From Methylosinus sp. C49 (GTDB lineage Bacteria; Pseudomonadota; Alphaproteobacteria; Rhizobiales; Beijerinckiaceae), in the NCBI RefSeq assembly GCF_009936375.1, contig NZ_AP022332.1:1917501-1981500 (forward strand): a stretch of 64,000 nucleotides of DNA. The letters are read 5' to 3'. Position 1 is the stretch's first letter. The number at the start of each line of letters is the position of its first letter. The notes beneath the pieces were generated by a model. That model did no database searches, had not been told where the DNA came from, and saw only the letters and a program-made list of their open reading frames with translations. Shown here one piece after another: positions 1-64,000 of this stretch. The translations under genes were made by a program, and so were the position numbers.

Positions 1-405
1 GCGGACGAGGCCGCTTGCCGCAGCTATGGCATGAATCTCGGAATCGCCTTCCAGCTCATCGACGATGCGCTCGACTATGGCGGACAATCGTCCAAGCTCG
101 GCAAGAATGTCGGCGATGATTTCCGCGAGGGCAAGATCACTCTGCCCGTCGTGCTCGCCTTCCGCCGCGGCTCGGAGACCGAGCGCGAGTTCTGGCGCCG
201 CACGCTGGAGAAGGGCGAGATCAACGACGGCGACGTCGAGGCCGCCTGCGCGCTGATGAAAAAGCACGACGCCATCAAGGACACGGTCGATCGCGCGAGC
301 CATTACGGCGCCATCGCGCGCGATGCGCTGGAGATTTTCCCGGCCTCGCCGTGGAAGTCGGCGCTGCTCGAGGTCGTCGATTTCTGCGTCGAGCGCGCCT
401 ATTGA
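1..405 (+). CDS. ispB: Polyprenyl diphosphate synthase, 3' part (octaprenyl diphosphate synthase type)
   Basis: The last 134 residues of a trans-isoprenyl diphosphate synthase; the start lies before the window and the frame is open from base 1. The second aspartate-rich motif DDALD sits in FQLIDDALDY about 22 residues in, followed by GDDFREGKITLP, the usual signature after that motif in long-chain synthases. The enzyme condenses isopentenyl diphosphate units to make the polyprenyl tail of ubiquinone, in the cytoplasm. The first DDxxD motif, which would help to judge chain length, is outside the window, so octaprenyl versus another chain length is inferred. The gene converges on the LTxxQ protein gene with a shared hairpin between them. 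Confidence 0.85.
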   Translation, partial: ADEAACRSYGMNLGIAFQLIDDALDYGGQSSKLGKNVGDDFREGKITLPVVLAFRRGSETEREFWRRTLEKGEINDGDVEAACALMKKHDAIKDTVDRASHYGAIARDALEIFPASPWKSALLEVVDFCVERAY

Positions 406-412
406 CGCGAAA

Positions 413-444
413 ACGCCCCGCAGGCGAATAGCCATGCGGGGCGT
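413..444. terminator. Hairpin between convergent genes
   Basis: A perfect 10-bp inverted repeat (ACGCCCCGCA at 413-422 and its complement at 435-444) with a 12-nt loop lies just after the synthase stop and before the end of the convergent gene. There is no T-run on either side, so it is a likely bidirectional terminator or 3'-end stabiliser rather than a classic intrinsic terminator. Confidence 0.55.
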
Positions 445-480
445 CGAGGGACTCTCGAGGAGGATTGGACGCGGGAAGCG

Positions 481-984
481 TCAGTCGTGCTCGGGACCTT
501 CGTGCGGACCGCCCCACTCATGGCCGTGATGCGGGCCCTTGGCGATCGTATGCAGCAGAATGGCGAAGCGGCGCTTCTGGGCGTCGTCCAGGCTGTCGAA
601 GAGCGGCTTGGCCGCCTCGGCGAGCTTCGCCGTCTCGGCGGCTTTCGCCGCGAGCGCCTTGGAGCGCCACTGCAGACCTTCGATCACGCTGCGATGCTCC
701 TGGATGTCCTTCATCTTGTCCTTGGCCTCGGCGAAGCGGGCGGCGCGCGCCTTGGCGATGTCGCGCAGCGAGGCTTCCACCGCCGGCCAGTTCTTCTCCT
801 GGGCCGGGGTGAGCTTCAAGCCGGCCTTCAGAGCGGCGATCTTGGCGTCGGTGAAGGCGGCGTGATCCTCTGCCGAGAATTGGGGATGATGATGCTCGCC
901 GGGAGCCGGCTCCGCAAAGACTCCAGCCGAGAGCGGAAGGGTGAGAGCGACCGCAGCGACGGCGGCGAGGAGATGTTTCTTCAT
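481..984 (-). CDS. Exported LTxxQ-motif protein (Spy/CpxP family)
   Basis: A 167-residue protein with a clear signal peptide (MKKHLLAAV, then a hydrophobic stretch to about residue 24). The LTPAQ motif at residues 58-62 marks the all-helical Spy/CpxP-like family of periplasmic ATP-independent chaperones and stress sensors. The rest is Ala/Lys/Glu-rich helix. Both ends are histidine-rich: HHH at 31-33 after the cleavage site, and a C-terminal tail with five His in the last 16 residues. This suggests metal binding, which is inference; in some bacteria such proteins respond to metal or envelope stress. No partner two-component system is adjacent. It is monocistronic, reading away from acuI, with its promoter in 985-1169. 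Confidence 0.75.
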   Translation of the reverse strand: MKKHLLAAVAAVALTLPLSAGVFAEPAPGEHHHPQFSAEDHAAFTDAKIAALKAGLKLTPAQEKNWPAVEASLRDIAKARAARFAEAKDKMKDIQEHRSVIEGLQWRSKALAAKAAETAKLAEAAKPLFDSLDDAQKRRFAILLHTIAKGPHHGHEWGGPHEGPEHD

Positions 985-1169
985 GAGCGTTCACCTGGGG
1001 GGAATGGGTGGACTTGACGCTTAGACAATTCGTTCTCGGCAGCCGAAAAGCAACTTAATGTTTGGTAATGTCCAGCCTCAGAAATCTTTCGTTTACATAA
1101 GCTTTTACGTATTCGACCGGATAGTGGCGGCGCGGCGCGTCGCGTCTCGATCACAGAGGAGACAAAAGA

Positions 1170-2156
1170 GTGAGCGCATTCACCGCCATACGGATCGACA
1201 AGGACGAGGCCGGCTATCGCGCAGCCTATGCCGAGCTCAGCGAGAGCGAGCTGATGGAGGGCGACGTCGATGTCGCGGTCACGCACAGCACCGTCAATTA
1301 CAAGGACGGCCTCGCCGTCACCGGCAAGGCGCCGGTGGTGCGGCGCTTTCCGATGATTCCGGGCGTCGATTTCGCGGGCGTCGTCACGCGCTCGAGTCAT
1401 CCGAACTTCCGGCCGGGCGAGCAGGTGATCGCCGGCGGCTGCGGGCTCGGCGAGCAGCATTTCGGCGGTTTCTCGCAGCGCGCGCGGGTCAGCGGCGATT
1501 GGCTGGTGCATTTGCCGCAAGGGCTGACGCCGGAGCAGGCGATGGCGATCGGCAGCGCCGGCTACACCGCCATGCTCTGTGTGATGGCCTTGGAGCGGCA
1601 GGGGCTCGAGCCCTCGCGCGGGCCGGTGGTGGTGACGGGCGCGGCGGGCGGCGTCGGCTCCGTGGCGGTGGCGCTGCTGGCGGCGCTGGGATGGCGGGTC
1701 GTCGCATCCACTGGACGTCCCGAGGAGGAGGCCTATCTCAAAGATCTGGGCGCGTCGGAGATCGTCGATCGCGCTGAGCTCTCCGTCCCCGGCAAGCCGT
1801 TGCAAAAGCAGCGTTTCGCCGGCGGCGTCGATACGGTGGGCTCGGTGACGCTCGCCAATGTTCTGGCGCAGACCTCGATCGACGGCGTCGTCGCGGCCTG
1901 CGGCAATGCGCAGGGAATGGAGCTGCCGACGACTGTCGCGCCCTTCATCCTGCGCGGCGTTTCGCTCATCGGCGTCGAGAGCGTTCGGCCCAGCCTGCCC
2001 TTGCGGCGCAAGGGCTGGGAGCGTCTGGCGCGCGATCTCGACAAAGGATTGCTCGCCAGAATGACGGAGACGGCGCCTTTCGCGCAGGCGCTCGAGCGCG
2101 CGCGATCGATCGTCGCCGGCAAGATCAGAGGCCGGCTGGTGATCGAGATCGGCTGA
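1170..2156 (+). CDS. acuI: Acrylyl-CoA reductase AcuI/YhdH-type MDR oxidoreductase
   Basis: A 328-residue zinc-independent medium-chain dehydrogenase/reductase. The N-terminal GroES-like half carries NYKDG near residue 43 and IPGVDFAG near 62, as in AcuI/YhdH. The Rossmann motif GAAGGVGSVA lies near residue 155 and fits NADPH binding. AcuI reduces acryloyl-CoA to propionyl-CoA, which detoxifies acrylate and serves 3-hydroxypropionate/DMSP-type metabolism; here the physiological substrate is inferred. The start is GTG, with AGAGGAG about 10 bases upstream, and the protein then begins as the family normally does. The following gene starts 31 bp downstream on the same strand, so the two may be cotranscribed. 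Confidence 0.85.
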   Translation: MSAFTAIRIDKDEAGYRAAYAELSESELMEGDVDVAVTHSTVNYKDGLAVTGKAPVVRRFPMIPGVDFAGVVTRSSHPNFRPGEQVIAGGCGLGEQHFGGFSQRARVSGDWLVHLPQGLTPEQAMAIGSAGYTAMLCVMALERQGLEPSRGPVVVTGAAGGVGSVAVALLAALGWRVVASTGRPEEEAYLKDLGASEIVDRAELSVPGKPLQKQRFAGGVDTVGSVTLANVLAQTSIDGVVAACGNAQGMELPTTVAPFILRGVSLIGVESVRPSLPLRRKGWERLARDLDKGLLARMTETAPFAQALERARSIVAGKIRGRLVIEIG

Positions 2157-2187
2157 CGCGCAGCGGCGTCGAACAGGACGTGATGAT

Positions 2188-2655
2188 ATGAGCAGCGCCT
2201 TCACCAAAGAGCAGGACGACGACGAGCTCCGCCAGGAGCTGCCCGATCGTCCCATCAGCCCGCATCGCAATCTCGTGACGCCGGAGGGCCTCGCGATGAT
2301 CGAGGCGGAGCTGGCGCGGCTGCACGACGAGCTGGAGTCGGCGCAGGCGAAGGACGACAAGGGCGCCGTGGCGCTCGCGGCGCGCGATCTGCGCTATTGG
2401 TCGGCGCGGCGCGCCACCGCCGAGGTCGTGCGGCCGATCGCCGATCACGAGCAGGCGCGCTTCGGCCATCGCATCGTCATAGAGGACGACGCCGGCAAGC
2501 GTCAGAGCTTTCGCCTGGTCGGCGAGGACGAGGCCGATCCCGCCAAAGGGCTCATTCCCTATGTCGCGCCGCTCGCCAAGGCGCTGCTCGGCAAGAGCGT
2601 CGGCGATGGCGTCGAGGTGATCCACCACAGCGCCAAAATCGTCGAGATCGGCTGA
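2188..2655 (+). CDS. GreA/GreB-family transcription elongation factor
   Basis: A 155-residue protein. After a short acidic leader, the segment PHRNLVTPEGLAMIEAEL matches the start of the Gre coiled-coil domain, and residues from about 90 form the C-terminal FKBP-like domain (RIVIEDDAGK, then GVEVIHHSAKIVEIG). Gre factors enter the secondary channel of RNA polymerase and stimulate cleavage of backtracked transcripts. The leader and the start of the coiled coil look more like GreB or the Rnk/GreAB relatives than canonical GreA, so I give no letter. It follows acuI closely and ends at a strong hairpin shared with the convergent parA-like gene. Confidence 0.75.
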   Translation: MSSAFTKEQDDDELRQELPDRPISPHRNLVTPEGLAMIEAELARLHDELESAQAKDDKGAVALAARDLRYWSARRATAEVVRPIADHEQARFGHRIVIEDDAGKRQSFRLVGEDEADPAKGLIPYVAPLAKALLGKSVGDGVEVIHHSAKIVEIG

Positions 2656-2667
2656 CTCTCCGGCGAG

Positions 2668-2692
2668 GAACCGCGCGGCGACCGCGCGGTTC
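2668..2692. terminator. Bidirectional hairpin terminator
   Basis: An 11-bp perfect inverted repeat (GAACCGCGCGG at 2668-2678 and its complement at 2682-2692) with a 3-nt loop lies between the convergent Gre-factor and ParA-like genes. The T content after it is modest (GTCTTTG). Confidence 0.65.
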
Positions 2693-2701
2693 GTCTTTGC
2701 G

Positions 2702-3610
2702 TCAGGCCGCTTTCTTGACCGCGGGCTTGGCCTGCGGCTTGGCTTTCTCGGCGGCGGCGGGCTCGGCGGCCTGCTTGCGCGCCGCAGGCTGCTCCTGCTT
2801 GGCCACGACCTTCTCCACCTTGGCGGCGGGCGCGGCCTTCTCGGGCGCTTTGGCGGCGACCTTGGCCGCAGGCTTCGCCTCCGCCTTGGCCTCGACCTTG
2901 GCCTCCGCCTTGACGGCAGGCTTCACCTCGACCTTGGCCGGAGCTTCCGCCTTCGTCTCCGGCTTGGCGGCGGCCGCGGGCGTGAAGCCCTTCTTGAGGC
3001 GGCGCTTCACCGATTGCCACAATTCACGCATTTCCTGAGCTGCGACGCCCTCGGGATTGAGCTCGCAGACGCCGAGGCCGAGGCGAGCCGCTTCCTGATA
3101 ATCGACGCGCGCCGAGACCATGGGGGAGAGCAGCGCGCCGATCGACTGCAGCGCTTGCGCGCCCTGGTCGACGCGGGCGTTCTGCTGGGCGGGCGGGCAC
3201 TGGTTGAGAAGAAAGGCGTAATCCTTCTTCTTATCCTTGATGCTGGCGCGGGTCAGCTCGCAGGCCCACAGATCGAAGACATTGGGGCGCGCGGGAATGA
3301 TGCAGAGATCGGCGACGCGAATGGCGGCGTCCGAATATTCGCTGTCGGCGCCGGGCGCATCGATGACGACGAGGGTCACGCCCTTCTTCTCCAGCGCGGC
3401 GAGCGCCTTGCCGAGCTTGGCCGGCGGCACATGCTCGACCGGCACGTCGGACGCGTCACGCGCCTTCGACCATTTGACCAATGATTGAAGCGGATCCAAA
3501 TCGATTATGAAAACACGCTCGCCTGCGCTACTGGCGGCGACGGCGATGCTGCTGGCGAGCGTGCTCTTTCCGGCGCCGCCCTTCTGCGTGACGAATGCGA
3601 TAGTGCGCAT
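2702..3610 (-). CDS. Orphan ParA/MinD-like ATPase with long Ala/Lys/Pro-rich tail
   Basis: A 302-residue protein. Residues 1-205 are a ParA-type deviant Walker ATPase: KGGAGKST at 10-17, IIDLDPLQS at about 35-43, VVIDAPG at about 82-88. Residues from about 205 to 302 are a low-complexity tail of Ala, Lys, Pro and Glu, reminiscent of nucleoid- or histone-like tails and likely to bind DNA or acidic surfaces (inference). ParA-like ATPases position chromosomes, plasmids or large protein clusters by dynamic binding to the nucleoid. No parB or other partner is adjacent, so this is an orphan and its cargo is unknown. It is divergent from rarA, with a CtrA-type site in the shared 224-bp upstream region. 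Confidence 0.8.
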   Translation of the reverse strand: MRTIAFVTQKGGAGKSTLASSIAVAASSAGERVFIIDLDPLQSLVKWSKARDASDVPVEHVPPAKLGKALAALEKKGVTLVVIDAPGADSEYSDAAIRVADLCIIPARPNVFDLWACELTRASIKDKKKDYAFLLNQCPPAQQNARVDQGAQALQSIGALLSPMVSARVDYQEAARLGLGVCELNPEGVAAQEMRELWQSVKRRLKKGFTPAAAAKPETKAEAPAKVEVKPAVKAEAKVEAKAEAKPAAKVAAKAPEKAAPAAKVEKVVAKQEQPAARKQAAEPAAAEKAKPQAKPAVKKAA

Positions 3611-3719
3611 GCTGATCGACCTGTGGTTGAAAGTTTAGGGCTCCTACGCCGCCAGGACGCCACGAGAGAACAGGGGAAGGTCGCTAGAATTTTACAGAAT
3701 CGTAATAGCCTCCGAATGG

Positions 3720-3734
3720 TTAACCGGCGGTTAA
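3720..3734. promoter_or_regulatory. CtrA-type binding site TTAA-N7-TTAA
   Basis: TTAACCGGCGGTTAA matches the alphaproteobacterial CtrA consensus TTAA-N7-TTAA exactly and is also a 6-bp inverted repeat around GGC. It lies 110 bp upstream of the ParA-like start and 101 bp upstream of rarA, so it could control either. Occupancy is inferred. Confidence 0.45.
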
Positions 3735-3834
3735 ATAGGCTCCGGCAAAGGTAAAGGTTCGGAAACTACGAACTAAGCGGGCGCAGGCGCGCGGGCGGGG
3801 CGTCGGCGCCGACGATCGTCTATAATGGCGTCCC

Positions 3835-5145
3835 ATGAGTGATTTGTTCGCCGCCGCAGGGCTCGATCGCAATGCGCCGCATCCGCTGGCCGACCGCCTG
3901 CGTCCGCAGCGGCTGGAGGAGGTCGCCGGCCAGGACCATCTCGTCGGCCCGGACGGGGCGCTGACGCGCGCGATCCGTTCCGGCTCGATCGGCTCGCTGA
4001 TCTTCTGGGGGCCGCCCGGCACCGGCAAGACGACAGTGGCGCGCCTTCTCGCCCATGAGACCGATCTCTCCTTCGTGCAAATCTCGGCGATCTTCACCGG
4101 CGTCGCCGATTTGAAGAAGACCTTCGAGGCGGCGCGCGCGCGCCGCGCCATGGGGCAGGGGACGCTGCTCTTCGTCGACGAAATTCACCGCTTCAACCGC
4201 GGCCAGCAGGATTCCTTCCTGCCGGTGATGGAGGACGGCTCGGTCACGCTGATCGGCGCGACGACGGAAAACCCCTCTTTCGAGCTCAACGCCGCGCTCT
4301 TGTCGCGCGCCCGCGTCCTGACCTTCAAATCGCTGGACGCCGAGGCGATCGAGAAGCTGCTGCAGCGCGCCGAGCAGGCCGAGGGCAAGCCCCTGCCGCT
4401 CGACGAGGACGCCCGCGCCGCTCTCGTGGCCATGGCCGACGGCGATGGCCGCGCCTCTTTGACTCTCGCCGAGGATGTCTGGCGCGCGGCGGGGGAGGGC
4501 GAGGTCTTCGATCGCGCCCGGCTCGCCGAGATCGTGCAGCGGCGCGCGCCCATCTACGACAAAGCGCAGGAAGGCCATTACAATCTCATCAGCGCGCTGC
4601 ACAAATGCGTGCGCGGCTCCGACCCGGACGCCGCCCTCTATTATTTCGCGCGAATGCTGGTCGCCGGCGAGGACCCGCTGTTCCTCGCCCGGCGAATCGT
4701 CCGCATGGCGGTGGAGGATATCGGCCTCGCCGATCCGCAGGCGCTGGTCGTCGCCAACGCCGCCAAGGACGCCTATGATTTTCTCGGTAGCCCGGAGGGC
4801 GAGCTGGCCCTCGCGCAGGCCGTTCTCTATGTGGCGACCGCGCCCAAATCCAACGCCGGCTATGTCGCCTATAAGGCCGCTCGCCGCCTCGCCGAGGAAA
4901 GCGGCTCGCCCATGCCGCCCAAGACCATCCTCAACGCGCCGACCAAATTGATGAAGAGCGAAGGCTATGGCGAGGGCTATCGCTACGATCACGATGAGCC
5001 GGACGCTTTCTCCGGCCAGGATTATTGGCCGGAGGCGCTCGGCCGGCAGAATCTCTACCGCCCGGTGGAGCGCGGCTTCGAGCGCGAGATCGCCAAGCGG
5101 CTCGACTATTGGGAGCGGCTGCGGCGGGAGCGGCGCGGGGCCTGA
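3835..5145 (+). CDS. rarA: Replication-associated recombination protein A (RarA/MgsA AAA+ ATPase)
   Basis: A 436-residue AAA+ ATPase of the clamp-loader/RuvB clade. Walker A GPPGTGKTT is at about 59-67, Walker B FVDEIHRFNR near 113-122 and sensor 1 GATTENPSFE near 141. These are followed by the long C-terminal tetramerisation region typical of RarA (AGEDPLFLARRIVR, then AYKAARR near 345). RarA acts at stalled replication forks and interacts with SSB. Length matches the family. The start ATG follows a GC-rich leader in the region shared with the divergent parA-like gene. No gene follows closely downstream. Confidence 0.92.
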   Translation: MSDLFAAAGLDRNAPHPLADRLRPQRLEEVAGQDHLVGPDGALTRAIRSGSIGSLIFWGPPGTGKTTVARLLAHETDLSFVQISAIFTGVADLKKTFEAARARRAMGQGTLLFVDEIHRFNRGQQDSFLPVMEDGSVTLIGATTENPSFELNAALLSRARVLTFKSLDAEAIEKLLQRAEQAEGKPLPLDEDARAALVAMADGDGRASLTLAEDVWRAAGEGEVFDRARLAEIVQRRAPIYDKAQEGHYNLISALHKCVRGSDPDAALYYFARMLVAGEDPLFLARRIVRMAVEDIGLADPQALVVANAAKDAYDFLGSPEGELALAQAVLYVATAPKSNAGYVAYKAARRLAEESGSPMPPKTILNAPTKLMKSEGYGEGYRYDHDEPDAFSGQDYWPEALGRQNLYRPVERGFEREIAKRLDYWERLRRERRGA

Positions 5146-5642
5146 AACGGCGCGCAAGCCATTGAAAGAAGAGTCGTTCTCGGCAGGCGAAACTCGCTGC
5201 GCCGTCCGCGGATATTCATCTTCAATGCTTACATCGCGTTCCGACTTATCTTCAAATGCTTGTTCACATTCGGCATTCGAGCCTGGACGGCGCTCGTCGT
5301 CCTTAGGCCGACCCAGCCTCCGCGAGCCGATGCGGCTTCTGCGATAAAATATTGGTATTATTATATATTTAAGACTTTTTCTGTGATTCGCGCGGGTGGG
5401 ACTATGTGTATCCGAATATGTCAAGCATAGATTTTGTCACAGCGTATTCGATGTGATTTAATTGTCACAATCATAATGAAATCGAACCAGCGACGAAGCA
5501 AATCGGCGCCGCCAGCGTTGACGCGGCTTTGGGCCGGGGCATAGATCACGGTCGATCGGCAACACCGAGCGGTCGTTCGGTTCCGGCGTCGGGGGGGCGC
5601 GCGGGACGGTCACGACGGCCGCACTGATCAGTGAGGGAACCT
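5146..5642. other. Intergenic region with an AT-rich patch
   Basis: About 500 bp between rarA and the porin-like gene. I see no credible reading frame. The segment 5340-5480 is strikingly AT-rich against the surrounding sequence (ATAAAATATTGG, then TATTATATATTTAAG). It probably holds the promoter of the downstream outer-membrane gene, but no clear -35/-10 pair can be fixed. Confidence 0.5.
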
Positions 5643-6452
5643 ATGAAGACTCTTTCCGCCGTCGGCGCTATCGCGCTGGCCATCGCCGCCGCTCCGGCTT
5701 TCGCGGCCGACCTTCCGTCGCAGAAGGGCGCGCCCGCCTTCGTCGCTCCGGCCGCGCCGGCCTTCAGCTGGACCGGCCTCTACGCCGGCGTGAACATCGG
5801 CTATGGCTGGACCGACAACAACAATGTCAGCGGCCTGTCGTCCTTCGGCCTGCTGCCGGTTTCGGCCTGGTCCTATGGCGCCTCCAACGCCGATGGCGTG
5901 CTCGGCGGCGTCCAGCTCGGCTATAATTATCAGTTCGCCGGCACGGGCTTCGTGGTCGGCCTCGAGGCCGATTTCCAGGGCGCCGATCTGAAGGGCTCCA
6001 CCGGCGGCTTCGGCTTCGGCCTGCTGCCCTCCGGCGTGACCGCGAATCAGCGTCTCGACTGGTTCGGCACGGTGCGCGGCCGCGTCGGCTACGCCGTTCT
6101 GCCGACCCTGCTGGTCTATGGCACGGGCGGCTTCGCCTATGGTCAGGGCTCGACGACCTTCTCTTATGCGGATGGCGCCGGCTTCGCCGCTTTCGGCTCC
6201 GAGTCCGGCACGCGCACCGGCTGGACCGCCGGCGGCGGCGTGGAATGGGCTTTCCTGCCGGGGTGGTCGGCCAAGGTCGAGTATCTCTACACGGAGCTCG
6301 AGCGTGGCAATGCGATCGGAACTCCGACCTTCCCGCCGGTGCTGTTCGTCGGCCAGCGCGGCGTGGAGAACACGTTCCACACCGTTCGTGTCGGACTGAA
6401 CTATCACTTCAATCTGTTCGGCGCGCCGGCTCCGGTGGTCGCGAAATACTGA
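5643..6452 (+). CDS. Outer-membrane beta-barrel protein (Omp25/Omp31/OmpA-barrel type)
   Basis: A 269-residue protein with a signal peptide (MKTLSAVGAIALAIAAAPAFA) and a mature start AADLP. Next comes FSWTGLYAGVNIGYGW, the standard first strand of Omp25/31-type eight-stranded barrels in Rhizobiales. Alternating aromatic/glycine strands follow (GFVVGLEADFQGADL, RVGYAVLPTLLVYGTGGFAY, KVEYLYTELE), and the barrel ends VRVGLNYHF near the C-terminus with a short extra tail to KY. It is a structural or pore protein of the outer membrane. I chose the ATG at 5643 because GTGAGGGAA immediately upstream is its ribosome-binding site. A strong intrinsic terminator follows, so the gene is monocistronic. 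Confidence 0.85.
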   Translation: MKTLSAVGAIALAIAAAPAFAADLPSQKGAPAFVAPAAPAFSWTGLYAGVNIGYGWTDNNNVSGLSSFGLLPVSAWSYGASNADGVLGGVQLGYNYQFAGTGFVVGLEADFQGADLKGSTGGFGFGLLPSGVTANQRLDWFGTVRGRVGYAVLPTLLVYGTGGFAYGQGSTTFSYADGAGFAAFGSESGTRTGWTAGGGVEWAFLPGWSAKVEYLYTELERGNAIGTPTFPPVLFVGQRGVENTFHTVRVGLNYHFNLFGAPAPVVAKY

Positions 6453-6478
6453 TCTCTTCCGAGATCGGGAGGATGAAG

Positions 6479-6506
6479 AGCCCGGCGCATTGCGCCGGGC
6501 TTTTTT
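6479..6506 (+). terminator. Rho-independent terminator
   Basis: An 11-bp GC-rich inverted repeat (AGCCCGGCGCA at 6479-6489 and its complement at 6491-6501) is followed directly by six T residues. It ends the beta-barrel gene's transcript. Confidence 0.9.
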
Positions 6507-6616
6507 ATTGGCGCGATTCCTGCGCTCGAATTCTGTTCGACAAGCAGGTGCGGCGCCCATTTTTCCGGCGCTCCGGCGTGGACGCGGCCGGCCGTACGGG
6601 TTAGAAAAGTTCCGAG

Positions 6617-7930
6617 ATGCGACTGCGAGACTTGTCCCACTTGCTCCGCCTTCCGGCGGTATCGAACGTCGTTCCGACCGACGCCGAGGCGCGACGGCCG
6701 AGCGGCTTTCCAGTTTGGAGCACTTCTAATTCGGGGTGCTCGCGCGCTCTGCGCCTCTGCGCCGCGCTGCTGGCGAGCGCCATGCTCGGCTCGCTGTTTC
6801 CGCAAATTTCCGCGCCGATTCGCGCTCTGCTCGGCGCCGGCGAGAAAGCCGCCGAGAGCGCCGACGCCAAGGGCGTAGATGGCCTCGTCAAGCTGACCGC
6901 CGAGCAGATCGCCGCCGCCAAGATCGCCACGGTCGCGGCGGCCCCCGGCGTGTTGACGCGCGATGTGGCGGCTCCCGCCGTCGTCTCGGTCGATCCCGAC
7001 CGCATCGGCCGCGTCGCCGCCAAGGTCGTCGGCGCGGTCGCCGAATTGCGCAAGAGGCTCGGCGATCCGGTCGAGAAGGGCGAGGTGATCGCCATCATAG
7101 AGAGCCGCGAGGTCGCGGACGCCAAGAGCGACTATCTCGCCGCCAAAGTGGGCCTCGATCTGCAATCGGCGCTGTTCCAGCGCGAGAAAGGGCTCTTCGA
7201 CAAGAAGATCTCCGCCGAGCAGAATTTTCTGAAAGCCCGCGGCGCCTATGAGGAGGCGAGGCTCCGCGTCGAGCTGGCGCGCCAGAAGCTCGCCGCGCTC
7301 GATCTCTCGGAAGGGGAGATCGCCGCTCTCGCCGGCCAGCCGGTCGGCGAATTGCGCCGCAAGGAGATTCGCGCGCCCATCGCCGGCAAGGTGATCGAGC
7401 GCCGCGCCGATCTCGGCCAGCCGGTCGGCGGCGATGCGCAGATTTATGTCGTCGCCGATCTTTCCACTGTCTTCGCCGATATCGCCGTCGCCATCGCCGA
7501 TCTGCCGTCGGCGCGCGAGGGGCAGAGCGTGCGCCTCTCGCATGACGGCGAGGAGGAGGCCGCGGGCCGCATCGTCTTCATCGGCCCCATGCTCGATCAC
7601 GAGACGCATTCCGGCCGCGCCGTCGCGTCTTTCGCCAATGCGGATTTCGCGCTTCGTCCCGGCACGGCGATGACGGCGCGCATCACCCTCGAGGAGAAGA
7701 ATGTGCGCCTGCGCCTGCCGCGCTCGGCGCTGCTCACCTTCGAGGGCGAGACGGTCGTCTTCGTGCGCACGCCCGAAGGCTTCGTGAAGCGCAAGGTGGA
7801 GACGGGCGCGAGCGACAATGAGGCGATCGAGATCGTCTCCGGGCTCGAGGAGGGGGAGCAGGCGGCCGCGACCAATGTCTTCGTGCTGAAGGCGGAACTC
7901 GGCAAGTCGCGGCTCGAAGGGTTGGACTGA
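6617..7930 (+). CDS. RND efflux periplasmic adaptor (CzcB/HlyD family)
   Basis: A 437-residue membrane-fusion protein. A hydrophobic anchor or signal lies near residues 45-65. It is followed by the barrel-sandwich start (SVDPDRIGRVAAKVVGAV), a coiled-coil hairpin around 165-230 (FQREKGLFDKKISAEQNFLK), the second lipoyl half (IRAPIAGKVIERRADLGQPV) and beta-barrel/membrane-proximal parts. It links the inner-membrane pump to the outer-membrane channel. No His-rich extension is visible. The start is uncertain: no methionine occurs between residue 1 and about 56, and the first 40 residues are unusual. The pump gene follows after 52 bp, so adaptor, pump and channel form one operon. Confidence 0.88.
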   Translation: MRLRDLSHLLRLPAVSNVVPTDAEARRPSGFPVWSTSNSGCSRALRLCAALLASAMLGSLFPQISAPIRALLGAGEKAAESADAKGVDGLVKLTAEQIAAAKIATVAAAPGVLTRDVAAPAVVSVDPDRIGRVAAKVVGAVAELRKRLGDPVEKGEVIAIIESREVADAKSDYLAAKVGLDLQSALFQREKGLFDKKISAEQNFLKARGAYEEARLRVELARQKLAALDLSEGEIAALAGQPVGELRRKEIRAPIAGKVIERRADLGQPVGGDAQIYVVADLSTVFADIAVAIADLPSAREGQSVRLSHDGEEEAAGRIVFIGPMLDHETHSGRAVASFANADFALRPGTAMTARITLEEKNVRLRLPRSALLTFEGETVVFVRTPEGFVKRKVETGASDNEAIEIVSGLEEGEQAAATNVFVLKAELGKSRLEGLD

Positions 7931-7982
7931 CCGCCCGACTCGTCGATGACGGCGGCGCGCGACGGGGAATGTGTGACTATAG

Positions 7983-10900
7983 ATGATCGAGCGTTGCATC
8001 GCCTTTTCGGTTCGCCAGCGTTGGCTCATCGCGCTGCTGACCCTGCTCGCCTGCCTCATCGGCGCCGCATCGCTCGATCGCCTGCCGATCGACGCCGTGC
8101 CGGACATCACCAATAATCAGGTGCAGATCAACGCCATCGCGCCGGCGCTGTCGCCGACCGAGGTCGAGAAGCAGATCACTTTCCCCATAGAGAATGCGAT
8201 CGCCGGCATTCCCGGCCTCGAATATACGCGCTCGCTCTCGCGCAACGGCTTCTCGCAGGTGACGGCGGTGTTCGCCGAGAAGCTCGACATTTATTTCGCG
8301 CGCCAGCAGGTGAACGAGCGCCTCGCCGAAGCCAAGGAGAATTTCCCCGTCGGCGTCGAGGCGCGCATGGGGCCGATCGCCACGGGCCTCAGCGAAATCT
8401 ATATGTGGGCGATCCGCTATGCGCCGAAGACGCCGGGCCGCAAATATCTCGATGGCGAGCCGGGCTGGCAGAATGACGGCTCCTATCTGACGCCGGACGG
8501 GCAGCTCTTGCGCAACGAGCTCGAGCGCTCCGCCTATCTGCGCACCGTGCAGGATTGGATCGTCAAGCCGCAGCTCAAGGTCGTGCCCAATATAGCGAGC
8601 ATCGATTCTCTCGGCGGCTTCGTGAAGCAATTCGACGTGCGGCCGGATGCGATGAAGCTCTATTCGCTCGGCCTCTCCTTCGGCGATGTGGCGACGGCGC
8701 TCGAGCGCAACAATCAGAGCCGCGGCGCCGGCTATATAGAGCGCAATGGCGAAGGCTATGTGGTGCGCAGCGGCGGCCGTCTGGAGACGATGGACGACAT
8801 AGAGCGCGTCGTCGTCTCGACGCGCAATGGCGTTCCGATCCGGGTGAAGGACATTGCGGAGGTCGGCGTCGGCCGCGAGATGCGCGTCGGCAGCGCCAGC
8901 ATGGATGGCGAGGAGGTCGTCATCGGCACGGCCTTGATGCTGATAGGCGGCAATAGCCGATCGGTCTCCGCCGCCGTCGGCGCCAAGCTCGACGCCATTC
9001 GCCCCTCGCTGCCGCCGGGGATAGAGGCGAAGACGATCCTCGACCGCACCGTGCTGGTCGATGCGACAATCCGCACGGTCGCCTCCAATCTCGCCGAGGG
9101 CGCGCTGCTCGTCATCGTCGTGCTGTTTCTGCTGCTCGGCAATTTCCGCGCGGCGCTCATCACCGCGCTGGTCATTCCCATCACCATGCTGCTGCTCGCC
9201 ACCGGCATGGTCTATGGCCGCATCAGCGCCAATCTCATGAGCATGGGCGCGCTGGATTTCGGCCTCATCGCCGATGGCGCGGTGATCGTCGCCGAGAACA
9301 GCCTGCGTCATCTCTTCGAGCGGCGCCATACGCTCGGCCGCGCGCTCTCGCTCGAGGAGCGGCTGCAGACGGTCATCGCCTCCGCCGTGGAGATGATCCG
9401 ACCGACCGTTTATGGCCAGGCGATCATCATCCTCGTCTATGTGCCTCTGCTGTCCTTCTCGGGCGTCGAAGGCAAGATGTTCCACCCCATGGCGCTGACG
9501 GTGATATTGGCGCTCGCCGCCGCCTTCATTCTTTCGCTCACCTTCGTGCCGGCGATGATCGCCATTCTCGTCTCCGGCCGCATAGAGGAGAGCGAGAATA
9601 AATTCATCGCTTCATTGAAGCGCGCCTATCTGCCGCGCTTGCAGAGCGCCATCGCTTCGCCGCGCCGGCCCATCGCCATCGGCGCCGGCGCTTTTCTGCT
9701 GGCGCTGCTGCTCGCCTCGCGGCTCGGGCAGGAGTTCATCCCGACGCTCGACGAGAAGAATCTCGCGATGCAGGCGGGCCGCATTCCGAGCGCCTCGCTC
9801 ACCCAGTCGCAGGCGATGCAGAACGACGTCGAGAACGCCATTCATCGCGCGCCCGAGGTCGCCTATGTCTTCTCCAAGACCGGCACGGCGGAAGCGGCGA
9901 CCGACCCCATGCCGCCCAATCTCACCGACACCTATATTTTCTTGAAGCCGCGCGAGGAATGGGCCGATCCCAAGCTCCCCAAGGAGGAGCTGATCCGCCG
10001 CATCGACGGCCATGTGTCCGAGCTCCCCGGCAATCTCTATGAGTTTTCGCAGCCAATTCAGCTGCGCTTCAACGAGCTGCTCGCCGGCGTTCGCGGCGAT
10101 CTGGCGGTGAAGGTGTTCGGCGAGGATTTCGACTCTATGGTCAAGGAGGCCGAGCAGATCGCCGGCGTGCTGCGCGGCGTCTCCGGCGCCGAGGATGTGA
10201 AGGTCGAGCAGATCGCGGGCCTGCCCTTCCTCGAGATCAAGATCGACAAGACCGAGATCGCGCATCTCGGCCTCAGCGTCGCGGAAGTGCAGGACGTGAT
10301 CGGCGCGGCGGTGGGCGGCCAGCGCGCCGGCGTCGTCTTCGAGGGCGATCGACGCTTTCCGATCATCGTGCGTCTGAAGGACGAATTGCGCCGAGACATT
10401 CGCGCGCTCGAGAATCTGCCCGTCTCCGTGCGCGGGCACGACACGGGGCAGACGCGCACCGTGCCGCTGAAGCAGGTCGCCTCCTTCTCCTTCCATGAGG
10501 GGCCGAACCAGATATCGCGCGAGAATGGCAAGCGCCGCGTCGTCGTCACCGCCAATGTGCGCGGGCGCGATATCGCCTCCGTCGTCTCCGAGGCGCAGGA
10601 CAAGGTGAAGGCGAGAGTCACGCTCGCCGCCGGCGATTGGCTCTCCTGGGGCGGCCAGTTCGAGAATCTCGCCGCCGCGCGGCAAAAGCTCGTGCTCGTC
10701 GTGCCGCTGTGCTTCTTCCTCATCTTCCTCCTGCTCTATTCGGCGCTCGGCTCGGCGCGCGACGCGCTCATCGTGTTCAGCGCCGTGCCTTTGGCGCTGT
10801 CCGGCGGCGTCGCCGCGCTCTGGCTGCGCGGCATGCCCATGTCGGTCTCCGCCGCGGTCGGCTTCATCGCGCTCTCCGGCGTCGCCGTGCTCAATGGCCT

Positions 10901-11225
10901 CGTCATGCGCAGCTATATTCTGCAGCTCGTGCAGCAGGGCCGCGCGCCGCGCGAGGCCATTGTCGAAGGCGCGATGACGCGCCTGCGTCCGGTGGCGATG
11001 ACGGCGCTCGTCGCCTCGCTCGGCTTTTTGCCGATGGCCTTTGCGACGGGCACGGGCGCGGAAGTGCAGAAGCCGATCGCCACTGTCGTCATCGGCGGCC
11101 TCGTCAGCGCGACAATTCTGACGCTCTTCGTGCTGCCGGCGCTCTATGCGCTGTTCGGCCGCGATGAAGCGGTCGTTGCGGCGGAGGAGGATGTCATCCC
11201 AGAGCCGCGAGGCGCCGACGCATGA
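7983..11225 (+). CDS. czcA: Heavy-metal RND efflux pump (CzcA family)
   Basis: A 1,080-residue inner-membrane RND transporter of the HME class. It starts MIERCIAFSVRQRWLIALL, then LPIDAVPDITNNQVQ and LSPTEVEKQITFPIE, hallmarks of CzcA/CusA pumps. The proton-relay region DFGLIADGAV near residues 426-435 matches the DFG...DGA pattern of divalent-cation pumps (Co, Zn, Cd, Ni) rather than the Cu/Ag CusA type; substrate choice is therefore inferred. Twelve transmembrane segments in two repeats are recognisable, with the large periplasmic loops between. It uses proton motive force to export metal through the adaptor and TolC-like channel. The stop overlaps the next start by 4 bp, indicating translational coupling. 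Confidence 0.92.
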   Translation: MIERCIAFSVRQRWLIALLTLLACLIGAASLDRLPIDAVPDITNNQVQINAIAPALSPTEVEKQITFPIENAIAGIPGLEYTRSLSRNGFSQVTAVFAEKLDIYFARQQVNERLAEAKENFPVGVEARMGPIATGLSEIYMWAIRYAPKTPGRKYLDGEPGWQNDGSYLTPDGQLLRNELERSAYLRTVQDWIVKPQLKVVPNIASIDSLGGFVKQFDVRPDAMKLYSLGLSFGDVATALERNNQSRGAGYIERNGEGYVVRSGGRLETMDDIERVVVSTRNGVPIRVKDIAEVGVGREMRVGSASMDGEEVVIGTALMLIGGNSRSVSAAVGAKLDAIRPSLPPGIEAKTILDRTVLVDATIRTVASNLAEGALLVIVVLFLLLGNFRAALITALVIPITMLLLATGMVYGRISANLMSMGALDFGLIADGAVIVAENSLRHLFERRHTLGRALSLEERLQTVIASAVEMIRPTVYGQAIIILVYVPLLSFSGVEGKMFHPMALTVILALAAAFILSLTFVPAMIAILVSGRIEESENKFIASLKRAYLPRLQSAIASPRRPIAIGAGAFLLALLLASRLGQEFIPTLDEKNLAMQAGRIPSASLTQSQAMQNDVENAIHRAPEVAYVFSKTGTAEAATDPMPPNLTDTYIFLKPREEWADPKLPKEELIRRIDGHVSELPGNLYEFSQPIQLRFNELLAGVRGDLAVKVFGEDFDSMVKEAEQIAGVLRGVSGAEDVKVEQIAGLPFLEIKIDKTEIAHLGLSVAEVQDVIGAAVGGQRAGVVFEGDRRFPIIVRLKDELRRDIRALENLPVSVRGHDTGQTRTVPLKQVASFSFHEGPNQISRENGKRRVVVTANVRGRDIASVVSEAQDKVKARVTLAAGDWLSWGGQFENLAAARQKLVLVVPLCFFLIFLLLYSALGSARDALIVFSAVPLALSGGVAALWLRGMPMSVSAAVGFIALSGVAVLNGLVMRSYILQLVQQGRAPREAIVEGAMTRLRPVAMTALVASLGFLPMAFATGTGAEVQKPIATVVIGGLVSATILTLFVLPALYALFGRDEAVVAAEEDVIPEPRGADA

Positions 11226-12637
11226 GAGGCGTTTGCGTCTTCGCTCTGGGGCTCGCTCTGCTGACGCCGGCCGCCGCCTCGGGAGAAACCCTCGCCGGCG
11301 CGTTGGCCCGCGCCTATGAGCTCAATCCGACGATCAATTCCGCGCGCGCCGGTCAGCGCGCCAATGACGAGAATGTGCCGCGCGCGCTCGCGCAATTTCG
11401 TCCTAGCGTGAGGACCGACGCCTTTCTCGGCGTCGAGCGGCGCCGCTCGGTGCAGAAGTCCTTCGAATACGACAATGGCAATTACCTCGATCCGATATGG
11501 GTCGAGAGCATTCAGAACAATCGTGGCGGCGGCGGGCCGCCGCGTTCCGCCGTGCTCAGCGTCGAGCAGCCCTTGTTCGACGGCTTTCGCACGCGTAACG
11601 CCGCGCTTTCCGCCGAGACCAATGTGCATGCGGGACGCGAGCGGCTGCGGCTCATGGAGCAGCGGGTGCTGTTCGAGGCCGTTTCCGTCTATATGAACGT
11701 GCTGCGCGACACCGCTGCGCTGCGCTTGCAGCAGAACCATGTGTCCGTGCTCGAGGAGCAGCTGCGCCAGACCAAGGAGCGCTATGCCGCCGGCGAGATC
11801 ACGCCGACCGACATTGCGCAAGCCGAGGCGCGCCTCTCCGCAGGCCGCTCGCAAGCCGCGACGGCGCGCGCCGAGCTCGACGCCGGCCTCGCGCGCTATG
11901 CGCAGATCATGGGAGCGGAGGCGAAGCGCCTCGCGCCGGCCGAGCCGATCGATCGTCTGCTGCCGAAGACGCGCGAGGCGGCCGAGCGCATCGCGCTCGT
12001 CGAGCATCCGGTGGTGCGCGCGGCGCAGCATGACGCCGAGGCCGCCGATCTCGACATAAGGGTGATCGAGAGCGATTTTCTGCCCAGCCTCTCCATGGTC
12101 GGCAAGGTCTACACCGAGTCCGATATCGACGGCCGCGGCAATCGCGCTCTCGGCGCGCAAGTGCTCGGCAAATTATCGGTGCCGATCTATTCCGGCGGCG
12201 GGACCTCGGCGCGGCTGCGCCAGGCGAAGGAGACCGCAGGGCAGAAGAAATTCGACGTCGACGCCGCGCGCGCCGAGTTGATGGCGCTGACGCGCGCCAA
12301 TTGGGGAGGGCTGCAGGCCGCCAAGGCGCAGATCGTCGCCGCCAGCGCGCAGATCGCCGCGGCCGAGCGCGCGCTCGAGGGCGTGCGCGAGGAGGCCAAG
12401 GCCGGCAAGCGCACCACGCTGGAAATTTTGAACGCGCAGCAGGAGCTGCTCGGCGCGCGTCTGGCGCTGGTCGTCGCGCAGCGCGACCGCGTCGTCGCCT
12501 CCTACGCCGTGCTGGCGGCGATGGGCCGATTGTCGGCGCAGCAGCTCGGACTCTCCGTCGCGGCCTATGACGCCTCCGCGCATTTCGATGCCGTCAAGGA
12601 TTCATGGGGCGGAATCGAAACGCCCGGCGGCCGCTGA
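11222..12637 (+). CDS. TolC-family outer-membrane efflux channel
   Basis: A 471-residue protein with a signal peptide (MRGVCVFALGLALLTPAAASG). The mature N-terminus ETLAGALARAYELNPTINSA is the standard TolC-family first helix. Two repeats of the OEP domain follow, with long coiled-coil helices (QLRQTKERYAAGEITPTDIA near 180-200; AGKRTTLEILNAQQELL near 397-413). It forms the trimeric channel through the outer membrane for the upstream RND pump. The sequence looks closer to the AggA/TolC type I secretion branch than to typical CzcC proteins, but its position, overlapping the pump gene by 4 bp, makes a role in metal efflux the best reading. Confidence 0.9.
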   Translation: MRGVCVFALGLALLTPAAASGETLAGALARAYELNPTINSARAGQRANDENVPRALAQFRPSVRTDAFLGVERRRSVQKSFEYDNGNYLDPIWVESIQNNRGGGGPPRSAVLSVEQPLFDGFRTRNAALSAETNVHAGRERLRLMEQRVLFEAVSVYMNVLRDTAALRLQQNHVSVLEEQLRQTKERYAAGEITPTDIAQAEARLSAGRSQAATARAELDAGLARYAQIMGAEAKRLAPAEPIDRLLPKTREAAERIALVEHPVVRAAQHDAEAADLDIRVIESDFLPSLSMVGKVYTESDIDGRGNRALGAQVLGKLSVPIYSGGGTSARLRQAKETAGQKKFDVDAARAELMALTRANWGGLQAAKAQIVAASAQIAAAERALEGVREEAKAGKRTTLEILNAQQELLGARLALVVAQRDRVVASYAVLAAMGRLSAQQLGLSVAAYDASAHFDAVKDSWGGIETPGGR

Positions 12638-12656
12638 GAGCGACGCCGGGCGTTTT
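12618..12656. terminator. Hairpin terminator overlapping the efflux operon stop
   Basis: A 12-bp perfect inverted repeat (AAACGCCCGGCG at 12618-12629 and its complement at 12644-12655), ending in TTTT on the plus strand, encloses the stop codon of the channel gene. It separates that operon from the convergent protease gene. Confidence 0.8.
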
Positions 12657-12705
12657 GAATGCATGGTCCGAGATGCGAGCCTTAGGCTCGCAAATCCCTT
12701 TGCTG

Positions 12706-13662
12706 TCAGTCGCGGCCGGCGGAGCGGCGCTGCGCGCTGTTCGCGGCCTTGTCGCCCTCGGCCTTCTCGCCTGCGGGCGTCGCGCTCGCGGTGGCGGGCG
12801 GCGTCCCATTGCCGGCGGCGGCGAGCACCGCCTCGCGGAAGGCGCCTTCGACCGAGACGACGAAATTGTAATTCGACGTCGAATAAGGCCCGATGTGCGA
12901 GGGATCATTGCTGCGCCAGCCGACGAGAATGGCGCCGAGCTTGGCGCGCTGCTCGCCCGCGAGGACCGCGCCGCCGGAGGCGCCGTCGCCCGTGCCGCAA
13001 TCGAAAGCGAACTCGCGCGCGCCGCCCTTCAGCTGATTGGTCTGCGCGCGCAGGCGGCAGGCCTCGAAGGACATGGTCTCGGCGTCGCGCCAATCGGAAT
13101 GGCCGCGCGAGACGAATTCCACCGTCTGCTCGACGGCGAGCTGATCGGCGAGCTCATAAGGCTTCACATCGTCCAGCGGCTGCGCGAGCCGCGCCACCGC
13201 CCAGTCGTTGATCGCCTTGACGGCGTAGGGCTTGGCGGAGCCGGCGACGATCGACGACATATCCACCGCTATGCGACGCTTCTTGCCATCCACCTCGGTG
13301 ACGAATTGGCAGACGCGTGCACGCTTGGCGCCGCGCTCGTCGAAGAAGACATGCGCCGCAGTGGTGATGACATTATTGGCGAGGGTGAGCTGCCCGGCGC
13401 CATGCGCGCGGCCGCATTGGATGAGGCCGGAGGCGGCGTGCGACTGCTTCAGCGCGCCGGCGTCGAGCTTTTGACGCGCGGCGTATTGGTCGGCGTTGGC
13501 GCGATGCTCGGAGCCGAGCACCAGCACTTTCGTCGGCTCCAGCCGCGCGGCCGCCGAGAATTTCACCTGCTGGGTGACGCCGGCTTCCGCGGTGGAGGAG
13601 GATAGTGGCGCAGCCGCCAAGCAAAGGGCGGCCGCGAAAAGACGATATTCGACGTTCTTCAT
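12706..13662 (-). CDS. Exported trypsin-like (V8-type) serine protease
   Basis: A 318-residue protein with a signal peptide ending near residue 27 (SSSTAEAG). The catalytic triad is visible: His104 in ITTAAHVFF, Asp153 in INDWAVARL and Ser229 in GDGASGGAV, in the order and spacing of chymotrypsin-fold proteases. Cysteines at about 83, 118, 202 and 222 could form disulfides in the periplasm. The last 40 residues are a Pro/Ala/Thr/Lys-rich low-complexity tail. Substrate is unknown; no partner is coupled. It converges with the efflux operon and is divergent from the UbiC-fold protein gene. Confidence 0.8.
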   Translation of the reverse strand: MKNVEYRLFAAALCLAAAPLSSSTAEAGVTQQVKFSAAARLEPTKVLVLGSEHRANADQYAARQKLDAGALKQSHAASGLIQCGRAHGAGQLTLANNVITTAAHVFFDERGAKRARVCQFVTEVDGKKRRIAVDMSSIVAGSAKPYAVKAINDWAVARLAQPLDDVKPYELADQLAVEQTVEFVSRGHSDWRDAETMSFEACRLRAQTNQLKGGAREFAFDCGTGDGASGGAVLAGEQRAKLGAILVGWRSNDPSHIGPYSTSNYNFVVSVEGAFREAVLAAAGNGTPPATASATPAGEKAEGDKAANSAQRRSAGRD

Positions 13663-13886
13663 CGCGTCCTCTTGTCTCGTTCGTGACTAGGACTATGCGA
13701 GGGCATTGCGGTTCACAAGCTTGGCAGTAAGCAAAAACACGGACTTCGCCGGAATACCTTCGAAGCGTCACAGAGTCGCCACGCGCGGGCGCGGCCGCCG
13801 CGAAATCGCCGCCGTCTGCGGCGCGGGACGGAAGGCGTCGTCATGCGTTATCGATGGACGTCGACATTGGACAGGAGCCTTGGCGC

Positions 13887-14579
13887 ATGAGATCGAAATT
13901 ATGTGATGCGGCCTGTGCGGGGCTCGCCATTCTGCTCGTCGCGGCGCCTGCGTGGGGGCGCGCGCCATGGCCGGACGATTTCGTCGGCCGTCTCGAAGCG
14001 CTGGCGCTCGTCGAGACGCTGAGCGCGCAAATGCTCGCCACGCGCAGCGCGACCGCGACATTGGAGAAATGGTGCGCCGATCACCATATGGCCGCCGATC
14101 CGAAGATCGTCGCCCGCGTCGCGCCGGGCGATCCGACGCCGCCGAGCGCGGAGCAGCGCGAGCGGCTCGGCGTCGGCCCGCAGGAGAAGGTGACGTATCG
14201 CCGCGTCGCGCTCGCCTGCGGCGATCATGTTCTTCTCGAAGCAGACAATTGGTATGTGCCCTCGCGACTGACGCCGGAGATGAACCGCGCGCTGGAGACG
14301 ACGGATGCGCCCTTCGGCAAGGTGATCGCGCCATTGCGACCCTTTCGCCGCGTGTTCTCGACGGAGCGGCGCTGGTCGCCGTTGCCACAGGGATGGGAGG
14401 GCAAGACGCGCGCGGCGCTCATGAAGGAGCTGCCGAAAGGAAAAGCGCTCGATACCCCTCATGCGCTGTTCGAGCTCGAGGTCATCGTCCATTCGGGCGA
14501 CGGCAGGCCGATCGCCGAAGTGCGCGAGACCTACACCGATGAGCTGCTGAATTTCGACGCCGCCGCCGTGCGTGAATGA
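13887..14579 (+). CDS. Exported chorismate-lyase-like (UbiC-fold) protein
   Basis: A 230-residue protein. The chosen ATG has AGGAG about 10 bases upstream and gives a proper signal peptide (CDAACAGLAILLVAAPAWG); an earlier in-frame ATG at 13854 lacks this. The mature part contains YRRVALACGDHVLLEADNWY, then LTPEMNRALETTDAPFGKVI, and late VRETYTDELL. These resemble, in order, the segments of the chorismate pyruvate-lyase fold, including a late Glu. Cytoplasmic UbiC makes 4-hydroxybenzoate for ubiquinone, so an exported member probably has another function; assignment by fold only. Not in an operon; it converges with ruvB with a 24-bp gap. Confidence 0.6.
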   Translation: MRSKLCDAACAGLAILLVAAPAWGRAPWPDDFVGRLEALALVETLSAQMLATRSATATLEKWCADHHMAADPKIVARVAPGDPTPPSAEQRERLGVGPQEKVTYRRVALACGDHVLLEADNWYVPSRLTPEMNRALETTDAPFGKVIAPLRPFRRVFSTERRWSPLPQGWEGKTRAALMKELPKGKALDTPHALFELEVIVHSGDGRPIAEVRETYTDELLNFDAAAVRE

Positions 14580-14603
14580 GAGCTACGGGAAGCGCTCCCG
14601 CCC

Positions 14604-15647
<1,044 letters not shown>

Positions 15648-15714
15648 AGAATCGGGCTCCGGGCGTTTCAGGGACGGCGAGAGCTTTATACCGCGAGCAG
15701 GGGATTCGGAACGC

Positions 15715-16512
15715 CTATCCTGGGCTGGCCGCCGATCCGGCCAGCAGGCCGCCGTCGATGTTCAGCTCGGCTCCGGTGACATAGGTCGCCTCGTCCGAGG
15801 CCAGCAGCACGGCGAGCGCCGCGACTTCCTCCGGCCGTCCGAACCGGCGCAGGGGCGTGTCGCGAACGAAGGCCGCCATGCGGGCCTCGCGATCGGGACC
15901 GCTTCCGAGCATGGGCTCCCACATCGGCGTCAGTATCGCGGCCGGATGGATCGAGTTGCAGCGGATCGCGAGGCCCTGCGCGGCGCACCATAGAGCGACG
16001 GTCTTGGTATGGTTGCGCACCGCCGCCTTGGAGGAGGCGTAAGCGGCGGCGCCCGCAATGCCGACGAGGCCCGATCGCGAGGATATGTTGATGATCGATC
16101 CGGTCCCCGCCGGCCGCATCGCGCGGATCGCATGTTTGCAGCCGAGAAACACGCCGTCGAGATTCGTCTCATGCACGGCGCGCCAATCCTCGAGGCGCGC
16201 ATTTTCCGGGTCATGGGCGGCGGCGCCGGCTTCGAAGCCGGTGATCCCCGCATTATTGACGACGACGTCCAGCCGACCGCGCTCGGAGAGCGCGAGAGCG
16301 ACGACCTCGCGCCAATCGGCTTCCTCCCGCACGTCGAGACTTGCGTAAGCGGCGCCTTCGCCGAGCGCTGCGGCCGTCGCGCGTCCGTTGTCGTCGTCGA
16401 TATCGGTCAGATAGACGAAGGCGCCTTCGTTGACGAAGGCCCGGGCGATCGCCGCGCCGATGCCTCGCGCCGCGCCGGTCACGAGCGTTACTTTCTCTTT
16501 CAGCCGAGTCAT
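15715..16512 (-). CDS. Short-chain dehydrogenase/reductase, classical type
   Basis: A 265-residue Rossmann-fold oxidoreductase. The cofactor motif TGAARGIG is at 12-19, with an acidic LTDID segment after strand 2 (NAD preference likely), NNAG at 86-89, catalytic Ser near 144, and Tyr158 and Lys162 in AYASSKAAV. The C-terminal [14 protein letters not shown] is the classical family ending. Closest in flavour to cyclohexanol/3-alpha-hydroxysteroid-type or FabG-like dehydrogenases, but the substrate cannot be read from the sequence. It is upstream of ruvB on the same strand; functional linkage is not evident. Confidence 0.85.
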
Positions 16513-16607
16513 TCGGCGCTCCCGGTTTCAGTCCGTCCGCATGTTCGGCGGCCGAACAGATGCGCGGAATGGGGCGTTATGTTAGAGTGCCGCCAGGAGC
16601 CGAGACC

Positions 16608-17192
16608 ATGAGCCGCCCCTCGTCGCAATACGAGTATATGTCCCTCGATGATTTCGAGGAACTGCTCGCCGACAAGCCCACGAATGAAAAGTGGGAGCTG
16701 ATCGGCGGCCGCGTCGTGCGCATGATGGTGGGCGCGCGATGGGAGCATAATTACATCATCCAGAACCTTTCCTCCGGCATTCGTGAGAGGCTGAGGGCGA
16801 ATGGCTCGTCGTGCCGGACATTAACCGAGAGCTTCCGGCTGCGTGACGCCCCTATGGATTCGTCCATGCTGCCCGATGTGATCGTGCATTGCCGTCCGCT
16901 CGAGCCCGGCGCGACGTCGCTGAACGATCCGACGGTCCTCGTCGAGGTCATGTCCGAGGGCAGCAAGGCGCGCGACCGTTTCGAGAAATGGGCCGTCTAT
17001 CAGAAGCTGCCGAGCCTGCGTCATTACGTGCTGGTCGAGCGCGACCGGGCGCATATAGAGACCTTCGATCGGGAGGGCGCGGTCTGGGCCGGCGTGCGTA
17101 TTCTCGATGGCCTGGAGGCGGAGCTCGATCTGCCGGCGATCGGCGTGAGCGTTCCGCTCGCGGAAATCTATCGGGATGTGATCGAAAGCTAG
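16608..17192 (+). CDS. Uma2-family (DUF820) putative PD-(D/E)XK protein
   Basis: A 194-residue protein of the Uma2/DUF820 family: MSLDDFEELLADKP near the start, then KWELIGGRVVRMM, the restriction-endonuclease-like core with LPDVIVHCRP, and VLVEVMSEGSKARDRFEKWAVY, followed by YVLVERDRAHIETF. These keep the Asp, Glu-x and following basic residue expected of a PD-(D/E)XK nuclease fold. Biological function of the family is unsettled. The ATG at 16608 is preceded by AGGAG at 16595; an earlier in-frame ATG has no such site. The gene ends 48 bp before the mobile element's insertion point. Confidence 0.8.
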   Translation: MSRPSSQYEYMSLDDFEELLADKPTNEKWELIGGRVVRMMVGARWEHNYIIQNLSSGIRERLRANGSSCRTLTESFRLRDAPMDSSMLPDVIVHCRPLEPGATSLNDPTVLVEVMSEGSKARDRFEKWAVYQKLPSLRHYVLVERDRAHIETFDREGAVWAGVRILDGLEAELDLPAIGVSVPLAEIYRDVIES

Positions 17193-17232
17193 CAACGTCA
17201 GATTTTGTTGTTCCGGAGGCTGGAACGAACGA

Positions 17233-17240
17233 AATTGTTT
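17233..17240 (+). repeat. Left target-site duplication AATTGTTT
   Basis: The 8 bases AATTGTTT directly abut the left terminal inverted repeat and recur exactly at the right edge (20079-20086). Eight-base duplications are what IS1595-family elements generate. Confidence 0.9.
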
Positions 17241-17264
17241 GGGGATTATCCCATTGAGGCACGT
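17241..17264 (+). repeat. Left terminal inverted repeat
   Basis: Begins GGGGATTATCCC and continues ATTGAGGCACGT. It matches the reverse complement of the right end at 21 of 24 positions (mismatches at 13, 18 and 22). Confidence 0.88.
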
Positions 17265-17584
17265 AGGCGCGCGGCGTTCGTAATAACACACATACCATTC
17301 GTTTAACGAAACGCTCCAAAAGGAATTTATTCTGCATGATAGCTACGGTTTAGCCGGCGGCTTATTTGAGTTACCCCGCGAGGTAACAATCTTGTTCACC
17401 TAACGCGCCGCAGGTTCCCGCAAAGCCGACGTGATGCAGGGTGCGATGCGGAGTGATTGGGGTTGAATTTTTTGTCGCACTGTGCAACATATGCAACGTT
17501 GGACGGCACCGAGAGCGTTTGGATCCTCGCCCCATTGGCTCAAAGGGGCTTGAAACGGTCACAAATCGGCTCTGGCGGCCAGTG

Positions 17585-18148
17585 TCAGGGGACGGGGTTC
17601 GCGCCCGTCACGCCGTCTCTTCTCCACAAAGGATTTACATCTCGCATATTCCGCTTTGGAATCGCAGTTGTTATGCTCCAGATACTAAGATCGTCATCCC
17701 ATTGGCAGACAATGTGATGGTAGATTAGTTCAAATTCGGCAATCAATATGATTCGACCGTCTGGCTGCTTGCCAATAAATGCAACATCAGCAAACACTCT
17801 GCGTAGATAAGCGTGGAGGGAGGCGAAACCCATCCCTCTAATTTGCTTCATTCTACCTTCGTTTGATTCTATGTGCGCGCAACCAAAGCCAGTTTCGCGG
17901 CCCTGAACTCCATTCAGTAGCCTCACAACTCCGCGCCGGCAAACGACCGCATCGCATTGGGCGGCAGACAGCGCCCATTCAGCCGGGCGGCCGAGACGGT
18001 CGAGCGCGGTTCTTTTTGTTGGGGGGATGATGGTCTGCGATGGAATGGTCACGCTTTGAACATATGCCGCCCGCGGGTAGCTGTCAAACGCGCGGCGGAA
18101 CAAACCGAGGCTTGCTATCCGCGTCGCGGTATGCGAAGACGTCCCCAT
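17585..18148 (-). CDS. Passenger protein of unknown function in the mobile element
   Basis: A reading frame of about 187 residues from the ATG at 18148. I do not recognise the family. The C-terminal half reads as convincing protein (FADVAFIGKQPDGRIILIAE, then a WDDDLSIW segment), with AT-rich codon third positions unlike the host genes, as expected for imported DNA. The N-terminal part is Arg/Ala-rich and less convincing. The start is uncertain: this ATG shares two bases with the start of the divergent plus-strand gene, leaving no intergenic promoter, and an internal ATG at 17851 would give a shorter protein. No signal peptide or membrane segment. Confidence 0.45.
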   Translation of the reverse strand: MGTSSHTATRIASLGLFRRAFDSYPRAAYVQSVTIPSQTIIPPTKRTALDRLGRPAEWALSAAQCDAVVCRRGVVRLLNGVQGRETGFGCAHIESNEGRMKQIRGMGFASLHAYLRRVFADVAFIGKQPDGRIILIAEFELIYHHIVCQWDDDLSIWSITTAIPKRNMRDVNPLWRRDGVTGANPVP

Positions 18149-18692
18149 GATGAACACCGCCGACATTGATGCGTCCATCCGGAACCGAGAAGCGCAGGTC
18201 GAGGAGTTGCGCCGCCAACTTGAGCTGGCTGAGGCCGAGCTGAAGGGAATGAAGACTATCCGCGCCGCGATTGGGCGATCCGCCCACCCTCATCAGCCGT
18301 CGCGGGCTGCGGCGGTCATTGAGAAGGTGCGTCAAGCTGGATACTCGGGAGGCCGCCAGCCGGGGGCCATTTCGCGCCCATGGCGGATGATCTACTCCGA
18401 TATGTATCACGGATTCCCGAATGCGTGGTTTTCTGAGCAGCAGCTAACGATTAGCGCGTTCAACAATGGGATCAAACTGAGGCCGAAGGAGGCTAAAGAT
18501 CGGCTGTCGGCGCACGCCATGCACCGGATCGTCGAACAAGCCCCGGACAGCCCCGGCTACTGGCGGGTCACTGAGGAGGCCGCCAGAAAGTTTGGGTTCG
18601 ACAAAGAGCCCCTAAAGAATGAAGCCCCGAGCGCCGAGGCGTCGGGGCCGCAAGAATCCCTCGGGACGGGGGATCAGACCGGCGCTGATTAG
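18147..18692 (+). CDS. Passenger protein with N-terminal coiled coil, unknown function
   Basis: A 181-residue protein. Residues 3-38 form a strong heptad coiled coil (NREAQVEELRRQLELAEAEL). Residues about 50-150 look like a compact, probably alpha-helical domain (SRPWRMIYSDMYHGFPNAWF, then HAMHRIVEQAPDSPGYWRVT), with a winged-helix-like ending; the tail from about 155 is Pro/Glu/Ser-rich. It could be a DNA- or protein-binding accessory factor, but I do not recognise a family. No clear ribosome-binding site precedes the tandem ATGs. A good intrinsic terminator lies about 90 bp downstream. Confidence 0.6.
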   Translation: MMNTADIDASIRNREAQVEELRRQLELAEAELKGMKTIRAAIGRSAHPHQPSRAAAVIEKVRQAGYSGGRQPGAISRPWRMIYSDMYHGFPNAWFSEQQLTISAFNNGIKLRPKEAKDRLSAHAMHRIVEQAPDSPGYWRVTEEAARKFGFDKEPLKNEAPSAEASGPQESLGTGDQTGAD

Positions 18693-18782
18693 ACGCCGGA
18701 GAAAGGAGCTTCGGGATGGTTCCCCATCCCTTCGCGGTATGGTGGCTGGAACCCACCTACCGCTTGCTCTTATAGTCGAAGA

Positions 18783-18810
18783 GGGGTCGGCATGCGCCGG
18801 CCCCTTTTTT
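18783..18810 (+). terminator. Rho-independent terminator inside the mobile element
   Basis: A 9-bp stem (GGGGTCGGC at 18783-18791 pairing with 18796-18804, one G-T wobble), a 4-nt loop ATGC and six T residues. It ends the coiled-coil passenger gene's transcript. Confidence 0.85.
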
Positions 18811-18873
18811 GTTGCTCGCATACGTGCTATCCTTTGTCAAGGCAATTCCGCCTGAATCGTGACTGGAATCAGC

Positions 18874-19098
18874 ATGTTAACTCTCGCGGAAGCGGTAAAG
18901 ACCTCGAGATTACAGGAATTTATCGCCCAAGAGGAAGCTCGCGGCGTCGGCCCGATTGACCGGGCCGATTTCGATGCGTTGGCTGCGGCACTCGTCAGAG
19001 CGCCGCAATCAGAAGATCAAACATCGCGTTCCGCATCTGACGATGGTTCGATCGGAAAGAGAACTCCCCCAAATAGCGATCCATGTGCTTCGCGCTGA
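18874..19098 (+). CDS. Small protein overlapping the transposase 3' end in antisense
   Basis: A 74-residue frame. The first 40 residues (MLTLAEAVKTSRLQEFIAQE, then EARGVGPIDRADF) read as a compact helical protein. The Ser/Thr/Asp-rich remainder is encoded antisense to the last 104 bp of the transposase gene. The start at 18874 is weakly supported; a GTG at 18859 is the alternative. It may be a real small gene of the element that uses the transposase end as its 3' part, or a partly fortuitous frame. No function is assignable. Confidence 0.4.
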   Translation: MLTLAEAVKTSRLQEFIAQEEARGVGPIDRADFDALAAALVRAPQSEDQTSRSASDDGSIGKRTPPNSDPCASR

Positions 19099-19921
19099 TA
19101 TGAATGTGCGTCGAGTTCACGCTGTCCTTAAATAGCTTCCAAAACGACTCGACGCCTTGCGTATGGTGCGTCTCTTTGGTCCGGTAATCGTAGTAGGACC
19201 ATTCCTTAGCGCTATGGTTCACCGCGCCGTGCTTGAAGCCGTCGCCCTCAAGTAAACCATACGAAATCAGTTCATCGGTCGAGACGGCGGAGCCGGGCTC
19301 GACGGTATCGAGAACCACATTGCGCAGCGTGTCCTTTTTCACGTCCGGGATAACCTGAACCTCGATACGGCCGCCGCGCTCTTTAAGCCCCATAACGATG
19401 GTCTTGCCCTCGGCGCCGCGGCCGCGCTTACCAGACCGCTTCCCGCCGACGTAAGCCTCGTCAAGCTCAACGTGGCCTTTGAGCATTTCGAAGCCATTGG
19501 CCTTTTCCATAAGCGTGCGGATTTGCATGCCGATCCGGTATGCGGTCTTGTAGGTAACGCCGAGCGTGCGCTGAAGCTCCTTGCCACTCACACCGTGGCG
19601 CGTCGCGATAAACAGGTAGATTGCATAGAACCACGTTTGAAGGGGCGTGCGGCTATCCTGGAAAATCGTTCCAGCGCAGGGGTAAATATGGTGCCCGCAA
19701 GCGGCGCAGGAATAGGCACGGCGCTCCGCCAGCTTATGAAAGGTCGCGTCCTTACCGCACTTTTCGCAGACGTGGCGCAGGCCATAGCGCACTTCCATAA
19801 CGCGCTGAATGCAGGCATCGTCATTCGGGAACGTCTCGAAAAACTCGCGAACCGAAAACGCCTGAACGCCGCTGACGTTCTGGCCGGCTTGGGAAGGGCG
19901 GTTGCGCTTACGAGTCGTCAT
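18995..19921 (-). CDS. IS1595-family (ISXO2-type) DDE transposase
   Basis: A 308-residue transposase. An N-terminal zinc ribbon has Cys52/Cys55 and Cys72/Cys75 (CEKCG and CAACG). A central helical region with GVSGKELQRTLGVTYKTAYR follows. The ISXO2-like DDE domain has Asp154 in VELDEAYVGG, Asp216 in STDELISYG and Glu258 in TQGVESFWKLFK, so the catalytic triad is intact and no frameshift is seen. The ATG at 19921 is preceded on its strand by AGGAGATACGGAC, a good ribosome-binding site; an earlier in-frame ATG at 19972 would overlap the internal terminal-repeat-like copy. It probably moves the whole flanking 2.8-kb unit. Confidence 0.92.
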   Translation of the reverse strand: MTTRKRNRPSQAGQNVSGVQAFSVREFFETFPNDDACIQRVMEVRYGLRHVCEKCGKDATFHKLAERRAYSCAACGHHIYPCAGTIFQDSRTPLQTWFYAIYLFIATRHGVSGKELQRTLGVTYKTAYRIGMQIRTLMEKANGFEMLKGHVELDEAYVGGKRSGKRGRGAEGKTIVMGLKERGGRIEVQVIPDVKKDTLRNVVLDTVEPGSAVSTDELISYGLLEGDGFKHGAVNHSAKEWSYYDYRTKETHHTQGVESFWKLFKDSVNSTHIHISAKHMDRYLGEFSFRSNHRQMRNAMFDLLIAAL

Positions 19922-19961
19922 GTCCGTATCTCCTATGACGTGAACTGTGCCATAGGCCGAT

Positions 19962-19986
19962 ACGTGTGTCAATGGGATAAAATGCC
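19962..19986 (+). repeat. Internal copy of the element's terminal repeat
   Basis: ACGTG-TG-TCAATGGGATAA here matches the left terminal repeat read on the minus strand (ACGTG-CC-TCAATGGGATAA) at 18 of 20 positions, in right-end orientation. That is closer than the true right end is over the same stretch. It lies about 40 bp upstream of the transposase start, in its promoter region. Confidence 0.65.
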
Positions 19987-20054
19987 GGAATACTGTCCTA
20001 TTTTTGCGTTCTGTATTACACCTGAATTCGTTCTTTTAAAAGAATTCTCCGAGC

Positions 20055-20078
20055 ACCTGCTTCAAGGGGATAATCCCC
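20055..20078 (-). repeat. Right terminal inverted repeat
   Basis: Read on the minus strand it begins GGGGATTATCCCC, itself a 13-bp palindrome, then TTGAAGCAGGT. It pairs with the left end at 21 of 24 positions. Confidence 0.88.
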
Positions 20079-20086
20079 AATTGTTT
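20079..20086 (+). repeat. Right target-site duplication AATTGTTT
   Basis: Exact copy of the 8 bases flanking the left end of the element (17233-17240). Confidence 0.9.
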
Positions 20087-20097
20087 TAAAACGGCGT

Positions 20098-20289
20098 TTG
20101 TTGCACGGGTTTTCGCGAAGCATCGGCGAGAGCCTAAAAGTATTTGTTGTGCTTTTTGCTTTCTACAAATATTTTGGTGCGAACGTCGACTGGCATGTCA
20201 TCCACGTCGTTTGTGTGGTTGCGTGGACATACGAAATGGTTAGCGTGCTCGTGACGCTCTTTTGGCTGAGGGACGACTCCAAACCATAA
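20098..20289 (+). CDS. Possible small membrane protein
   Basis: A 63-residue frame with a TTG start just outside the mobile element. It is strongly hydrophobic, with two candidate membrane segments (KVFVVLFAFYKYF and VIHVVCVVAWTYEM continuing to VLVTLFW), and ends in a charged tail. Codon use is low-GC, like the mobile element. No ATG and no good ribosome-binding site were found. If the element is removed and the duplication closed, the frame stays open upstream but still gains no start codon, so this is either a small gene with a weak start or a remnant. Confidence 0.3.
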   Translation: MLHGFSRSIGESLKVFVVLFAFYKYFGANVDWHVIHVVCVVAWTYEMVSVLVTLFWLRDDSKP

Positions 20290-20327
20290 GCGTGCTTGTA
20301 TAAAACGTTCTGTAGAATCGATGCTTC

Positions 20328-20939
20328 TCACCGCGCGCCGATGCGCCGCCGGGTCTCTATCGTCACCCACACATTCGGGTCTTGCTGCGACTGGCGCTTC
20401 ACGAAGCGATAGCCGGTCGCGTCCCATGGCTTCACCTGGTCGGTGAGATTGTCGAGGATGAAATCGCCGCGATTGGTGCGCGCCGTGAGAATTGCATGGC
20501 CCTGGTCGTTCTTGTCGCGCACGATGGTCATCAGCAGCGCCTGGCGCGGAAAGCCCATTTCCATCAGCAGCCGGCGCTTCTGCAGTGCGTAGATCTTGCA
20601 GTCGCCCTTGCCGTCGGTGGGGTAGTCCCAATGATCGGCCATCGTGCCCCAATGCTCGAGATTGGAGAGCGGCTGTATCGAGGCGTTCACGGCGCGATTG
20701 ATCTCGTTCAGCCGCGCCCAGGCCTCGCGCGAGAGGTCGAGATCGGCGGCGGGCAGGGCCGTCTGCTGGCATTCCTGAGGCTGGCGGCCGCAAAAATCCA
20801 TCCAGCCATAGGGGATGGAGGTCGGCTCGCCGGTAACGACGAAACTCGCGCGCGGGACCTCCGCGCGTGCGGCCGAGGCGCTGAAGACGATGAGCGCCAG
20901 AGCGAGCGGACTCAAGACGCGAATGAGAAAATAGGCCAC
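20328..20939 (-). CDS. Exported transglutaminase-like cysteine peptidase (BTLCP family)
   Basis: A 203-residue protein. I start it at the GTG at 20939, because GGGGGATC precedes it and it gives a clean signal peptide (VAYFLIRVLSPLALALIVFS to ARA); the frame is open much further upstream but without coding character. The bacterial transglutaminase-like catalytic residues are Cys114 in GKGDCKIYALQ, His148 in QGHAILT and Asp163 in DFILDNLTD. Such proteins act in the periplasm; the best-studied relative, LapG, cleaves a surface adhesin under c-di-GMP control. No lapD or adhesin gene is adjacent, so this role is only an analogy. Divergent from the bicupin gene. Confidence 0.8.
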   Translation of the reverse strand: MAYFLIRVLSPLALALIVFSASAARAEVPRASFVVTGEPTSIPYGWMDFCGRQPQECQQTALPAADLDLSREAWARLNEINRAVNASIQPLSNLEHWGTMADHWDYPTDGKGDCKIYALQKRRLLMEMGFPRQALLMTIVRDKNDQGHAILTARTNRGDFILDNLTDQVKPWDATGYRFVKRQSQQDPNVWVTIETRRRIGAR

Positions 20940-21152
20940 GCGATCCCCCGAAGCCGGCGTGGAGCGCCGCAGCCCGCCGCTACGGAGCGCCTCGCCATCG
21001 AGGCCGAGAATGCGCGCGCGCCTTTTGCCCGCTCGCCAATTCGAATGCTCGGATTTTAGCGATCCCGCGTTTTTCCCTGCGGTTGACCCTCGCGCTGTCG
21101 GCGCAATCTGACAGAGGCGGTCGCCTCCCCTTTCCCCCGGAGAAAGAAGCAA

Positions 21153-22364
21153 ATGGCCACTGCGAAAAAGCGCGAAACCGCCGCGCGTCCGATCCCCTCC
21201 TTCGGCAATCCCGATCTTCCGCCCCAGGGCGCGATCAATGCGCAGAACAAGGCCAGCCTCACCGATCCCGGCCCGCGCAGCGAGGCGATCGGCGGGCAGT
21301 TTCCTTCGGCTCAGTTTCCGCCGCCCACCGACGTCAGCGACATGCCCATGTTCTGGGCGTCGTTCAACAATGCGCCCAAACGCGTGCAGAACGGCGGCTG
21401 GGCGCGGCAGGTGACGCAATATGATTTTGCCATCGCCGAGGAGATTTCCGGCGTCGATATGCGCCTCACCGCCGGCGGCATAAGGGAGATGCATTGGCAT
21501 CTCGCCGCCGAATGGGGCTATGTCTCCTATGGCTCCTGCCGCGTCACCGTGCTCGACGATCAGGGCCGCGCCTATGTGTCCGATGTGAAGGAGGGGGATA
21601 TTTGGTATTTCCCCGCCGGCCAGCCGCATTCGCTACAGGGGCTGGGGCCGGACGGTTGCGAGTTCCTGCTCTGTTTCGACGACGGCAAGGCGACCGAATA
21701 CAACACTCTGCTCGTGACCGACTGGATCGCCCATACGCCGCCCGAGATTCTCGCCGCCAATTTCGGCCTGCCGGCCGAGACCTTCGCCAATATCCCGCTC
21801 AATCAGCTCTATATTTTCCAGGGCGAGGTCCCTGGTCCCCTGGCCGCGGATCAGGCCTCGTCAGCGCAAGGGGAAGGGGCGCCGCCCTATCCCTATACAT
21901 TCTCGCTGAAAGGCAGCGCCGCCGCCAAAAAGACCAAGGGCGGCGAGGTGCGCGTCGCCGACAGCGACAATTTCAAGGTCTCCTCCACCATAGCCGCGGC
22001 GCTGGTCACGCTCGCGCCGGGCGCGCTGCGCGAGATGCATTGGCATCCCAATGGCGACGAATGGCAATATTGGATCAAAGGCCATGGCCGCATGACGCTG
22101 TTCGACGCCGGGCCGAAGGCGGTGACGCAGGATTTCCACGCCGGCGACATCGGCTATGTGAAGCGCGCCCATGGGCATTACGTGCAGAATGTCGGCGATA
22201 CGGAGCTGCAGTTTTTGGAGGTGTTCCGCGCCGCGCATTTCCGCGACGTCTCGCTCGTGGATTGGCTCACCCATACGCCGGCGGCCATGGTCGCCCAGCA
22301 TCTCAACATAGACGAGGCGACCATCGCCAAATTCCCGCGCGGCAAGCCCGTCGTCATGCCGTGA
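21153..22364 (+). CDS. Bicupin of the oxalate decarboxylase family
   Basis: A 403-residue protein with two cupin domains. The first has His114, His116, Glu120 and His159 (REMHWHLAAEW, GQPHS). The second has the same set in REMHWHPNGDEW near 295 and GHYVQN further on. Both sites can therefore bind Mn. Oxalate decarboxylase converts oxalate to formate and CO2. The active-site lid that in Bacillus OxdC reads SENST is TEYNT here at 181-185, keeping the Glu but changing its neighbours, so activity (decarboxylase, oxidase or other) is uncertain. There is no signal peptide, so it is cytoplasmic. GGAGAAAGAAGCAA precedes the ATG. Confidence 0.85.
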   Translation: MATAKKRETAARPIPSFGNPDLPPQGAINAQNKASLTDPGPRSEAIGGQFPSAQFPPPTDVSDMPMFWASFNNAPKRVQNGGWARQVTQYDFAIAEEISGVDMRLTAGGIREMHWHLAAEWGYVSYGSCRVTVLDDQGRAYVSDVKEGDIWYFPAGQPHSLQGLGPDGCEFLLCFDDGKATEYNTLLVTDWIAHTPPEILAANFGLPAETFANIPLNQLYIFQGEVPGPLAADQASSAQGEGAPPYPYTFSLKGSAAAKKTKGGEVRVADSDNFKVSSTIAAALVTLAPGALREMHWHPNGDEWQYWIKGHGRMTLFDAGPKAVTQDFHAGDIGYVKRAHGHYVQNVGDTELQFLEVFRAAHFRDVSLVDWLTHTPAAMVAQHLNIDEATIAKFPRGKPVVMP

Positions 22365-22445
22365 GATCGCAGGTATCATAATACCTATGCGGTCTATCGC
22401 CGGGAAATACTGGCTTTTCGGGCGCTCATGGGCGCCCGATTCCGT

Positions 22446-22474
22446 TTGACAGGGGCGGCGTGGTCGCTTATCAC
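22446..22474 (+). promoter_or_regulatory. Sigma-70-type promoter of rplM-rpsI
   Basis: TTGACA at 22446-22451, a 17-bp spacer and TATCAC at 22469-22474. It is correctly placed 49 bp upstream of the rplM start, behind a GC-rich hairpin (CGGGCGC/GCGCCCG near 22420-22440) that may terminate the bicupin transcript. Confidence 0.55.
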
Positions 22475-22522
22475 GCCCCATCCCACGGGCGTAGACCCGA
22501 GAACAACGGAACTAGCTCTCCC

Positions 22523-23011
22523 ATGTTTGGCAAGACCTATTCGGCGAAGCCCGCCGAAGTGCAGAAGAAATGGGTGCTGATCGACGCCAAGGGCCTCGTC
22601 GTCGGCCGCCTAGCCAGCCTCATCGCGCTGCGTCTGCGCGGCAAGCACAAGGCGACCTTCACCCCCCATGTCGACGACGGCGACAACATTATCGTCGTGA
22701 ACGCCGACAAGGTGATCCTCACCGGCCGCAAGCGCGACCAGAAGGTCTACCATCATCACACGGGCTTCCCGGGCGGCATCAAGGAGCGCTCGGCCAAGTT
22801 CATCCTCGAGGGCCGCTTCCCGGAGCGCGTGGTCGAGAAGGCGGTGCAGCGCATGCTGCCGCGCGGCCCGCTCGGCCGCAAGCAGCTCGGCAATCTGCGC
22901 GTCTACAAGGGGCCGGACCATCCGCATGTCGCTCAGACTCCAGAGCCGCTGGACGTCGCCGCCCTCAATCCCAAGAATGCCCGCAACGGCAAGAACGCTA
23001 AGAGCGCCTGA
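22523..23011 (+). CDS. rplM: 50S ribosomal protein L13
   Basis: A 162-residue protein with the uL13 signature: [20 protein letters not shown] at the start, [14 protein letters not shown] in the middle and [20 protein letters not shown] near 108-127. It is an early-binding 23S rRNA protein. I start it at ATG 22523, because the family begins (M)xTYSAKPAE; the frame is open upstream through the promoter region. It is followed by rpsI after 2 bp, the usual rplM-rpsI operon. Confidence 0.97.
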
Positions 23012-23013
23012 CC

Positions 23014-23496
23014 ATGGCCGAGACCACGCTTTCCTCTCTCTCCGAGCTCAATCAGGCGACGGTCGCAGCCGCTTCCGACGCGCCGAAATATGAGCAGAAG
23101 CTCGACAAATACGGCCGCGCCTACGCCACCGGCAAGCGCAAGAACGCCGTCGCCCGCGTGTGGATCAAGCCCGGCACGGGCAAGATCACCGTCAACGGCC
23201 GCGACGTCGCCGTCTATTTCGCGCGTCCCGTGCTGCGCATGATCCTGCAGCAGCCGCTCGGCGTCGCCAATCGCGTCGACCAATACGACCTCGTCGTGTC
23301 GGTGGCGGGCGGCGGCCTCTCTGGCCAGGCCGGCGCCGTGCGTCATGGTCTTGCAAAGGCGCTCACCCATTATGAGCCCGAGCTCCGCACCGCGCTGAAG
23401 CGCGAGGGCTTCTTGACCCGCGACTCGCGCGTGGTCGAGCGTAAGAAATACGGCAAGCGCAAAGCCCGCCGCAGCTTCCAGTTCTCGAAGCGCTGA
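23014..23496 (+). CDS. rpsI: 30S ribosomal protein S9
   Basis: A 160-residue uS9 protein. The core starts at [20 protein letters not shown] near residue 34, with [19 protein letters not shown] and the conserved C-terminal tail [14 protein letters not shown], which reaches the P-site tRNA. The 30-residue N-terminal extension is common in alphaproteobacteria. Second gene of the rplM-rpsI operon; an intrinsic terminator follows 28 bp after the stop. Confidence 0.97.
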
Positions 23497-23524
23497 TTAT
23501 CTCTCGATCGGCGACACGGGCGAC

Positions 23525-23550
23525 AAAGGGCGGCGCGAGCCGCCCTTTTT
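23525..23550 (+). terminator. Rho-independent terminator of rplM-rpsI
   Basis: A 10-bp stem (AAAGGGCGGC at 23525-23534 pairing with 23539-23548), loop GCGA, then a five-T run continuing ATTT. Confidence 0.9.
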
Positions 23551-23581
23551 ATTTGTCTCACGGGAATCGGAACCAAGACCA

Positions 23582-24502
23582 ATGGCGAAAATCTTCATCG
23601 ACGGCGACAGCGGCACCACGGGCCTCGAGATTCGCGAGAAGCTCGCGGACGCGCAGAATCTGGAGCTCGTCTCCATCGCGCCGGAGCTGCGCAAGGAGGT
23701 CTCCGCCAAGCGCGATATTCTCGCGCGCGTCGATGTCGCCATTCTCTGCCTGCCGGACGCGGCGGCCAAGGAGACGGTGGCGCTCGCCGATGAGTTGGGC
23801 GCGGCCGGCCCGCGCATTCTCGACGCCTCGACCGCGCATCGCGTCGCGCCCGGCTGGACCTATGGTTTCCCCGAGCTCGCGCGCGGGCAGGCGGAGGCGA
23901 TCCGCAAGGCGCGTCGCGTCGCCAATCCCGGCTGCTACGCCACGGGCGCGATCGCGCTGCTGCGCCCGCTCGTCGACGCGGGGCTGATCGCCGCGCAGGA
24001 CGCGCTGACGATCAACGCCGTCTCCGGCTATTCCGGCGGCGGCAAGCAGATGATCGCCGCCTATGAGAAGGGCGAGGCGCCGGCCTTCGAGCTGTACGGC
24101 CTCGCGCTCGAGCACAAGCATTTGCCGGAGATCGCGGCCTATTCGCGGCTCGCCGCGCCGCCTCTGTTCGTGCCGTCCGTGGGCAATTTTCATCAGGGAA
24201 TGCTGGTCTCGATTCCGCTCCAGCTCGACGCGCTCTCCGCGCGGCCCCGCGCGGTCGATCTCGAGGCGGCGCTGGCGCGGCACTATGCGGGCGAGGCGCA
24301 TGTGCGCGTCATGCCCGCGCCGAAGTCCGGCCGTCTCGATCCGCTCGCCTTGAACGGAACCAATGATCTCGAAATCTTCGTCTTTGCGCGCGAGGAGAGC
24401 CGCCATGCGCTGCTCGTCGCGCGGCTCGACAATCTCGGCAAAGGCGCGTCCGGCGCCGCCGTGCAGAATCTGGCGCTGATGCTGTCGGAGAGCGTGAGCT
24501 GA
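23582..24502 (+). CDS. argC: N-acetyl-gamma-glutamyl-phosphate reductase, type 2
   Basis: A 306-residue enzyme of the short (type 2) ArgC branch. An N-terminal NADP-binding segment IFIDGDSGTTGLEIR, catalytic Cys118 in VANPGCYATGAI, SGYSGGGKQMI near 149 and a HKHLPEI segment near 179 are all present. It reduces N-acetylglutamyl phosphate to the semialdehyde in arginine biosynthesis. Placement directly behind rplM-rpsI is common in Rhizobiales. A terminator hairpin separates it from convergent ctaA. Confidence 0.94.
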   Translation: MAKIFIDGDSGTTGLEIREKLADAQNLELVSIAPELRKEVSAKRDILARVDVAILCLPDAAAKETVALADELGAAGPRILDASTAHRVAPGWTYGFPELARGQAEAIRKARRVANPGCYATGAIALLRPLVDAGLIAAQDALTINAVSGYSGGGKQMIAAYEKGEAPAFELYGLALEHKHLPEIAAYSRLAAPPLFVPSVGNFHQGMLVSIPLQLDALSARPRAVDLEAALARHYAGEAHVRVMPAPKSGRLDPLALNGTNDLEIFVFAREESRHALLVARLDNLGKGASGAAVQNLALMLSESVS

Positions 24503-24511
24503 CTTCATTCG

Positions 24512-24538
24512 ACCGCGCCGAGCGATAGGCGCGGTTTT
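24512..24538. terminator. Terminator between argC and ctaA
   Basis: An 8-bp GC-rich inverted repeat (ACCGCGCC at 24512-24519 and its complement at 24528-24535), an 8-nt loop and TTTT on the plus strand. Confidence 0.7.
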
Positions 24539-24550
24539 GAATGTTCGACG

Positions 24551-25651
24551 TCAGTCGTCGTCTGCCGGGGTCTCGGCGTCACGCAGACGACGCGCATGCA
24601 GCGTCGCCACAGCCAGCACGCCCATCGCCAGCGCCTGATGCGCGAGACCTGCCCACAATGGAACGACGAGCAGAAGCGTCGTTATGCCGAGCACGACTTG
24701 CGCGCTCACATGGCCGAACAAGAGCCCGGCGCCGCGCGCGGCGCGTCCGCCCGCCGTGCCGGCCGCGTCGACGAGATGAAACAGCGACAGCGCGAAAATC
24801 ACATAAGCGATCATGCGATGATCGAATTGCACCAGCGCGACATTATCGACGAGATTGCTCCACCAGGGCGAGAGCCGCAGCAATTCGTCCGCGGGCGGAA
24901 CGAAGCTGTCGTCCATCAGCGGCCAAGTGTTGTACGCGTAGCCGGCGCGCAGCCCCGCGACCAGCGCGCCAGCGCCGATCTGCACGAGCACGAGACCGAG
25001 CAGCAGCATTGCGAAAAAGGAGAGCCGCCGGCGCCCGCTCGCGACGATGATGCGCGTCCCATAGCCGAGCCCGCCCGCGACCCACAGACATGCGGAGAAG
25101 ATGAGGGCCGCGAGCAGCAGATGAATGGCGAGCCGCTCCTGCGCCACCTCGACGCGGTTGACGAGGCCGGAGGACACCATCCACCAGCCGACGCCGCCCT
25201 GCAGCGCGCCCAGCGCCAATATTCCGATGAGCTTCGGCTTCACGCTTTTCGGCAGCCGTCCACGCAGCCAGAACCAGGCGAGCGGAATGGCGAAAGCGAA
25301 GCCGATGATGCGGCCGAGCAGACGATGGCTCCACTCCCAGGCGAAGATCGTCTTGAACTGCGCGAGGTCCATGTTCGGGAACATCTCGCGATACTGCGGG
25401 ATTTTTTTGTAATCCTCGAAGGCGGCTGTCCATTGCGCCTCGGAGAGCGGGGGAAGAACGCCCGTTATCGGCTTCCATTCGGTGATGGAGAGTCCCGATT
25501 CGGTGAGCCGCGTCGCGCCGCCCACCACCACCATGGCGAAGACGAGCGCCGCTATGACGAGCAGCCACAGGCGAACGTCGGTCGCGCTCTCCTCGCTCGG
25601 CGGCGCGACGATGGCGGGCGTGGGAGCGGGAAATTGGATCCAGTCGGTCAT
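24551..25651 (-). CDS. ctaA: Heme A synthase (COX15/CtaA type 2)
   Basis: A 366-residue integral membrane protein with about eight helices. Family marks are [20 protein letters not shown] in the first helix region, then a conserved EWSHRLLGR with the heme-ligand His, [10 protein letters not shown]-like [12 protein letters not shown] in the second half, and IHLLLA and HQALAM His residues. It oxidises heme O to heme A for aa3-type terminal oxidases. The ATG at 25651 gives MTDWIQF; the upstream open frame lacks coding character and overlaps the MerR gene. No ctaB or oxidase genes are adjacent. Confidence 0.92.
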
Positions 25652-25829
25652 GGGGCGGCTCGATGTGAGAGGCTCTCGCGCGCCAATTAAGAGGAGCCGC
25701 GCGCCCTTGTCCACGGGGCCGCGGGACCGAAACGCCGAGGGCGAGAATTTTCCGGCTGAAAAACGCCACGTCCGGGAGGAAAATAGAAGCGCGCGAATCG
25801 TCGCGCGGGCAGGGAGCGGAGCGCAGATT

Positions 25830-26429
25830 TTGACCGCCAAGACCGATGGCGCCTTCCGCACGATCGGCGAGGTCGCGGAGAGCCTCGACCTTCCGCCGCA
25901 TGTGCTGCGCTTTTGGGAGACGCGATTTTCCGAGATCGAGCCGGTCAAGCGCGCCGGCGGACGACGCTACTACCGGCCGCGCGACGTGGAATTGGTCGCG
26001 GCGATTCGCCATCTGCTCTATGGCCGGGGCTATACGATCAAAGGCGTGCAGCGCCTGTTGCGCGAGCAGGGCGTGCGCGCGGTGATCGAAAGCGCCCGCG
26101 GCGGCGGCGCGCCGGAGCGCGCCGATTTCGACGAGCCCGAGCCGCATGCAGCTGAGGCTCCGCTCTTTTCCTATGGCGAATCGCCGGCGCGGCCGGAGCC
26201 GCCACCCTCCTTTCACGCGCCGGAAATCCACGAGGAGGATGCGCCGAGGGCCTCCACCTCTCTGGTCGCGCTCGCCGCGCGCGAGCCGCCGCCCATGCTG
26301 ACGCTGCCCGCCGTGCGCCTTGCCGAGGCGCCGGCCGCAGGCCTGCGCCCGCAGGATGAGCGGCTGCTGCGGCAGGCTCTGGCCGATCTCGCCGAATGCC
26401 GGCGCATGCTGGAGCTGACGCGGCGGTGA
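25830..26429 (+). CDS. MerR-family transcriptional regulator
   Basis: A 199-residue protein. Residues about 10-78 form the MerR winged helix ([46 protein letters not shown]). The rest is Pro/Glu/Ala-rich without a metal- or drug-binding motif, ending in a short helix ([18 protein letters not shown]). This matches the MerR-like protein usually found after ihfA in Rhizobiales, although ihfA is not here. I place the start at TTG 25830, because AGGGAGCGGA precedes it and no ATG exists at the right place. It lies 67 bp before tRNA-Pro. Confidence 0.82.
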
Positions 26430-26496
26430 ATTCCTCGCGTCTTCTGCGCTGACATGCGTTGCCAGCGGCTTCGCCGGCCTCTATAAGGGCGGCCAT

Positions 26497-26574
26497 CGGA
26501 GTGTAGCGCAGCCCGGTTAGCGCACTTGTCTGGGGGACAAGGGGTCGTGGGTTCGAATCCCGCCACTCCGACCA
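26497..26574 (+). tRNA. tRNA-Pro (anticodon GGG)
   Basis: Acceptor CGGAGTG pairs with CACTCCG, followed by discriminator A and an encoded CCA. The D arm is GCGCAGCCCGGTTAGCGC. The anticodon stem CTTGT/ACAAG encloses CTGGGGG with GGG at the anticodon position. The T arm is GTGGG-TTCGAAT-CCCGC. All stems pair. It decodes CCC and CCU. Confidence 0.97.
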
Positions 26575-26742
26575 ATCTTCATCTTTTGTAGTCCGTCATG
26601 GCTTTGGCGCGCGAGCTGGTCGCCCGCGCTCACGGCGCCAGCGGAGCGGGCATTGCGTCGCTCGCAGTCGCGGCAGGGTTGATAATTCGTCGCCACGCGC
26701 GAGTTCGTTACGGTCGTTAACCGTCAGCGAAAGGCGCAGCCC

Positions 26743-27054
26743 ATGTCCGAGACGCTCATCAATCTCATCATACAGCTCTTTGCCGGCGCGGCCGGCGGCT
26801 CAGGCGTCGCCAAGGCCAATAAGAATCTCGATCTCGGCCCCATCGCCAACGCCATCATAGGCGCGCTCGGTGGCGCGGGCGGCGGCTCCATCCTCACCTC
26901 GCTCATTCCGGCGCTGGCGGGGGCGGCGGGCAATGGCGGATTCGATATCGCCGTTTTCGCGGGACAGCTCGTCGGCGGCGGCGTGTCGGGCGCGATCGTC
27001 ACGGCCATCGTCGGCCTCATTCGCAACGCTCTCGTTCAGAAGCAGCGGGCATGA
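26743..27054 (+). CDS. Small Gly/Ala-rich membrane protein
   Basis: A 103-residue protein without a cleavable signal. It is composed of hydrophobic stretches rich in Gly and Ala (LINLIIQLFAGAAGGSG, IIGALGGAGGGSILTSLIPA, QLVGGGVSGAIVTAIVGLIR), so it probably packs closely in the inner membrane. I do not recognise a named family. GCGAAAGGCGC precedes the ATG at a reasonable distance. It stands alone between tRNA-Pro and mrp, all on the plus strand. Confidence 0.65.
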   Translation: MSETLINLIIQLFAGAAGGSGVAKANKNLDLGPIANAIIGALGGAGGGSILTSLIPALAGAAGNGGFDIAVFAGQLVGGGVSGAIVTAIVGLIRNALVQKQRA

Positions 27055-27181
27055 CGCCGCTTCGCGCGGACCCGTAGACGCATCGGCGGAATATCGGCAT
27101 ACCGATTGCGTAGAACGCTTCCAAAAAGACGCCCTCCTCGTGAGGGCGTCGGATGCGGGTTCGTGCGAAAGGGCGAAGACA

Positions 27182-28273
27182 GTGGCCGATGAAGCATCAG
27201 TCTTGAAAGCGCTGGAGAGCGTCGCGGGTCCAGACGGCAAATCGATTGTCGCGGCCGGCCTCGTCAGCGGAGTCAATGTGTCGGGGGCCAAGGCCTTCGT
27301 CTCGCTCACCGGCGATCCGGCGCGGGCCAAGGAGCTCGAGGTGCTGCGCGTCGCCGTGGAAGGCGCCGTGAAGACCGTGCCGGGGATAGAGGCCGCGATC
27401 GTGACGCTGACCGCCGAACGGGCGCCGGCGCCCGCCGCTCCGCCTCCGGGTCAGGCGCCGCAGCGCAAGACGATCGCGGCGATCGAGAAGATCAAATACA
27501 TTGTCGCGGTTTCCTCGGGCAAAGGCGGCGTCGGAAAATCGACAACCTCCGCCAATCTGGCGCTCGGCCTCGCGGCGCAAGGCTGGCGCGTCGGCCTGCT
27601 CGACGCGGATATCTACGGCCCTTCGGCGCCGCGGCTCTTCGGCCTCAAGGGCCAGCCGGAGGTCGTCGGCAATAAGATGATCCCGCTCGAGGCCTTCGGC
27701 CTCAAGATCATGTCCATCGGCTTTCTGGTCGAGGAGGATGTGCCCATGGTCTGGCGTGGGCCGATGGTGGCGCAGGCGCTCGGCCAGATGCTGGGCGAGG
27801 TCGCCTGGGGCGAGCTGGACGCGCTCGTCGTCGACATGCCGCCCGGCACCGGCGACGCGCAGCTGACCATGGCGCAGCAAGTGCCGCTCGCCGGCGCGGT
27901 CGTGGTCTCGACGCCGCAGGATCTGGCGCTGATCGACGCGCGCCGCGGCGTGGCCATGTTCCAGAAGGTCTCGACGCCCATTCTCGGCATTATCGAGAAT
28001 ATGAGCTATTTCCTCTGCCCGCATTGCGGCGGTCGCACCGACATCTTCTCTCATGGCGGCGCGCGGCAGGACGCCGAGGCGCTGGGCGTGCCCTTCCTCG
28101 GCGAGGTGCCGCTCGATCTCGCCATTCGCCAGACCTCGGACGCCGGCACGCCGGTCGTCGCCTCCGCGCCGGACGGCCCGCATGCGGCGATCTATAAGGA
28201 GCTCGCCGCCAAGGTGAAGAATTTGCTGGAGACCCAGTCGCGCAAGGCGCCGCCGAAAATCGTCATCGGCTGA
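27182..28273 (+). CDS. mrp: Mrp/ApbC/NBP35-family iron-sulfur carrier ATPase
   Basis: A 363-residue protein. The N-terminal MIP18/DUF59 domain covers about residues 1-85 (LESVAGPDGKSIVAAGLVSG). After a Pro/Ala linker, the ATPase starts at KYIVAVSSGKGGVGKSTTSA with the deviant Walker A at 113-121. DADIYGPSAP follows, and CPHCGG near 279-284 holds the CxxC cysteines that bridge a 4Fe-4S cluster in the dimer. It delivers Fe-S clusters to apoproteins. The start is GTG 27182, after AAAGGGCGAAG; no ATG precedes in a useful position. Confidence 0.9.
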   Translation: MADEASVLKALESVAGPDGKSIVAAGLVSGVNVSGAKAFVSLTGDPARAKELEVLRVAVEGAVKTVPGIEAAIVTLTAERAPAPAAPPPGQAPQRKTIAAIEKIKYIVAVSSGKGGVGKSTTSANLALGLAAQGWRVGLLDADIYGPSAPRLFGLKGQPEVVGNKMIPLEAFGLKIMSIGFLVEEDVPMVWRGPMVAQALGQMLGEVAWGELDALVVDMPPGTGDAQLTMAQQVPLAGAVVVSTPQDLALIDARRGVAMFQKVSTPILGIIENMSYFLCPHCGGRTDIFSHGGARQDAEALGVPFLGEVPLDLAIRQTSDAGTPVVASAPDGPHAAIYKELAAKVKNLLETQSRKAPPKIVIG

Positions 28274-28284
28274 TCGTCGGACCG

Positions 28285-28316
28285 GAGGCTCCTTCCGCCC
28301 GAGGCGGCGGAGCCTC
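28285..28316. terminator. Compound hairpin between mrp and the FadL-type gene
   Basis: An outer 8-bp stem (GAGGCTCC at 28285-28292 pairing with 28309-28316) encloses an inner CCGCC/GGCGG stem. It lies in the 58-bp gap between convergent genes; there is no T-run. Confidence 0.5.
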
Positions 28317-28331
28317 GCGGGCGGCGCGCCG

Positions 28332-29657
28332 TCAGAGATGCGTCGGGATGAAGGAGTCGTCGCCGAGGTCGAACTTATAGTTCCAGCCGACGGAGACTTC
28401 GGTTCCACGCAGCCAGATATTGACGTTGGCGGCAGGATTATAGGCGCCGAACGGCGTCGCCGGCGTCTGCGGCAGCGCCTCTCGCCCGCTGACGCTGTTC
28501 TTGAAGCCATAGACGAAGGCGACGTCGATCGTCGAATTTTTGGTGATGGCGTAGCTCACGCCGGCGCTCGCGTGATGCGCGTTGATGATCGGCGCCAGTA
28601 TGTTCAGCGTCACGCTGTTCGTCGGGATCGGATTGGTGGCGTAATGATAGCCGGCGCGAAGCGCCAATCCGGGCTGCACGCGCCATTCGATTCCGAAGGA
28701 CGCCGAATCAGTGTCTTTCCAGCCGAAGCCGGGGCCGTTCGACGAGCCGAGCGTGCGATAGAGGACCGGGAAGCTCGGATTGCTGACCGAGGAGACGCCC
28801 GAATAGAAAATATGGCGCCAGTCGGCCATCACCGTCAGATCCGGCGTGATGTCATAGGCGACGCCGGCGGTGATCGAGGCGGGAATGTCGAAGCGCCCGC
28901 CATCGGCGAAGAGACCGGCATATTTGGCGAAGCGCGTCATGAACATGGGCGTCGAGGCCGCGGCGCCGATACGAAATTGATCCGTCACGCGCCATTGCAT
29001 GCCGAAGCGCATGCCGCCGCCGAAGGACCAGTCATAGCCATTGTCCGAGAGGCGATACATGTCGGACGAATAGGGCGCGAAGGTCTTGAGGCCCTGTAGA
29101 TTGATCATCTGCACGGCGATGGTCGGCGCTATGCCGATCGCCAGCGAGCCGAACTTCTGCGCATAGGCGAAGCTGGTGAAGGATTGCTCCAGATTGACGC
29201 CGGCGTAGCCGCCGCCGAACGGCCCGCCGAGCGGCGAGTGATAATGCCCGAAATCGAAAGAGGTGGCGATGCCGCCATTGCCATAGGACGCCGTGCCCCA
29301 GGATGAATTGGCGTCGATCGGCGACACATAGGCGCTGTTCGGCACCGGAAAGATCGGACGGCCGCTGCGATTGTCGCCGGGCGCCACCACTTTGGGCAGC
29401 CCCTCGGTCGAGTAGCCGCGCTCCGGCATGAGGGCGGTGATGCCCAGATGCATCTGGCGCTCGAGATCGACGATGCCGGCCGGATTGATCGAAAGCGCCA
29501 TGGATTCGCGCGAATCGGCGACGCCGGCGCCGCCCAGCGCCTTCTGACGGGGACCGTAGCCGATCAGAAAATAGCCGTCCGCCGCGAGCGCAGGAGTTGT
29601 GAGAGAGATTGTCAGAGCCGTCGCCGAGACGAGATTACGCCAGGAATATCCGTTCAT
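28332..29657 (-). CDS. FadL/OmpP1/TodX-type outer-membrane transporter
   Basis: A 441-residue protein with a signal peptide (ATALTISLTTPALAADG). After it comes YGPRQKALGGAGVADSRES and SINPAGI, the N-terminal hatch motif of the FadL/TodX family, including the NPAG element. The rest is a 14-stranded beta-barrel with alternating aromatic residues, ending VSVGWNYKFDLGDD. Members carry hydrophobic compounds such as fatty acids or aromatics across the outer membrane. No catabolic genes are adjacent, so the substrate is unknown. Monocistronic, divergent from thiC. Confidence 0.88.
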   Translation of the reverse strand: MNGYSWRNLVSATALTISLTTPALAADGYFLIGYGPRQKALGGAGVADSRESMALSINPAGIVDLERQMHLGITALMPERGYSTEGLPKVVAPGDNRSGRPIFPVPNSAYVSPIDANSSWGTASYGNGGIATSFDFGHYHSPLGGPFGGGYAGVNLEQSFTSFAYAQKFGSLAIGIAPTIAVQMINLQGLKTFAPYSSDMYRLSDNGYDWSFGGGMRFGMQWRVTDQFRIGAAASTPMFMTRFAKYAGLFADGGRFDIPASITAGVAYDITPDLTVMADWRHIFYSGVSSVSNPSFPVLYRTLGSSNGPGFGWKDTDSASFGIEWRVQPGLALRAGYHYATNPIPTNSVTLNILAPIINAHHASAGVSYAITKNSTIDVAFVYGFKNSVSGREALPQTPATPFGAYNPAANVNIWLRGTEVSVGWNYKFDLGDDSFIPTHL

Positions 29658-29892
29658 TATCTATTGCCCTGCCCAGATTCGGTCGCCGTTCACACGCCAT
29701 TTAGAAGCACTCGGCAACCCGGCGGCGTTCTCGTCCCACGACTCACTATTGGGTCCGACCCTATCAGAGCGCGCGGCCCACGACAGCGCCGTCGCTCGGA
29801 TAGGCGTGAATATTCCGCGGCCTGTCACGTTTTTGCCACAGCGCGTGATTGCCGGCTTGCCGCGATCCGAGGCCGCGGGTAGAATCGGAGCA

Positions 29893-31894
<2,002 letters not shown>

Positions 31895-31954
31895 GCTTGT
31901 CGCGCGCTTCGTTCGCTTCTACCCTCGCGGCGGTGGCGGCGGCGGCGTTTCGAC

Positions 31955-32917
31955 ATGCGATTTGTTGTCATTCTTTTCCTCGTGATCTTCTCGGCGCCGG
32001 CCGGCGCGGAGGTCGGCATGGGGGACGCCGCCGCAGCGGCGTTGGCGGCGAAAGCCGCGCGAAACGACGCGGCGTCGCTGGCGGCTTTGGAGCGGGCCGC
32101 AGAGGGCGGCGACATCGACGCGCAGTTTCGACTCGGCGCCCTTTATCTCGAGAGCGGGCCTCGGCAGAATTTCGCCGAGGCGATGAGATGGTTTCGGCGA
32201 GCGTCCGATCAGGGGGATGCGGTCGCGGCCTATGACATAGGCGTTCTCTATCTGCAGGGGAACGGAGTCGATCCGAATGACGAGGCCGCCGCCGAATGGT
32301 TCCTTCTCGCCTGGGAAAGAGGAAACGTCGATGCGCGATACAATCTGGCGCAAATGTGCGCGCGAGGACGCGGCGTCGCCTGCGAACGTCGCGATCCGAT
32401 CAATTGGCTCATAGAGGCCGCAGAGCGCGGACATTTGGGCGCGCAAAGAGATTTGGGCAGACGTTACTATGAGGGTGACGGCGTCGCGCGCGATCGCGTG
32501 AAAGCGCGGAAATGGCTGGGTGAGGCCGCCTTACATGACGATGCGCACGCCCTGAACCTGCTCGGCGTGATGATGGCGAGCGGCGATGGAGGCGCGCGAG
32601 ATTCCCGAGCGGCTTGCGCAATTTTCGAGAAAGCGGCGAAGCAAGGCCTGGACGCCGCGCAATATAATTATGGCAATTGCCTTTTCAGCGGAACGACGGG
32701 GCGAAAAGACGCGCTCGGCGCCGTCGACTGGTTCCGTCGGGCGGCGGAGCAAGGCTTCGCCCAGGCGCAGTTCAATCTCGGCGTCGCTTATCGAAACGGG
32801 GACGGCGTCGCGCGCGACGAGAAGCTCGCGCTCACCTGGATCGAGGAGGCGGCGAAGCGCGGTCATGAACCGGCAAAGGAATATCTCCGTGGATCGAGCA
32901 TCGCCACGCCGCGCTAG
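31955..32917 (+). CDS. Exported Sel1-like (TPR-type) repeat protein
   Basis: A 320-residue protein with a signal peptide (MRFVVILFLVIFSAPAGAE). After it are about seven Sel1-like repeats of 36 residues, recognisable by motifs such as AQFRLGALYLESG, AAYDIGVLYLQGNGV, ARYNLAQMCARGRGV, AQRDLGRRYYEGDGV, AQYNYGNCLF and AQFNLGVAYRNGDGV. Sel1 solenoids mediate protein contacts, and exported ones often act in envelope or signalling assemblies. Partner unknown. The start is 60 bp after thiC on the same strand, so readthrough is possible, but no functional link to thiamine is evident. Confidence 0.85.
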   Translation: MRFVVILFLVIFSAPAGAEVGMGDAAAAALAAKAARNDAASLAALERAAEGGDIDAQFRLGALYLESGPRQNFAEAMRWFRRASDQGDAVAAYDIGVLYLQGNGVDPNDEAAAEWFLLAWERGNVDARYNLAQMCARGRGVACERRDPINWLIEAAERGHLGAQRDLGRRYYEGDGVARDRVKARKWLGEAALHDDAHALNLLGVMMASGDGGARDSRAACAIFEKAAKQGLDAAQYNYGNCLFSGTTGRKDALGAVDWFRRAAEQGFAQAQFNLGVAYRNGDGVARDEKLALTWIEEAAKRGHEPAKEYLRGSSIATPR

Positions 32918-33017
32918 CGGAGCGCGCCGAGTCCGAGGCGCTCAAAGCCTCATGCTGCACTGCAAAAATAGCGGCCTGCCACGCGCTTCTCGCTCTGTTC
33001 ACATCGGCGCCAAAGAA

Positions 33018-33059
33018 CTGTCAATTACATTGACAGGCGCAGCGAAAACAGCCTATTTG
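33018..33059 (+). promoter_or_regulatory. Promoter with operator-like palindrome over the -35 box
   Basis: CTGTCAAT-TAC-ATTGACAG at 33018-33036 is a perfect 8-bp inverted repeat with a 3-nt centre. The -35 hexamer TTGACA (33030-33035) is inside its right arm. CTATTT/TATTTG at 33053-33059 provides a -10 at 17-18 bp. The coding start is 72 bp further on. The arrangement suggests a dimeric repressor blocking polymerase; which regulator is unknown. Confidence 0.55.
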
Positions 33060-33130
33060 CCCGCGGGACGATGCGCCCTGCAACAACAAAAGGGACAAAT
33101 GCTCCCGCGTCCAAAAGAGGGAAACGGCAA

Positions 33131-33373
33131 ATGAACATTCGCGCCATTGTGACGGCCGCTGCTCTGTCGCTCGGCATGGTCGGTCCGGTTTTCGCCGGCT
33201 GCGACACCAAGGATGAAGATGCGAAGGGCGTCTGCGTCGACAAGTGCTACTTCGAATATATCTCCATCAAGAATCGCTTCTCCTCGACCCCTGCGTCGAT
33301 CGAGAAGGCCAAGTCCGACAAGGACGCCTGCTATCAGAAGTGCGGCTGCGAGCCGGCTTCGGTGAAGGAGTAA
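33131..33373 (+). CDS. Small exported cysteine-rich protein
   Basis: An 80-residue protein with a signal peptide (MNIRAIVTAAALSLGMVGPVFA). The mature part of about 58 residues has six cysteines: one at the mature N-terminus (GCDTKDED), GVCVDKCYFEY in a C-x3-C arrangement, and ACYQKCGCEP near the end. The lysine/aspartate-rich middle is helical. The pattern could form disulfides or bind a metal; I do not recognise the family. AGAGGGAAAC precedes the ATG. It has its own promoter with a palindromic operator, so it is probably regulated separately from its neighbours. Confidence 0.75.
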   Translation: MNIRAIVTAAALSLGMVGPVFAGCDTKDEDAKGVCVDKCYFEYISIKNRFSSTPASIEKAKSDKDACYQKCGCEPASVKE

Positions 33374-33750
33374 TCCTTCCGGATCGACGCGAGTCCTGCC
33401 GGGAGCAGCTCCCGCATTCGCGATCGTGACGCCGCCGGGCGCGCGATATTTCGCGCGCCCAGGAGGTGTCCGCCGAATGGCGTTCGGTCGGTTTTCGATC
33501 GAATGCGTCGCGCGAATATCTCGCGCCGCTGTGTGTATGAATTTCAGACAGTGGTCGCGTTTCGGCGCCGCGCAATGCGCTGACGACGATGTCATTCGAC
33601 ACTCGAAAAATCAGCCGCGAAGCGGCGCGCTCGCCAAGCGACGGCGCGCTCGTTATTTCGATTTCCTCACTTTCGATGCGAGAACCGGCTTCGTCGTCGC
33701 CGAGGGAGCTTTCGGTTGTCTCGCGCCTTAGACCGGCTATTGTGCAGCGC
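33374..33750. other. Intergenic region with hairpin
   Basis: No supportable gene. A perfect 10-bp inverted repeat (GGGCGCGCGA at 33437-33446 and its complement at 33451-33460, loop TATT) probably ends the small Cys-rich gene's transcript, without a T-run. A shorter palindrome GGGAGC/GCTCCC lies near 33399. The remainder presumably holds the mogA promoter. Confidence 0.5.
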
Positions 33751-34293
33751 ATGACTGAGAGACAGCAAGCCGTCATCGGCGTCGTCACCGCCTCCGACCG
33801 CGCCAGCGCCGGCGTCTATGAGGATATCAGCGGACCGGCCATCGCCGCCTATTTCGAGAAGGTGCTGACCACGCCCTTCCGCATAGAGCGGCGCCTCATC
33901 CCCGATGGCTTCGAGAGCGTGCGCGACACGCTCATCGATCTCGCCGACAATATCGGCTGCGATCTCGTCGTCACCACCGGCGGAACGGGGCCGTCGCCGC
34001 GCGATCTGACGCCGGAGGCGACGCTGGCCGCCGCGCCGCGCGAATTGCCGGGCTTTGGCGAGTTGATGCGCAAAGTGTCGCTGGCGCAGACGCCGACGGC
34101 GATTTTGTCGCGGCAATTGGCCGCGCATCGCGGCAAATGCCTCGTCATCAACCTGCCCGGAAAGCCGGCCGCAATCGAGCTCTGCCTCGACGCGGTGATG
34201 CCGGCCGTGCCTTATTGTCTCGACCTCATCGGCGCGGCCTATATAGAGACCGATCCGGCGCGCGTCGCCGCCTTCCGCCCGAAAGGCAAATAG
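33751..34293 (+). CDS. mogA: Molybdopterin adenylyltransferase (MogA)
   Basis: A 180-residue MoCF-domain protein: IGVVTASDRASAGVYEDISG at the start, TTGGTGPSPRDLTPEATLAA near 82 with the GTGPSxRD motif, and INLPGKPAAIELCLD near 133. It adenylates molybdopterin before molybdenum insertion. The ATG at 33751 is the first that keeps the family's N-terminus; the upstream open frame is not coding. It leads into dapB after 109 bp on the same strand; no other moa/moe genes are near. Confidence 0.92.
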   Translation: MTERQQAVIGVVTASDRASAGVYEDISGPAIAAYFEKVLTTPFRIERRLIPDGFESVRDTLIDLADNIGCDLVVTTGGTGPSPRDLTPEATLAAAPRELPGFGELMRKVSLAQTPTAILSRQLAAHRGKCLVINLPGKPAAIELCLDAVMPAVPYCLDLIGAAYIETDPARVAAFRPKGK

Positions 34294-34402
34294 CCGCCCG
34301 ATCGGGTGGGGCGTCTCCCCTTCTCTTTCGCGCATCGGGGCTGTATAGACTGGCCGCCGGCTCGAGTGAGGCCGCGTGAATTTCGAATGGGGGCGAAGCG
34401 TC

Positions 34403-35218
34403 ATGAGCGATGTGCGGCTGGTCATCGTCGGCGCCGCCGGCCGCATGGGCCGGATGCTCATCGCCGCCGCCGGCGAGGCGAAAGGCGTGGCGCTGACCGG
34501 CGCAATCGTATCGGCCGATTCGCCAGTCCTCGGAGAGGACGCCGGCCTGCTGGTCGGGCGCCCTGCCAATGGCGTGCGCCTTTCCGCCGATGCGGCGGCC
34601 GCGCTGGCGAAGGCCGATGTGGCCATTGATTTTTCAACGCCCGCGACGACGGTGGCGCTGGCCGGGCTCGCGGCGGCCGCGGGCGTCGCCCATGTCATCG
34701 GAACCACCGGATTTTCGGGCGAGGACCTTGCCGCTCTCGCCGCGGCGGCCGAGCGCGTTCCCGTGGTGCGTTCCGGCAATATGAGCCTCGGCGTCAATCT
34801 TCTCGCTGTTCTGGTGGAGCAAGCCGCAAAGGCGCTCGGCTCCGCCTGGGACATAGAGATCGTCGAGATGCACCACCGCATGAAGGTGGACGCGCCCTCC
34901 GGCACGGCGCTCCTTTTGGGCGAGGCGGCGGCGCGGGGGCGGGAGATCGCGCTCGCCGAGCACAGTGCCCGCGCCCGCGACGGCCTCACCGGCGCGCGGC
35001 GGGAGGGCGACATAGGCTTCGCCTCGCTGCGCGGCGGCACGGTGGTGGGCGAGCATTCGGTTATTTTCGCCGGGGCGGGGGAGCGCATAGAGCTCGCGCA
35101 TCGCGCCGAAGATCGCGGCATTTTCGCGCGCGGCGCGATCGCCGCTGCAATTTGGACGCGAGGCCGGCCGGCCGGCCTCTATTCTATGGCCGATGTGCTC
35201 GGCCTCGCCGGCGCCTGA
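34403..35218 (+). CDS. dapB: 4-hydroxy-tetrahydrodipicolinate reductase
   Basis: A 271-residue enzyme of lysine and meso-diaminopimelate biosynthesis. The NAD(P) motif [10 protein letters not shown] is near residue 8, IDFSTP near 75, [11 protein letters not shown] near 98, and the catalytic block [20 protein letters not shown] near 155-174 with the conserved His pair and Lys. C-terminal [20 protein letters not shown] is typical. ATG 34403 fits the family start; a GTG at 34376 would add nine residues. gpmA follows 39 bp later on the same strand. Confidence 0.96.
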
Positions 35219-35257
35219 TCGCGCGCCGCATCGTTCGATTCGAGGGACATAGCCCGC

Positions 35258-35878
35258 ATGGACCGTATTCTCGTCCTCCTCCGCCATGGCGAAAGCGAGT
35301 GGAACGCCAAAAATCTCTTCACGGGCTGGAAGAATCCCGATCTGACGCCCAAGGGCATAGAAGAGGCGCGGCGGGCCGGTCGGGAACTGAAGCGCATCGA
35401 TCTGCGCTTCAACATCGGCTTCACCTCGCTGCTGCTGCGCGCTCAGCACACGCTCGATCTCACCTTTCACGAGCTCGGGCAGAGAGATGTGCCCGTCATC
35501 CGCAGCCGCGCGCTCAATGAGCGGCATTACGGCGACCTCTCCGGCCTCAACAAGGATGAGGCGCGCCAGCAATGGGGCGAGGAGCAGGTGCGGCTGTGGC
35601 GGCGCTCCTATGACGTCGCGCCGCCCGGCGGCGAGAGCCTCAAGGATACGGTGGCGCGCGTGCTGCCTTTCTATTGCCAGGAGATCCTGCCGCGCGCCAT
35701 GAGGGGAGAGCGTGTGCTGGTCGCCGCCCATGGCAATTCGCTGCGCGCTCTGGCCATGGTGCTCGACCGGCTGACGCCCGAATCGGTGTCCTCGCTCGAG
35801 ATCGCTACCGGCATGCCGATCGTCTACCGGCTCAATTCCGATTCGACCGTCGCCACCAAGGAAGTGCTCGACCGGTGA
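35258..35878 (+). CDS. gpmA: 2,3-bisphosphoglycerate-dependent phosphoglycerate mutase
   Basis: A 206-residue cofactor-dependent mutase. [18 protein letters not shown] holds the phosphorylated His near residue 10; [20 protein letters not shown] holds the catalytic Glu; the second His is in [17 protein letters not shown]. This is the short alphaproteobacterial form. It interconverts 2- and 3-phosphoglycerate. The stop overlaps a possible start of the alkB frame, so the two are likely cotranscribed, perhaps with dapB. Confidence 0.95.
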
Positions 35879-35910
35879 TGCGAGGCCGCTCCGCGCCGGA
35901 TGGAGCGATC

Positions 35911-36534
35911 ATGTCCGAGATGGAGCCGGGCGTTCGCCTCTATGGCGGCTATTTCGACGAAGCGGCGCAGCTCGCTCTGCTGCGCGAGCTGGAGCGGATC
36001 GTCGCCCGCGCGCCCTGGTTCACGCCGACCATGCCGCGGACGGGACAGCCGTTCTCCGTGCGCATGACCAATTGCGGCCCGCTCGGCTGGCTCAGCGATC
36101 AGGCGCGCGGCTATCGCTATGAGGCGCGCCATCCCGAAACCGGCGAGCCCTGGCCGCCCATGCCGCAAATGCTGCTCGACGCCTGGGCCGCGCTGGCCGA
36201 GCATCCGCATCCGCCGCAGGCCTGCCTGGTGAATTACTATGGGCGCGAAGCCAAGATGGGCGCGCATCAAGATCGCGACGAAGCTGATTTTTCGGCGCCG
36301 ATTCTCTCCATTTCTCTCGGCGCCGATTGCCGTTTTCGTCTCGGCGGCGCGCGGCGCTCCGATTCGTCGCGGGCCTTCGTTCTGTCGTCGGGCGATGTGC
36401 TGACGCTGGGCGGCCCGTCGCGGCTGCGCTTTCATGGCGTCGATCGCTTGCTGCCCGAGCTCGCTCCCAGGCTCGCGTCGCCGTTATTCGCCGAGGGCGG
36501 ACGCATCAATCTGACGCTGCGCCGCGTTACCTAA
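35911..36534 (+). CDS. alkB: AlkB-type Fe(II)/2-oxoglutarate-dependent DNA dealkylase
   Basis: A 207-residue dioxygenase. ACLVNYYGREAKMGAHQDRD carries the HxD iron ligands, ISLGADCRFRLGG follows, the distal His is in LRFHGVDRLLP, and RINLTLRRVT at the C-terminus carries the arginines that bind 2-oxoglutarate and substrate. AlkB oxidatively removes methyl groups from N1-methyladenine and N3-methylcytosine. I use ATG 35911 with GGAG just upstream; ATG 35878, overlapping the gpmA stop, would add 11 residues. Confidence 0.92.
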   Translation: MSEMEPGVRLYGGYFDEAAQLALLRELERIVARAPWFTPTMPRTGQPFSVRMTNCGPLGWLSDQARGYRYEARHPETGEPWPPMPQMLLDAWAALAEHPHPPQACLVNYYGREAKMGAHQDRDEADFSAPILSISLGADCRFRLGGARRSDSSRAFVLSSGDVLTLGGPSRLRFHGVDRLLPELAPRLASPLFAEGGRINLTLRRVT

Positions 36535-36569
36535 CGATATTTCAGGCCCCGTTCAGGCGGGGGAGCATA

Positions 36570-36596
36570 TTGTCACCAATAGCGCTCCGATATAGT
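36570..36596 (+). promoter_or_regulatory. Candidate promoter of the cytochrome c gene
   Basis: TTGTCA at 36570-36575 and TATAGT at 36591-36596, with a 15-bp spacer that is slightly short. It is about 105 bp upstream of the coding start. Directly repeated TTCAGGC elements (36541 and 36552, 11 bp apart) lie just before it. Confidence 0.35.
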
Positions 36597-36700
36597 TTCC
36601 CGGCCGCGGGATGAACGATCGGCGCTGGCGTCACGCCCGGGGCCGGAAAGACCAAGACAGTCGGTTCCCAGGGGACGACGCTTCGAGGAAAGGAACGAGG

Positions 36701-37099
36701 ATGCATATCATTTCCAAATTGGCGCTCGCTGCGAGCGTCGCTTTCGTCGCCACGGCCGGCCAGGCGATCGCCGCCGGCGATCCCGCGGCGGGCGAGAAGG
36801 TCTTCAACAAGTGCAAGGCCTGCCATCAGGTCGGCGAGACGGCCAAGAACGCCGTGGCTCCCGAGCTCAACGGCATCAACGGCCGCAAGGCCGCCTCGGT
36901 CGAGGGCTACACCTATTCCGACGCGCTGAAGGGCGCCGGCATCACCTGGGACGAGGCCGTCTTCAAGGAATTCGTCAAGAATCCGAAGGCCAAGGTTCCC
37001 GGCACGAAGATGGTCTTCCCGGGCCTCGCCTCCGAGGCGGACCAGGACAATGTCTGGGCCTATCTCAGCCAGTTCGGCGCCGACGGCAAGAAGAAGTAA
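36701..37099 (+). CDS. Periplasmic class I cytochrome c (c2/c550 type)
   Basis: A 132-residue protein with a signal peptide (ISKLALAASVAFVATAGQAIA). The heme attachment motif CKACH follows FNKC at about residue 41, and the distal Met ligand is in PGTKMVFPG near 104. The fold and length match mitochondrial-type cytochrome c2, the soluble electron carrier between bc1 complex and oxidases; in methylotrophs such proteins also serve methanol dehydrogenase, which is only a possibility here. AGGAACGAGG precedes the ATG. A strong terminator follows, so it is monocistronic. Confidence 0.92.
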   Translation: MHIISKLALAASVAFVATAGQAIAAGDPAAGEKVFNKCKACHQVGETAKNAVAPELNGINGRKAASVEGYTYSDALKGAGITWDEAVFKEFVKNPKAKVPGTKMVFPGLASEADQDNVWAYLSQFGADGKKK

Positions 37100-37123
37100 T
37101 CCGAACCTTTCGTTCGGTTGGCG

Positions 37124-37149
37124 AAAGCGGCCCTCGCGGGCCGCTTTTT
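37124..37149 (+). terminator. Rho-independent terminator
   Basis: A 10-bp stem (AAAGCGGCCC at 37124-37133 pairing with 37138-37147), loop TCGC and a five-T run. A smaller hairpin CCGAAC/GTTCGG sits just before it at 37101-37117. Confidence 0.9.
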
Positions 37150-37203
37150 CTTTTGCCGGATAGGGGCTAAATGCCCTCGTGACAGTGTGGAGAGAGAGCC
37201 GAG

Positions 37204-38610
37204 TTGACGCGCAAGCCAGACGAAGTCCCAGCCGAGCTGATGCAGGAGCTCGCGACCCTGCCGGTGTTTTACGCGTTGGAGCGGCGGCGCGTCGTTGTCG
37301 CCGGCGGCTCGGATGGCGCCGCCTGGAAGGCGGACCTCGCCGCCGCGGCGGGGGCTTGGGTCGATGTCTTCGCGGCGTCTCCGTCGCCACGGCTGCAGGC
37401 CGTCGTCGCGGCGCGCGAGCGCCTCACCCTGCACGAGCGCGGCTGGCGCGCGGATGATCTCGCCGGGGCGGCCATGGCGCTCGCCGTCATCGAGGACGAC
37501 GCCGAGGCGCAGGCCTTTCGTGACGCGGCGAAAGGGCAGGGCGTTCCCGTCAATCTCACCGATCGGCCCGCGCTCAGCGATTTTCTGATGGGCGCCATCG
37601 TCAATCGCTCGCCGCTGGTCATCGGCGTCTCCACCAGCGGCGCGGCGCCGGCCTTCGCCCAGGCCGTACGCGCCCGGGTCGAGACGCTGATTCCATCGAG
37701 CTTCTCCGCCTGGACCAGAGCGGCGCGCGCCTGGCGTCCGCGCGTGATGGCCTCGGGCCTGGATTTTTTTGCGCGCCGCGATTTCTGGCGGCGTTTTACG
37801 CGCGAGGCTTTCGCGCGTGTCGAGCATGCGCCGCAGGACATCGACCTCGACGCGCTGCTCGAGGAGACGCGCCGCGCCGATGAAGCTTCCACGCGCGGTC
37901 GCGTCACTCTGGTCGGCGCCGGGCCGGGCGACCCGGAGCTGCTGACGCTGAAAGGCCTGCGCGCGCTCGTCGGCGCCGATGTCGTTCTCTTCGACGATCT
38001 GGTGCCAGCCGCCGTGCTCGATCTCGCGCGGCGCGAGGCGGTGCGCATCAATGTCGGCAAGCGCGGCTATGCGCCGTCGGTGAAGCAGGAGGAGATCACC
38101 GCTCTCTTGGTGAAGCTCGCCAAGGAAGGCAAGAATGTCGTGCGTCTCAAGGGCGGCGATCCGATGATCTTCGGCCGCGCCAATGAGGAGATCGGCGCCA
38201 TTCGCGCCGCCGGCCTCGAGGCGGAGATCGTGCCCGGCGTGACGGCGGCGCTCGCCGCGGCGGCGGCGCTCGAAGTCTCGCTCACCAATCGCGACACGGC
38301 GCGCCGCGTGCAATTCGTCACCGCGCATACGAGCGACGGCAAATTCCCCGAGGACATAGATTGGCGCGCGCTCGCCGACCGCCGTGCGACGACGGCGGTC
38401 TATATGGGCAATCGCACGCTTCCCGCTCTGTCGAAGCGCCTGCTCGAGGAGGGCATGGATCCGGCGACGCCGGCCTTTCTCGTCGAGCGCGCCAGCACGC
38501 CGCAGCAGCGCATCATCGCGGGCGCGATCGGCGATCTGCCGCAGCGCGTCGCGCAGGAGACGCTCGAAGGGCCTTGCCTCGTGCTGATCGGCGCGACGCT
38601 GCGCGGTTGA
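37204..38610 (+). CDS. cysG: Siroheme synthase CysG (dehydrogenase/ferrochelatase + uroporphyrinogen methyltransferase)
   Basis: A 468-residue fusion. Residues about 15-150 form the Met8p-like dehydrogenase/chelatase (VVVAGGSDGAAWKADLAAAA, then DRPALSDFLMGAIVNRSPLV), and residues about 160-215 the dimerisation part. From about 225 is the SAM-dependent methyltransferase with VTLVGAGPGDPELLTLKGLR, VVRLKGGDPMIFGRANEE and EIVPGVTAALAAAA. It makes siroheme for sulfite or nitrite reductase. The chelatase GxxxxA region is a little unusual (GGSDGAAW). The start is TTG, after AGAGAGAGCCGAG. It converges with the TonB receptor gene, 4 bp apart. Confidence 0.93.
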   Translation: MTRKPDEVPAELMQELATLPVFYALERRRVVVAGGSDGAAWKADLAAAAGAWVDVFAASPSPRLQAVVAARERLTLHERGWRADDLAGAAMALAVIEDDAEAQAFRDAAKGQGVPVNLTDRPALSDFLMGAIVNRSPLVIGVSTSGAAPAFAQAVRARVETLIPSSFSAWTRAARAWRPRVMASGLDFFARRDFWRRFTREAFARVEHAPQDIDLDALLEETRRADEASTRGRVTLVGAGPGDPELLTLKGLRALVGADVVLFDDLVPAAVLDLARREAVRINVGKRGYAPSVKQEEITALLVKLAKEGKNVVRLKGGDPMIFGRANEEIGAIRAAGLEAEIVPGVTAALAAAAALEVSLTNRDTARRVQFVTAHTSDGKFPEDIDWRALADRRATTAVYMGNRTLPALSKRLLEEGMDPATPAFLVERASTPQQRIIAGAIGDLPQRVAQETLEGPCLVLIGATLRG

Positions 38611-38614
38611 GCGT

Positions 38615-40666
38615 TCAATATTTGAACGACAATGTCGCCGAAATAGAGCGCGGCTCGCCGCGAAAGAGCGCGCCGCCGGACGTAAAATTCGGTCGATCGG
38701 TGAGATTGCTCGCGCTCACGTCGAGCTTCCAATGGTCGTCGAAACGATAGCCGAGCGAGGCGCCGAGCATCTGCTGCGGCGCGAGGGTGAAGCCATAGAC
38801 ATTGGGCAGCGTCGCCTCCGCCGCGCTGGCGTAATAATAGCTCATGCCCAGCTCCAATCCGCGCAGCGCATCCCATTCCGGCTTGTAGTCGAGGCTGACG
38901 CTGAAGACGCGGCGCGGCGCGCCGAGGAGATCGCTGCCCGCTTGTGAGGGGACGTTGGAATCCTTTGCGACGACGGCGTGCAGAAAAGTGGCCGCGCCGC
39001 TCGCCTGAAGGCCGGGGAGAATTTCACCCGAGAGGTTGAATTCCACGCCATGGCTGTGCTGCCGTCCGGTGACGAGAGCGTAAAATCCGCTGGGAGCGGC
39101 CGGATCGGCGATAGCGACATGATCGCGCGTCACATCGAACAGGCCCACTTCGAAACGCGCTTTATATTCGGGAAAGCGCCGCTCGAAGCCGATCTCATAT
39201 TGCGTGTCCTGCTGCGGCGGCGGCGCGTCGCCGCCTCTCACGCGCACGGATATGTTGGGAATGAGCGAGCGGCCGTATGCGACGAAGAAATGCGTTTTTT
39301 CGTCTGGCCGAAACAATAGGCCGCCGCGCGGGCTGAAATAGCCGCGCGTTCCTTTGCCCAGCGTGGCGGAGGAGGTTCCAGAGAGCGCGCCGAACGGATC
39401 GAAGACGGTCTCGCGCTGCGCCAGCAGATCGTAGCGGCCGCCGAGCAGAATGCGCCATTGCGGCGAGAGATCGACGAGATCCTGCGCATAGACGGAGCGG
39501 CTCCATGCGCGCGCCGCGCCATTGGCCCATTGCGCGCCGGAATAGTCGACGCCGAGCGGATAGGCGGGCGCGCCTATGTCGATGTCCGGCAGCGGATCGC
39601 GCGCGAATTTTTCGTCATGGCCGTAGAAATAATCCCAATGCTCGAGACCGAGAAAGACGCTGTGCCCGACGTCGCCCGTCGTGAAGCGTCCGTTCAGCCG
39701 CAATTGCGCATCGAAATTTCGCGACGCCTGATGCGTTTGCACCGGGCGCCCGAGCGTCACCGAATGGAGGCCGTCATAGCCCCAACCGAGAAACCAGCCG
39801 TATTTGCTGCCGTTCAGCGAATAATCGACGACCGATGTGAGCGACCAATCGGAGTCGAAGGCGTGCTCATAGGTGAAGGTGAAATCCGCCGAATTCGGCT
39901 TCTCGTGCTCATAGACCGGCGCGCCGGCGTAGAAGGCGCGCGGCGTGTGCAGAAAGATCGGCGCGGCGGGGACGCCGTCGCGATAGACGAGGCGCGCGGC
40001 GTGATATTCCGCGCGCAAAGTCGCCTTGTCGCCATTGTCGAGGATGAGCGCCGCCGACGGCGCGATGAGAAAGCCGCGCGAGCGCACATAATCCACGAAG
40101 CTGCCGGCGCTCTGCGCGAAGCCCGTCATGCGAAACAGCAGCGTGTTGGCGTTGTTCAGCGGCGTATTCACGTCGAAGGTCGTGCGATAGACGTCATATG
40201 CGCCGATCGTCGCCGTTCCGCGCGCGAAAGTCTCCGTCATCGGCGCCTTGCGAATGTAATTCGCCGAGCCGCCATAGCCGCCGAGCGCCTTGCCGAACAG
40301 CATGGCGGAGGGCCCTTTGTAGAATTCGACGTGATCGATGGTCGAGAGATTGACGTCTTGCGTGCTGAAGCCATGCGCGGCGCCGTCGAAAAGGGTGAGC
40401 CCGCCGGGAAAGCCGCGCATCACGAAGCCCGGCGAATAGCCGGAATCGGCGACCGGCGCATTGACGAAGACGCCCGCGACATCCTTGCCGAGAGTCTTCG
40501 CTTTCGGCGCGTCGTCCTTTTCCTTTTTTTCTCCCAGTCGCATTTGCGCGACGCCGACTCTCGCTTCCTCCGTCACCTCCTCGCAACGAGCGGGCGCGGG
40601 CAGAGCGAAGACGGAGATCATCGCTATGTCGCATAGGCTTCGACGCAGACGACAGGAAGAAAGCAC
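38615..40666 (-). CDS. TonB-dependent siderophore-type receptor
   Basis: About 683 residues from the GTG at 40666. I chose this start because it supplies a basic n-region and hydrophobic core (CRLRRSLCDIAMISVFALPA); the ATG at 40621 would leave too short a signal, and longer frames up to 40858 look non-coding. The plug domain has GFVMRGFPGGLTLFDGAAHG, VEFYKGPSAMLFGKALGGYG and NYIRKAP, typical of siderophore receptors; the 22-strand barrel ends SISATLSFKY. It takes up a metal chelate at the expense of TonB-ExbBD energy. The upstream PepSY gene on the same strand fits a ferric-chelate reduction partner; the ligand is unknown. Confidence 0.88.
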   Translation of the reverse strand: MLSSCRLRRSLCDIAMISVFALPAPARCEEVTEEARVGVAQMRLGEKKEKDDAPKAKTLGKDVAGVFVNAPVADSGYSPGFVMRGFPGGLTLFDGAAHGFSTQDVNLSTIDHVEFYKGPSAMLFGKALGGYGGSANYIRKAPMTETFARGTATIGAYDVYRTTFDVNTPLNNANTLLFRMTGFAQSAGSFVDYVRSRGFLIAPSAALILDNGDKATLRAEYHAARLVYRDGVPAAPIFLHTPRAFYAGAPVYEHEKPNSADFTFTYEHAFDSDWSLTSVVDYSLNGSKYGWFLGWGYDGLHSVTLGRPVQTHQASRNFDAQLRLNGRFTTGDVGHSVFLGLEHWDYFYGHDEKFARDPLPDIDIGAPAYPLGVDYSGAQWANGAARAWSRSVYAQDLVDLSPQWRILLGGRYDLLAQRETVFDPFGALSGTSSATLGKGTRGYFSPRGGLLFRPDEKTHFFVAYGRSLIPNISVRVRGGDAPPPQQDTQYEIGFERRFPEYKARFEVGLFDVTRDHVAIADPAAPSGFYALVTGRQHSHGVEFNLSGEILPGLQASGAATFLHAVVAKDSNVPSQAGSDLLGAPRRVFSVSLDYKPEWDALRGLELGMSYYYASAAEATLPNVYGFTLAPQQMLGASLGYRFDDHWKLDVSASNLTDRPNFTSGGALFRGEPRSISATLSFKY

Positions 40667-40846
40667 GCTGGACGGCGCGTCTCGCCTTTCGCTCCGATCG
40701 AGCAAAAACAAGAGATCTACGCTCGTCGGGCGACGCTCCGCGCGCGTCGCCCGAGAATATGCGTCAGGATGAAACCTCACATGAACCTCACGGCAAAACG
40801 CGCCGCTGCACAGAGCGAAACTCGTCCCGGCGCAGCATGCCGCTCT

Positions 40847-40874
40847 CTTATAACGCACTCCATTTCGACTGCAA
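40847..40874 (-). promoter_or_regulatory. Candidate promoter of the TonB receptor gene
   Basis: On the minus strand TTGCAG (40874-40869), a 16-bp spacer and TATAAG (40852-40847), between the PepSY gene end and the receptor start. It would leave a leader of about 170 nt. Confidence 0.35.
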
Positions 40875-40903
40875 TCGAACGACGAAATTCATCGCTGAAT
40901 CTT

Positions 40904-42133
40904 TCACCAACCTGTCACGTTACTTTCGTGAGACATTGCTGAAAATGCATGCGCGGCCGAATGCGCTTTGCGCGCCGCGCGCTTCTTCCACCAAATATAG
41001 ACGCCGGTGACGGACAGCATGGCGATGACGAGGCCGAGCGCGCAGACGAAGATGCGATAGGGAAGGCCGAACACGCTCGCCATATGCAGAGCGACGAGCC
41101 AAGCGGTGATCGTATTGCCGGAGTGCTGGCCGGTCGGCAGATCGAGGCGGCGCAGCTCGCCCGTATAGGCGTCGAAGAAGACGGAGGTGGCGCCGTGCCT
41201 GTCGCCGACGTCGCGAGACGAATGCACGCGATATTCGAACACGCCTTTCTCGCGGATCAGATAGAAGGCCGTCACCGGCCCGACGGAAAAACCATCGGCG
41301 GCGGCGCGTTCGTTCATCAGCCGGGCGCCTGTGGCCTGCGCGATTTCCCATCCGAGCGGCGTCTTTTCGGCGGACGGAGCGACGTCGGGCGTCGCGGCCC
41401 AGATCGGCTGCTCATAATGGAAGAAAAGATTCGTGACGCGCGCATAGACGCTGTTGAGATCCATATAGACGCTGGACCAGGCGAAGATCAGCAGAGCGCC
41501 CCACATCCACAGGCCGCCGGCGCGATGCAGATCGAAATTCAGCCGATAGAAGGAGCTGCTGGTCTTTATGAGCCAGGCGGGTTTCCAGCGCGCGAGATAG
41601 GAGCGCGCATTGGCGCGGCTCGGCAGGGGCAGCGTGAGATAGAAGGCGACGAAGCAGTCGATCGTCCAGACCAGCGCGACAATGCCGAGAATCCATGCGC
41701 CCACGCGGCCCATCGCCAGCTCGTAATGCAGGCTGTAGACGAAGGGCATTATGCCGGCGCGCGAGGTCGGCAGACCGTTCCATCTTATGCGATCGCCGAG
41801 CTCCTCCCCGGTGACGCGATCGAGCGCGATGCTGTCGAATGGGAGAGGCGGCGCGCCGGGACGGGCGTCGACACCGATCTGCGCGACGCCTTCCTCGCCG
41901 AGATAGACGGTGTTGACGCGCGCCTCGGGAGCGATCGCCTCGGCGCGGCGCAACAGCGCCGCTGGCTCGAGCTCGACGCCGGCGTGGCGTCCGGGATGGA
42001 TCTCCGGCGCGAAGAAATGATCGAGCTCGGGAAGAAAAGCGAGCATGCTGCCGGTCAGCCCGACGACGATCAGAAAAGCCGCCATCGTCAGACCGGCCCA
42101 GCGATGCAGCCAAACAAAAAATGCGCGCGTCAT
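40904..42133 (-). CDS. PepSY-associated membrane protein (siderophore-reductase-like)
   Basis: A 409-residue inner-membrane protein. The first helix region is FFVWLHRWAGLTMAAFLIVV, with LHRW typical of PepSY_TM proteins; further segments include YSLHYELAMGRVGAWILGIV, a FDLHRAGGLWMWGALLI helix with another conserved His, and the last helix (VCALGLVIAMLSVTGVYIWW). The conserved His residues within helices fit heme b binding, as in ferrisiderophore reductases of this family. Periplasmic parts contain the PepSY domains. The ATG at 42133 has GGAGGCC just upstream. It lies upstream of the TonB receptor, so the pair probably imports and reduces a ferric chelate; this is inference. Confidence 0.82.
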   Translation of the reverse strand: MTRAFFVWLHRWAGLTMAAFLIVVGLTGSMLAFLPELDHFFAPEIHPGRHAGVELEPAALLRRAEAIAPEARVNTVYLGEEGVAQIGVDARPGAPPLPFDSIALDRVTGEELGDRIRWNGLPTSRAGIMPFVYSLHYELAMGRVGAWILGIVALVWTIDCFVAFYLTLPLPSRANARSYLARWKPAWLIKTSSSFYRLNFDLHRAGGLWMWGALLIFAWSSVYMDLNSVYARVTNLFFHYEQPIWAATPDVAPSAEKTPLGWEIAQATGARLMNERAAADGFSVGPVTAFYLIREKGVFEYRVHSSRDVGDRHGATSVFFDAYTGELRRLDLPTGQHSGNTITAWLVALHMASVFGLPYRIFVCALGLVIAMLSVTGVYIWWKKRAARKAHSAAHAFSAMSHESNVTGW

Positions 42134-42302
42134 GAATGGCCTCCTGTTTCGTTTCCGCCGCGTCGAAAAGATCGCGCGCTTTTCGGCGAAGCGCAAATGT
42201 CACGGGAACGTCACGGCGCGTCGGGAGGGTTTGCCGGTGGTCATGTGACGGAGGCGGCCGGGACGAAGCTCGGCGCATATCGCCGTCGCCGAGAGAGCCG
42301 GC

Positions 42303-44108
42303 TCAGCGCAGCGCGTCGGACAGCGCCTCGAGGAAAGCGTCGCCATATTGCGCGAGCTTGTGCTCGCCGACGCCTTGCACGCGGCGCATCTCGTCGAGCG
42401 TCGCCGGGCGGCGCGACGCCATCTCGATCAGCGTGCGATCGGGGAAGACCATATAGGCGGGCAGGCCGGCGTCGCGCGCCAGCTCCAGGCGCTTTTTCTT
42501 CAGCGCCGCCAGCACGCGCTCCTCCTGCTCGTCCAGCGGCGTCGCGCGCGGCGCCTCGCCGCGCTTGCCGCGCGGCGCCTTCGCTGTCAGCGGATCGCGG
42601 CGCAGCGAAATCTGCGCTCGGCCGAAGAGAATATCCTCGCCCTTTTGCGTCAGGTGAAAGCCGCCATGCTCCGTGCTCGCCAGAGCGCGCGCCGCGAAGA
42701 GCTGCCGCAGGATCGCGCTCCAATCCTGCTTGGAGCGATCCTTGCCGACGCCGAAAGTCTTTATGGAGTCATGGCCGTTGCGGCGCACCGCCTCGCTCGC
42801 CTCGCCGATGAGAATATCGGCGAGATAGCCGGCGCCGAAGCGCTGGCCCGTGCGCATGGCGGCGGAAAGCGCCTTTTGCGCATCCACCGTGCCGTCATAG
42901 ACCTGCACCTGGCCGAGACAGACGTCGCAGCGTCCGCAGGGCGGGCTCTCCTCGTCGAAATAGGCGAGCAAGGTCTGGCGCCGGCAGGAGGGCGTCTCGC
43001 AGAGCATTGCGAGGGCGGAGAAGCGGTCGTGCTCTATGCGCTTGCGCTCATCGGCGACGTCTTTCTGATCGATCTGCCGGCGGCGGAAGGCCATGTCGTC
43101 GAGGCCGTAGAGCGTGAGCGTGTCGGCCGGCAGCCCGTCGCGGCCGGCGCGGCCGATCTCCTGATAATAGGATTCGACGCTGGACGGCATGTCCGCATGC
43201 GCGACGAAGCGCACGTCCGGCTTGTTGACGCCCATGCCAAAGGCGATCGTCGCGACGGCGATGATTCCGTCCTCTTGCAGGAAGCGATCCTGATTGCGAT
43301 TGCGCAGCGTCTGCTCGAGCCCGGCGTGATAGGCGATGGTCTCGTGGCCCCGCTCGGCGAAATAGGCGGCGAGCTTTTCGGTGGCGTCGCGCGAGGAGCA
43401 ATAGACGATGCCGCTCTCGCCGCGATGCTTTTCCAGAAAGCGCAACAGCTGGCGGCGCGGACTGTCCTTGGCTGCGAAATTGAGCGCCAGATTGGGCCGG
43501 TCGAAGCTGTGCAGAAAGACATGCGGATTGGTCTTGAACAAGCGCTGGGCGATGTCGGCGCGCGTCGCCTTGTCGGCGGTGGCGGTGAGGCCGACGACTT
43601 GCGCGCCGAGCGTCGCCGCCGTCGCTCCGAGCTCGCGATATTCCGGGCGGAAATCATGGCCCCATTCGGAGACGCAATGCGCTTCGTCTATGGCGAGGCG
43701 CGCTGCGCCGGCGCGTTGCAGCTCGGCGATGAGGCCGGGCATGACCAGCCGCTCCGGCGAGACGAACAAGAGCCGCAATTCGCCGGTGCGAATGCCGCGG
43801 CGCGCCTCGTCATTCTCGGCGGCGTCGTTCATGGAGTTGAGCGTCGCCGCCGGCACGCCATAGGCGCGCATCTGCCGCACCTGATCGCGCATCAGCGCGA
43901 TGAGCGGCGAGACGACCACGGTGAGCTTGCCGTCGACGAGCGCGGGCAGCTGATAGCACATGGATTTGCCGCTGCCCGTGGGCATTATGGCGAGCACCGG
44001 CTCGCCGGCCAGCACGGCGGCGATGATCTCCGCCTGGCCGGGCCGGAAGTCCTCATAGCCGAACACGGATTTGAGCAGCGCGCGCGCCTGCGGGGGGAGG
44101 GAGGGCAT
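42303..44108 (-). CDS. recQ: ATP-dependent DNA helicase RecQ
   Basis: A 601-residue superfamily 2 helicase. [20 protein letters not shown] starts the core; Walker A is [17 protein letters not shown], the DEAH box is in [17 protein letters not shown], and motif VI is in [14 protein letters not shown]. The RecQ-Ct zinc-binding cysteines appear as [15 protein letters not shown] and [10 protein letters not shown] winged helix and one HRDC domain near the end ([20 protein letters not shown]) complete it. It unwinds recombination intermediates and works in RecF repair. A second open frame on the other strand is a shadow. Confidence 0.96.
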
Positions 44109-44273
44109 GGGGAGGAGTTAGCACGCCGGGGGACGGGGCGCGAGGGCGGCGCGGCGGGCGTCCGATTTCGGCCAAAGTAGACGATCCGTCACATTGTTCG
44201 CCACAATATGGACGATCATTCTCCAGTTCGCGGTTTCGCGTTCGATTTGCTTGCTTCTCGAGGATTTCGTTTC

Positions 44274-46511
44274 ATGCTCATGAAATTCGACAATCATCTG
44301 CCGCTCGCCGCCCTCGACGTCATCGGCGCCGGCCAGACCGGCGGCTGGGGGAAGATCGCCATTTCGGTCGAGGCGCGCAGCGTCAAATATGCCGATTCCG
44401 TCGCCGCGCCGGCTTCGCCCAACGCCTGGTGCTATATTCGTCAGGGCTCGCCGCAGGAGCGCGCCGCCAGTCTCGAGAATTATCTCGGGCCGATCGTCAA
44501 TGTCACGCGCGGACGCCCGCTCGAGGTGGTCTGGATCAACCGAATCGGCTCCATGCCGGCGGAAAAGCCCGGCGACGCGCGCTCGCTCGCCATGCCGCCG
44601 ATCGATCCGCCGCCCATGGATCTCGCCGAGGACATAGACCAGTATAAATCGATGAATTATCCGGTCGGCGTCGTCGCCCATCTGCACGGCGCCAAGGCGC
44701 GGCCGGATTCGGACGGCTGGCCGCTGAGCCCGGCGAGCTTCGAGGGCAATCCTTACGGAATGCCGGCCTATCGCTCCTATTGCTATCCCAACGACCAGCG
44801 CGCGGCCATGCTGTGGTTCCACGATCATGGCATGGACAATACGGCGGTGCAGGTGCACGCCGGCCTCGCGGGGCTCTATTTCGTGCGCGACAATTCGGAC
44901 GCGGAGCTCTTTCATCTCATCGGCGACGAGACGCAGGAATTGCCGCTCGTCATTCAGGACCGCTGCCTGAACGCCGACGGCGCCGGGGTGAGCTATCTGA
45001 AGGGCGTTCCGCTGCAAAAGGATCCGGCGACCGGCAAGCGCTCCTTCATTCGGCCGGAGTTTCTCGGCGACACGATTCTCGTCAATGGCCGGCCGTGGCC
45101 GCACGCCCATGTCAATCCCAAGATCTATCGCTTGCGCATTCTCAATGGCTCCAACGCCCGCAGCTATGCGCTGACGCTCGCCGATCCCGACGGCAAGATC
45201 GGCGGCAAGATCTGGTATGGCGATCTTCTCACCGCCATCGGCAATGACGGCGGCCTGTTCAGCCGCGGCGAGAAGCTCGAGGAGCTGGATTATCTGCTGC
45301 TGGCGCCGGGCGAGCGTCTCGACGTGCTGCTCGATCTCACTCAAATCGACAATGACGTCCTCGGCTCTCTTCATCTCGTCAATCTGTCGATCGCCGGCTA
45401 TGATCCGGCGCAGCCGCAGCAGGAGCCGATCTTTCAGAACGACGCCAATTCCGTCTTCGCGCCGGGAACGCCGGAGGCGCTGACGGCGATCGCCTTCACG
45501 CAAAAGAGCGATGGCCCGCATGCCGATCTGCCGCTCGCCAATGTGATGGAGTTCCGCATCGTCGACGCCGCGCATACGCATGGCGCGGCGAGCCCAGCCG
45601 CGTCGGCGGCGCGCCATGCCGCGGCGGCGCCGCTCGATCGCGTCACGCTCGACAAGATTTTGCTGCGCTACGCCGATGACGAGAGCTTCCGCTGGGACGC
45701 CAGCAAGCCCGCATTGACGCGCGCCAACGCCGATGCGCCCGTGGTGCGCAATCGCTTCGTGCTGCTGATGAACGACACCGCCGGCAAGGCCGATGTCGAG
45801 CCGGTCAGCCCGATCACCGGCGGACCCTGGCGCGACACCCAAATGTGGGAGCTGCGTCCCTCCACCGCGCCCATAGGCGACGCCAGCGCCTTCACCGTGC
45901 CCTTCGACGCCAGGCTGGCGACGCCTTGGGAGGAGGGCCAGCCCGCGGCGGGCGTCGCCTATCAGGTCTCGCGCGCCTTTTTCTTCGAGCCCGCCGATCC
46001 CAATCCGCCCCATGCGGCGCGCCGCGCCGATCCGCTATGGCCGCTCGCGACCGACAATGTCGATCCCGCCGGCTATCCGCCCATCTATCGCTACGCGCAT
46101 CTCTATCGGCACAATCCAGCGGCGGGGCGCGCCGTCATCCGCCCGCGCGAGGGCAGCTATGAGCGCTGGTATGTCGCCAATATCGGCAATGATCAGGCGC
46201 ATCTCGCCGATGGCGTTCCCGATATGCATCCGTTCCATATGCATCTCGTGAATTTCGTCGTGCTGCGGCGTTTTCGCCTGCGCAAGGACGCCGCCGAGAA
46301 CTCGGTCTTCGCGCGCATAGAGCGGCGGCTCGATTTCGATGGAGTCGTGCGGCACGACACGGTGCGGATTCAATCCAACGAGCTGGTCGAGCTGCTCGTG
46401 CATTTCCCGCGCGGCTATACGGGCGTCTATCCCTATCACTGCCATCTGGTGGAGCATGAGGACATGGGCATGATGCTGCATTTCGACGTGCAGCCTCAAG
46501 GCGCGCCCTGA
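44274..46511 (+). CDS. Multicopper oxidase (CotA/phenoxazinone synthase-like)
   Basis: About 745 residues. All copper motifs are present: HLHG near 137, WFHDHGMDN near 182, HPFHMHLVNF near 652 and HCHLVEHEDMGMM near 722-734, giving the HCH-x3-H-x4-M type 1 site with Met as axial ligand. It oxidises an organic or metal substrate with reduction of O2 to water. Length and inter-motif spacing suit the CotA/bilirubin oxidase/PhsA group. No secretion signal is visible: from ATG 44274 (GAGGA upstream) it begins MLMKFDNHLPLAAL, so a cytoplasmic enzyme is likely; a longer start at 44208 also lacks one. Alternative roles include Mn(II) or Cu(I) oxidation. Confidence 0.88.
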   Translation: MLMKFDNHLPLAALDVIGAGQTGGWGKIAISVEARSVKYADSVAAPASPNAWCYIRQGSPQERAASLENYLGPIVNVTRGRPLEVVWINRIGSMPAEKPGDARSLAMPPIDPPPMDLAEDIDQYKSMNYPVGVVAHLHGAKARPDSDGWPLSPASFEGNPYGMPAYRSYCYPNDQRAAMLWFHDHGMDNTAVQVHAGLAGLYFVRDNSDAELFHLIGDETQELPLVIQDRCLNADGAGVSYLKGVPLQKDPATGKRSFIRPEFLGDTILVNGRPWPHAHVNPKIYRLRILNGSNARSYALTLADPDGKIGGKIWYGDLLTAIGNDGGLFSRGEKLEELDYLLLAPGERLDVLLDLTQIDNDVLGSLHLVNLSIAGYDPAQPQQEPIFQNDANSVFAPGTPEALTAIAFTQKSDGPHADLPLANVMEFRIVDAAHTHGAASPAASAARHAAAAPLDRVTLDKILLRYADDESFRWDASKPALTRANADAPVVRNRFVLLMNDTAGKADVEPVSPITGGPWRDTQMWELRPSTAPIGDASAFTVPFDARLATPWEEGQPAAGVAYQVSRAFFFEPADPNPPHAARRADPLWPLATDNVDPAGYPPIYRYAHLYRHNPAAGRAVIRPREGSYERWYVANIGNDQAHLADGVPDMHPFHMHLVNFVVLRRFRLRKDAAENSVFARIERRLDFDGVVRHDTVRIQSNELVELLVHFPRGYTGVYPYHCHLVEHEDMGMMLHFDVQPQGAP

Positions 46512-46654
46512 GCCTCGATTCGGCGCGGCGTCGACTCGGCGCCGCGCTCCCGATGCGCCGCTTCGCTCGCGCAAACGCGTCAAAAAAGCGCGGGTTTCGG
46601 CCGTAGCGGGGAAAAGGCGTTGCGGAGCGCGGCGGTTTCGCCCACCATCGCGCC

Positions 46655-48205
46655 ATGCCGCTCGGACCCTATCCGCCCGAACTTTTGACCACAGCGCAAA
46701 TGGCGCGCGCCGACCGCCTCACCATAGAGAGCGGCGTCGCCGGCATGGCGCTGATGGAGAAGGCCGCCGCCGCCATAGCCGCGGCCGCCACCGCCTTTCT
46801 GGTGAAGACGGCAGGGCGGCGCGTGCTGGTGCTGTGCGGGCCGGGCAACAATGGCGGCGACGGCTATGTCGCCGCGCGCATATTGCGCAGCCAGCGCTTC
46901 AAGGTGCGCGTCGCAGCGCTCACGCCGCCGGACACGCTCAATGGCGACGCGCGCTTGGCCGCCGCGAGCTGGGACGGCCGCGTCGAGGACGCCGCCACAT
47001 GCGATTTCAAAGGCGTCGATCTCGTTATCGACGCTCTGTTCGGCACGGGTCTCGCGCGTGATCTGGACGGGCCGACGGCGGAGCTGATCTTGCGCCTCAA
47101 CGCATGGCGCGAGGAGACCAAGCAGAAGATCATCGCCATCGACATTCCGTCCGGCGTCGACGGCACCAGCGGCGCCATTCGCGGCGTCGCCGTTCAGGCC
47201 GATTCGACGGTTACTTTCTTCCGGCTGAAATGCGGGCATCTGCTGCTGCCGGGCAGGCTGCGCTGCGGTACGATCTCCTGCGCCCATATCGGCATAAGGT
47301 CGAATGTGCTGGAGAAGATCCAGCCGCAGACCTTCGTCAACGAACCCGCCGCCTGGCGCGACGCTCTGCGCCTGCCCGGCGTCGAGGGCCATAAATATGC
47401 GCGCGGCCATGCGGTGGTGGTCTCGGGCGGCGCCTCGCATACGGGCGCGGCGCGGCTCTCGGCGCTGGCGGCGCTGCGCGGCGGCGCCGGGCTCGTCACT
47501 CTGGCGACTCCGCAGGAGGCTTTCGCCATCAACGCGCCGGCGCTGACCGCGGTGATGCTGCGCGTCGCCGACGGGCCTGCCGGGCTTTCGGCGCTGCTGG
47601 AGGACAAGCGCAAGAATGTCGTCGCTCTGGGGCCGGGGCTCGGCGTCGGCGAGGCGAGCTGCGCTCTGGTCGAGACCGCGCTCGCGCCGTCGAAGGAGCG
47701 CCGCGCGGCCGTGCTCGACGCCGATGCGCTGACCAGCTTCGCGCTCGCGCCGGATCGTCTGCGCGAGGCGATTCGCGCTGCGCCGGGCCCGGTCGTGCTG
47801 ACGCCGCATGGCGGCGAGTTCGCGCGGCTCTTTCACGGCCAGCGCTGGGAGCGCACGATCAGCGGCGCACCCATCTCCAAGCTCGAGCGCACGCGCGACG
47901 CCGCGCGCGATATCGGCGCCATCGTTATTTTCAAGGGGCCGGACACTGTGGTCGCCGCGCCGGACGGGCGCGCCTCCATATTGGCGGAGGCTTCGCCCTG
48001 GCTCGCCACAGCCGGTTCCGGCGACGTTCTCACCGGCATTGTCGCGGGCCTGCTGGCGCAAGGCATGGAGCCTTTCGCCGCCGCTTCCTGCGCCGTGTGG
48101 ATGCACGCCGCCGCGGCGGATGATTTCGGCGCCGGCCTCATCGCGGACGATATTATCGATCGCCTGCCGGCGGCTTGGCGCCGGCTGGTTTCGATTCAGC
48201 CCTAG
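46655..48205 (+). CDS. nnr: Bifunctional NAD(P)H-hydrate epimerase / ADP-dependent dehydratase
   Basis: A 516-residue fusion for repair of hydrated NAD(P)H. The N-terminal YjeF_N epimerase has CGPGNNGGDGYVAARIL near residue 62 and IPSGVDGTSGAI near 166. The C-terminal ribokinase-like dehydratase has GHKYARGHAVVVSGG near 245, LGPGLGVGE near 325, VLTPHGGEFARLF near 382, and GSGDVLTGIVAGLLAQGM near 452. Both domains look intact. Cytoplasmic. It stands alone between the multicopper oxidase and the DUF1269 gene. Confidence 0.95.
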   Translation: MPLGPYPPELLTTAQMARADRLTIESGVAGMALMEKAAAAIAAAATAFLVKTAGRRVLVLCGPGNNGGDGYVAARILRSQRFKVRVAALTPPDTLNGDARLAAASWDGRVEDAATCDFKGVDLVIDALFGTGLARDLDGPTAELILRLNAWREETKQKIIAIDIPSGVDGTSGAIRGVAVQADSTVTFFRLKCGHLLLPGRLRCGTISCAHIGIRSNVLEKIQPQTFVNEPAAWRDALRLPGVEGHKYARGHAVVVSGGASHTGAARLSALAALRGGAGLVTLATPQEAFAINAPALTAVMLRVADGPAGLSALLEDKRKNVVALGPGLGVGEASCALVETALAPSKERRAAVLDADALTSFALAPDRLREAIRAAPGPVVLTPHGGEFARLFHGQRWERTISGAPISKLERTRDAARDIGAIVIFKGPDTVVAAPDGRASILAEASPWLATAGSGDVLTGIVAGLLAQGMEPFAAASCAVWMHAAAADDFGAGLIADDIIDRLPAAWRRLVSIQP

Positions 48206-48363
48206 CTCCCTACATAGAGAGAAGCGGAAACGATGCGCGCATTCGCGCGTTTCGCCGGGGACGGCGGAGCGCGCATCGTCGTCTCGCATTCGCACGGTCG
48301 TCGCAACGACACGTTCACGCGCTTCAATGAGGATGCGCGTCTACCGACAAGAGGAGAGCTTTC

Positions 48364-48882
48364 ATGTCCGATCTCGTTGTCATCGTCTATCCGACCGAAG
48401 CCAAGGCCGAGGACATTCGGCAGAAGCTGTTCGAGCTGCAGAAGGAATATGTGATCGAGATCAGCGACGCCGTGATCGCGGTGAAGGAGCCGAGCGGCCA
48501 TGTGAAGCTGAACCAGCTCCTCAACACCACCGCGGCCGGCGCCGTGAGCGGCACCTTTTGGGGCGCGCTGATCGGGCTCATCTTCCTCAATCCGCTGCTC
48601 GGCGCGGCGATCGGCGCGGGCGCGGGCGCGCTCAGCGGCGCGCTCACCGATTACGGCATCAACGACGCTTTCATGAAGCAGCTCTCGGAGACGCTTCAGC
48701 CCGGCAATGCCGCTCTCTTCGTGCTGATCCGCAAGCTGACGGCCGACAAGCTGCTCGATGCGGTGAAGGGCACTGGCGGCATCGTGCTCAAGACATCGCT
48801 CGATCACAATAAGGAGCAGGCGCTGCGCGACGCGCTCGCCGCGCATGTGTCGACGGCGGTCGCCGCGCCTTCGACGCCTTGA
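48364..48882 (+). CDS. DUF1269 family membrane protein
   Basis: A 172-residue protein. It begins SDLVVIVYPTEAKAEDIRQK, then AVIAVKEPSGHVKLNQ, a hydrophobic Gly/Ala hairpin near residues 58-95 (GTFWGALIGLIFLNPLLGAA), then ALFVLIRKLTADKLLDAVKG. This is the layout of the DUF1269 family, whose function is undefined but which is often stress-associated. AAGAGGAGAGC precedes the ATG. The 158 bp between nnr and this gene hold no clear gene. Confidence 0.82.
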   Translation: MSDLVVIVYPTEAKAEDIRQKLFELQKEYVIEISDAVIAVKEPSGHVKLNQLLNTTAAGAVSGTFWGALIGLIFLNPLLGAAIGAGAGALSGALTDYGINDAFMKQLSETLQPGNAALFVLIRKLTADKLLDAVKGTGGIVLKTSLDHNKEQALRDALAAHVSTAVAAPSTP

Positions 48883-48907
48883 TTGTGCCGAAGCATCCGA
48901 GACGCTG

Positions 48908-50926
48908 TCAGCGCCTCGGATGCTGCACATCGGCCAGCGTGCGCAGCCGTCGTCCGGCGCCGGGGCCGGTGAAGACGTCGGCGGTTCTCACTGCGTCCGG
49001 GAAGCGTAGTCCCGTCTCCGTTTCGATTTTCGTCACCGGAACCTGAAAATTCTGGCCGGGCTCCGCGCTGTTCGGGCCTACCGGCAGCTGCTCGAAGGGA
49101 ATGTTCAGAGCATAGTCCTGCTGGCTCACCATATAGGCGCTCGAGTAGAGCGCGCCCCTGCGGTCGGCGACGACCACCACCTTCCAGAAGAATTGCGGGA
49201 TCAGCACGCCGCGATGCTCTTCGTCGTCGGATCGGAACAGGGGGCCGGTGAAGACGCTGGCGCGGACATCTTCCTCGTCGGTGTTGTAGAGAATGAAATT
49301 CTCGAGACCCTGCCAGAGGTCGGCGCCTTGATTGAAGCCCCAATATTGGGGCGAGCAATTGGTCCAGTGGAAGGTGTCGTCATTCGCCTGCTTGGCTTCG
49401 CGAATCGCGCCCCAAACCGGGTCCAGCCGGCGCACGAGATGGCCGCGGTCGAAATAGTTCTTCCCCGGCACGGGCTCGTTTCCATAGAGCTCGTCGCCGT
49501 TCTGCAATTCTTCCGGCAGGCGCGGGTCATAGTACCAGGCGTCGGCGCCGCGATCGAGATTGACCCATTTGGCGCCGTCTATGTTGACGGCGGTGAAGAA
49601 GGCCAGCTTACGCTTGGGGTCGCCATTGAAGACGACCGAGAAGTGCAGATAGCGCAGCACGTCGTCCGAGGCGCCGGCGATTTTGGCCGGGCTTCCGAAG
49701 CGCAGCGCATTGGGGCCGAGCGTCGGCAGGGGCGCGGCTACCGGGAGAAAATTCGGGTCATAGCCTTTTCTGCCGTCGAAATAATTGGCCGGATGCGTGC
49801 GCCGCTTCGGAGCGCGCGCCGCTTCCAGAGCAGCCGATTGCGCGACGAGGATCGCCGGGGCGCCGATGATCGGTGGGCCGACGATGCTCTGCAAGGGCTG
49901 CGCGCCCGGAAAGGGCGCAACGCCGGAGGCGTCGGCGAGCAGATCTGCGATCAGCGCGGAGCGCGGCGTCGCTGAGGATTTGACCTGCTGCTCGAGGTCG
50001 GCGAGCAGCTTGGACACACGCACGCCCTCATTGGCGATCCATTTGATCTTCTCTCCCTCGAGCCGCCGCGCCGTCGTTGCCGGGGCGGTCGATCCGTCGG
50101 CGAGCGTCCAATGCTCGACGCCATTGACGATCGTGCGTTCCGGCACGCCGGCGTGATGAAGGCAGACGACCTGCCAGGCGTCCGTGCAGACGGGCGCGCC
50201 CGAGGAGCCCGGTGCGGTGTCCGACGAATACCAGAGGAAATCGTCCTTCGAAGAATCTCTTTCGTCGCCATATTTGACGATCTTGTTCTCTCGCAGCGAA
50301 ATGCGCTTCGTGCGCGCGTCTGGATGCTGGATGATCGTGACGTAATTGCCAGCGTCGATCTTGCCGGTGCGCGCGTCGAGACGCAGATAGCCGAAATCGG
50401 TGAGCGCGGCGCCGTCCTCGCTTCGCTCGGCGACGACGACGATCGTATAGTCGAGACGATTTCTCGGACTGGTGACGAAGCCGTCCTGCGGCGACAGGGC
50501 GAAGCGGGTGCTGCGGCGCAGCCGGCCCGAGCCGTCGAGCTCATAGCCGAACTCGATCGTCGCGCGCAGCGCGTCCTCGGGCGTGGGCAATATGTGATTA
50601 TTGGTCAGCAGCAGGCGCGGGCCGATCAGAAAGCCCGTTCCCCATTCGCTCCCATTGCCGACGAGGGCCGGCGCATTGATGCGGCAGACCGCGCGCGCGG
50701 CCATGAGGCCGCGCTCGAGATAATTGATCTCGACGAGATCATTCGCGCCGATCAGCGCTTCATAGGCGTCGAAATCGACTCCTGCGCCAGCGCGCACGCG
50801 ATGCACGATCTGGTCGACCACACGGGCGGGATCCGGCGTCGGATGCGGGGCGGCCTGTCCAGATCGGATCTGGTCGCGCAATTCGGCGTCATCGAACTTC
50901 GATTCGATAATCATTTCGAGCTCCAA
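48908..50926 (-). CDS. Trypsin-like protease fused to DNA/RNA non-specific endonuclease
   Basis: A 672-residue, two-enzyme chain with no signal peptide. After an 80-residue N-terminal region comes a V8/trypsin-like domain: GTGFLIGPRLLLTNNHILP with His111, RLDYTIVVV with Asp159, APGSSGAPV with Ser242. A linker (about 300-400) rich in Ala and Pro leads to a His-Me-finger nuclease: YFDRGHLVRRLD with catalytic His496, then HWTNCSPQYWGFNQG with the metal-binding Asn523 and the family TNxxPQ motif, as in Serratia nuclease and NucA. All key residues are kept. An intracellular protease-nuclease suggests a conflict or self-killing role with proteolytic activation; that is inference. No immunity gene is recognised nearby. 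Confidence 0.88.
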   Translation of the reverse strand: MELEMIIESKFDDAELRDQIRSGQAAPHPTPDPARVVDQIVHRVRAGAGVDFDAYEALIGANDLVEINYLERGLMAARAVCRINAPALVGNGSEWGTGFLIGPRLLLTNNHILPTPEDALRATIEFGYELDGSGRLRRSTRFALSPQDGFVTSPRNRLDYTIVVVAERSEDGAALTDFGYLRLDARTGKIDAGNYVTIIQHPDARTKRISLRENKIVKYGDERDSSKDDFLWYSSDTAPGSSGAPVCTDAWQVVCLHHAGVPERTIVNGVEHWTLADGSTAPATTARRLEGEKIKWIANEGVRVSKLLADLEQQVKSSATPRSALIADLLADASGVAPFPGAQPLQSIVGPPIIGAPAILVAQSAALEAARAPKRRTHPANYFDGRKGYDPNFLPVAAPLPTLGPNALRFGSPAKIAGASDDVLRYLHFSVVFNGDPKRKLAFFTAVNIDGAKWVNLDRGADAWYYDPRLPEELQNGDELYGNEPVPGKNYFDRGHLVRRLDPVWGAIREAKQANDDTFHWTNCSPQYWGFNQGADLWQGLENFILYNTDEEDVRASVFTGPLFRSDDEEHRGVLIPQFFWKVVVVADRRGALYSSAYMVSQQDYALNIPFEQLPVGPNSAEPGQNFQVPVTKIETETGLRFPDAVRTADVFTGPGAGRRLRTLADVQHPRR

Positions 50927-51000
50927 ATAAATTTAACGATCGATATTAGCGCGAGCTCGACGATAGATTTATGACGGAAAACGACCTCGGACGAGGTCGC

Positions 51001-51771
51001 TCAGGGCGCAAATCCCTCGAAGACGATCTGATCGGCGAAGGCGAGCGCCGCCTTCGCCTGCTGCGCGCTGCGCACGGTCCATGTCGTCACGGGAATGCCG
51101 AGCTCCTCGCGGCAGCGGCGCGGAATCGCATGCGGCAGATCGGCGACGTTCCAGGAGAGAAAATCCGGCCGCGTGCGCGCGACATGGGAGAATTGCGTGA
51201 GCTCCTCCCGCTGCGCGGCGGTGAGAAAGCTCCAGTCCGGCCCTTCATAAGACGCCTGCGCGACAATGCCGAGCGGCGCGCCTGCGATGCCGAGCTCGGC
51301 GAAATGCGCGCGCAATTCGGCGATCGGCGCGGGATCGAAGCTCTCGATCGCCGCTGCGCCGCGATAATGCGCGACGATGTCCGCGACATTGCGCGCGAGA
51401 GCGAGATCGCCGTCGAAACGGCTCTTGATCTCGATGAAGAGCGGAACATTTCCGCCGATCGTCGCGAGAAGATCGCGCAGCGTCGGCACGCCCTCCCGCG
51501 TTCCGCGCAAGGTGAGCCGCGCGATCTCGAAATGATTCAGCGCGTCGAGACGGCCGGTCGCATCGGTCAGTCGCTCCAATGTCTCATCGTGGAAGACGAC
51601 GACCTCGCCATCGGCGCTCGCCTGCACGTCGCATTCTATCGCGTAGCCGGCGCAGGCGGCGGCGCGCGCCGCCGACAGCGAATTCTCGGCCACGCCCTTT
51701 GCGAGATCGTGCAGGCCTCTATGCGCGATCTTATGTTCCGTGAGCCAAGGATAGCCGCCGTCCGGGCTCAT
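51001..51771 (-). CDS. ugpQ: Glycerophosphodiester phosphodiesterase
   Basis: A 256-residue GDPD TIM barrel. AHRGLHD at residues 16-22 with the catalytic His and Arg, ENSLSAARAAACAGYAIECD with the metal-binding Glu-x-Asp, and FHDETLERLTDATG with the second His. The C-terminal QIVFEGFAP is short. It hydrolyses glycerophosphodiesters to glycerol-3-phosphate and an alcohol; without a signal peptide it is cytoplasmic (UgpQ type). It starts 3 bp after the RidA-like gene's stop, so the two form an operon. Confidence 0.88.
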   Translation of the reverse strand: MSPDGGYPWLTEHKIAHRGLHDLAKGVAENSLSAARAAACAGYAIECDVQASADGEVVVFHDETLERLTDATGRLDALNHFEIARLTLRGTREGVPTLRDLLATIGGNVPLFIEIKSRFDGDLALARNVADIVAHYRGAAAIESFDPAPIAELRAHFAELGIAGAPLGIVAQASYEGPDWSFLTAAQREELTQFSHVARTRPDFLSWNVADLPHAIPRRCREELGIPVTTWTVRSAQQAKAALAFADQIVFEGFAP

Positions 51772-51774
51772 CGG

Positions 51775-52260
51775 CTACGCCAAAATCTCGAAGGTCGCGT
51801 CCACCTCCACCGCGGCGTCGAGCGGCAGCTGAGCGACGCCGACGGCGAAGCGCGCATGGCGTCCATTCTCGCCGAGCACGGCGGCGACGAGATCCGAGGC
51901 GCCGTTCAGCACTTGCGGAATCTGGCCGTAATCGGCGGCGCTATTGATGAAGCCGCCGAGCCGCAGAACGCGCAGTCTGGCGAGATCGCCGCCCGCCGCG
52001 ACGCAGGCTTGCGCGAGAAGATTGAGCGCGCAGACGCGCGCCGCCGCCTGGCCGGCCTCGAGCGCGACCGATGCGCCGAGCTTGCCCTTATGCGCGGGGT
52101 CGATCACGCCGCCGGGGCCGACCGGCAATTGTCCCGAGACGAAGACGAGATTGCCGGAGCGCGTCCAGGGCACGTAATTGGCGACCGGCGCCGCCGGAGT
52201 GGGGAGGGTCAGTCCCAGCGCCTCGAGCTTTTCGAGCGGCGTCTTCACTGTGTCGGACAT
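51775..52260 (-). CDS. RidA-family protein (YjgF/YER057c/UK114, long subgroup)
   Basis: A 161-residue protein. TPLEKLEALGLTLPTPAAPV and NYVPWTRSGNLVFVSGQLPV are typical of the longer RidA-like subgroup, as are GASVALEAGQAAARVCALNL and RFAVGVAQLPLDAAVEVDAT at the end. Canonical RidA deaminates 2-aminoacrylate-type imines using an Arg near the C-terminus (R in xARSAVxVxxLP); here that position is ARFAVGVAQLP, so the Arg is kept. The ATG at 52260 fits; the longer upstream frame is not coding. First gene of a two-gene operon with the GDPD. Confidence 0.85.
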   Translation of the reverse strand: MSDTVKTPLEKLEALGLTLPTPAAPVANYVPWTRSGNLVFVSGQLPVGPGGVIDPAHKGKLGASVALEAGQAAARVCALNLLAQACVAAGGDLARLRVLRLGGFINSAADYGQIPQVLNGASDLVAAVLGENGRHARFAVGVAQLPLDAAVEVDATFEILA

Positions 52261-52528
52261 CGCGCTTTTCCTTTCCGAATCTCTGAAGAAATTTGCAGCT
52301 TTGCCGCCGACCGTAATTTGGCCAAGGTCGGGAGGCAATGCGTCGAGCGAGACTTCGCCTCGACATCTTGCTCGCCCGAGATAGAGTGGTCGTCAGCGCG
52401 TGCGCCGCGCCGCGACGACACCCCGGAGCGAAGATAGAGCCTCCGGCCCCTGTCGTCGTCGACGCGAAGCGCCGGGAGACGCCGGACCGTAACCAACCAA
52501 GAGCGCGACAGAGGGAGAAAGACCCCAA

Positions 52529-53383
52529 ATGGCTCCAAAATATCTCATCGGCGCGACGCTCGCCTGCGCCTCCTTCCTCGCGCTCGCCGCCCATGCCGAG
52601 AGCGCGGCCACTGTGGCGGCCGTCGCCGGCCATCCGCAGCTGACGCCGCATCGCGCCGTCTATGATCTGACGCTGGCGCAGGCCTCGGGCAGCAAGGCGC
52701 CGACCTCGGCGCGCGGCCGCATCGCTTTCGATTTCACCGGCTCCTCCTGCGAGGGCTGGGTGCAGAATTTCCGCCAGATCACCGAGCTGCAGCCCGCCGA
52801 AGGCCCGCCGCGCCTCTCCGACATGCGCTCCGCCACTTTCGAGGCCGGCGACGGCAAGGATTTTCGTTTCCGCATCGAGACCAAGCTGGACAATGTCCAG
52901 GCCGAGGACATAGACGGCAAGGCCAAGAAGAAGACCGGCGCCGCGCTCTCGGTCGATCTCGCCCGGCCCAAGCAGTCCCAGCTCTCGCTGGACGGCGGCG
53001 CGCTGTTCCCCACCGAGCATCTGCGCCATATCCTCGCCGCGGCTCTCTCCGAGGAGCGCATTCTCGAAGCCAAGGTTTTCGACGGCTCCGGCGACGGCGA
53101 GAAGGTCTTCGACACGATGAGCGTCATCGGCCGGCCGACCAGCAGCGTCGTCACCGAAAAAGCCGCGCAGATCAAGGAGCTCGAAGGGCTCAAGCGCTGG
53201 CCGGTGTCGATCTCCTATTTCGAGCCGGGCAAGCGCGACGAGCAGCCGGTCTATGTGCTGTCCTTCGACCTCTACGAGAATGGCGTCTCCCGTGCGCTGA
53301 AGCTCGACTATGGCGATTTCGCGCTGACCGGCGAGATGACCGAGCTCGCCATTCTGCCGAGCCCGGCCAACTGCAAGATGTGA
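52529..53383 (+). CDS. eipB: EipB-type envelope integrity protein (DUF1849)
   Basis: A 284-residue periplasmic protein with a signal peptide (LIGATLACASFLALAAHAE). The mature part starts LTPHRAVYDLTLAQASGSK and continues ARGRIAFDFTGSSCEGW, as in DUF1849. The two cysteines, one near residue 72 and one three residues from the end (ANCKM), match the single disulfide described for Brucella EipB, a beta-spiral protein needed for envelope integrity. Function here is by family. A terminator hairpin follows between it and the convergent carbonic anhydrase gene. Confidence 0.85.
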   Translation: MAPKYLIGATLACASFLALAAHAESAATVAAVAGHPQLTPHRAVYDLTLAQASGSKAPTSARGRIAFDFTGSSCEGWVQNFRQITELQPAEGPPRLSDMRSATFEAGDGKDFRFRIETKLDNVQAEDIDGKAKKKTGAALSVDLARPKQSQLSLDGGALFPTEHLRHILAAALSEERILEAKVFDGSGDGEKVFDTMSVIGRPTSSVVTEKAAQIKELEGLKRWPVSISYFEPGKRDEQPVYVLSFDLYENGVSRALKLDYGDFALTGEMTELAILPSPANCKM

Positions 53384-53410
53384 GGCTGCAGGCCGAACTC
53401 TCGAAAAAAG

Positions 53411-53439
53411 AAAGCCCGGCGCGGCGCGTCGGGCTTTTT
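53411..53439. terminator. Terminator between eipB and the carbonic anhydrase gene
   Basis: AAAGCCCG at 53411-53418 pairs with CGGGCTTT at 53430-53437, followed by further T residues; inner GCG/CGC pairs extend the stem. The complementary strand ends in an A/T-rich run too, so it can serve both genes. Confidence 0.85.
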
Positions 53440-53451
53440 CGTTTCGAAAAA

Positions 53452-54027
53452 TCAGGCGCGGCCGGCCTCTGTCGCTTTCGGCACCTCGATCAGCTTGCCG
53501 CTCTTCACATCATAGATGAAGCCGTAGATCGGAATATTCTTCGGCGTCAGCGGATTCTCGCGGATGCGCTTCACATCCTGAAAGACGCTCTCCTCCTGCG
53601 ATTCGATGGTGAGCCATTTCACGAAATGGCCCGCCGTGCAGCCGCCCCCATGCTGGGGATTGGACCATGTGGTTCCGTCGAAGGCCGCCGTCGCGAGGCT
53701 GTCGTCGAGAAGATCGGCCATCACCTCGTCGCAGAACAGCTCCATGCCGCAATCGGAATGGTGGATCACGAACCATTCGAGCGTGCCGAGCAGCTTGTGT
53801 GAGATGATCAGCGAGCGGATCGCATCGTCGGAGGCGCGTCCGCCGGCGTTGCGGATCACATGCGCGTCGCCTTCCGAAAGGCCGGCGTATTTGGCCGGAT
53901 CGAGCCGCGCATCCATGCAGGTCAGTATCGCGAAGCGCCGCGCCGGCGGTAGAGCGAGCTGCGCCTTGTCTCCGAAATTCGCGACATATTTGTCGTTCGC
54001 CGACAAGACTTCCGCGAGAATCGTCAT
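53452..54027 (-). CDS. Beta-class carbonic anhydrase
   Basis: A 191-residue enzyme of the small clade (type II/D-like). Zinc and catalytic residues are visible: Cys37, Asp39 and Arg41 in [11 protein letters not shown], and His90 and Cys93 in [28 protein letters not shown] lies between. It hydrates CO2 to bicarbonate in the cytoplasm. The C-terminal part [20 protein letters not shown] is normal for the clade. It is on the same strand as copC-copD with a 122-bp gap; a functional link is not implied by that alone. Confidence 0.92.
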
Positions 54028-54149
54028 TTGTTCCTCCCATCCGGCCTTTCGCCATTCGGCTTTTCGCCGTCGGGAATTTCTAAGTCGTGGGCTTTCGGGG
54101 TCGGAAATGCAGAATTTTCATGGGCGCATGAATGTCCTGCATGACGGAA

Positions 54150-55796
54150 TCACGCCTCCCGATAGGCGAGCAGCATCAGTCCGGCCAGAGTGAAGGCGAT
54201 GGGCCAGACGATTCCGGCGATGCGCGCGCCGCGGCCTTCGAGGCGTATCTCCAGCCAGCGGGCGGAGGAGGCGAGCAGGCCGACCAGCGCCAGCGGCGTA
54301 TGGGTGACCTCGATCAGAAACTCTTCCCTGATGTTGGAGAGTCCGTGCGAATGGGCGAGCAGCAGCGCGCCGCCGACGCCGGTGATGAAGGGGAAGGCGA
54401 GCGGCGCCCATTGCGCCTTCACGCGCCGCGTCCGCACGCGCCACTCGAAGATTCCGAAGCAGATGATGAGCGCGAGGAAGATGCGATGCTGCGCGATCTC
54501 GGGGTCGCGCAGGCTCTCGATGAGTCCGAGCTGGCCGAGCGGCCAGACGGCTTCGTCGGCGCGCAGAAATAGAAAGCCGGCGAGGCCGAGCATCAGCATC
54601 GGCCAATGGCGTGCGACGGGGGAAAGGCGCCGCCAATGCTCGAGCAGCGCCAGCAGCCCCATGGCGGCGACGAAGAGCCCGGCGATGTGGTGATTATATT
54701 CCGACCAGGCGATGTCCTCGGCGTTGCGCTGCGCCGCGAGGGAGGCCGTTACCGCGTCGCTCGCCTCTGTCGACGGCGTTGCATCGGCGCGCGCGGTCTG
54801 AACCTGCGGCAGCGAGATGGAGAGGGTGGAGTGATCCGGGCTCTCGAGGCGCGGCGGCCATTGTGGCGTCAGCCGCTCGACGATCTCGGCGAAGCTCACC
54901 CGGTCGCGCGTGAGATCGACGGCCGGCGGCAGCGAGGAGAGCGAGGCGGCCGCGAAAACGACCGTCCAGCCGACGCCGATCTCCACCTCCGCGAAACGGC
55001 GCAGCCGCGCAAAGGCGCCTCGATCGGCCGGAGAGCGGCGGACCGCGAGGAAATTGAGCGCGCCGAGCGACAGCAGGCCGGCGAAGAGGATGGCCTTGGC
55101 GCCCACCATCACGCCATAGGCGGCGCCGTAGAAATTCTCGACCGCGCCGATATAGACGATCGACAGGGCGACGCCGCCGGCGGCGATCATCGCCACGGCG
55201 ACCGTGGAGAGATGCGAGAAGCGCAGGCCGATGGCGCGCTGCGCCTCGCCGTCCGGCGCGCGGGCCAGCGCCATGAGGAAATAGGGAATGCCGCCGATCC
55301 ACAGAGCGACGCCGGTGAGATGCGCGAGCTCGGCGGCGACGAGGCCCGGCGGATTGTCGAGCCGGCTGACGGCGTGCGTGGCGCCGAGCCGGGCGCAGAT
55401 CAAAGCCGCCGCGAAGGCGGCGAGGGGCAGGGGCCGCGCCGCGCCGCCGCGAATCGCAAAGGCGAGCGCGAGGGCCGGCGCCGCCGCGAGCGCATCCGCC
55501 TTCACCGCATCGGCGGTGAGCGCATCGACGAAGGAGAGCTCCAGCGCGCCGACGAGCATGGTCGCGAGCGCCGCCGCGTCGAGAGAGACGAGACAGGCGA
55601 GGACGAGCGCGCTCCAAAAGACGATTCGTCCGGCGCGCGCGGCGATGGGCTCCGCCGCCGCGCCGAGCCGCGGCGCCAGCGGCTCGGCGATGAGCAGCAG
55701 AAAGGCGACGCCGCCGACGGCGAGCGACAGCGCCCCCGAGATGGAGCCGCGCAGAATGACGCTGAGAAAGCCGTAGATCTCGATGAATTGCTGCAT
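54150..55796 (-). CDS. copD: CopD-family copper transport/resistance membrane protein with extra C-terminal domain
   Basis: A 548-residue polytopic membrane protein. Residues about 1-310 are the CopD domain with roughly eight helices, including ELAHLTGVALWIGGIPYFLM with its conserved His and GVMVGAKAILFAGLLSLGAL. After a periplasmic loop (about 300-345), a second membrane domain follows with in-helix or loop-edge His residues: YNHHIAG, AQHRIFL, LLAHSHGLSNIREEF and VTHTPLALVG. CopC delivers copper to CopD for passage over the inner membrane. The start is 3 bp after the copC stop. The extra domain may be a second metal-handling unit; that is inference. Confidence 0.85.
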   Translation of the reverse strand: MQQFIEIYGFLSVILRGSISGALSLAVGGVAFLLLIAEPLAPRLGAAAEPIAARAGRIVFWSALVLACLVSLDAAALATMLVGALELSFVDALTADAVKADALAAAPALALAFAIRGGAARPLPLAAFAAALICARLGATHAVSRLDNPPGLVAAELAHLTGVALWIGGIPYFLMALARAPDGEAQRAIGLRFSHLSTVAVAMIAAGGVALSIVYIGAVENFYGAAYGVMVGAKAILFAGLLSLGALNFLAVRRSPADRGAFARLRRFAEVEIGVGWTVVFAAASLSSLPPAVDLTRDRVSFAEIVERLTPQWPPRLESPDHSTLSISLPQVQTARADATPSTEASDAVTASLAAQRNAEDIAWSEYNHHIAGLFVAAMGLLALLEHWRRLSPVARHWPMLMLGLAGFLFLRADEAVWPLGQLGLIESLRDPEIAQHRIFLALIICFGIFEWRVRTRRVKAQWAPLAFPFITGVGGALLLAHSHGLSNIREEFLIEVTHTPLALVGLLASSARWLEIRLEGRGARIAGIVWPIAFTLAGLMLLAYREA

Positions 55797-55799
55797 GGC

Positions 55800-56171
55800 T
55801 CAGCGGCCGACGCGAAAGGAGATGTCGCCGCGGGTAATGTGCCCGTCGACGCTCAGCACCTGCCAATGCAGCCGATAGGCGCCGCGCCGAAGATCATGCA
55901 GCCCGGCGCGCAGCTCATCGGCGGCGCCGCCTTCCAGCAGTGGAAGCATAGTTCCATGCATGTCCGGCGAGATCAGCAGCAGCCGCGAGCGGCGCGCGTC
56001 TATCCGACAGTTGAATCTCAGCTCCACATCGAGATCGGGTCCAAAGACGATCTGCGCTTCGCGCGGCGTCGATTCCGAGAGGACGGCATGCGCCTGCGCA
56101 GGCCTCGCTCCTTCGATCCAAATTGCCGCCGCGGCCCCGCCGATCGCCAAGACGATATCACGCCCCCTCAT
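55800..56171 (-). CDS. copC: CopC-type periplasmic copper-binding protein
   Basis: A 123-residue protein with a signal peptide (MRGRDIVLAIGGAAAAIW to ARPAQA). The mature N-terminus AHAVLSESTPREAQ supplies the family's N-terminal copper ligand His, and the C-terminal VDGHITRGDISFRV supplies the second His in the usual SADGH position. The strand that normally reads FSEPV is FNCRID here, with an unusual Cys. CopC binds Cu(II) tightly and passes it to CopD. I prefer the ATG at 56171, which has AGGAG upstream, over ATG 56195. It is coupled to copD, 3 bp apart. Confidence 0.88.
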   Translation of the reverse strand: MRGRDIVLAIGGAAAAIWIEGARPAQAHAVLSESTPREAQIVFGPDLDVELRFNCRIDARRSRLLLISPDMHGTMLPLLEGGAADELRAGLHDLRRGAYRLHWQVLSVDGHITRGDISFRVGR

Positions 56172-56314
56172 TCCAGCCCTGCGCTCCTTTGTCATCGCCG
56201 GCGGCGGGACAATAGCGCGGGCGGCCAGATAGCGCGCGGCTTTTTTGCGGGCGCCCCGCCGCGTTGACCGGCGCGCGCGCCGCGACTAGCCTGCCCGCCG
56301 CAGCATGAGGATCG

Positions 56315-57247
56315 ATGCAAATGACCGCGCCAGACAGACTTTCTCCCACCCGCTCGTTCCAGGGCCTCATTCTGACCCTGCAGAATTTCTGGGCGGCGCA
56401 GGGCTGCGTCATTTTGCAGCCTTACGATATGGAGATGGGCGCGGGCACGTTTCACCCCGCCACCACTCTGCGGGCGCTCGGCCCCAAGCCCTGGAAGGCC
56501 GCCTATGTGCAGCCGAGCCGGCGCCCGAAGGACGGCCGCTATGGCGAAAACCCCAATCGGCTTCAGCACTTCTATCAATATCAGGTGATTCTGAAGCCCT
56601 CGCCGCCGGATCTGCAGTCGCTCTATCTCGCCTCGCTGGCGGCGATCGGCGTCGACGCGAAGCTGCATGACATCCGCTTCGTCGAGGATGATTGGGAGAG
56701 CCCGACGCTCGGCGCCTGGGGATTGGGCTGGGAATGCTGGTGTGACGGCATGGAGATCTCGCAATTCACCTATTTTCAGCAGGTGGCGGGCTTCGATTGC
56801 GCGCCCGTCGCCGGCGAGCTGACCTATGGGCTCGAGCGGCTCGCCTGCTATCTGCAGGGCGTCGATTCGATCATGGAGCTGAATTTCAACGGCGGCGACG
56901 AGGACAAGGTCACTTACGCCGATGTGTTCCTGCAGGCCGAGCAGGAATATTCACGGCATAATTTCGAGGCCGCCGACATGGAGAAGCTGTTCTCCGACTT
57001 CCGCGCCGCCGAGGCCGAATGCCGCAAGCTGCTCGCCTTTGGCGACAAAGGCGAGGGCGAGCGCCATCTGATGGCGCTGCCCGCCTATGATCAATGCATA
57101 AAGGCCAGCCACGCTTTCAATCTGCTGGATGCGCGCGGCGTGATCTCCGTCACCGAGCGGCAGAGCTATATTCTGCGCGTGCGCGAATTGGCGCGCGCCT
57201 GCGGCGCCGCCTGGCTGCGCACGGAAGGCGGCTCTGCGGCGGCCTAG
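56315..57247 (+). CDS. glyQ: Glycyl-tRNA synthetase alpha subunit
   Basis: A 310-residue class II synthetase alpha chain: [18 protein letters not shown], then [20 protein letters not shown] (motif 1 region), [20 protein letters not shown] (motif 2), and [15 protein letters not shown] (motif 3). All catalytic elements are complete. It works with GlyS as an alpha2beta2 enzyme. The beta subunit gene glyS, often adjacent, does not follow here; the next gene is unrelated with its own promoter, so glyS must lie elsewhere. Confidence 0.97.
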
Positions 57248-57279
57248 ACCGAAGGACCATCTCCACGAACACGAATGGT

Positions 57280-57314
57280 TTGACAAAAGTTCCTTTTATG
57301 TTCTAATTTTGTTC
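57280..57314 (+). promoter_or_regulatory. SOS-type promoter with tandem LexA half-sites
   Basis: -35 TTGACA at 57280-57285, -10 CTAATT/TAATTT at 57303-57309. Three GTTC half-sites lie exactly 11 bp apart at 57289, 57300 and 57311, making two overlapping GTTC-N7-GTTC boxes, the alphaproteobacterial LexA consensus. The boxes cover the spacer and -10, the ideal place for repression. Confidence 0.7.
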
Positions 57315-57348
57315 TTGTCTTTCTTCGAGGCCTTTCGTGAGGGGCGTC

Positions 57349-57747
57349 ATGTTCGTGGTCGATCGAGTCCAGGACCGGGGCAGAAGGCCGGCGGCCGAAG
57401 CATCGGTCATTCGCGGAGGCGGATTGGCCGCACTACATGCGACGCCGCTGCGCGAGCGCTTCTATTCCTGGCGCGCGGGCCGCGGCGAGCGCTATGTCTG
57501 CACGATATTTTCGGCGGAAGAGGAGGCGCTGGTGGCGGGCTTCGCCCGCGCCGTCGTCATCGGCGTAGCGCGCGAGGGCGCGGAACGCCGGCCGGTCTGC
57601 GTGCTCTCGACCGAGGAATTCGATGCGCCGAGCGGCCGTCTCGCGCGCGCGGCGGCCGTCGCTCTCGGCGTGAACGAATGGCATGTGCGCTTTTGCGCGC
57701 TGCCGGTCGAGGTCGCGCGCCACCTCGCCAAAGCCTTGCTGAACTGA
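57349..57747 (+). CDS. Conserved-looking protein of unknown function under SOS-type control
   Basis: A 132-residue soluble protein; no signal peptide or membrane segment. The N-terminus is Arg-rich (RVQDRGRRPAAEASVIRGGG); the core has RFYSWRAGRGERYVCTIFSA, then ARAVVIGVAREGAERRPVCV, and LGVNEWHVRFCALPVEVARH near the end. It looks like a compact alpha/beta domain; I do not recognise a named family. GAGGGG sits five bases before ATG 57349; a GTG at 57337 is possible. The upstream LexA-type operator suggests induction by DNA damage. It converges with chaC 6 bp downstream. Confidence 0.75.
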   Translation: MFVVDRVQDRGRRPAAEASVIRGGGLAALHATPLRERFYSWRAGRGERYVCTIFSAEEEALVAGFARAVVIGVAREGAERRPVCVLSTEEFDAPSGRLARAAAVALGVNEWHVRFCALPVEVARHLAKALLN

Positions 57748-57753
57748 GCTTTC

Positions 57754-58311
57754 TCAGGCGCTCTCGGCGAGGGAGGCCGTCGGCGCCGAAAGCCGGCGCA
57801 CGATCTCGGCGAGCGCCGGATCGTGAATGTCGAGCTGCTGAAGATGCTCGTGCGTGTTACGGACGTAGGAGGGATTGTCGCCCGAGGCGCCGACGCCGCC
57901 CTCCACGAGCCGCGTCATCTCGTCGATCGACAGGCGTCCGGCATATTGCTCGTGAGCGCGATCGACGATGAAGGCGAGCGCGCGGGCCGAGCCGCCCTCG
58001 GCGAAGCGCAGTCCCACATTGCGCTCGATATAGACAGACGTCACCAATTCGCGGGCGCGCAGATAGGCGACCGTCTCCTCGCGCGCCGCTCCGGCGACGC
58101 GAAAGGCGACGCCGAGGCAGGAGCCGCCATAGTCGAGGCCGAGCACGAGGCCCGGGCGTTCTCGCGTTCCGCGGTGGACATGGGAGAAGACGCAGAGCGA
58201 TCGGTGGTAGCCATGCACCCAGGCGAGGGCGCTTTCGAGAAATTCGAAACCCGGCCGCCACATCAAGGAACCATAGCCGAAGACCCAGAAATCGCCGTCC
58301 ATCGTCGCCAT
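57754..58311 (-). CDS. chaC: Glutathione-specific gamma-glutamylcyclotransferase (ChaC family)
   Basis: A 185-residue protein: FWVFGYGSLMWRPGFEF at the start with the GYGSLMWxPG signature, RGTRERPGLVLGLDYGGSC, the Glu-bearing stretch LRARELVTSVYIER, and GDNPSYVRNTHEHLQQLDIH near 145-164. It cleaves glutathione into 5-oxoproline and cysteinyl-glycine in the cytoplasm. The earlier name as a cation-transport regulator is historical. Monocistronic. Confidence 0.92.
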   Translation of the reverse strand: MATMDGDFWVFGYGSLMWRPGFEFLESALAWVHGYHRSLCVFSHVHRGTRERPGLVLGLDYGGSCLGVAFRVAGAAREETVAYLRARELVTSVYIERNVGLRFAEGGSARALAFIVDRAHEQYAGRLSIDEMTRLVEGGVGASGDNPSYVRNTHEHLQQLDIHDPALAEIVRRLSAPTASLAESA

Positions 58312-58394
58312 CGATCGTAAGCCTCTCCTTTCGCGCTTTCCCTTCGATTCGGCCGCCCGCTAGAGCTTATCGCGTCTCGCCAGGCCTGCGCCGC

Positions 58395-59696
58395 TCACAG
58401 CCTGTGATCCTCGATCGTCGCCAGCAGCAGCACGACGATGCTCCACACGATGGCGAAGCCGAGGAAGATCAGCAAGGGGTAAGTCAAGCGGTGCGGATAG
58501 CGGGAAATCTCCGGCGCCGCCGGGGGAACGAAGACGGTCAAATAGATGCTCTGCCGATTGGCGCGCAATTGCGCGCGATCGAGATCGGCCTTGGAGAGCG
58601 CATAGAAGCGCTCGGCGAGCGCCTTGCGAACCTCGAGCTCCTCGAACTTCGCCAGAATTCCAGCCACGGTGGAGGTGGAGGAGCGCGCGCCGTCATTGGA
58701 GGTGAGCTTGCTCTTCAGCTCCTTGATCTGCTTCTCGGCGGAGGCGAGCTGCTCGCGCAGCACGCGCACTGTCGGCGCATCCGGCGATAATTCATGTCCG
58801 GCGACGAAAAGCTCGCTCTCGAGCTTGATCTTCTGGGCGACGAGTGGCGCCAGCAGCTTGCCGATCTCGGTTCCGGTCAGGCTCGGGTCGATGACGCCGA
58901 ACTCGTCGCGGAACTTGTGCAGATCGGACAGCGTCGCCTGCACCGCCTCGAAAGCGCGGCGCACGTCTCTTTCCGCCATTGCTGTGGCGTCACGGCGCGC
59001 GCGCTCGGAGATGCGATTGACCAGCGCCTCGCTCGCCGCGACGATGGCGTTGGCGAGCGCATAGGCGTCCTCCTTGCGGAAGGCGCGGACATTTACGGTG
59101 ACGAGGCTGGAATTGGCGTCGACCGTGGTCTCGACCATGGACTGCCAATAGTCGGTCAGCTGCTCCATCGTGGCGTTGCGGCGCAGGCGCGCCCAGAAAT
59201 CGGCCTCCGGCCGGCGGTAGAGGGCGCGCAGATCGAGCTTGGCCAGCACATCGCCGACGATCGCGCGGCTGCGGATGTAGCTCGTGACGATATAGGCGTT
59301 CTGCCCGGACGGCGTGAAGGTGAAGGCCGCCGATTCGCCCTTGGGCGTCGCGACGGCCTCCAGCTCGATCGCGCGCACCGCGAAACGCGTCTCGACCGCG
59401 AATTGGTCGGAGGCGAGAAAGGCGAAATAGACCGACGCCACGAAGGACGGAATGATCACGAAGGCGATGAAGCTCAGCCAGAGTGGCGGAATGCGCGTGC
59501 GGCTCTCGAGCGCGCGATTGGCCTCCGTCGCGATTCGCTCGACCTGGTCGACGATCTGACGCGCGGTCTCGGGCGCATTGGCGAGCGGCCGCAGCCATGC
59601 GGCCGGAACCAGCGAGCGCGTGGGCTTCGGCTCCAGCTTCGGATCCATCCGCGAGTGGAGGCGCTCGTCGTCGAGCGGCGGCCTGGTCTCGATCAT
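58395..59696 (-). CDS. kpsE: Capsule polysaccharide export inner-membrane protein (KpsE/CtrB-like, Wzz fold)
   Basis: A 433-residue protein with two membrane helices, one near residues 75-97 (LSFIAFVIIPSFVASVYFAF) and one at about 400-425 (YPLLIFLGFAIVWSIVVLLL). Between them is a long periplasmic coiled coil (VLREQLASAEKQIKELKSKL). This is the layout of KpsE/BexC/CtrB, which link the ABC exporter of capsule polysaccharide to the outer-membrane channel. The other export genes (kpsD, kpsM, kpsT) are not in the window. The gene just upstream on the same strand encodes an unknown protein 61 bp away, probably cotranscribed. Confidence 0.82.
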   Translation of the reverse strand: MIETRPPLDDERLHSRMDPKLEPKPTRSLVPAAWLRPLANAPETARQIVDQVERIATEANRALESRTRIPPLWLSFIAFVIIPSFVASVYFAFLASDQFAVETRFAVRAIELEAVATPKGESAAFTFTPSGQNAYIVTSYIRSRAIVGDVLAKLDLRALYRRPEADFWARLRRNATMEQLTDYWQSMVETTVDANSSLVTVNVRAFRKEDAYALANAIVAASEALVNRISERARRDATAMAERDVRRAFEAVQATLSDLHKFRDEFGVIDPSLTGTEIGKLLAPLVAQKIKLESELFVAGHELSPDAPTVRVLREQLASAEKQIKELKSKLTSNDGARSSTSTVAGILAKFEELEVRKALAERFYALSKADLDRAQLRANRQSIYLTVFVPPAAPEISRYPHRLTYPLLIFLGFAIVWSIVVLLLATIEDHRL

Positions 59697-59757
59697 CGGC
59701 GCCCGCCGGCGATCCGCGCCCGCGTCGGCGCGCGCTTTGCCGCGTCAGAAATCTTCG

Positions 59758-60792
59758 TCAAAAGGCCTCCTCGATCGCCGCTTTGGCGGTTTGGTAGATT
59801 TCGAGGTCCTGCTCGAGCAGCAGATCGACCTCCGGCAGCCGGCGCAGCTCCCGCGCCAACTCGCCGACCGCCGCGAAATGCGGCAGCGTCGGCAGAACGC
59901 CGGGCTCTATGTCGAGCAGGGCCTCCACTTCCTCGAGAAAACGGTCCTGACTCTCCCGCAACCCGACCACGGAAAAGCTGGCGAGAGCGGCGAGCGCCTT
60001 GGCGACGCCGTTCTTGGGCGGCGGCTCGTCCAGCGCCTCGGAGGCGAGCTGCCGCGTCAGCGGATTGGCGAGCGCGCCGATGACGTCGCGCGGCATCGAG
60101 TCGAAAGCGCGCCGCAGGCCGGAGCCGTCCGGCTCGATCTGCTGCGCGAACTCGATCGCCCGCTGATAGGTGAGCATATCGCGCGGCCCCAGCAGCTCCT
60201 CGCCGAAGCGCGAGACATGCTTGAGCGTCAGCAGCCGCTCGGCGAGCTCGAGATAGGGGTCGTGCATCAGGATGATGGAATTGAACTTGTCTTGCAGATA
60301 GTTGGAATAGCTCGAGAAGGTCAGGCGGCCGCTCACATAGAGCGAGTTGACGTTCTCCAGCATGAAGACCTGCAGCGCGGTCTCGCGTCCATGCCGCTCC
60401 ACGCCCTTGTGGAAGAACTGAAATCTATGCTCGACCTTCTCGTCCAACCGCCACAGCGGAAAGAGATGCGTCTCCAGCCGAAACACGCGGCGATGCGTGA
60501 CCTCCGAGCCATTGCGCCGACGGTAGATCATGATGCCGGATTCGGCGTCGCGAATCTCGAGGCTCTGATTCGACACGAGGTCGGGAACGATCGAGCTGTC
60601 GACGGTGAAGCCGCACAGGCCGGTGGCGTGACGGCCGGCGGCCACCAGCGACGGCCGCGCTTCGCGGCAGGGCAGCTCCGCGATCTGAATGCCGCTCTGA
60701 GTGATGCGTAGCGTCGGCGAGGCGGTATAATCGTCTGGAACGACATAGCCGACGATCTGGTCGCCACGGTCGGCTTCTATGTTGAACAACAT
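59758..60792 (-). CDS. Unrecognised protein linked to polysaccharide export gene
   Basis: A 344-residue soluble protein without signal peptide. Residues 1-100 read as a beta-rich domain (GDQIVGYVVPDDYTASPTLR, then LEIRDAESGIMIYRRR). Residues 110-344 are largely helical, with YLQDKFNSIILMHDPYLELA and FSVVGLRESQDRFLEEVEAL. The late segment faintly resembles the C-terminal half of sulfotransferase-like enzymes, but no PAPS-binding P-loop is seen, so I do not assign that function. It is upstream of, and probably in an operon with, the KpsE-like gene, so a role in surface glycan production or its control is plausible. Confidence 0.7.
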   Translation of the reverse strand: MLFNIEADRGDQIVGYVVPDDYTASPTLRITQSGIQIAELPCREARPSLVAAGRHATGLCGFTVDSSIVPDLVSNQSLEIRDAESGIMIYRRRNGSEVTHRRVFRLETHLFPLWRLDEKVEHRFQFFHKGVERHGRETALQVFMLENVNSLYVSGRLTFSSYSNYLQDKFNSIILMHDPYLELAERLLTLKHVSRFGEELLGPRDMLTYQRAIEFAQQIEPDGSGLRRAFDSMPRDVIGALANPLTRQLASEALDEPPPKNGVAKALAALASFSVVGLRESQDRFLEEVEALLDIEPGVLPTLPHFAAVGELARELRRLPEVDLLLEQDLEIYQTAKAAIEEAF

Positions 60793-61051
60793 GAGCCCAA
60801 TTCCGTTTCCGGCCTGTCTCGCTCTCGCCGGCGTCCTTCAGCGCCCGTCTCGGGCCGGGAGCCGATCGTCGAATCGGCCGCCGCGCGCGCCACCTCGGCG
60901 CGCTGTTTCGCATATGGTCGAGCGCGTCTCAAGCGCTCGGGCTCCCGGCGGCGCCACGCCTCTCATAGCCTATTGCTGCGCTGCGGGAAACCGCATGCTG
61001 CATTGCGGCGAAAAATCGCAAAATCACCCTTTTTCCGTCAGATTTCCGACA

Positions 61052-61309
61052 TCACCACCAGCCCCGACCCCAATAGCCGCCGCGCGGCCCATAGCCGTAG
61101 GGATAGTCGTAGCGGGCGGCGCGTCGATCGGCCGAGCGGTCGAGATCCACCTGCATCAGGCATTTGGAGAATGGATCGGTCCCGGGCCGGAAACCATAAT
61201 TTCGGCAGCGGAACTCATCGGCGGCGCGCTGCTCGGCCAGGCTCGTGGTGTTGCAGGCCCCGACGAGGAGCGCCGCGGCCGCCGCGAGCAGCAGCTTGGT
61301 GATCGGCAT
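61052..61309 (-). CDS. Small lipoprotein with aromatic/glycine-rich tail
   Basis: An 85-residue protein. The signal ends in a lipobox LVGAC (lipidated Cys near 19). The mature part has two further cysteines (DEFRCRNYGF and SKCLMQVDLD), which may form a disulfide; the surrounding RCRNYGFRPGTDPFSKCL is a common short motif of rhizobial lipoproteins. It ends in a Tyr/Gly/Trp-rich tail. Probably anchored in the outer membrane. No operon partner; the 259 bp before the unknown gene's start (60793-61051) contain nothing I can name. Confidence 0.75.
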   Translation of the reverse strand: MPITKLLLAAAAALLVGACNTTSLAEQRAADEFRCRNYGFRPGTDPFSKCLMQVDLDRSADRRAARYDYPYGYGPRGGYWGRGWW

Positions 61310-61623
61310 GTCGTCCTCCTATGGGCGTTCGGCGAATGATCTTTGCAATATAGCCGAGGCCGCGGCTCTTATCGAGAGGCCTCCGCGCCGCGTTTTCGGC
61401 CTTTGCGGGAGGAAAAAACCTTTTCGCGACGAATTTATTGCGGGATGCGTGCGGTTGCGGCTATCGTTCGAAAAAGGGCCGCGGTCGCTCTGCGCGCCGC
61501 CGGACGAGAAGCGAGGAAGTTTTGCTACGCACGCCGAAATATGAGAAGGGAGCCGGCGCTCAGCCCGCCGGAGCCGAGAAGATCGTGGCGGCGCGCCAGG
61601 ACGACGGAGGCGGCGGGCGGAAC
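61310..61623. other. Intergenic region upstream of phaR
   Basis: About 310 bp between the divergent lipoprotein and phaR genes. Frames cross it but none has coding character. It must hold both promoters. AGGAGG in the lipoprotein leader (near 61315) is that gene's ribosome-binding site. PhaR often regulates itself, but I see no clear operator. Confidence 0.4.
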
Positions 61624-62238
61624 ATGGCCACCGAAAAAAAGCCGACGACGATCAAGAAATACGCCAATCGGCGTCTCTATGACACGGGCACGAGCACTTA
61701 CGTCACGCTCGAGGATCTCGCGGCAATGGTCAAGCGCGGCGAGGATTTCGTCGTCTGCGACGCCAAGACGGGGGAGGACATCACCCGTCCCGTGCTGACG
61801 CAGATCATCTTCGAGCAGGAGGGCAAGGACGGCCAGAGCCTGCTGCCGATCGCTTTTCTGCGCCAGCTCATCCGCTTCTATGGCGATTCGATGCAGATGC
61901 TGGTGCCGAGCTATCTCGAGTTCAGCATCGACCGGCTGACGCGCGATCAGCAGAAATTCCGCGATCAGGTGTCGCAGGCGCTCGAAGGCGCGCCTTTCGG
62001 CGAGCCGACTCGTCAGGCGTTTCAGTCGCTCGAGGAGCAGGCGCGCAAGAATATGGCGGTGTTCCGCCATGCGCTGACCATGTTCAACCCCTTCGGCCTG
62101 CCTACCGAGCCGCCCGCCGCCTCCACCGAGACGACAGTGGCCGCCGCCGAGCCGCCACGCTCCGATCTCGACGAGATGAAGCGCCAGCTCGACGAGCTGA
62201 ACAAGCGCATCGATCAATTGTCGACGAAGGGCGGCTGA
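61624..62238 (+). CDS. phaR: Polyhydroxyalkanoate synthesis repressor PhaR
   Basis: A 204-residue protein: TTIKKYANRRLYDTGTSTYV at the start is the PhaR DNA-binding signature, followed by DFVVCDAKTGEDITRPVLTQ and the PHB-accumulation regulatory domain with FGDSMQMLVPSYLEFS-like YGDSMQMLVPSYLEFSID. The C-terminal coiled coil (DEMKRQLDELNKRIDQL) suits oligomerisation. PhaR represses phasin and PHB-cycle genes and is released by binding nascent PHB. The PHB synthesis genes themselves are not in the window. ATG 61624 fits the family start. Confidence 0.94.
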   Translation: MATEKKPTTIKKYANRRLYDTGTSTYVTLEDLAAMVKRGEDFVVCDAKTGEDITRPVLTQIIFEQEGKDGQSLLPIAFLRQLIRFYGDSMQMLVPSYLEFSIDRLTRDQQKFRDQVSQALEGAPFGEPTRQAFQSLEEQARKNMAVFRHALTMFNPFGLPTEPPAASTETTVAAAEPPRSDLDEMKRQLDELNKRIDQLSTKGG

Positions 62239-62243
62239 GCCGC

Positions 62244-62264
62244 GCTTCGGGCGCGCCGCGAAGC
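62244..62264. terminator. Weak hairpin between phaR and the EAL gene
   Basis: GCTTCG at 62244-62249 pairs with CGAAGC at 62259-62264 in the 37-bp gap between convergent genes. Short and without a T-run. Confidence 0.35.
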
Positions 62265-62275
62265 CCTGGCGCCGC

Positions 62276-64000
62276 TCAGGCGCGCCGGGAGAGGTTCTGC
62301 GACTCGCCCGGCGCCGCGACCACCACGGCCGAGCCGAACAGCGAGCCCTGGAAGTAATCGACGCCCCAGCCTTGCAGCAGCTGCGCCGTCTCCTCATCCT
62401 CCACCCATTCCGCGACGATCTTCAGGCCGAGATGCCGCGCGAGATCGGTGAGCGTGCGCACGAAGAAGCGATCATCCTGCGATTTGATGATGTTCTGGAT
62501 GAAGACGCCGTCGATCTTGACGAAGTCGAAGTCGAGCAGGCGCAGATTGCGGAAGGATGTGTGACCCGCGCCGAAATCATCCATGGCGAATTTGATGCCG
62601 AGGCGCTTGCAGTCGGTGATCAGCTGCCGTGTCTTGTCGAAATCGTCGATCAGCGTCGTCTCGGTGATCTCTATGGTGAGGCGATCCGCGACGCCCGGAT
62701 AGAGTCGCGTGGCGTTGGCGAGCCATTCCGGCCATTCGGGATCATGCAGCGTGGCGACCGAGGCGTTGACCGAGATCCGCAGCGACGGATCGGCGCGCAG
62801 CTGCGTGAGCGCCAGCTCCAGAACGCGCTGATCGAGAAGGCGCACCAGTCCGGATTTCTCCGCGATGGGCAGAATGTCGCCGGGCACGACGATAGAGCCG
62901 TCGGCGAGCCGCACGCGCAGCAGCGCCTCGTAAAAGGCCGTATGGCCGGTCTGCGCCTGGACGATGGGCTGAAAGGCCAGCTCGACGCGGCGCTCGTTGA
63001 GCGCGGAAACGACGCTGTCGGAAATCTGCAGCGCATGCAGCCGCCCATTGTCGCGCGCCAGCGAGGTGGCGTAGCAGACGAGCCGATGCGCATTGCGCTG
63101 ACGCGCCGCGTCCAGCGCCTCCTCGGCGTGCTGGAACAGCACGGCCGGCGATCTTCCATCACGCGGCGCGACGACGGCGCCGATGCGCGCCGACACGGAG
63201 ATCGCGCCGACCTCGGTCGTGAAAGGCGCTTGGGCGATCACCTCGATGAGCCGCTGGCCCGTCGATTTGGCCTGCTCGACGTCACAATTCTCCAGCAGCA
63301 CGGCGAATTTATTGCCGGCGTAGCGCGCGACGAGATCATTGACTCGAACATTGGTCCGCAGCCGTGAGGCGAGGCCGACAATGATCTCGTCGCCGGCGTC
63401 ATAGCCATAGGTGCGATTGAGCGCGAAGAGATTCTCCAGCGCGACGAGCAGAATGGCGAAAGGCTTGCGCATCTTCTCGGGCTGTCCGAGCAGGCGCAGC
63501 GAATGTTCCGCCAGAAGCGCGCGGCTCATCGCGCCGGTGAGCGCGTCGAATTGCGCGCTGCGGGTCATCCGGCGCTCCATCTCGTGGCGCTCGGTGATGA
63601 CGCGCACGACGCCATGGGCGCGGCACGGGCGGCCGTCGCGGCCGGCGAACCATTTGCCGCAATCCTCGATCCACACCAGCGGGCCGCCACCGGTCTCGCG
63701 CGGCGGCGCCAGCGCATAGATGGCGTTGAAGAGCACGCCATTGCCGTCGTCGCTGCCGGTGGTGGTGACGATGGCGTCGAAGCGCGATGTCGCGCTCTGC
63801 GCGCCGAGCCGCTCGCCATAGGCGCGCCCGCTCGAGAGATCGATATCGGCGAAGCCCGGCAGCACCTCGGCGAGATTGTCGCCCCAAGCGAGCCGATCGG
63901 TCGCAATGTCCCACGTATAGGCGAGCATGCCGATCGAGGCGAAAATGTCGCGCGCATCCGGTCCCGCGGGCTGGCGCGGCTCCGCGGTCGGAGCGGGCGC
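62276..64000 (-). CDS. PAS-GGDEF-EAL c-di-GMP signalling protein (5' end cut by window)
   Basis: At least 574 residues; the frame is open to the window edge, so the N-terminus is missing. An N-terminal PAS-like part (LAYTWDIATDRLAWGDN) is followed by a GGDEF domain in which the signature is AGNKF (in RYAGNKFAVLLENCD), so cyclase activity is unlikely. The EAL domain keeps YEALLR, ISVNASVATL, IEITETTLI, DDFGAGHTSF, VKIDGVFI and the late Glu region, so it should hydrolyse c-di-GMP. No transmembrane segment in the visible part. It converges with phaR. Confidence 0.9.
   Translation of the reverse strand, partial: APAPTAEPRQPAGPDARDIFASIGMLAYTWDIATDRLAWGDNLAEVLPGFADIDLSSGRAYGERLGAQSATSRFDAIVTTTGSDDGNGVLFNAIYALAPPRETGGGPLVWIEDCGKWFAGRDGRPCRAHGVVRVITERHEMERRMTRSAQFDALTGAMSRALLAEHSLRLLGQPEKMRKPFAILLVALENLFALNRTYGYDAGDEIIVGLASRLRTNVRVNDLVARYAGNKFAVLLENCDVEQAKSTGQRLIEVIAQAPFTTEVGAISVSARIGAVVAPRDGRSPAVLFQHAEEALDAARQRNAHRLVCYATSLARDNGRLHALQISDSVVSALNERRVELAFQPIVQAQTGHTAFYEALLRVRLADGSIVVPGDILPIAEKSGLVRLLDQRVLELALTQLRADPSLRISVNASVATLHDPEWPEWLANATRLYPGVADRLTIEITETTLIDDFDKTRQLITDCKRLGIKFAMDDFGAGHTSFRNLRLLDFDFVKIDGVFIQNIIKSQDDRFFVRTLTDLARHLGLKIVAEWVEDEETAQLLQGWGVDYFQGSLFGSAVVVAAPGESQNLSRRA

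What the first reader, a model, noticed from the sequence alone, without database searches (positions are those of the whole stretch)
17233..20086. Precisely delimited IS1595-like element with an exact 8-bp target duplication and unfamiliar cargo
Seen directly: 24-bp ends starting GGGGATTATCCC match at 21 of 24 positions in inverted orientation, and AATTGTTT flanks both ends exactly. The transposase keeps Cys52/55/72/75 and D154, D216, E258. Known: IS1595-family elements duplicate 8 bp and some carry passenger genes. Inferred: a recent, probably still mobile insertion of a 2,838-bp unit carrying at least two genes that I cannot place. The lower GC supports an outside origin.
Basis: partly seen in the sequence, partly recalled or inferred. 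Interest (0 to 1): 0.8.

Follow-up and report, generated by a model that had tools for sequence, protein, structure and literature searches.

The report
Cargo-carrying jumping element with displaced end
This is a small bacterial jumping element that carries extra genes; it belongs to a lineage that keeps the same mobility genes but swaps its passengers, and this copy seems to have moved one of its ends outwards and kept the old end inside, where its promoter survives.

Summary
In detail: a 2,838-bp unit (17241-20078), ends alike at 21 of 24, exact 8-bp duplication, intact IS1595-family transposase. It is single-copy in its genome and was not matched in 9 same-genus genomes; no exact empty site could be shown. 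Of 27 distinct related loci examined, window included, 20 have inverted ends with exact 8-bp duplications. Constant in the lineage are a transposase-side end that looks like the transposase promoter, the transposase, and in many members a small convergent gene under purifying selection. Passengers differ between elements, some defence- or toxin-like. New here: this copy holds the usual transposase-side end only as a decayed internal relic that keeps the promoter; an end 93 bp further out is the one used. Its cargo is two genes with few detected relatives, a predicted coiled-coil/winged-helix protein and a 155-aa protein with a prophage-region relative; codon comparisons suggest both are real genes. 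Their function is inferred only.

The parts
17233..17240 (.). left copy of the 8-bp target duplication AATTGTTT
17241..17264 (+). distal (cargo-side) terminal inverted repeat
17585..18052 (-). cargo gene 2, 155 aa from a GTG start chosen by me (first listed as a 197-aa ORF 17585-18178); relative in a prophage-like region (L081), 43% identity; lowered pN/pS; nuclease identity only a recalled resemblance
18147..18692 (+). cargo gene 1, 181 aa, predicted N-terminal coiled coil plus winged helix; homologue in the related element L038 (about 40% identity) and one in L004, where no element end pair was seen
18874..19098 (+). small convergent gene (74 aa from the ATG; its 3' part overlaps the transposase end); the N-terminal part is conserved in part of the lineage
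18995..19921 (-). IS1595-family transposase, 308 aa, zinc ribbon plus DDE domain
19944..19972 (-). promoter-like TTGACA-17-CACAGT kept in and beside the relic end
19962..19985 (-). relic of the family's usual transposase-side end (GCATTTTATCCCATTGACACACGT), not the boundary bracketed by the present duplication
19986..20078 (-). 93-bp extension ending in the terminal inverted repeat now used (20055-20078)
20079..20086 (.). right copy of the 8-bp target duplication AATTGTTT

Best explanation
A unit transposon of the IS1595 family, from a lineage (alphaproteobacterial, judging by the organism names) built as [end that is also the transposase promoter] - transposase - small convergent gene in many members - exchangeable cargo - [distal end]. 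SHOWN: boundaries, duplication, transposase family and residues, the shared layout, cargo differences between relatives, selection signal on the small gene. INFERRED: the DDE transposase binds the GGGGATTATCCC ends and moves everything between them, making 8-bp duplications at AT-rich targets; because the -35 box lies in the end, transposase bound there would also repress its own gene. In this copy that double role has been split: the unit picked up a surrogate end 93 bp outside the old one and later moved with it; the old end lost its terminal GGGGA but kept TTGACA and the -10 region because the gene still needs a promoter. The cargo (181-aa predicted DNA-binding protein and a divergently transcribed 155-aa protein) most likely acts as a small regulator-plus-effector, addiction- or defence-type module; this last step is a guess at about 35%.
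For: Transposase: PF12762 6.2e-41 and PF12760 1.2e-8, NF033547 1.7e-55, residues. Ends and duplication. Lineage: exact 8-bp duplications with inverted ends in 20 of 27 distinct loci, window included (18 by script, L047 and L059 by eye). Relic: nucleotide homology of L034, L035, L036 and L038 starts at their base 6 and at base 99 of this element, an offset of 93; relic score 23.0 against a maximum of 18.8 (99th percentile 11.4) in 110 shuffles; the best internal score in the other 21 sequences is 6.9. Promoter: mean -10 match 3.53 of 6 at a 17-bp spacer over 17 elements (the window by its relic) against 0.41-2.41 at the other spacers from 10 to 23 and 1.06 at the distal ends (no shuffle control). 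Small gene pN/pS 0.45 against 1.02 and 1.58 in shifted frames. Cargo genes pN/pS 0.54 and 0.45, one pair each, against 1.08-1.33 in shifted sense frames. Cargo swap: L034 and L035 are 91% identical over bases 1-1058 and show no further match over 60 bp at E up to 1e-5.
Against: A single copy, so no direct sign of movement in this genome. No precise empty site: in 7 same-genus genomes homology stops near 17183 and resumes near 20327-20332, so the intergenic remnants are also lineage-specific. The 93-bp extension has no homologue beyond its terminal ~24 bp among 22 elements apart from 10-bp words, so its origin is unknown. The likelihood ratio that calls the outer end distal-type is weak: the window's own distal end scores +0.43 and five other distal ends score above zero. 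The winged-helix model is weak (mean pLDDT 55; best PDB match E 0.097). The 155-aa protein has no family hit and its model failed (pLDDT 38). PADLOC gives nothing for either cargo gene of the window. One antisense frame also has lowered pN/pS, 0.63 and 0.57.
Confidence: 0.8

Rival explanations
1. The internal end-like sequence is not a relic end but an operator/promoter that resembles the end because transposase binds it for autoregulation; the outer end is the original end.
For: It keeps TTGACA-17-CACAGT and ATCCC.TTGAC.CACGT and lies directly upstream of the transposase.
Against: In relatives such as L034 the same position is the terminal end with its own 8-bp duplication, and homology starts there; none of the other 21 sequences has a comparable internal copy.
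Confidence: 0.12
2. The cargo encodes helper functions for transposition (target choice, repression or immunity) rather than host-directed functions.
For: The 181-aa protein is shared with L038 beside a different partner gene, and several other elements carry small proteins that by eye look like coiled coil plus winged helix.
Against: Three profile comparisons did not join those proteins into one family; several relatives carry instead GmrSD, NYN, VapD-like or DUF5343 genes.
Confidence: 0.3
3. The cargo is passive hitch-hiking DNA without a selected function in this setting.
For: No hit above a curated cut-off for either gene in the libraries searched; detected relatives are few: for the 181-aa gene L004 in 1 of 396 other order genomes plus L038 by ORF comparison, for the 155-aa gene one strong match, in 1 of 396 other order genomes.
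Against: pN/pS of 0.54 and 0.45 against one relative each, though this averages over the whole divergence and does not prove selection in this copy.
Confidence: 0.25
4. Chance inverted repeat and repeat pair around an unrelated transposase.
For: None found.
Against: 0 of 20 shuffles give such a pair (1 of 20 did for L038 and for L049); the same ends recur around related transposases; the end pattern with up to 3 mismatches occurs only at these two places in the 4.7-Mb genome.
Confidence: 0.01

Closest known systems
IS1595 family (DDE_Tnp_IS1595 / ISXO2-like), related to eukaryotic Merlin
   Same: zinc ribbon plus DDE domain and 8-bp duplications (family traits from passages of PMC8101967; measured here); GGGG-starting ends as in the member ISApl4 (passages of PMC12561309)
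   Different: 2.8 kb with three further genes, where the passages describe a single transposase gene; displaced end with internal relic
Passenger-carrying IS1595 elements described by Siguier, Gagnevin and Chandler 2009 (content recalled; only the citation was seen)
   Same: transposase plus passenger gene between IS1595-type ends
   Different: whether their passengers or a small convergent gene match those here could not be checked; ISfinder and that paper were not available
Elements L034-L038 in Methylocystis silviterrae, M. rosea, MAG BP5.bin57 (two) and a Beijerinckiaceae MAG (found here)
   Same: 78.5-81.5% transposase identity over the aligned part, same ends and layout; the small-gene motif in four of the five
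   Different: different cargo in each; no internal relic end

Membership tests
IS1595 family | DDE_Tnp_IS1595 catalytic domain with D, D, E residues | tested here: met
   PF12762 E 6.2e-41; NF033547; residues
IS1595 family | N-terminal zinc ribbon (all groups but IS1016, PMC8101967 passages) | tested here: met
   PF12760 E 1.2e-8; four Cys kept
IS1595 family | 8-bp target duplication | tested here: met
   AATTGTTT, 8 of 8
IS1595 family | terminal inverted repeats beginning GG (stated for Merlin in PMC8101967; GGGG in ISApl4) | tested here: met
   GGGGATTATCCC at both ends
IS1595 family | a single transposase gene (wording of PMC8101967) | tested here: not met
   three further genes inside the ends; passengers are reported for the family (recalled), so I do not take this as excluding membership
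ISfinder subgroup (ISNwi1, ISPna2, ISNha5 and others) | closest reference transposase and ends | not testable with these tools
   ISfinder is not held
Phage Barnase-EndoU-colicin-RelE-like (PBECR) nucleases, for 17585-18052 | match to the Pfam models or fold | tested here: inconclusive
   no Pfam hit at E up to 5; model pLDDT 38; the resemblance (G.G.AH, WS.TTA.P) is recalled only
Winged-helix DNA-binding proteins, for 18147-18692 | H-H-H-strand-strand fold | tested here: inconclusive
   predicted topology fits, block pLDDT 46-76 there; weak PDB matches include LexA, Fur and MarR, none below E 0.09

The most novel reading that the evidence does not exclude
A lineage of IS1595 elements in Alphaproteobacteria works as a one- or two-gene shuttle for defence and addiction genes: a fixed mobility module with a small partner gene, and a cargo slot refilled by capturing new ends, of which this copy shows a capture event (on the transposase side) with the old end still readable.
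Probability: 0.3. Interest if true: 0.65.

Novelty: new variant of a known kind. Interest (0 to 1): 0.45.

Why it matters
How insertion sequences become cargo transposons is an open question. Here an element appears to preserve both its old and its new end, shows the promoter and the transposition end coming apart, and sits in a lineage whose near members have swapped cargo at a sharp boundary. It also gives a tractable set of small mobile units, some carrying candidate defence and toxin genes, and a small conserved gene of unknown role that in 6 of the 8 places found by search lies at the 3' end of such a transposase.

Tried and rejected
Rfam over 16500-21000: no match at E up to 1; the tRNA-like look of 17590-17620 was dropped (ARAGORN finds only a tRNA-Pro at 26497). 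Relatives of the cargo in plasmids and phages: none. In viral contigs: none in four scans. In 171 other genomes of the class: none for either profile. PDB by sequence: nothing credible; the B3-domain match at E 0.094 was set aside. Homology among the coiled-coil/winged-helix-looking cargo proteins: not shown. Other internal relic ends: none in 21 other sequences. Source of the 93-bp extension: no match beyond the terminal repeat and 10-bp words among 22 elements; no second copy in the own genome. The 16 weak matches of the 197-aa ORF at E 3.7e-4 to 0.01, one of them in the own genome, were treated as chance and not used. Transposase hits under 40% identity were left out of the end scan. Literature: the listings (15 of 15; 25 of 180; 20 of 73; 3 of 3; 10 of 14) showed no paper whose title or abstract start described this lineage or its cargo; passages were read in PMC12561309, PMC8101967 and PMC11092175 only.
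Full report
OBSERVATION. A scan around the transposase for any inverted pair (at least 15 of 24) with an exact 8-bp repeat returned only this pair, and 0 of 20 shuffles returned one. In the 4.70-Mb genome the unit occurs once, the transposase once, and the end pattern, with up to 3 mismatches, only at these two places.

TRANSPOSASE. The ORF on the minus strand matches DDE_Tnp_IS1595 (6.2e-41) and Zn_ribbon_IS1595 (1.2e-8) in Pfam and NF033547 (1.7e-55) in NCBIfam. Homologues and the AGGAG before it (seen) favour the ATG at 19921 (308 aa).

LINEAGE. One scan of genome contigs gave 17 loci, and an order-wide search found matches at E up to 1e-40 in 32 of 397 genomes, own included; ten larger stretches were taken from those genomes and two plasmid regions were read. 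Three places came from two sources. Of 27 distinct loci, window included, with transposase hits of at least 40% identity, 18 have ends of at least 15 of 24 plus an exact 8-bp duplication by script (the shuffle control gave 1 of 20 for L038 and for L049 and 0 of 20 for the rest), and two more, L047 and L059, by eye; L035 has 6 of 8; L042, L045, L046, L049, L050 and L056 gave no pair, several of them being cut by the contig end or in the transposase. Elements with a pair run from 1.67 to 3.69 kb. The 15 duplications found first are 74% A+T.

CONSTANT MODULE. The transposase-side end carries TTGACR in 16 of 17 elements (TTGACC in L048; the window counted by its relic) and, 17 bp on, a -10-like hexamer: mean match 3.53 of 6 at that spacer, against 0.41-2.41 at the other spacers from 10 to 23 and 1.06 at N17 of the distal ends (no shuffle control was run). 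I read this as the transposase promoter lying in the end. A small ORF convergent with the transposase groups 13 of 22 sequences by BLAST, partly through its overlap with the transposase gene; its motif FxxQEEARGxGP is present in 9 of 22. Over 36 codons outside the transposase gene (in the window) pN/pS is 0.45 (36 pairs of 9 sequences), against 1.02 and 1.58 in shifted frames. Of 397 order genomes 7 have it at E up to 0.001, in 8 places; by coordinates 6 of those 8 overlap transposase matches (G000, G255 twice, G158, G364, G208), and those in G060 and G326 do not. Conversely, most of the 32 genomes with a transposase match gave no hit for the small gene.

CARGO SLOT. L034 and L035, in two Methylocystis species, are 91% identical over bases 1-1058 and show no further match over 60 bp at E up to 1e-5. 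The window's and the five nearest transposases form a supported group (97/97), and their cargo differs: window, 181-aa and 155-aa genes; L034, a 144-aa protein; L035, GmrSD (Pfam 3e-34; PADLOC HEC-06 2.3e-157); L036, a 283-aa protein; L037, a protein with a sub-threshold DUF1828 match (PADLOC PDC-M24B 4.4e-5); L038, a VapD-like protein (NCBIfam 1.1e-9, below its cut-off) plus a homologue of the 181-aa gene. Elsewhere: NYN (HEC-09, 2.2e-41) in L040, DUF5343 (PDC-M34A, 1.8e-6) in L043, VapD-like in L041 and L061, peptidase M78 in L039, a weak PIN match in L054. The VapD-like trio matches solved VapD at 5.8e-15. Of 20 proteins scanned against PADLOC, six match at E up to 0.01, one of them (L055) weakly and one (L038) as Cas2; the window's two do not. 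Not all cargo ORFs were scanned, and I have no control for how often such genes would appear by chance, so the defence reading is a lead.

THE DISPLACED END. In L034, L035 and L047 the end begins 13 bp before the position that aligns with residue 1 of the window's TTG-started ORF. In the window that place holds GCATTTTATCCCATTGACACACGT (19962-19985, minus strand) and the boundary used lies 93 bp further out. Nucleotide homology with L034, L035, L036 and L038 begins at their base 6 and at base 99 here. The relic scores 23.0 against at most 18.8 (99th percentile 11.4) in 110 shuffles (a two-base block shuffle); none of the 21 other sequences has an internal match above 6.9. The relic has lost the GGGGA start but kept TTGACA and a -10-like hexamer (CACAGT, 3 of 6); the outer end has TTGAAG and 1 of 6 at 17 bp. 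By a likelihood ratio the outer end leans to the distal type (-1.53) and the relic to the transposase type (+1.88), but this separates weakly: the window's distal end scores +0.43 and five other distal ends score above zero. I infer capture of a surrogate end, followed by at least one move of the enlarged unit, since the present duplication brackets the outer end. Where the capture took place is unknown.

CARGO OF THIS COPY. 18147-18692 (181 aa) has an about 40% identical homologue in L038 and one in G029 (L004), where a 14-kb stretch (L082) holds a single 12-base end-like match with up to 2 mismatches and no pair. It is predicted as a long helix followed by a winged-helix-like fold with low to moderate confidence. 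17585-18052 (155 aa from a GTG) is divergent from it, 94 bp apart; its one strong relative found is L081 in G242 (43%), among what look like phage head and tail genes (by eye). pN/pS is 0.54 and 0.45 in frame, one pair each, and 1.08-1.33 in the shifted sense frames; one antisense frame is also lowered (0.63, 0.57), as expected from shared codon positions. The 155-aa protein reminds me of phage-associated BECR-type nucleases; no library supports this, so it is recalled only.

SITE. The unit lies between the 3' ends of a Uma2 gene and a transglutaminase-like gene. In 7 of 9 same-genus genomes both flanks are seen on one contig: homology stops near 17183 and resumes near 20327-20332, with 11 to 1,371 bp between. 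No match to the element's part of the query was listed for any of the 9, the search having scored 11 candidates a genome. G398 carries a sequence that looks like another transposase gene there (by eye). Because about 290 bp of the window's own flanks are also absent, the exact empty site cannot be shown.

VERDICT. A sound member of the IS1595 family, of a cargo-swapping lineage, with an unusual displaced end: a new variant of a known kind.

Noticed in passing
window 17184-20327: Variable spot between two convergent genes: seven same-genus genomes hold 11 to 1,371 bp of DNA without similarity to the window there, in one case apparently another insertion sequence.
   Followed up: partly
window 20098-20289: 63-aa ORF, hydrophobic by eye, in lineage-specific low-GC DNA right beside the insertion; no Pfam match.
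   Followed up: partly
L036 and L037 (same MAG, BP5.bin57): Two related elements, about 86% identical over bases 1-1072, with different cargo in one genome assembly.
   Followed up: partly
L047:5766-8458: Decayed relative: transposase in two pieces and a distal end 3 bp shorter, duplication still exact.
   Followed up: partly
window 18059-18087, minus strand: TTGACA-17-TATGTT just before the GTG of the 155-aa gene, so close that a leaderless message is possible; the number of promoter-like sites (2) is that of shuffles (mean 1.9).
   Followed up: no
window 55001-56000: Highest AT skew of the window (0.343) together with the highest GC (0.714) in 1-kb steps; no repeats of 24 bp or more found there.
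   Followed up: partly
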